Shown one piece after another: positions 1-20,670 of a DNA stretch of 20,670 nt. Location: positions 1-20,670 of IMG/VR virus record IMGVR_UViG_3300028581_000302, one strand, 5' to 3'. The position numbers and the translations under genes were made by a program. This DNA comes from a virus. Within the stretch, counting starts at the first letter, position 1. Each line of letters opens with the position of its first letter. The notes beneath the pieces are model-generated. The model was not told where the DNA came from and made no database searches. It saw nothing but the letters and a program-made list of their open reading frames with translations.

Positions 1-1131
1 ATTGAGATATCTCAATATAATCTTAATACGCCAAAACCAATTAATGAAGTTTCATCTAATGAATATAGAAAGACCTTGGCTGATGGAAATACTTATCACA
101 TTGTTAAAGAAAGAACTGGATATGTAATTAAAAAAGGACTTTACGAATCAACTGCCGAATATATTGAACCAATCAAAAATAGAAAATTTTATCCTTCATA
201 TTCTCAAGCATTAAAACGTTTGAATTTAATAACAAAAGAGGTAAATATAAATGAGGGTCAAACTAAAAATCTTTCATTGTTTGTTGAAAGTGATGAGCAA
301 ATGGAATATTATTTGGAAATGGACGAACAAGCTCCTCCTACAGCCCCACCTCCTGTGCCAGCACCAGCTCCCGCTCCAGCACCTACTGATATGCCTCCAG
401 CACCTGAAGGTGATATGCCGCCTATGCCAGAAGAACCAATGCCTGAACCTGAAGAACCGATGGATATGGGGGACGATGACGATGATGATGAGGATGTTAC
501 ATTTAAAACAATTCAAAAAGTAACTGGTAGATTAGCACAAAAAATTAGAACATTCTTGTCTAATGAAGACAACGAAATGACATCACAAGATACGAAATAT
601 GTTATTAACTCAGTTCTTTCTGCTTTAGATTTATCAACACTTGAAGATGATGATATGGATGAAATTATGGCCAAATTTGAAGGTGGTGAGGAAGATGGTG
701 AAGAAATGCCTGAAATGGGTGGAGAAGAAGGAGGAATGGAAGGTGAACAAATGCCACCACCACCAATGCCTGATGAAAGTATGACACCACCACCACCCGC
801 ACCAGAGAGTGAAATTGCGGAATATCGTACACATGGGGCTAGAAAAAACAGACATCAATCTATTGAAGAAGTTTTTGAAGAAGTTTTTTCTGAATCTAAA
901 GTAGATAAAGTATTGGGTAAATATTTTGGTAAACAACAACATAAATCAAATAACAATATAGTGTCAAAAATTCAAAATTTATCTGAATCATTTAAACAAG
1001 AAACTCAATCTGTTAAATTTATAAATGAGAATAATGATTTTAGACTTTTGGGTAAAAACAAACAAGGGTATTTAGTATTTGAAAATGATTATGAAAGAAT
1101 TAGAGTAAGTCCAAAAGGTAATATTTTATGA
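1..1131 (+). CDS. Acidic, proline-rich phage protein of unknown function (5' end outside window)
   Basis: The reading frame is open from the first base of the window, so the gene is truncated at its 5' end. The TTG at 76 is only an internal in-frame codon; 376 codons are visible. The order of segments is an N-terminal basic part, a Pro/Ala-rich run (about codons 112-135), an Asp/Glu run, a helical-looking segment (codons 165-215), a second Glu/Met/Pro-rich linker, and a C-terminal part with a repeated EEVFEEVF element and a mixed alpha/beta-looking end. I recognise no catalytic motif. It overlaps the next gene by four bases (ATGA), which suggests translational coupling. The low-complexity acidic linkers resemble those of the scaffold candidate and other genes nearby, so a virion or assembly role is possible, but this is inference from context only. 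Confidence 0.75.
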   Translation: MEISQYNLNTPKPINEVSSNEYRKTLADGNTYHIVKERTGYVIKKGLYESTAEYIEPIKNRKFYPSYSQALKRLNLITKEVNINEGQTKNLSLFVESDEQMEYYLEMDEQAPPTAPPPVPAPAPAPAPTDMPPAPEGDMPPMPEEPMPEPEEPMDMGDDDDDDEDVTFKTIQKVTGRLAQKIRTFLSNEDNEMTSQDTKYVINSVLSALDLSTLEDDDMDEIMAKFEGGEEDGEEMPEMGGEEGGMEGEQMPPPPMPDESMTPPPPAPESEIAEYRTHGARKNRHQSIEEVFEEVFSESKVDKVLGKYFGKQQHKSNNNIVSKIQNLSESFKQETQSVKFINENNDFRLLGKNKQGYLVFENDYERIRVSPKGNIL

Positions 1132-1535
1132 GTTTTTTAATTTATGTTAATAAGTTGGGTTCTAATTACAAAGGTGAAAATTTGTATGAATTCATCTTTT
1201 CTGAAAATATAAATGATGTTTGGGGGGAATCTTGGGATAGTAAACCAGCGAATGGTTACCCATCACCACCAGATTTGGAATTTATATCCAAAGTTGGATT
1301 ATTAAAAAATGTTTTAGATTTTGAAGTTTTACAAAATTCTGATACATTTTCAATGTTTGATGGAGTGGAAGATGTTATAGCATTAGGTTGGGAGAAAGAA
1401 TCAGAATCTGTAAATTTTGAAAAGGATAAAAGATTAGTATTTAGATTTGGGGATACCATTGAAAGTGTTAAAAATAAACTATACGAAAGAGATATCGTTT
1501 TAGAGTTTGAAAAAAAAGTTCAATATGAATCTTAA
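1128..1535 (+). CDS. Hypothetical protein, 135 aa
   Basis: This is a 135-residue soluble-looking protein with no signal peptide and no membrane segment. Its ATG overlaps the stop of the preceding gene (ATGA at 1128-1131), and its own end overlaps the start of the next gene, so it sits in a tightly packed forward operon. The composition is balanced, with aromatic residues spread throughout (for example NDVWGESWD near residues 29-37), which argues for a folded domain rather than a shadow ORF. I do not recognise the family. The overlaps on both sides and normal codon composition support it being real. A virion-associated or packaging-related function is only suggested by position. Confidence 0.7.
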   Translation: MSFLIYVNKLGSNYKGENLYEFIFSENINDVWGESWDSKPANGYPSPPDLEFISKVGLLKNVLDFEVLQNSDTFSMFDGVEDVIALGWEKESESVNFEKDKRLVFRFGDTIESVKNKLYERDIVLEFEKKVQYES

Positions 1536-2784
1536 TAAAAAAATTGGTTTATTATTAGATAATGGGTTTAAACCTGAATTTATTTCATCCTTAACTGAAA
1601 GTAAAATTAATTTTCTATTTGAAAAAATGTCAAAGAGAAAAGAGAATAAGGAAGCGACAACAACAACAAAAACTGAAAAGGTAACAACTTACACACCTGA
1701 TGAACTCACTAAAATGAAACAACAAAACACAGGTGTGAATGTAAATAATGGTGAAGTTACTCCAACGCCCCAAGGTGGTTTAATTGTTAAACAACAAGCC
1801 GAAGGTGAAATAAAAGAAAAATTTGAATCTAAGGCGCAACAAGGTTTATTTTGGGCTAGATGTAACAAATGTAAAACTGACGATTGTAAGTGGTGTAAAA
1901 TGGCTAAGGAATTTTCAAAGAGTACGTCTGAGAAACAATACAAAAAAATGCCAGAAAAAAAACATCCAAAAAAGACAGTAAAATATAAAAAGAAAGAAAC
2001 TAATGAGGAATTTACAATGGCTAATTACTATGATAAGGTTGCTAGTACATACACCAATTTAGCTAAAAGCAAATTAACCAAAGAAGAAATTATAAATAAA
2101 CATTTAACAAAAATTGTTGAGTCAAATTTAAAACCAACTATGAAAAAAAGAGACTTACTCAGATTAATTGAATCTGAAAACAAAAATAAAAAAAATCTAA
2201 ATGAAGATTTTTATTATGACGAAATGGGTGAAGATTTTGATATGATGTCAAAATACGAAGGAAGACCAAATTGGTATGAAGAAGATGAGGAAGACTATGA
2301 AGAGTATGATATGCCTCCAGGTAGAGAAGATGATGATACTCCAAGGCCTAGAAATAAAATGAGTCGTTTATCTCGTAGAATGAATGACCCATTTGCACCA
2401 ACAATTGACCCTGGTATTAAAGAACCAAAAATTAAACCTATAGACCCTGATGTTGAGCCTGAGTGGACACCAGATGAATATGAACCTGAAAATCCTGATG
2501 AAGATGAAGAAACAAAGATTCAAGGAAAAAGAAATATGAATGGACCAGCTATTATACCTATTCGTATTGACCCAAATAGGAAAAGAGAAAGAGAAAGAGA
2601 AATAGAACCAGATGAGTGGCAACCAGATGAATATGAACCTGAAAATCCTGATGAAGATGAAGAAACAAAGATTCAAGGAAAAAGAAATATGGAATTTATG
2701 TTAGAAATTAGAAATAAGTTCAATAGAACAATGAATCGTTTAAATGAAACACATTACAAGCCAATTAAATATAATAAGTATTAA
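1525..2784 (+). CDS. Acidic phage protein with Cys4 zinc-knuckle-like motif and duplicated C-terminal segment
   Basis: I chose ATG 1525 (419 aa) over an upstream in-frame TTG at 1507, because ATG is the norm among neighbours. The N-terminal part includes a linker rich in Thr and Lys. A cluster C-x2-C-x4-C-x2-C at residues about 113-124 looks like a small zinc-binding knuckle. It is flanked by KAQQGLFWA and later EKQYKKMPEKK, a layout that resembles the small phage DUF3008-type proteins (KAQQ at the start, a PEKK-like end); this likeness is from memory and tentative. The C-terminal third is acidic and contains a segment duplicated almost exactly (see repeat entries). It overlaps the preceding gene by 11 bases and ends two bases before the next start. 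The function is unknown; an assembly or virion protein is the best guess from context. Confidence 0.7.
   Translation: MNLNKKIGLLLDNGFKPEFISSLTESKINFLFEKMSKRKENKEATTTTKTEKVTTYTPDELTKMKQQNTGVNVNNGEVTPTPQGGLIVKQQAEGEIKEKFESKAQQGLFWARCNKCKTDDCKWCKMAKEFSKSTSEKQYKKMPEKKHPKKTVKYKKKETNEEFTMANYYDKVASTYTNLAKSKLTKEEIINKHLTKIVESNLKPTMKKRDLLRLIESENKNKKNLNEDFYYDEMGEDFDMMSKYEGRPNWYEEDEEDYEEYDMPPGREDDDTPRPRNKMSRLSRRMNDPFAPTIDPGIKEPKIKPIDPDVEPEWTPDEYEPENPDEDEETKIQGKRNMNGPAIIPIRIDPNRKREREREIEPDEWQPDEYEPENPDEDEETKIQGKRNMEFMLEIRNKFNRTMNRLNETHYKPIKYNKY
2470..2538 (+). repeat. 69-bp direct repeat, copy 1
   Basis: This is identical over 69 bases to 2623-2691. It encodes the peptide around PDEYEPENPDEDEE followed by TKIQGKRNM. 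The offset between copies is 153 bases (51 codons), so the reading frame is kept. Confidence 0.92.
2623..2691 (+). repeat. 69-bp direct repeat, copy 2
   Basis: This is the second exact copy of the 69-bp segment at 2470-2538. Similarity extends a little upstream (both are preceded by GAGTGG and three differing bases), consistent with a recent in-frame duplication. Confidence 0.92.
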
Positions 2785-2786
2785 AA

Positions 2787-3992
2787 ATGAAAAAAATTTT
2801 ATACGAAGCACCTGTTGATGATTTTATGGACGATGAGTCTAAAATAAATCTATATGCCGCACAAAAAAGAAAATATGAAAAAGCAAAAGGAGAAGGTGGG
2901 TCAAGTAATAAAATGGGTGAATTAATGTATTCATTACCGAATTTAGAACGTGAATATAAAACCCAATTAATAAATTTAGCTTTGGCTATTTTTTATAGTA
3001 AATTTCCAAAAATAAAAGAAAGGGTTGACAATGGGTTACTAAAAATGGATGTTAATTTAACTAGTAGTCCTGGTGGTAGAATAAGTCCGCAAAAAGTTGA
3101 CAAACAAAAAATTGAAAAAGCCAAAGAAATTGATTCTGATTTTGATGAACGAGTTAAAGCTAGAAATTTTATTAATGCTACAACACAAGGAGCTGCTTGG
3201 TCTGAAGGATTCAATGCTTATAAAGAAATTGAAAATCAATTAAATCAGTTAAACCCTGAATTGGTAAATAAGTACAATCAATTTGAAAACTCAGCTACAG
3301 TATTTTATAACGACAATATTGAGACATTAGAACGTATGGCCGAACAATCTAGTGGTCGTGTTGCGTATACAGACCTTGTTCCAGATAATAGTAACCCAGG
3401 TAATTGGATTTTAATCGTTAGAGCACCACATTTTCCATTATTAATTCACGAATTATATAAAGGCGGGAGGTATTATAATTCAATTTTATATACACCAAAA
3501 GACAAAAATGTAAGTAATACATTAAAAGATGTAACAGACACTCATAAACATGAAATCCGAAATATGATTAGTGGTAGAGAAATTAGTTCTAAATTAAGAT
3601 TTTTATGGGGTGAATTGGTTGATGGATATGAGACATGGATGGATGGAGCAATTCAAACACAATTTAATAAAATGGCTAACGACAATCCAAGATTACACAA
3701 TGAAATTATGTATGATGGTGTTTTAGGTAATCCTAAACCTGGAGATTCCCCAGAAAAAAAACTAAAACATCAAAAAGCTATGGATAAATTTGAAAAATTT
3801 TCACAGATGATTGTTGATGCAATTAGAAAAAATCCACCAAAAGTTGAAAAACCTAATTATGATAAAATCATACAGAGTCAAAAAAAGGTTGAACCTATCG
3901 AACCAGAATATGATGATGATGAGGAAGAAAATGACGATGAACCAGAGGATGATGATACAAGTTGGATGGACGATATAGACGATGAAGATTAA
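2787..3992 (+). CDS. Hypothetical phage protein with acidic tail, 401 aa
   Basis: This is a 401-residue protein that starts two bases after the previous stop and is followed directly by a rho-independent terminator, so it is the last gene of the upstream operon. The middle part (residues about 55-330) looks like a folded, mainly helical domain with conserved-looking patches such as FINATTQGAAW and HFPLLIHELYKGG. A Pro/Lys segment follows, and the last 30 residues are almost all Asp/Glu. No membrane segment or signal peptide is seen. I do not recognise the family. The HEL tripeptide invites a metalloprotease reading, but there is no HExxH motif, so I do not propose one. The position just before terminase suggests a structural or assembly gene. 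Confidence 0.75.
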   Translation: MKKILYEAPVDDFMDDESKINLYAAQKRKYEKAKGEGGSSNKMGELMYSLPNLEREYKTQLINLALAIFYSKFPKIKERVDNGLLKMDVNLTSSPGGRISPQKVDKQKIEKAKEIDSDFDERVKARNFINATTQGAAWSEGFNAYKEIENQLNQLNPELVNKYNQFENSATVFYNDNIETLERMAEQSSGRVAYTDLVPDNSNPGNWILIVRAPHFPLLIHELYKGGRYYNSILYTPKDKNVSNTLKDVTDTHKHEIRNMISGREISSKLRFLWGELVDGYETWMDGAIQTQFNKMANDNPRLHNEIMYDGVLGNPKPGDSPEKKLKHQKAMDKFEKFSQMIVDAIRKNPPKVEKPNYDKIIQSQKKVEPIEPEYDDDEEENDDEPEDDDTSWMDDIDDED

Positions 3993-3994
3993 AA

Positions 3995-4027
3995 AAAACC
4001 CCCCATTTAGAAATAAGTGGGGGTTTT
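3995..4027 (+). terminator. Rho-independent terminator
   Basis: AAAACCCCC pairs with GGGGGTTTT around a short AT-rich loop, right after the stop at 3992. The A/T flanks make it usable on either strand. It separates the unknown operon from the terminase gene. Confidence 0.85.
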
Positions 4028-4028
4028 G

Positions 4029-4036
4029 ATATTTAT
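4029..4036 (+). promoter_or_regulatory. ATATTTAT motif, candidate late promoter element (terminase)
   Basis: This is an exact ATATTTAT 21 bases before the terminase ATG and just after the terminator, where a new transcript would need to start. It is one of nine intergenic copies in the window. Confidence 0.4.
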
Positions 4037-4049
4037 GTAGAAAGGATTT

Positions 4050-5060
4050 ATGAGTTTAACAAAAGAACAAGTTATGATTGAGTATGTAAAGTGTATCAAA
4101 GATACACCTTACGCTCTTAAAACATATTTGGAAACATACGACAACACCGTATCAAAATATGTCCCCTTGGAGTTATTTCCTGACCAAATTTCATTATTAA
4201 ATGATTATGAAGATTATAATGAAAATATCGCATTAAAATATCGTCAGGCTGGGGTGTCAACGGTAACTGCGGCTTGGATATCTAAGAAAATAGCTTTTGC
4301 TAATAAAAAGAAACCTGAGAAAATTTTAATTATTGCCAACAAATTGGATACATCCCAAGAAATGGCAAATAAGATAAGATTGTTTATTACCCAATGGCCT
4401 AGTTGGGTTGGAATTGATTTCTCCAAAGATAAAGACTCCCAAAAACATTTCAAAACAAATAATGGGTGTGAAGTAAAAGCGGTTGCAACGTCAAAGGATG
4501 CTCTTCGTGGTTTTACACCAACAATCCTAGTATTTGACGAAGCTGCGTTTATTGATGCCGACTCAGACTTTTGGGCAGCTTGTATGGCCTCACTATCAAC
4601 TGGGGGTAAGGTTATTGTGGTATCAACACCAAATGGATATGACCCAATTTATTATGAAATCTATAACCAAGCAAATAGGGGAATGAATGATTTCAAAATA
4701 TCTGAAATGTTTTGGTTTAGAGACCCAAGATACACAAAAGATTTATACCTAGTCAAAACCAAAGATACAGTCCACTACCTACTCAATAAAACTGAGTATA
4801 GTAAAGATGATATTATAAGTTGGGATAATATACCATTTGAGAATAGAAACTTCGAAGAACTCAAAATTATAATGAGTACAGGGTATAAACCTTGTTCATC
4901 TTGGTTTGAGGGTATGGTGAAGAAATTGAAATACGATAAGAGAAAGGTATCTCAGGAATTAGAGTGTGTTGATTATAATACAATGGTAACACTACGAGAC
5001 AAAAATACAAATGAAATTTTTGATGTTAGAATTGGTGATTTATATGAAAATCTATTGTAG
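4050..5060 (+). CDS. Terminase large subunit, N-terminal half (ATPase domain) fused to split-intein N fragment
   Basis: Residues 1-305 are the ATPase half of a T4 gp17-like DNA-packaging motor. They carry a P-loop-like motif KYRQAGVST (63-71), a Walker B strand ILVFDEAAFI (159-168) with a candidate catalytic Glu164, and a coupling motif VIVVSTPNG (188-196). The usual Walker A lysine before S/T is replaced by Val, a variant whose lysine or arginine lies earlier in the loop. The sequence QELE then runs directly into Cys306, the first residue of a 31-residue intein N fragment (to TAG at 5058). The product cannot be active alone. It must be joined in trans to the product starting at 6280, whose extein begins CNFLGSGD, giving QELE-CNFLGSGD as in gp17-like terminases. 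The stop is the only TAG used by a gene in this window. Confidence 0.93.
   Translation: MSLTKEQVMIEYVKCIKDTPYALKTYLETYDNTVSKYVPLELFPDQISLLNDYEDYNENIALKYRQAGVSTVTAAWISKKIAFANKKKPEKILIIANKLDTSQEMANKIRLFITQWPSWVGIDFSKDKDSQKHFKTNNGCEVKAVATSKDALRGFTPTILVFDEAAFIDADSDFWAACMASLSTGGKVIVVSTPNGYDPIYYEIYNQANRGMNDFKISEMFWFRDPRYTKDLYLVKTKDTVHYLLNKTEYSKDDIISWDNIPFENRNFEELKIIMSTGYKPCSSWFEGMVKKLKYDKRKVSQELECVDYNTMVTLRDKNTNEIFDVRIGDLYENLL
4965..5057 (+). other. Split intein N fragment (AceL-TerL type), 31 aa
   Basis: It starts with Cys and has splicing block A (CVDYNTMVTL, then IFDVRIGDLYENLL at the end). It is far shorter than the roughly 100-residue N fragments of ordinary split inteins. It closely parallels the atypical AceL-TerL split intein, also in a terminase gene, whose N fragment is about 25 residues and ends at an equivalent DLY-x2-L position. 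The matching C fragment is at 6280-6606. Confidence 0.9.
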
Positions 5061-5096
5061 AATATAGTTCTTGAGTTACTTTTCATTAAAATTGTG

Positions 5097-5104
5097 ATAT
5101 TTAT
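5097..5104 (+). promoter_or_regulatory. ATATTTAT motif ahead of the intein-associated endonuclease gene
   Basis: This is an exact ATATTTAT only 12 bases before the ATG at 5109, closer than at other genes. If it is a promoter, the endonuclease mRNA would be almost leaderless. It could instead be chance in an AT-rich gap. Confidence 0.3.
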
Positions 5105-5108
5105 TTAT

Positions 5109-6290
5109 ATGGAACTTAAAGAACTCAAATCAAAAATAGAAGAAACTGGATATATTGACAATGTTAAAATTGGAAATTATTTCCATATGAAATACCCCTC
5201 AATTTATTCTGAAGTTATAAAAATAACATCTTGTTTAGAAGATTCATATTGTGACAACAAACTTTTTAGAGCTAGGGTTATCTTCATTTTAAAATATAAT
5301 TTAGACGTTAACAAAATTAAAAACGACAAAGGATGGTTTCGTTTTAATAGAAAAAAAGATGATTTTTTTGAAAAAAATATTGACTATGTGAAACAGGGTT
5401 GGGAAACAAGTAAGTGTAACTCGACTAATAACTTTTTAAGTTTAGATGAAACTATTAAAATACTTAGAACAGAAGATTGTTATAAAAATTACTTAGGGAG
5501 GTCAAAAAATAGAACTTTAATTAAAGAAAATATCAAATTATATGATTCTATTTACCAACACACAAAATTTATGGATTTTTTTAATAAAAATAGTAACAAA
5601 TTCTCTATGAGAATTTTATTTTTAGTTAATAAGAATGGTGAAATAAATCAAATAAAGTGTAAAAGTTGTAACGTAAATTTTACTTCATTTAACTATTCAA
5701 TAGGTGATTATAATGAAAATTGTGTAAATTGTTTTCATAATACTATTAATCATTATCCGACAATTGGTTATTTTAAAAAAAAATATGGTGACGAATATCA
5801 AAAATTTTATGATGAAGATAGAAAAAGGGTTTCTAATTTAAAAGTTAATAGTAAACAATGGTTTATTAGGAAATACGGTGAATGTAATGGGGTTAAAAAA
5901 TACGAAGAATATTTATCAAACAGAATTGAGATTCTTGAGGGTATTAAATCAAAAAAATATTCAAAAATATCTCAAAAACTTTTTTGGTTAATATATGAAA
6001 AATTAAATGAAGAGGAGAAAAAAAATTGTTGGTTTAAAGAATTAAATAAAGAGGTATTAGTTAAAGTAAGTGAAAACAAATTTTATTTTCCTGATTTTTT
6101 GATGGGTAAAAAAATAATTGAATATGATGGTAAATATTGGCATCAACAAGATGATGATGATATAAGAAATTCATTATATAAAAAAAATGGATATGATATA
6201 ATGATAATTAATGAGGATGATTTTAGTAGAGTCCATATAAGTGATAATATAATTAATAATTGTGTAAATTTTTTAAGAAATGAAATATAA
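5109..6290 (+). CDS. Homing endonuclease (Vsr/PD-(D/E)xK-like) nested between the two split-intein halves
   Basis: ATG 5109 (393 aa) is preferred; an in-frame GTG at 5094 would place the start upstream of the ATATTTAT motif. The protein carries a Cys4 zinc-finger-like cluster (Cys184, Cys187, Cys205, Cys208), a KYGE..G..KYEEY element (about residues 255-270) typical of phage homing endonucleases, and a C-terminal nuclease-like core: PDF with Asp329, then EYDGKYWH from Glu338, followed by a GYDIMIINEDDF segment. This pattern is that of Vsr-like or EDxHD-type nucleases found with fractured, split-intein genes. The gene is in the same frame as the upstream intein N fragment, separated by one TAG and 16 sense codons, and its end overlaps the start of the intein C fragment by 11 bases. 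It probably cuts intein-free terminase genes and so spreads the element. Confidence 0.82.
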   Translation: MELKELKSKIEETGYIDNVKIGNYFHMKYPSIYSEVIKITSCLEDSYCDNKLFRARVIFILKYNLDVNKIKNDKGWFRFNRKKDDFFEKNIDYVKQGWETSKCNSTNNFLSLDETIKILRTEDCYKNYLGRSKNRTLIKENIKLYDSIYQHTKFMDFFNKNSNKFSMRILFLVNKNGEINQIKCKSCNVNFTSFNYSIGDYNENCVNCFHNTINHYPTIGYFKKKYGDEYQKFYDEDRKRVSNLKVNSKQWFIRKYGECNGVKKYEEYLSNRIEILEGIKSKKYSKISQKLFWLIYEKLNEEEKKNCWFKELNKEVLVKVSENKFYFPDFLMGKKIIEYDGKYWHQQDDDDIRNSLYKKNGYDIMIINEDDFSRVHISDNIINNCVNFLRNEI

Positions 6291-6606
6291 TAACGGTAAA
6301 TATGAAATATCTAGTCCAGAAGGATTTGTTGATTTTTTAGGGGTTCAAAAACTACAAAGAAAAACTATTGAAATATCATTTTCAAATAATTTAACTCTAC
6401 GCGGATCTTTAAATCATACTATTTTTGATTTTGATAATCACCCAATTGAACTTTCAAATATTAAAATTGGAGACTCTATTAAATCTTTTGATGGTAACTT
6501 GGTTGTTGTTGATATACTAAACTATGAGGATGAAACTGATGTGTATGATATAATTGACTCAGGTAAATTACATTTATATTACACTAATAAGATTATTTCA
6601 CATAAT
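6280..6606 (+). other. Split intein C fragment (AceL-TerL type), 109 aa
   Basis: It contains the parts missing from the N fragment: an N-terminal YEISSPEGF stretch like the ILSPNGF of AceL-TerL, block B with GSLNH (Ser-x2-His), a KIGD element, and blocks F and G ending ISHN, followed by Cys as the first extein residue. The length (109) matches the roughly 104-residue C fragment of AceL-TerL. Confidence 0.9.
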
Positions 6607-8679
6607 TGTAATTTTCTTGGATCTGGTGATAATGTATTTGACTCATTATTAATGCAAAAAGTAAAAGACAATTACATAAAAGAACCCCAAAATAAAATGA
6701 TGGGTAATTCTTTATGGATATGGAAAGAACCTGTGATGGGACACAAATATGTTATGGGTTGCTTACCTCCAGGTGAAAAAGTATTAACAAATTTTGGGTT
6801 GAAGAATATTGAGGATGTGACTTTTAACGAGTTATTAGTTAATGAAACTGGTAATTATGTTAATATTATTAACAAACAAATATATCCAGTAATTGATGAA
6901 GATATCTATACAATAAAAGTAGATAATACATTTAGAACAACAACTTTTACAAAAGAACATCCAATTTTAATAAGTAAAACAATATTAAAAAGAAATTATA
7001 AGAAAAATAATAAAGATTATCAATTTAATGAAAGATATTGGGATTTTGATTTTAAATATGTTAAGACTGAAGATATTGAAGTTGGGGATTGGATTAAAGT
7101 TCCAAATCAATATTTTAATAAAAAAATAGAAAATATTGATAACTATTGGAAAATTTCTGAAAAAGTAAGAACTGATTTTAATATTAGTTCGCCACTAAAT
7201 AATAAAGAGTTTTGGTGGTTTATAGGTATGTGGTTAGGCGATGGTTGGTTAGAACAAAAAAATGATAACTATTTAATTGGTATTTGTTTTGATAAAAAAC
7301 AAAAATCATATTTATATGAAATGGAAAAAATTATTTTTAAATTATTTAATCGTAATCCAACTTACATTGATAAGGAGAGTTCTGATAATTTAGTTTTTAA
7401 TAGTAAATTTTTATATTATTTTTTATTGGAAAATTTTGGTAGATATTCATATGGTAAAATGATAAGTGAATGGGTAAAAACAATTCCTAATGAATTTAAA
7501 TATGAGTTAATTCGTGGTTATTTTGATAGTGATGGATGTTGGGTTAAAGTTAAAAAAAAGGATAAATATAACTCTAAGTTAAGCTTTGTAAGTATTAGTT
7601 TAACACTATTAGAGTCAATACAAGATATTTTATTTTCAATTGGTATAATATCATCACTAAACTTATTAAGAAACCTAGGTGAAATTACATTTAAAAATAA
7701 ATTATATAAAACAAAAGAAACATATTCTTTAAATTTAGGAAATAATGATTCATTGGAATTACTGCGTTTTATTAATAATAAAGATGATATTAAACTACAA
7801 AAATTTAATATTAATGAATTCTCAATAGTTAATAAAAGAATAATTAGTTCATGCCATTTTAATCAGACTAAAGAATTTATTTTTTTTAGAGTAAAAAATA
7901 TTAAAAAAAATAAATTTACAGGTAATGTTTATAATTTTGAGTGTGAAACAAATACATTTATGTGTCATCATATAACAACGCATAATTGTGATGTTAGTCG
8001 TGGAGATAGTGAAGATTTTAGTGCGTTCCAAATAATTGATTTTGATGAAAGAGAACAAGTTGCCGAATATGTGGGAAAATTACCCCCAGATACAATGGCT
8101 GAAATATGCTATAAATGGGCAAATATGTATAACTGTTTTATTGTAATAGATATAACTGGTGGTATGGGGGTATCAACCTCAAGAAAATTACAAGAAATGG
8201 GTTATAAGAATTTATATGTTGATGGTGTTGATTTGGCGAATAAATGGAAGTATGACCCAAAAACATTGGATAAAATCCCCGGACTAAATTTTAATAACAA
8301 ACGTGTTCAGATTATTGCTTCATTTGAGGAAGCTATGAGACACGAATTTAAGATATATAGTTCAAGGTTATTTGATGAGATGAATACCTTTATTTATGTG
8401 AGTGGTAGACCTGACCACCAAAAGGGACAACATGATGACCTTATTATGTCAATTGCAATGGCGACATATGTTGCAGAATCATCTTTCAGTAGTTTAGAAA
8501 AAGTTACGGAACAAACAAAGGCAATGTTGGAATCTTGGTCTGTATCTAATAATGAAAATATGGGAAAACAATTGGATTTTAATCCAGTAATACCATTTGG
8601 ACACGAAAGAATAAATCAAAGAAATCAAAATGTAAGTAAAGATGACTATATGAAATACTCTTGGTTATTTGGAAGATGA
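6280..8679 (+). CDS. Intein C fragment + terminase nuclease half with an internal LAGLIDADG intein
   Basis: The 799-residue precursor has four parts. Residues 1-109 are the split-intein C fragment. Residues 110-160 are terminase sequence (CNFLGSGDNVFDS onward). Residues 161-569 are a second, complete intein. From 570 the nuclease half runs to the end, starting CDVSRGD. Nuclease acidic candidates are Asp571, Asp624 (VIDITGG) and Asp719/720 (QHDDLIMS), which match the layout of the gp17 nuclease. After all splicing, terminase would be 305+51+230 = 586 residues, close to T4 gp17 (610). ATG 6280 is the only usable start, since a TAA lies two codons upstream in frame. The start overlaps the endonuclease stop, so translation may be coupled to it. 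Confidence 0.93.
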   Translation: MKYNNGKYEISSPEGFVDFLGVQKLQRKTIEISFSNNLTLRGSLNHTIFDFDNHPIELSNIKIGDSIKSFDGNLVVVDILNYEDETDVYDIIDSGKLHLYYTNKIISHNCNFLGSGDNVFDSLLMQKVKDNYIKEPQNKMMGNSLWIWKEPVMGHKYVMGCLPPGEKVLTNFGLKNIEDVTFNELLVNETGNYVNIINKQIYPVIDEDIYTIKVDNTFRTTTFTKEHPILISKTILKRNYKKNNKDYQFNERYWDFDFKYVKTEDIEVGDWIKVPNQYFNKKIENIDNYWKISEKVRTDFNISSPLNNKEFWWFIGMWLGDGWLEQKNDNYLIGICFDKKQKSYLYEMEKIIFKLFNRNPTYIDKESSDNLVFNSKFLYYFLLENFGRYSYGKMISEWVKTIPNEFKYELIRGYFDSDGCWVKVKKKDKYNSKLSFVSISLTLLESIQDILFSIGIISSLNLLRNLGEITFKNKLYKTKETYSLNLGNNDSLELLRFINNKDDIKLQKFNINEFSIVNKRIISSCHFNQTKEFIFFRVKNIKKNKFTGNVYNFECETNTFMCHHITTHNCDVSRGDSEDFSAFQIIDFDEREQVAEYVGKLPPDTMAEICYKWANMYNCFIVIDITGGMGVSTSRKLQEMGYKNLYVDGVDLANKWKYDPKTLDKIPGLNFNNKRVQIIASFEEAMRHEFKIYSSRLFDEMNTFIYVSGRPDHQKGQHDDLIMSIAMATYVAESSFSSLEKVTEQTKAMLESWSVSNNENMGKQLDFNPVIPFGHERINQRNQNVSKDDYMKYSWLFGR
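6760..7986 (+). other. Complete LAGLIDADG intein in terminase, 409 aa
   Basis: It begins with Cys (CLPPGEKVLTNFG), has block B TKEH (TFTKEHPI), two LAGLIDADG helices (FIGMWLGDG, Asp at precursor residue 321, and LIRGYFDSDG, Asp 416/418), and ends with block F (VYNFECETNTFMCHH) and block G TTHN, followed by Cys. Removal joins KYVMG to CDVSRGD, the start of the terminase nuclease active site. The endonuclease motifs look intact. Confidence 0.95.
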
Positions 8680-8681
8680 TA

Positions 8682-8689
8682 ATATTTAT
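8682..8689 (+). promoter_or_regulatory. ATATTTAT motif, candidate late promoter element
   Basis: This is an exact copy 21 bases before the ATG of the 46-codon ORF, directly after the terminase stop. Confidence 0.4.
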
Positions 8690-8702
8690 AATATAAAAAC
8701 AT

Positions 8703-8843
8703 ATGGGATTAGTAGATAGAAAAAAAACAGGTAGAATAATTGCTTCAAAAGTATTAGTTCCAAACCAAGGTATTGTAACTTCCAAGATACAAGTACCAGA
8801 TAAATTAGAAATCAAAACTACCAAAATTAAGGGAAATGATTAA
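8703..8843 (+). CDS. Small hypothetical protein, 46 aa
   Basis: This is a 46-residue basic protein (MGLVDRKKTGRIIASKVLVP onward) between terminase and portal. It has its own ATATTTAT motif 21 bases upstream and an A-rich leader, and fills the gap between two real genes. Codon use and amino-acid composition are protein-like: alternating hydrophobic residues suggest beta strands, and there is no low complexity. I do not recognise a family. In T4 the tail sheath and tube genes lie at this position; this peptide is far too small to be either. Confidence 0.6.
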   Translation: MGLVDRKKTGRIIASKVLVPNQGIVTSKIQVPDKLEIKTTKIKGND

Positions 8844-8880
8844 GTCTTTAATTATTTCACGAATCAATTAAATTAGATTT

Positions 8881-11832
8881 ATGGAACAAAATCAAAATAA
8901 TTTAACGGTTTGGCAGAGGTTATCCAAAGCCTTTGGACCAAATGCTTTATTAAATCAAGATTATCCAACTTATAAATTTGATAAGAAGGAATTATTACGT
9001 ACAACATCAAAACAAGAGTACGAAAAAGAGCTTTTACAAGCTCAACAAACTTATTACTTAGGTAATCAGTGGACAAAGATTGAAAGTAATCTCTATACAC
9101 AAGCAATATATTATGAACCAACTAGATTGGCTTCTTTTTATGATTACGAATCTATGGAGTATTCAATACATGGTGAAACTAAAATTGCAACACCCAATGG
9201 TTTTATCACGATTAAAGAATTAGCTGATAAAGGAAGAGATTATGAGTTTATAACATATGCTTATGACCACAATTTAAAAAAAGTTGTGCCGGCTAAAGCA
9301 AGAAACGCTCATTACACTCGTGATGAAATGACTTATAAAATTACATTTGATGATGATTCTCATATTATAGCAACATATGGGCACAGATTTCTTAAACGAG
9401 ATAGTGTATTTGAATACGTTGAAAATTTAAAACCTGGTGATTCTATGATGCCTTTTTATCGTAAATCATTTTACAATAATGAGAAATATAATTGGGTTTA
9501 TACTTGTAATTCTGATGAAGGACATAATGGGTGGATTTCTGAACATAATCTTATTGCTGAATGGTTTTATGAAACCAAAGTAAAAGAAGATGAGGAAGTA
9601 CATCACGTAGATTTCAATGGTAAAAATAATTTACCTGAAAATCTTCAAATTATGACTATATCGGAACATAGAGCTTACCACGCAAGATTAAATAATGAAA
9701 AATTATGGGCTAATCCCAAATACAGACAAAAAATGTCTGAGGTGGCAAAAAGAAAAGGTAAGTTAATTTGGGGTGGAAGAAGAAGTGGTGATAATAATCC
9801 ATCATATATAAAAATTCCATTTGATGAAATTGTTAGGGTAGCAAAAGAAAAAAGGGGGGTAGAAGAAACAGCAAAAACTTTAGGGGTATCATATAGAAAG
9901 ATTCAAAATGAATTAAGGTTTAATGGTTTTAAAAATTGGGACGATTTTCTTTCAGTATATAAAATAAAAAAATATCTAAAAGTTTCAGAAGACTATCATT
10001 TAATTAATTTCAAATTAATACCTTGGGATTTATTAGTTGATGTAGCAAAAAAAGAAAAATTAATGAAAAATGTTTGTAAAACATTGGACATTACAATGGG
10101 TAAATTACGTTCAACTATAAGACAAGGTGGATATAATAATTGGACTACATTTATGACAGCATATGGATTAGAGATTGGTAAAACAGGAAGAAAAAAAGAA
10201 ATTAAAGAAAATGTAGTAAACCATAAAATTGTTTCTATAGAACCTTATGGAATTGTTCCTGTTTATGATTTAACTGTACCTGGATATAAAAATTTTGCAA
10301 CAGACACTATATTCTCACATAATACCCCAGAAATATCCGCAGCATTAGACATATATGGAGAAGAATCAACAACTGTGGATAAGGATGGTTTTATGTTACA
10401 GATATTTTCAGAGTCAAAAAGGATAAAAGGTATTTTGGCCGACTTATTTAATAACGCATTGGATATTAATACAAATTTACCAATGTGGACAAGAAATACC
10501 TGTAAGTATGGTGATAATTTTGTTTATTTGAAACTTGATCCAGAGAAAGGAATTGTTGGTTGTATGCAATTACCGAACATTGAAATTGAACGTTTGGAGA
10601 GGGGTATGCCCGCTCAAGCAACAAGACAAAATATTGAAGAACCCGCAGAAAACAAAGGACTAAGATTTAAATGGAAAGCCAAGGATATGGAATTTAATTC
10701 TTGGGAAATTGCCCACTTCAGATTGTTGGGTGATGACAGAAAACTTCCATACGGCACATCAATGTTGGAGAAAGCAAGACGTATTTGGAAACAATTATTA
10801 TTGGCTGAAGATGCGATGTTGATATATAGAACATCAAGAGCACCTGAGAGAAGGGTATTCAAAGTGTTTGTTGGTAATATGGATGACAAAGATGTTGAGC
10901 CATATGTACAACGTGTTGCTAACAAATTTAAACGTAGTCAAGTGGTTGATTCTCAAACAGGTAATGTTGATATGAGATTTAATCAAATGGCGGTGGATCA
11001 AGATTACTTTATTCCTGTTCGTGACCCAGCTCAAGCAAGTCCAATTGAAACTTTGGCGGGCGGAACAAACTTGGGTGAGATTGCGGATATTGAATATATC
11101 CAAAAGAAACTATTGACAGCATTAAGAGTTCCAAAAGCATTCTTAGGTTTTGAAGAACCAGTTGGAGATGGTAAAAATTTATCATTAATTGATATCCGTT
11201 TTGCTAGAACAATCAATAAGATACAAAAATCAATGATATCTGAATTAAATAAAATAGCTATCATTCATTTATTCTTATTGGGTTTTGAGGATGAATTAAA
11301 TAATTTTACACTAGGTTTAACTAACTCATCTAAACAGGCTGATTTATTAGGTCTTGAAGTTTGGAAAGAAAAAATTGCAGTTTACAAAGAATGTGTTACA
11401 GCATTACAAGATGGCACAGCCCCAACATCACATACTTGGGCAAAGAAACATGTATTAGGATTTTCAGAAGAAGAAATTAAGACTGACTTATACCAACAAC
11501 GTATTGAAAGGGCTGTTGGAGCTGAATTAACTAATACGGCAACAATTATAACCAAGACTGGTATATTTGATAATATTGATAAATTATACTCTCAGAAGAG
11601 TGGTAGTACGGCATCAGCGAGTGGAACACCACCTCCCCCTGGTGGAGGAGCACCACCACCTCCTGGGGGTGAAGCTCCAATGGGATTACCTGAAAGTGAA
11701 AAGAAAGATAATTTAAAAATACTATTGGAATCTGATGGGTTATTAGATGATGAAACTTTCATTGATTTGTCAAAAGCAAAAAATTCCTTGGGTGAAATGG
11801 AGATTCATCTAAACAAACTTTTAAATGGTTAA
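8881..11832 (+). CDS. Portal vertex protein precursor (gp20-like) with HNH intein
   Basis: The 983-residue precursor carries a gp20-like portal, the dodecameric ring at the head vertex through which DNA enters and to which the neck attaches. Extein residues 1-94 end in YDYESMEY. Residues 95-481 are the intein. The extein resumes TPEISAALDIYGEES, a typical portal motif, and continues with portal-like segments (IFSESKRIKGILADLFNN, NTCKYGDNFVYLKLD, YGTSMLEKARRIWKQLLL, TALRVPKAFLGFEE). The mature length would be 596 residues against 524 for T4 gp20. The extra length includes a C-terminal Pro/Gly-rich linker near residues 917-940. The start is ATG 8881 with no Shine-Dalgarno. The gene follows the 46-codon ORF after a 37-base gap that lacks the ATATTTAT motif, so it may be cotranscribed with that ORF. 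Confidence 0.94.
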   Translation: MEQNQNNLTVWQRLSKAFGPNALLNQDYPTYKFDKKELLRTTSKQEYEKELLQAQQTYYLGNQWTKIESNLYTQAIYYEPTRLASFYDYESMEYSIHGETKIATPNGFITIKELADKGRDYEFITYAYDHNLKKVVPAKARNAHYTRDEMTYKITFDDDSHIIATYGHRFLKRDSVFEYVENLKPGDSMMPFYRKSFYNNEKYNWVYTCNSDEGHNGWISEHNLIAEWFYETKVKEDEEVHHVDFNGKNNLPENLQIMTISEHRAYHARLNNEKLWANPKYRQKMSEVAKRKGKLIWGGRRSGDNNPSYIKIPFDEIVRVAKEKRGVEETAKTLGVSYRKIQNELRFNGFKNWDDFLSVYKIKKYLKVSEDYHLINFKLIPWDLLVDVAKKEKLMKNVCKTLDITMGKLRSTIRQGGYNNWTTFMTAYGLEIGKTGRKKEIKENVVNHKIVSIEPYGIVPVYDLTVPGYKNFATDTIFSHNTPEISAALDIYGEESTTVDKDGFMLQIFSESKRIKGILADLFNNALDINTNLPMWTRNTCKYGDNFVYLKLDPEKGIVGCMQLPNIEIERLERGMPAQATRQNIEEPAENKGLRFKWKAKDMEFNSWEIAHFRLLGDDRKLPYGTSMLEKARRIWKQLLLAEDAMLIYRTSRAPERRVFKVFVGNMDDKDVEPYVQRVANKFKRSQVVDSQTGNVDMRFNQMAVDQDYFIPVRDPAQASPIETLAGGTNLGEIADIEYIQKKLLTALRVPKAFLGFEEPVGDGKNLSLIDIRFARTINKIQKSMISELNKIAIIHLFLLGFEDELNNFTLGLTNSSKQADLLGLEVWKEKIAVYKECVTALQDGTAPTSHTWAKKHVLGFSEEEIKTDLYQQRIERAVGAELTNTATIITKTGIFDNIDKLYSQKSGSTASASGTPPPPGGGAPPPPGGEAPMGLPESEKKDNLKILLESDGLLDDETFIDLSKAKNSLGEMEIHLNKLLNG
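9163..10323 (+). other. HNH-type intein in portal protein, 387 aa, Ser at position 1
   Basis: Block A begins with Ser rather than Cys (SIHGETKIATPNGFITIKEL), and block B has TYGH (IIATYGHRF). The endonuclease part has HHVDFNGKNNLPENL from precursor residue 241, an HNH pattern, then a GDNNPSY element and two tandem helix-turn-helix-like DNA-binding repeats, each ending near a NW-D/T-x-F motif. Block F (VPVYDLTVPGYKNFATD) and G (FSHN) follow, with Thr as the first extein residue. Splicing joins MEY to TPEIS. Confidence 0.93.
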
Positions 11833-11839
11833 TATTTAT
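11832..11839 (+). promoter_or_regulatory. ATATTTAT motif, candidate late promoter element
   Basis: This exact copy is 21 bases before ATG 11853 and overlaps the last base of the portal stop codon. The context ATTTATAAATAA also contains TATAAATA, the T4 late promoter consensus. Confidence 0.42.
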
Positions 11840-11852
11840 AAATAAAAAAGAT

Positions 11853-12566
11853 ATGAAATTTGGAATTATTAAATCAAAAATAGATTACGTATTATCAGAA
11901 TCATTTAAGAATGATGAACATTTTAAAGTTGAAATGAAATTTTTCAAAAAAAATATTTTGGAGAATAAAAACCTTAGTAAACTTTTTTATTTATATGATG
12001 AGTTGACAACAAAAAGAAATATGGATAAAAACATTGTTGATGACTATATTAATCAATCAATTACCATATATGAAAATACTATCAACAAATTAAAACCAAC
12101 TGATTACAAAAAATTAGACTATTGGTTAAATGGGATTGAGGTTGAAAATAATTATGAAAACATTGATAAATTGTTTTCAACCAATATACTGACTTTAGAA
12201 AATAAAGTTATCAGTAAAAAAATGATTGCGGAATCTCTAATTAAAAAAGAAGAGACTAAGGAGGTAATTAACTTACCAATTAGTTCAATGATTAAAATGG
12301 CTAATAAATCTATCGCTTCTTATATTGAAAATTTAAATGAAAGTGATAAGAGTGAGTTGGTGAAATTATTGTCTCAGGATGAAAAGATTATGAAAGAGAG
12401 TTATGAGTTGACAAAACTTAAAGTAATTGACAAATTAAATAACCATAAATCGGAATCGGATTCCGATACATCAGTAAGAATTGATGAAACCATATTAAAA
12501 TTAAAAGAGGAGAAGTTTGATAAATTAACTTATTTCAAATTAAAAAATCTGAACGAAAGTCTTTAA
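11853..12566 (+). CDS. Hypothetical helical protein at the gp67/gp68 (prohead core) position, 237 aa
   Basis: This is a 237-residue, Lys/Glu/Asn-rich, mostly helical protein between portal and prohead protease genes, where T4 has the small core genes 67 and 68. It lacks cysteines, membrane segments and any catalytic motif I know. The protein contains an IAE-Ser sequence (MIAESLIKKEE, about residue 125), which fits the (I/L)-x-E site favoured by gp21-type proteases, so cleavage during maturation is conceivable. Near the C terminus an SESDSD stretch is encoded by a perfect 19-base palindrome. Its stop codon overlaps the stop of the converging bS21 gene. A prohead-core role is inferred from position only. 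Confidence 0.72.
   Translation: MKFGIIKSKIDYVLSESFKNDEHFKVEMKFFKKNILENKNLSKLFYLYDELTTKRNMDKNIVDDYINQSITIYENTINKLKPTDYKKLDYWLNGIEVENNYENIDKLFSTNILTLENKVISKKMIAESLIKKEETKEVINLPISSMIKMANKSIASYIENLNESDKSELVKLLSQDEKIMKESYELTKLKVIDKLNNHKSESDSDTSVRIDETILKLKEEKFDKLTYFKLKNLNESL
12449..12467. repeat. Perfect 19-base palindrome inside a coding region
   Basis: ATCGGAATC and GATTCCGAT are exact reverse complements around a central G. It lies within the SESDSD codons of the upstream gene and is richer in G+C than its surroundings. Confidence 0.8.
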
Positions 12567-12751
12567 TCCTCTCTTTTTGTTTTTTGAGAATATACCGCTT
12601 TTTTAACTTTGTCTCTGCGTCTAATAGAGTTTTTGGTGAATTCTTTTCTTTGTTTCAACTCCGTCATTAATTTAGTTTTAATCACTTTACTCTTAAAGAG
12701 TTTAAGTGCTTTTTCAATTGGGGTTTTGTTATCTACTTTTACAATTAACAT
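12563..12751 (-). CDS. rpsU: Ribosomal protein bS21, phage-encoded
   Basis: This 62-residue, strongly basic protein starts MLIVKVDNKTPIEKALKLFK and ends in a KR-rich tail. The N-terminal strand (LIVKV), the IEKALKLFK helix, the KT..M.ELKQRKEF segment and a basic helix ending KKAVYSQK follow the bS21 pattern, most like Bacteroidota versions (MLIIPVK...IDRALKRYK...RQLRARQAF). bS21 is a small-subunit protein near the 3' end of 16S rRNA. In Bacteroidota it takes part in masking the anti-Shine-Dalgarno sequence. It is the only reverse-strand gene here and its stop overlaps that of the converging gene (TTAA, 12563-12566). No Shine-Dalgarno precedes its start. Probably a host-derived auxiliary gene used to modify host translation. 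Confidence 0.88.
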   Translation of the reverse strand: MLIVKVDNKTPIEKALKLFKSKVIKTKLMTELKQRKEFTKNSIRRRDKVKKAVYSQKTKRED

Positions 12752-12797
12752 ATTTTGGTTTTTTTGACATTTACTTAAATTTTACTTATTTTTTATT

Positions 12798-12805
12798 CAA
12801 AAATA
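12798..12805 (-). promoter_or_regulatory. Possible host-type -7 element for the bS21 gene
   Basis: On the reverse strand this reads TATTTTTG, an exact match to the Bacteroidota -7 consensus TAnnTTTG, about 46 bases before the bS21 start. No matching TTG was found at the -33 position, so support is weak in such AT-rich DNA. Confidence 0.25.
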
Positions 12806-12825
12806 AACAAAGAAATATTTTATGA

Positions 12826-13284
12826 ATGAAAAAAGGAAAAACTTCAAAAATCCAAGGATTTAAAACCGCTAAGATTTTATATGGAACTGTTGATTCAGTT
12901 GAACTGAAATCAATATATCTAAACATACAAACTTGGGTTGAACCTCAACTTGAACTTGAAAATTGGAATCGTGTAATATTGAATTTATCAAGAAAAGTCA
13001 AACACACAATTTACAATAATATAAATACTGAATTATTTGAAAAAAAGTTTATTGTTGATTTGGATTTAAGGTCTAGTGGGCTACAAATGGAAAAAAAGTC
13101 TTTCCTTAATCTTGAGATTAATTTTTTTCTTAACCAACAAGATATTGATTTTAAATCAAATAATGTTAAAGAAATCTTAAAGAATCTAACAAAAAAAATT
13201 ATCCAAGACAATCTTACCAACAATCATTATTTCAATTTTAGTCTAACTAAAAAGAGTGATAAGTTAATAAATATAAAAACATAA
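12826..13284 (+). CDS. Hypothetical protein, 152 aa
   Basis: This is a 152-residue protein read divergently from bS21 and leading toward the protease gene. ATG 12826 is used; an ATG four bases earlier is in another frame and closes after 13 codons. Alternating polar/hydrophobic stretches (VELKSIYLNIQTWVEP, FIVDLDLRSSGL, KSFLNLEINFFL) suggest a beta-rich domain with a Lys-rich start. No cysteine pairs, membrane segments or catalytic motifs are seen. I do not recognise the family. Its place in the head-assembly cluster suggests an assembly or virion role, but nothing in the sequence proves it. Confidence 0.7.
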   Translation: MKKGKTSKIQGFKTAKILYGTVDSVELKSIYLNIQTWVEPQLELENWNRVILNLSRKVKHTIYNNINTELFEKKFIVDLDLRSSGLQMEKKSFLNLEINFFLNQQDIDFKSNNVKEILKNLTKKIIQDNLTNNHYFNFSLTKKSDKLINIKT

Positions 13285-13292
13285 ATATTTAT
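13285..13292 (+). promoter_or_regulatory. ATATTTAT motif, candidate late promoter element (prohead protease)
   Basis: This is an exact copy 24 bases before ATG 13309, immediately after the previous stop. With the bases before it, it forms the palindrome ATAAATATTTAT. Confidence 0.4.
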
Positions 13293-13308
13293 TAATAAAA
13301 ATCACAAA

Positions 13309-14028
13309 ATGAGCTTAAGAATTTTAAATCCTGGTGAATTAGGTAAAGGAATATTAATTGAGAATGATGGGTGGGTTTCGCCTAATACAACAATGAATTC
13401 TTATATATTGGAAACTAGAAACTTTTTAGACCACTCCAAACCTTTTGAATTTTATGCCGTTCTACAAAAATATAATACCCCAAATAGAAATGGTAGAATT
13501 TATCCTGAAAGGATATTAAAAAGAGAATCTGAAAATTACAAAAAGATGATTCAAAAAGGCACTTCTCTTTCTGAATTAAATCACCCAGAATCGTCTCTAA
13601 TTGATTTAGACAGAGCTTCCCACTTAATTACTGAAGTGTGGTGGGAAGGACCAGTTTTAATGGGTAAATTAAAACTATTAACAAGTCCTGGATTTCACGA
13701 GAGAGGAATTGTATCCACAAAAGGAGATTTAGCGGCAAACTACTTAAGACAAGGTGTTACTCTTGGTATTTCTTCTCGTGGTGTAGGATCACTTAAAAAG
13801 GTTGGGGAACAAAATGAAGTTCAGGATGACTTTGAATTAATTTGTTTTGACTTGGTATCTTCTCCATCAACACCTGGTGCTTATCTTTTCTTGAATAAAG
13901 AAGATAGAACAAGTTTGGATGAGAATTTGGATGACGATAAAAAAATGTCTGTTGAGAGAAATGTTGGTCAAAGTGGGAATAAATCACTTGACTTAATGAA
14001 AAGATTAAACGATTATTTGGGATATTAA
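13309..14028 (+). CDS. Prohead core protease (gp21-like)
   Basis: This 239-residue serine protease of the phage prohead type (T4 gp21, 212 aa) degrades the scaffold and trims capsid proteins inside the prohead. Visible family features are the strand FYAVLQKYNTPNRNGRIYP, where T4-type proteases have their N-terminal fold, a candidate catalytic His92 in SELNHPESS, and a candidate nucleophile Ser155 or Ser156 in LGISSRGVGS, followed by ELICFDLVSSPSTPGA. The His-Ser spacing of 63-64 residues is near that reported for gp21. The C-terminal 35 residues are polar and may be a linker removed on self-cleavage. A likely substrate site is seen in the downstream capsid protein (INE-Ala at residues 58-61). 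Confidence 0.92.
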   Translation: MSLRILNPGELGKGILIENDGWVSPNTTMNSYILETRNFLDHSKPFEFYAVLQKYNTPNRNGRIYPERILKRESENYKKMIQKGTSLSELNHPESSLIDLDRASHLITEVWWEGPVLMGKLKLLTSPGFHERGIVSTKGDLAANYLRQGVTLGISSRGVGSLKKVGEQNEVQDDFELICFDLVSSPSTPGAYLFLNKEDRTSLDENLDDDKKMSVERNVGQSGNKSLDLMKRLNDYLGY

Positions 14029-14057
14029 TTAATATTTTAAAAAAAAATTCTAAAACT

Positions 14058-14273
14058 ATGGAAGACGGACAAAAATATTTTGTTGCAAAAATTGCTGAAG
14101 ATTTTGTTGATGATGAAACCGGAAAGGTAAAGAAAATTAAACTTGAAAAATTGGTTATGGGATATACCCCAACTGATGTTGAGGCCAAAATAACCAAGGT
14201 TTACGAACATTACACAACTGATTGGCGTATTACCGCAATTGTTGAAAGTAAAATTGATGAGGTGATTGAATAA
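14058..14273 (+). CDS. Small conserved-type phage protein, 71 aa (possibly DUF4494-like)
   Basis: This is a 71-residue acidic protein with a clear alternating strand/helix pattern: YFVAKIAEDFVDDETGKVKK, EKLVMGYTPTDVEAKITKVY, then DWRITAIVESKIDEVIE. The plan (an N-terminal strand with a GKVKK turn, a TDVEAKI helix, a final ITAI..SKI segment) resembles the small Bacteroidota and phage family DUF4494, which has no assigned function. The likeness is from memory and uncertain. It follows the protease gene by 29 bases and is itself followed by a strong terminator, so it ends the protease transcript. Confidence 0.68.
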   Translation: MEDGQKYFVAKIAEDFVDDETGKVKKIKLEKLVMGYTPTDVEAKITKVYEHYTTDWRITAIVESKIDEVIE

Positions 14274-14295
14274 TTAATTCATCAATAATTTTGAT

Positions 14296-14333
14296 AAGGA
14301 TAATCCAAAAAATGGGTTATCCTTATTTTTTTT
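14296..14333 (+). terminator. Rho-independent terminator
   Basis: An 11-bp stem (AAGGATAATCC with GGGTTATCCTT, one G-U pair) with a 7-base loop is followed by A and a run of eight T. It lies 22 bases after the stop at 14273. Confidence 0.92.
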
Positions 14334-14343
14334 GTCCATATAC

Positions 14344-14351
14344 AATATTTA
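14344..14351 (+). promoter_or_regulatory. ATATTTAT motif, distal copy before the scaffold gene
   Basis: This is an exact copy 97 bases before the scaffold ATG, just after the terminator. With the copy at 14418 it would form a tandem promoter pair for the scaffold and capsid genes. Confidence 0.3.
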
Positions 14352-14417
14352 TGTTATATAAAATAATCTTTTTTGTATGGTATTATCTACAAAAAAATAT
14401 TTTTTTAAAAAATTAAC

Positions 14418-14425
14418 ATATTTAT
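14418..14425 (+). promoter_or_regulatory. ATATTTAT motif, candidate late promoter element (scaffold and capsid)
   Basis: This is an exact copy 23 bases before ATG 14441. No motif or terminator lies between this gene and the capsid gene, so both probably share this transcript. Confidence 0.42.
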
Positions 14426-14440
14426 ATAATAAAAAACGAA

Positions 14441-16042
14441 ATGGCTGAAAATAAATCATTAGTTGAAGAAGCAATACTACAAATGAAAAATTTGGAAGAC
14501 GTTGTAACTGAAAATGCAAAAGGAATACTTGCCTCAACAATGAGACAAGAAATCAAAGAATTGGTAAAAGAATCTCTCAAAGAACAAGACGATGAAGAGG
14601 TTGAAGATGAAGAAGATGATATGGACATAGAAGATGATGTGGACATTGATGACGCCTCTATGGATTTAGAGGACGATGATATGGATATTGAAGACGATAT
14701 GGATATGTCAGAACCGAATATGGAGGTTGATACAATAGACCTAACAAAACAACCAGCTTCAGAAGTTTTAAGAGTATTCAAACTTTTAAGTCCTGAAGAT
14801 GAAATCGTTGTAACCAAAGATACTGCGGGCAACATAAACTTAAAAGACAATGAAACAAATAAAGAGTATATGATTGTTAGCGAAGGTATGGATGAATACG
14901 ATGAATACGATGAAATGTATCATTCTAATGAAATGATGGAAATGGACGATATGGACATGGATATGATGGAAATGGACGATATGGACATGGATATGATGGA
15001 AATGGACGATATGGGTTATGGTATGAATCATCAATACGATGAAGAAGAAGAAACTTTATACGAAATTGAAATGGATGACTCTGATGTTGAATCAGCATTT
15101 GAAGATGAATTTGGAGAAGGTTTTGAAGAAGAAGAAAATTATTCAGACGAGGAATTCTTTGAAGATTTTGAAGAGGAAGAAAATTATTCAGACGAGGAAT
15201 TCTTTGAAGGTTTTGAAGAGGAAGAAAATTATTCAGACGAGGAATTCTTTGAAGGTTTTGAAGAGGAAGAAGACAATGAATTTATGACGGAATCAAAAAA
15301 ATCCACAAAAAAACCAAAAGGTATGGGTTTTGGCTCAGCATCTAAATTTAAGTATTCTAGTAAAACTACTGATTACCCAACTAAAAAACAACCACAAGGC
15401 ACTAGAGGTGTAGGTATGGGTAAACCTAAAAAAGATATTTACAAATCTGATTCTCCAAGTTTTGATGGTGAGTTTTCAAAGAAACCAACATCATCAAGAA
15501 AAGAAAATATGGCTAAACCAATGAAACCAATGATGAAAAAAATGGAAACAAAGGAAGCGTCACGTACTTTAGGAAATGGTAAATATTGGGGTAGAGAAGG
15601 TCTTCCGAAACCAAAAGCCGCACCACGTCACATCAGAAAAGAATCTATTGACAATTCTGAACTTGAAATCCTTAGAGAAAAAAATGAAGAGTATAGAAAA
15701 GCATTAAATATTTTTAGAACTAAACTTGATGAAGTTGCAATCTTCAATTCTAATTTGGCGTACGCAACTAGATTGTTTACAGAACATTCAACTTCAAAAC
15801 AAGAAAAAATTAATATTCTACAAAGATTTGATGGTGTTGAAACTCTTAAAGAATCAAAAAATCTATACAAAGTATTAAAAGACGAACTAACAAGTTCAAA
15901 ACCTCAACAAGTTAATGAATCAGTTGAAAGGACAATTCAAAAATCACCTTCAACAGGTTCAGCGATTAACTTAATTGAATCAAAAACATACGAAAATCCC
16001 CAATTCCTAAGAATGAAGGATTTGATGTCTAAATTAAAATAA
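14441..16042 (+). CDS. Acidic prohead core scaffolding protein candidate (gp22-like position)
   Basis: This 533-residue protein lies directly before the major capsid gene, the place of T4 gp22, the main scaffold of the prohead core. It has a helical N terminus (LVEEAILQMKNLEDVV, then a KELVKESLKEQ helix), a long Asp/Glu/Met-rich middle with tandem repeats (14933-15014 and 15121-15280), a basic Lys/Pro/Gly linker (about residues 285-395), and a coiled-coil-like C-terminal part (ELEILREKNEEYRKALNIFR; FNSNLAYATRLFTEH). The C-terminal half matches the general look of phage core proteins. LIE-Ser near residues 513-516 fits a gp21-type cleavage site. T4 gp22 is about half as long; the surplus is the repeat and linker region. 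The assignment rests on position, acidity and coiled coil, not on a recognised motif. Confidence 0.75.
   Translation: MAENKSLVEEAILQMKNLEDVVTENAKGILASTMRQEIKELVKESLKEQDDEEVEDEEDDMDIEDDVDIDDASMDLEDDDMDIEDDMDMSEPNMEVDTIDLTKQPASEVLRVFKLLSPEDEIVVTKDTAGNINLKDNETNKEYMIVSEGMDEYDEYDEMYHSNEMMEMDDMDMDMMEMDDMDMDMMEMDDMGYGMNHQYDEEEETLYEIEMDDSDVESAFEDEFGEGFEEEENYSDEEFFEDFEEEENYSDEEFFEGFEEEENYSDEEFFEGFEEEEDNEFMTESKKSTKKPKGMGFGSASKFKYSSKTTDYPTKKQPQGTRGVGMGKPKKDIYKSDSPSFDGEFSKKPTSSRKENMAKPMKPMMKKMETKEASRTLGNGKYWGREGLPKPKAAPRHIRKESIDNSELEILREKNEEYRKALNIFRTKLDEVAIFNSNLAYATRLFTEHSTSKQEKINILQRFDGVETLKESKNLYKVLKDELTSSKPQQVNESVERTIQKSPSTGSAINLIESKTYENPQFLRMKDLMSKLK
14933..15014 (+). repeat. 30-bp tandem repeat (Met/Asp-rich, 10-aa unit)
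   Basis: Two identical 30-bp units at 14941-14970 and 14971-15000, with partial units on both sides, encode EMDDMDMDMM. The period is a multiple of three, so unit gain or loss keeps the frame. Confidence 0.92.
15121..15280 (+). repeat. 45-bp tandem repeat (15-aa acidic/aromatic unit)
   Basis: There are three full units (15121-15165, 15166-15210, 15211-15255) and a partial fourth. Units 2 and 3 are identical; unit 1 differs at two bases. Each encodes FEEEENYSDEEFFEG or its D variant. Confidence 0.93.
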
Positions 16043-16059
16043 ACAAAAACAAATACAAA

Positions 16060-17913
16060 ATGGGAGCATTATTAGAAAGCGGTCTTGTTGGTAATATTGG
16101 TTTGAAACACCTTAAAGTTATCAAAGAAGATACAATTAACAAATGGGATAGATTAGGATTCCTTGATGGCCTTAGAGGTCACCTAAAAGAAAACGTAGCT
16201 CAGTTATATGAAAACCAAGCTTCATACTTAATCAATGAGGCGACTTCTGACGCAAGCTCAGGTTCTTTTGAAACTGTAGTATTTCCAATCCTTAGACGTG
16301 TATTCTCTAAATTATTGGCGAATGATATCGTATCTGTACAAGCAATGAACTTACCTATCGGTAAATTGTTCTACTTCGTACCTAAAATCCAAGGTTATGC
16401 TTCGGGTGGAACTGGTTCGGACACTTACGCTGAACACTATTCACCTCTTGGAGCTCCAGGTAACTATCCTGGACAAGGAGTTGGATTTAATACTGGTTAC
16501 GAAGGCACTGGAGCATTTGCAAAAAATCTTTATGATTTGTTTTATGAAGGTAGTGAACCTGGTCTAGAACCAGCTGGTCTTTTTGATTACTCAAAAGGTG
16601 CATGGACAGCAATTTCTCAAAACACTCAACTAGTTCAGTGGTCAAATGGTTCACTTGTTGAATCGACAGGTATTACTCAAACTCAAGTTGGTATTAGAAA
16701 AATTTTGATGAAACTTTGTGGATGGAATTCTTATCAAGGATGGGGTAAACTTGTCGGACCTGATGGTGCTGAAGTTGATTCTGAAACATTCTTAGCTGAC
16801 CTTAAAATTATTGCAACTTCAAATTTCTCTGTTGAAGCATCGCCATGTCCTATTACGGTCGGTCAACCACTTTTATTCCGTGTTGTAACACAACAATATG
16901 GTAAATCAATTGTAAATCCAACATCAAGAAGAGTTCAAACAACTTTTCCAACAGGAACAGCTTCTGGTGCTGGAAATGGTGGTTCTTTTGAAAGTGTTTG
17001 TGACCCTGAAGGTTGTATCTATTTAGAAGTTGATTTATCATGTCCGGTTTGTGCTGATTGTGATTCGTCTACTTTAGATGGTTACACAGGTACAACTATT
17101 CTTTCTGCATCATCAGCTAGTTCATTTACTGCGGTATGGAGAAGATACCAAGAACTTGAATTTGAAGATAAAATTGGTGAAGTTTCTTTTGACCTTGAAT
17201 CTGTAACTGTTTCTGTGTCTGAAAGAAAACTTAGAGCACAATGGTCACCTGAATTAGCTCAAGACGTTGCGGCATTCCACAACATTGACGCTGAAGCAGA
17301 ATTGACTGCATTGTTATCTGAACAAGTTGCGGCTGAAATTGACCGTGAAATCCTTCGTGATTTACGTAAAGGTGCTGCTTGGAATTTAAGATGGGATTAC
17401 AACGGATGGAGAAGAATTTCTCAAACAACTTCTTACACTCAAAAAGATTGGAATCAAACTTTGATTACAGCAATCAACCAATTGTCAGCTCAAATCCACA
17501 AATCAACTCTTAGAGGTGGTGCTAACTGGATTGTTGTTTCTTCTGAGGTTTCTGCAATCTTTGATGACCTTGAATACTTCCACGTATCAAATGCTTCTCC
17601 TGAACAAGACCAATACAATATGGGTATTGAAAGAGTAGGAACATTGGCTGGTAGATACCAAGTATATCGTGACCCTTACTTCCCACCTAACCAAGTGTTA
17701 ATCGGACATAAAGGAACATCATTGTTAGATACTGGTTATATCTATGCTCCGTATGTGCCACTTCAATTGACACCTACAATGTATAATCCATTTAACTTTA
17801 CTCCTATCAAGGGTATTATGACAAGATACGCGAAGAAAATGGTTAATAATAGATTTTATGGACGTATTACAGTTGATGGTGTTAGAACATTTGACTTACA
17901 AGAATTGAGATAA
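16060..17913 (+). CDS. Major capsid protein precursor (gp23-like)
   Basis: This 617-residue protein has the clear signature of T4 gp23-type capsid proteins near its N terminus: SFETVVFPILRRVFSKLLANDIVSVQAMNLPIGKLFYF (given here as separate overlapping family features: FPILRRVF, then NLPIGKLFYF). Residues 1-60 look like the removable propeptide; INE-Ala at 58-61 fits the (I/L)-x-E site of gp21-type proteases and sits near the T4 cleavage point (after residue 65). The C-terminal half (FDLESVTVSVSERKLRAQWS, AELTALLSEQVAAEIDREIL) is also gp23-like. It is about 100 residues longer than T4 gp23, with an insertion that holds five clustered cysteines (314, 319, 328, 331, 334). The start ATG follows the scaffold stop by 17 bases, and a strong terminator follows. 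Codon use has more C-ending codons than neighbours, as expected of a highly expressed gene. Confidence 0.96.
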   Translation: MGALLESGLVGNIGLKHLKVIKEDTINKWDRLGFLDGLRGHLKENVAQLYENQASYLINEATSDASSGSFETVVFPILRRVFSKLLANDIVSVQAMNLPIGKLFYFVPKIQGYASGGTGSDTYAEHYSPLGAPGNYPGQGVGFNTGYEGTGAFAKNLYDLFYEGSEPGLEPAGLFDYSKGAWTAISQNTQLVQWSNGSLVESTGITQTQVGIRKILMKLCGWNSYQGWGKLVGPDGAEVDSETFLADLKIIATSNFSVEASPCPITVGQPLLFRVVTQQYGKSIVNPTSRRVQTTFPTGTASGAGNGGSFESVCDPEGCIYLEVDLSCPVCADCDSSTLDGYTGTTILSASSASSFTAVWRRYQELEFEDKIGEVSFDLESVTVSVSERKLRAQWSPELAQDVAAFHNIDAEAELTALLSEQVAAEIDREILRDLRKGAAWNLRWDYNGWRRISQTTSYTQKDWNQTLITAINQLSAQIHKSTLRGGANWIVVSSEVSAIFDDLEYFHVSNASPEQDQYNMGIERVGTLAGRYQVYRDPYFPPNQVLIGHKGTSLLDTGYIYAPYVPLQLTPTMYNPFNFTPIKGIMTRYAKKMVNNRFYGRITVDGVRTFDLQELR

Positions 17914-17935
17914 TCAATCATAGTTAATATTGATG

Positions 17936-17966
17936 AGAGGGACAAGTTTTTGTCCCTCTTTTTTTT
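17936..17966 (+). terminator. Rho-independent terminator after the capsid gene
   Basis: A perfect 10-bp stem (AGAGGGACAA with TTGTCCCTCT) with a 4-base loop (GTTT) is followed by a run of T. Confidence 0.95.
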
Positions 17967-17995
17967 ATGGGTTAAAATTAAATGGATTGACTTAG

Positions 17996-18003
17996 ATATT
18001 TAT
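17996..18003 (+). promoter_or_regulatory. ATATTTAT motif before the free-standing endonuclease gene
   Basis: This is an exact copy 31 bases before ATG 18027 and after the capsid terminator, giving the endonuclease its own transcript start if the motif is a promoter. Confidence 0.38.
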
Positions 18004-18026
18004 TTATATATAATTAAATAAAAACT

Positions 18027-19730
18027 ATGTCATTAACAATACCACAGATAGATAACATTATAGAACTCTATACCAATCAAGGATATTCTACTCATAAATT
18101 GGCAGAACTTTATAAAGTTGGTCATAGAAAAATTAGTCAAATATTAAAAGATAATAATGTTGAGATTAAAAAAAGGGGCGGTCAAATTAAGATTGGTAAT
18201 AGTAATAATTTAGAAAAATCTAAGGTAAACAAATACACATCAGAGGATAAGGAACTTATCGCTAAATGTAAGAAAACTGATATTACTATAAATGACCCCA
18301 ACAATTTATCAGGTAAATTAACAAAACACATCATAGAAATATATGGTGATGTTAATATTCCAACAAACACTTATCAAAGAAAAAAATATGAACAAATTAA
18401 TGGTAAAAAGTGGTTTGAGGAGTATTTTGATATTATAGAAGTTGACAAAGATGTTAAAAGAAAATGTAATTTATGTGATTGGGGAACAACTGACATATAT
18501 AATAAATCAGGTTGTTTTACCAATCATATTGAAAATGAACATAAGATTACTCTTGATGAATATTTATTCCAATTCCCAAATGATATACAGTACCACCACA
18601 ATTACATTAAAAGAACTGATAGAGAGAAAGAGTTATTGTTGGAAGAAAACTTCGTAATATGTCAATTGTGTAATGAAAAGATGAAGGGTATATCAAATAC
18701 ACATCTAAAGAATAAACACAACATAAGTGTTGAAGAATACAAACTAAAATTTCCAAACTCTAAAATTGTATCTGAGTCTACCTCTAATATTTTGAGTGAA
18801 CTTATTAAAGAAACTAATATTAATTTTCAACCAACTTGGACATCAAAAGGTGAAACTGAAATTAAGGAGTTTATTGAGGGTTTAGGGTTTGAGATATATA
18901 AGGGTAAAAATAGAAAACTATTGGAAGGTAAAGAAATTGATTTAATTATACCCTCAGTTAAAGTTGCAATAGAATATAATGGTTTATATTACCATACTGA
19001 AAATATGGGTAAGAATTCAGTTTATCATTTAAATAAAACTTTAGCGTGTAATCAGTTAGGTTATAAACTAATTCATATTTTTGAAGATGAGTGGGTTGTG
19101 AATAAAGAATTGACTAAATCAAAACTAAAACATATTCTTAGTGTAAGTGATGGGATTAAAATTGGGGCAAGAAAAGTTGTAGTGAATAAAATATCCAAAG
19201 AAGATAAATCATATTTTTTGGATGTGAGTCATATTCAAGGGAATGATAAATCTGACATATTTTATGGCGCTTATTATAATGAGATTTTGGTTGGTGTTAT
19301 GACATTTAATAGTCAAAGAAATATGACAAAGAATATTGAAGGTGAATATGAATTAAGTAGATTCTCAACAAGACAAGAATATGTCATAAGTGGATTGGCT
19401 TCTAAAATATTAAAACAATTTATTAATGATTATTCTCCAAGTAGTATAATAAGTTTTGCAGATAGAAGATGGACTACCAATGGAAACAATAATATGTATA
19501 CAAAATTAGGATTTGAATTGGTATCAATATTGAAACCTACATATTTTTATTATTCGTCAAAGATGAATAGATATAAAAGATATCATAAATTTTCTTTTGG
19601 GAAGAATAGTCTTAAAAAGAAATATAATGAAATTGATTTTACCAAAAGTGAAAGTGAACTTACAAAAGAGTTGGGATACTCCAAGATATGGGATTGTGGT
19701 TTATTTAAGTATCGGATTAATTTTTATTGA
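18027..19730 (+). CDS. Free-standing homing endonuclease (Vsr/EDxHD-like) with HTH, zinc fingers and a C-terminal acyltransferase-like domain
   Basis: The order over 567 residues starts with a helix-turn-helix near 5-45 (IDNIIELYTNQGYSTHKLAE, then VGHRKISQILK). Two zinc-finger-like elements follow: CNLC at 147-150 with later H..H, and CQLC at 212-215 with HLKNKH. The nuclease-like core has EIDLII from Glu303, EYNGLYYH from Glu316, and GYKLIHIFEDEW around 340-352. The C-terminal region (about 380-567) carries VSHIQGNDKSD, ELSRFST and SIISFADRRWTTNGN. That last region recurs in phage endonuclease proteins and looks like a GNAT-type fold, function unknown. The gene sits between two transcription units, right behind the capsid gene, which suggests it targets the capsid-gene region of related phages. 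Its nuclease core resembles that of the gene at 5109-6290 but the rest differs. Confidence 0.82.
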   Translation: MSLTIPQIDNIIELYTNQGYSTHKLAELYKVGHRKISQILKDNNVEIKKRGGQIKIGNSNNLEKSKVNKYTSEDKELIAKCKKTDITINDPNNLSGKLTKHIIEIYGDVNIPTNTYQRKKYEQINGKKWFEEYFDIIEVDKDVKRKCNLCDWGTTDIYNKSGCFTNHIENEHKITLDEYLFQFPNDIQYHHNYIKRTDREKELLLEENFVICQLCNEKMKGISNTHLKNKHNISVEEYKLKFPNSKIVSESTSNILSELIKETNINFQPTWTSKGETEIKEFIEGLGFEIYKGKNRKLLEGKEIDLIIPSVKVAIEYNGLYYHTENMGKNSVYHLNKTLACNQLGYKLIHIFEDEWVVNKELTKSKLKHILSVSDGIKIGARKVVVNKISKEDKSYFLDVSHIQGNDKSDIFYGAYYNEILVGVMTFNSQRNMTKNIEGEYELSRFSTRQEYVISGLASKILKQFINDYSPSSIISFADRRWTTNGNNNMYTKLGFELVSILKPTYFYYSSKMNRYKRYHKFSFGKNSLKKKYNEIDFTKSESELTKELGYSKIWDCGLFKYRINFY

Positions 19731-19737
19731 AATTAAG

Positions 19738-19745
19738 ATATTTAT
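19738..19745 (+). promoter_or_regulatory. ATATTTAT motif, candidate late promoter element
   Basis: This is an exact copy 26 bases before ATG 19764, directly after the endonuclease stop. Confidence 0.4.
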
Positions 19746-19763
19746 AATAAAAAATTAATTACT

Positions 19764-20670
19764 ATGAAAAAATTATATTATTTAGATGAATCTGAAAAAG
19801 ATAGGATTTTGAATTTACATAACAAACATAAGGGAAATTTGTTGAATGAACAAGCACCATATGAGATACAACAAGACGGTGGTGGTTGGACAGATTCGGC
19901 TAAAACCCAATTTAATGCTAAATTAAATAATTTTGGTACTGGAAGAGGAGCATTTACAACTGGGATTATTGATTTTTGTAAAAAAGAATATGATAAATCT
20001 TTCCCAAAAGGACCAAGTTTAGAGTTATCAGATATTCAAAAATTAACTAGTAATATTACTAGTGCAGCAAGAAAAGGTTCAATTAGTACTTTTGGTGTAA
20101 CTAATGGTAGAGGTATGAGTGAAGACGCAGTTAAAGAATTTGTAACTAATTTGCAGGCTTTTAATAATATGGCAAATGTATGTTATTCAGTTGCAAATAT
20201 AAGTACACGTGGTACTGTAGTGTCTGGTTATGAAAATATATTTGATACATTTGATGAAATTTATGCAAATGAAGGTAATTATGGTTACAAAAATGCAATT
20301 CTTGAAAATTTAAAATATTTAGCAGGTAAAACAAAAGTAATTGTGGATGACGCGACTAATCTTGACGCTTGTTTGAAAGTAAATAAAAATTTAACAAACA
20401 AAGAAGGCTCCCCTTGGTATTCTTACACAGTTCAGGGAAGAATATATAACTATGCTGTGGATGGGGATTGGTATAGCACTGATACAAATACAGAAAATAG
20501 AGACCCCAAAACAGTAAAAACATATTATAAATTTACTTGTGACAAAAACAATAAAATAATCCATACGATTGATAAAACAAAAAATGTAAATGTTGTTACT
20601 GCTGAAGGTGGCGGAGGTGGCGGAGATACTTATCCGGTTGCTGAAGGACATGTCTTTAACTCAGCAATGC
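19764..20670 (+). CDS. Hypothetical phage protein, likely virion-associated (3' end outside window)
   Basis: The frame is open from ATG 19764 to the last base (302 codons) with no stop, so the gene continues beyond the window. The N terminus has a short amphipathic helix (LDESEKDRILNLHNKH) followed by LLNE-Gln-Ala-Pro. This is similar in plan to the capsid-targeting peptides of T4 internal head proteins, which end in a gp21 cleavage site, though Gln after the Glu is not the preferred residue. The rest is a soluble-looking domain rich in Asn, Thr and aromatic residues, with an ATG-proximal helical part, a segment near WYSYTVQGRIYNYAV that looks beta-rich, and a Gly-rich linker (EGGGGGGD) close to the window end. 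I do not recognise the family. Confidence 0.75.
   Translation, partial: MKKLYYLDESEKDRILNLHNKHKGNLLNEQAPYEIQQDGGGWTDSAKTQFNAKLNNFGTGRGAFTTGIIDFCKKEYDKSFPKGPSLELSDIQKLTSNITSAARKGSISTFGVTNGRGMSEDAVKEFVTNLQAFNNMANVCYSVANISTRGTVVSGYENIFDTFDEIYANEGNYGYKNAILENLKYLAGKTKVIVDDATNLDACLKVNKNLTNKEGSPWYSYTVQGRIYNYAVDGDWYSTDTNTENRDPKTVKTYYKFTCDKNNKIIHTIDKTKNVNVVTAEGGGGGGDTYPVAEGHVFNSAM

Follow-up and report, generated by a model that had tools for sequence, protein, structure and literature searches.

A Bacteroidota-type ribosomal protein bS21 encoded without a Shine-Dalgarno sequence in the head-gene cluster of a T4-like phage

Chen et al. (2022; PMC9723584) described 47 freshwater phage genomes, with Bacteroidetes hosts and falling into clades a-e, in which a bS21 gene is embedded in a head-gene arrangement, and already proposed that the phage protein replaces the bS21 of the host; in this phage group, transcripts of bS21 reach high levels late (PMC9723584). 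Further, the bS21 of the Pelagibacter phage HTVC008M enters E. coli ribosomes (Mizuno et al., 2019; PMC6375957). On the host side, Flavobacteriales rpsU carries an extended Shine-Dalgarno (SD) with a published pairing of -14 to -21 kcal/mol, which makes bS21 synthesis autoregulated, and in Flavobacterium johnsoniae, ribosomes lacking bS21 show improved translation of rpsU and impaired translation of SD-less mRNAs, on which they initiate poorly (McNutt et al., 2023; PMC9976891). The window analyzed here, namely the whole stretch of 20,670 nucleotides that makes up positions 1 to 20,670 of IMG/VR virus record IMGVR_UViG_3300028581_000302, displays the arrangement described by Chen et al. and is therefore a further member of that known group of freshwater phages.

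The bS21 gene and its T4-type head cluster

The window is occupied by a T4-type head cluster on the plus strand, in which bS21 is the sole reverse-strand gene. The order of the genes is large terminase, portal gp20, a gene without assigned function, bS21, a second gene without assigned function, prohead protease, a scaffold-like acidic protein, and gp23:

4050..8679 (+), large terminase in two ORFs, 4050-5060 and 6280-8679 (profile matches and reading of the sequence)
8881..11832 (+), T4-type portal protein (gp20) with an HNH-type intein (profile matches)
11853..12566 (+), convergent neighbor of bS21, 237 aa, product without assigned function, at the position that T4 prohead core genes occupy
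12563..12751 (-), bS21, with PF01165 and TIGR00030 matches and Tyr54
12826..13284 (+), divergent neighbor of bS21, 152 aa, product without assigned function, predicted α/β fold
13309..14028 (+), prohead protease (Peptidase_S77), with the late motif ATATTTAT upstream
16060..17913 (+), major capsid protein (gp23 type; profile matches)

At its 3' end, bS21 overlaps the end of the convergent gene by 4 nt; on its other side, it shares 74 bp of divergent intergenic DNA with the 12826..13284 gene. The antisense orientation of bS21 to the neighboring gene recurs in all loci that allowed the two genes to be positioned. The gene termed bS21_CN by Chen et al. may be the divergent 152-aa gene, or else the convergent one.

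The bS21 gene, a homolog of rpsU, starts with ATG and codes for a 62-residue protein, MLIVKVDNKTPIEKALKLFKSKVIKTKLMTELKQRKEFTKNSIRRRDKVKKAVYSQKTKRED, which is recovered in a Pfam profile search by PF01165 (45.7 bits, E 5.2e-12; curated cut-off 27 bits) and in an NCBIfam profile search by TIGR00030 (33.3 bits; curated cut-off 28.95 bits). A preliminary description made from the letters of the window had recognized a 62-residue reverse-strand bS21 of Bacteroidota type and called for a profile search: its coordinates are exact, both curated cut-offs are passed, and the Bacteroidota affinity is borne out by the tree, the aromatic residue 54, and the closest PDB matches, with the F. johnsoniae ribosome 7JIL among the closest solved relatives. 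Relatives of the protein are found in 77 viral contigs at 54-100% identity, and comparison of the gene with two near relatives yields dN 0.022 / dS 0.286 and dN 0.044 / dS 0.333, indicating that purifying selection acts on it. The spread of relatives and this selection together argue that the ORF is not a chance occurrence.

The terminase break (4050-5060, 5109-6290, and 6280-8679, all on the plus strand) looks like a split intein, with weak matches to Pfam profiles: its N-part ends in C-VDYNTMVTLRDKNTNEIFDVRIGDLYENLL, its C-part runs ...IISHN-C, and the ORF 5109-6290 between them resembles a Vsr/DUF559-type endonuclease. We take this broken terminase to resemble fractured genes described in the literature, in which split inteins occur. 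Inside the terminase C-part follows a second intein, a cis one bearing a LAGLIDADG domain, and directly after the major capsid gene (18027-19730, plus strand) comes a stand-alone gene for a protein that resembles homing endonucleases (phrog_3339, 292 bits).

Phylogeny and residue signature of phage bS21

In a 64-column tree that combines 101 host proteins with 89 distinct phage proteins, the phage sequences all form one clade with support of 99/99 within the Bacteroidota bS21 proteins, a topology consistent with a single acquisition. Flavobacteriaceae-like host sequences join this clade, the phage stem branch is long, and the closest host proteins are ~45% identical to the phage versions. Given the 64 columns and the long stem, the exact sister of the phage clade is unsure and the donor not nameable. 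A search of host genomes with phage bS21 as the query returned no host, and the host rpsU loci were gathered with F. johnsoniae bS21 as the query. bS21 was present in all 148 Bacteroidota genomes searched. Six of them show two or three matches (G127, G046, G149, G112, G097, and G105), one of the G105 matches being at a contig edge. A Flavobacterium-like rpsU in a record titled Rhizobium sp. Q54 (MAG; L108) is probably contamination.

In F. johnsoniae, residue 54 stacks on A1534 of the 16S tail (PMC9723584). All 89 distinct phage proteins have an aromatic residue at this position (Y in 83, H in 5, and F in 1; Tyr54 in the window), and K20, K22, and R35 are retained alongside it. The phage and host proteins part ways at residues 21-28, which read S21-K-V-I-K-T-K-L28 in the window and S-K-V/I-I-K/R-T-K/R-L/Q in the phage consensus, as against an equally conserved host form, R/K-K-F/Y-D/E-K/R-T/S-G-T/V/I. 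Thus, I24 of 88 of the 89 phage proteins faces D/E in hosts, with further fixed differences at positions 23 (V/I vs F), 21 (S vs R/K), and 27 (K/R vs G), all these signature residues being near-invariant within the phage group and within the host group. Part of the signature was already known from Chen et al. (positions 21, 23, 25, and 28 in their own numbering), who placed the divergent residues in a helix over the mRNA path (PMC9723584). An N-terminal helix so consistently unlike that of hosts suggests that phage bS21 may not be a neutral substitute.

Leaders, promoters, and loss of bS21

The intergenic side of the bS21 gene holds two overlapping features:

12752..12776 (-), SD-less, A-rich leader of the bS21 mRNA, with a 16S-tail pairing of +0.5 kcal/mol
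12764..12793 (+), host-like candidate promoter of the divergent neighbor, TTG-N20-TAnnTTT (TTGACATTTACTTAAATTTTACTTATTTTT)

Pairing was computed with RNAduplex between the 25 nt immediately preceding the ATG and the 16S tail AUCACCUCCUUUC. Host rpsU leaders of the Flavobacteriaceae type pair at -15.9 to -21.6 kcal/mol (80 loci, 25 distinct leaders), and phylum-wide 37 of 49 Bacteroidota rpsU genes lie at -7 kcal/mol or lower. By this measure, the 80 distinct phage bS21 leaders span -10.3 to +2.6 kcal/mol with a median of -0.2, without entering the host range; four of them give -7 kcal/mol or lower, against about three in shuffles of the 78 intergenic leaders. These values confirm the earlier readings that host rpsU bears an SD and that the phage copy lacks one. 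G-rich tracts in some leaders of one phage subgroup were considered as candidate SDs and rejected, their count (4/80) being at shuffle level and none being near the host range; an apparent SD before the window terminase (-8.4 kcal/mol) was likewise judged incidental, being conserved in 0/10 distinct leaders.

Without the extended SD, autoregulation in the Flavobacteriales style is not possible for the phage gene. The idea in the preliminary description that the phage copy thereby escapes host feedback fits the absent SD, but six other genes from the phage family likewise show no strong SD (-7 kcal/mol) among their 329 distinct leaders. SD-less leaders are therefore the phage default, which needs no special selection and is not readable as an adaptation on that basis alone. 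The mean A content of the phage bS21 leaders is 0.50, but as these phages have AT-rich genomes and most mRNAs of Bacteroidota lack an SD anyway, A-rich leaders imply no selectivity, and no feature discriminating phage from host mRNAs emerged. The proposal in the preliminary description that phage bS21 steers ribosomes to A-rich leaders thus gains no specific backing from these data.

The motif ATATTTAT, presumably the late promoter of the phage family, lies ~20-31 nt before the start of 204 of 390 phage-family genes (6.7 expected, ~30-fold enrichment) and before 5 of the 14 window genes (4050, 11853, 13309, 14441, and 18027, all on the plus strand; 0.26 expected). Although found upstream of 222 of 370 other cluster genes, it is absent before the gene divergent from bS21 in all 78 distinct intergenic regions. 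This gene is preceded by the element TTG-N20-TAnnTTT in 62/78 of these regions (0.7-3.6 in shuffles), a count that is descriptive since the element was first spotted in part of the sequences counted; unaffected by this is the contrast with other genes, whose leaders have it in 1/370, making it unique to the divergent gene within the head cluster. Around -7, the element is similar to the sigma-A box of flavobacteria, TAnnTTTG (PMC9723704), except that the window copy has no final G. A further analysis recovers the window copy as TTGACA-N17-TATTTT (10/12). We take the TTG element at -33 to match Bacteroidota promoters.

Two candidate elements for bS21 itself were rejected. A GTCAAAA block, conserved ahead of the phage bS21 genes and the reverse complement of the TTGAC element in the neighbor's promoter, was set aside as a leader element because it lies anywhere from 12 to 38 nt (sd 7.3) from the bS21 ATG but at a constant 38-40 nt (sd 0.8) from the GTTTATT box, and because it is retained in a locus that lacks bS21 (L225). 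A late promoter on the bS21 strand scored above the 95th shuffle percentile by position weights in only 2/78 regions. With a host-like and no late promoter before the divergent gene, the bS21 neighborhood seems to be transcribed separately from the late program. This agrees with the published transcript levels, which are similar for bS21 and its opposite-strand neighbor, with no operon shared with the structural genes (PMC9723584).

The divergent 152-aa protein accompanies bS21 in 145 of 146 loci with room to show both, and the pair is also present in three further loci with little room. Its structure is confidently predicted (pLDDT 90.7, pTM 0.85) as an α/β fold that no solved structure matches well (TM up to 0.45 among the top hits of similar size, none with E < 9e-3) and that has one viral relative, the uncharacterized A0A8S5L9A5. 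The exception among the 146 loci is the close relative L225: bS21 is missing from the locus, both neighbors and the neighbor's promoter are kept, and ~120 bp with a terminator-like hairpin and T-run (L225:2877-3001) sit in its place. The nearest cultured relatives by capsid protein include Flavobacterium phage immuto (MW353176; MCP ~40% identical), whose whole genome has no bS21. Its absence from these two phages indicates that bS21 is dispensable in nature.

Proposed role of phage bS21 and comparison with known systems

Based on the family membership, conservation, SD contrast, residue conservation, and locus described above, we propose, with a confidence slightly better than even, that the gene product is a working Bacteroidota-type bS21 of a T4-like phage of the Chen et al. 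(2022) group, which would be taken into the host 30S subunit and keep SD-less translation going while feedback holds host rpsU low. By extension from McNutt et al. (2023), Mizuno et al. (2019), and Chen et al. (2022), from which we draw ribosome uptake, anti-SD hiding, and host rpsU repression, infection would lead host 30S subunits to take up phage bS21, replacing or adding to the host protein, a replacement that we consider plausible. Since neither the aromatic residue 54 nor the C-terminal part has been lost from the phage protein, the 16S tail with the anti-SD would stay hidden, leaving the ribosome competent for SD-less mRNAs, including those of all tested phage structural genes. The host feedback would then sense ribosomes with phage bS21 as replete, such that the SD-bearing host rpsU would be poorly translated and the SD-less phage bS21 mRNA would lie outside this control.

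It is conceivable, if doubtful, that phage bS21 instead replaces its host counterpart to create a specialized ribosome, with the changed residues 21-28 favoring phage mRNAs over the equally SD-less mRNAs of the host. The residue signature leaves room for such a changed selectivity, as the differences are fixed between two groups near-invariant in themselves and map to the helix above the mRNA path according to Chen et al. (PMC9723584). Nevertheless, most host mRNAs being SD-less too, no obvious feature of the leaders sets the two apart, and a single origin followed by drift from one ancestor could yield identical fixed differences.

We regard as unlikely a simple supply function, wherein the loosely held bS21 would run short once host transcription stops and the phage would top it up with no role in selectivity or feedback. 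Such a function would accord with the retention of the aromatic residue 54, K20, K22, and R35, with the poor starts of bS21-lacking ribosomes on SD-less mRNAs (PMC9976891), and with the occurrence of bS21 in 148/148 Bacteroidota genomes, which indicates that the host normally provides it; however, neutral supply leaves the fixed signature at residues 21-28 unexplained. A non-ribosomal or decoy role, with the protein binding phage RNA, the virion, or a defense factor, is very improbable: bS21 proteins can have other partners, such as the OLE complex (PMC12054373), and the gene lies among head genes, with packaging into the particle raised as a possibility by Chen et al. (PMC9723584), but the positions that contact the ribosome are conserved, among them the aromatic residue 54, and the bS21 of another phage enters ribosomes (PMC6375957).

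The proposed working bS21 under host feedback admits a more speculative elaboration, which we hold to be unlikely and offer tentatively, as a one-way switch. With the anti-SD hidden and its own SD absent, feedback would stop host bS21 while phage bS21 continues, favored by the replete ribosomes, which would progressively convert to the form with the changed helix; the divergent host-like promoter region would free the bS21 neighborhood from the late program. The Bacteroidota provide a clean test of such proposals, as the anti-SD is hidden in their ribosomes and almost no gene carries an SD other than rpsU, which is regulated by ribosomal bS21 content. With an SD-bearing host gene and an SD-less phage gene, the function of phage bS21 becomes directly testable by reporters in a laboratory strain.

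In terms of known systems, the HTVC008M protein is likewise a phage-encoded bS21, but belongs to other phage and host lineages, and ribosome entry is shown for HTVC008M. Flavobacterium phage immuto shares with the window the order TerL - gp20 - hypothetical genes - protease - MCP. The Flavobacteriales bS21 (PMC9976891) is of the same protein family and length class and has Tyr54, and the phage gene departs from it in lacking the extended SD and in residues 21-28. The phages of Chen et al. agree with the window in a reverse-strand bS21 between two hypothetical genes in the TerL/portal/prohead protease/MCP region, and in a Bacteroidota-like bS21 with an aromatic residue 54 whose phage sequences cluster apart from bacterial ones. 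The window differs in its intein-broken terminase, inteins not being mentioned in the main text of PMC9723584, which also reports no promoter or leader analysis. What the present analysis adds to Chen et al. (2022) is the SD contrast, the host-like promoter of the neighboring gene, and the natural loss of bS21.
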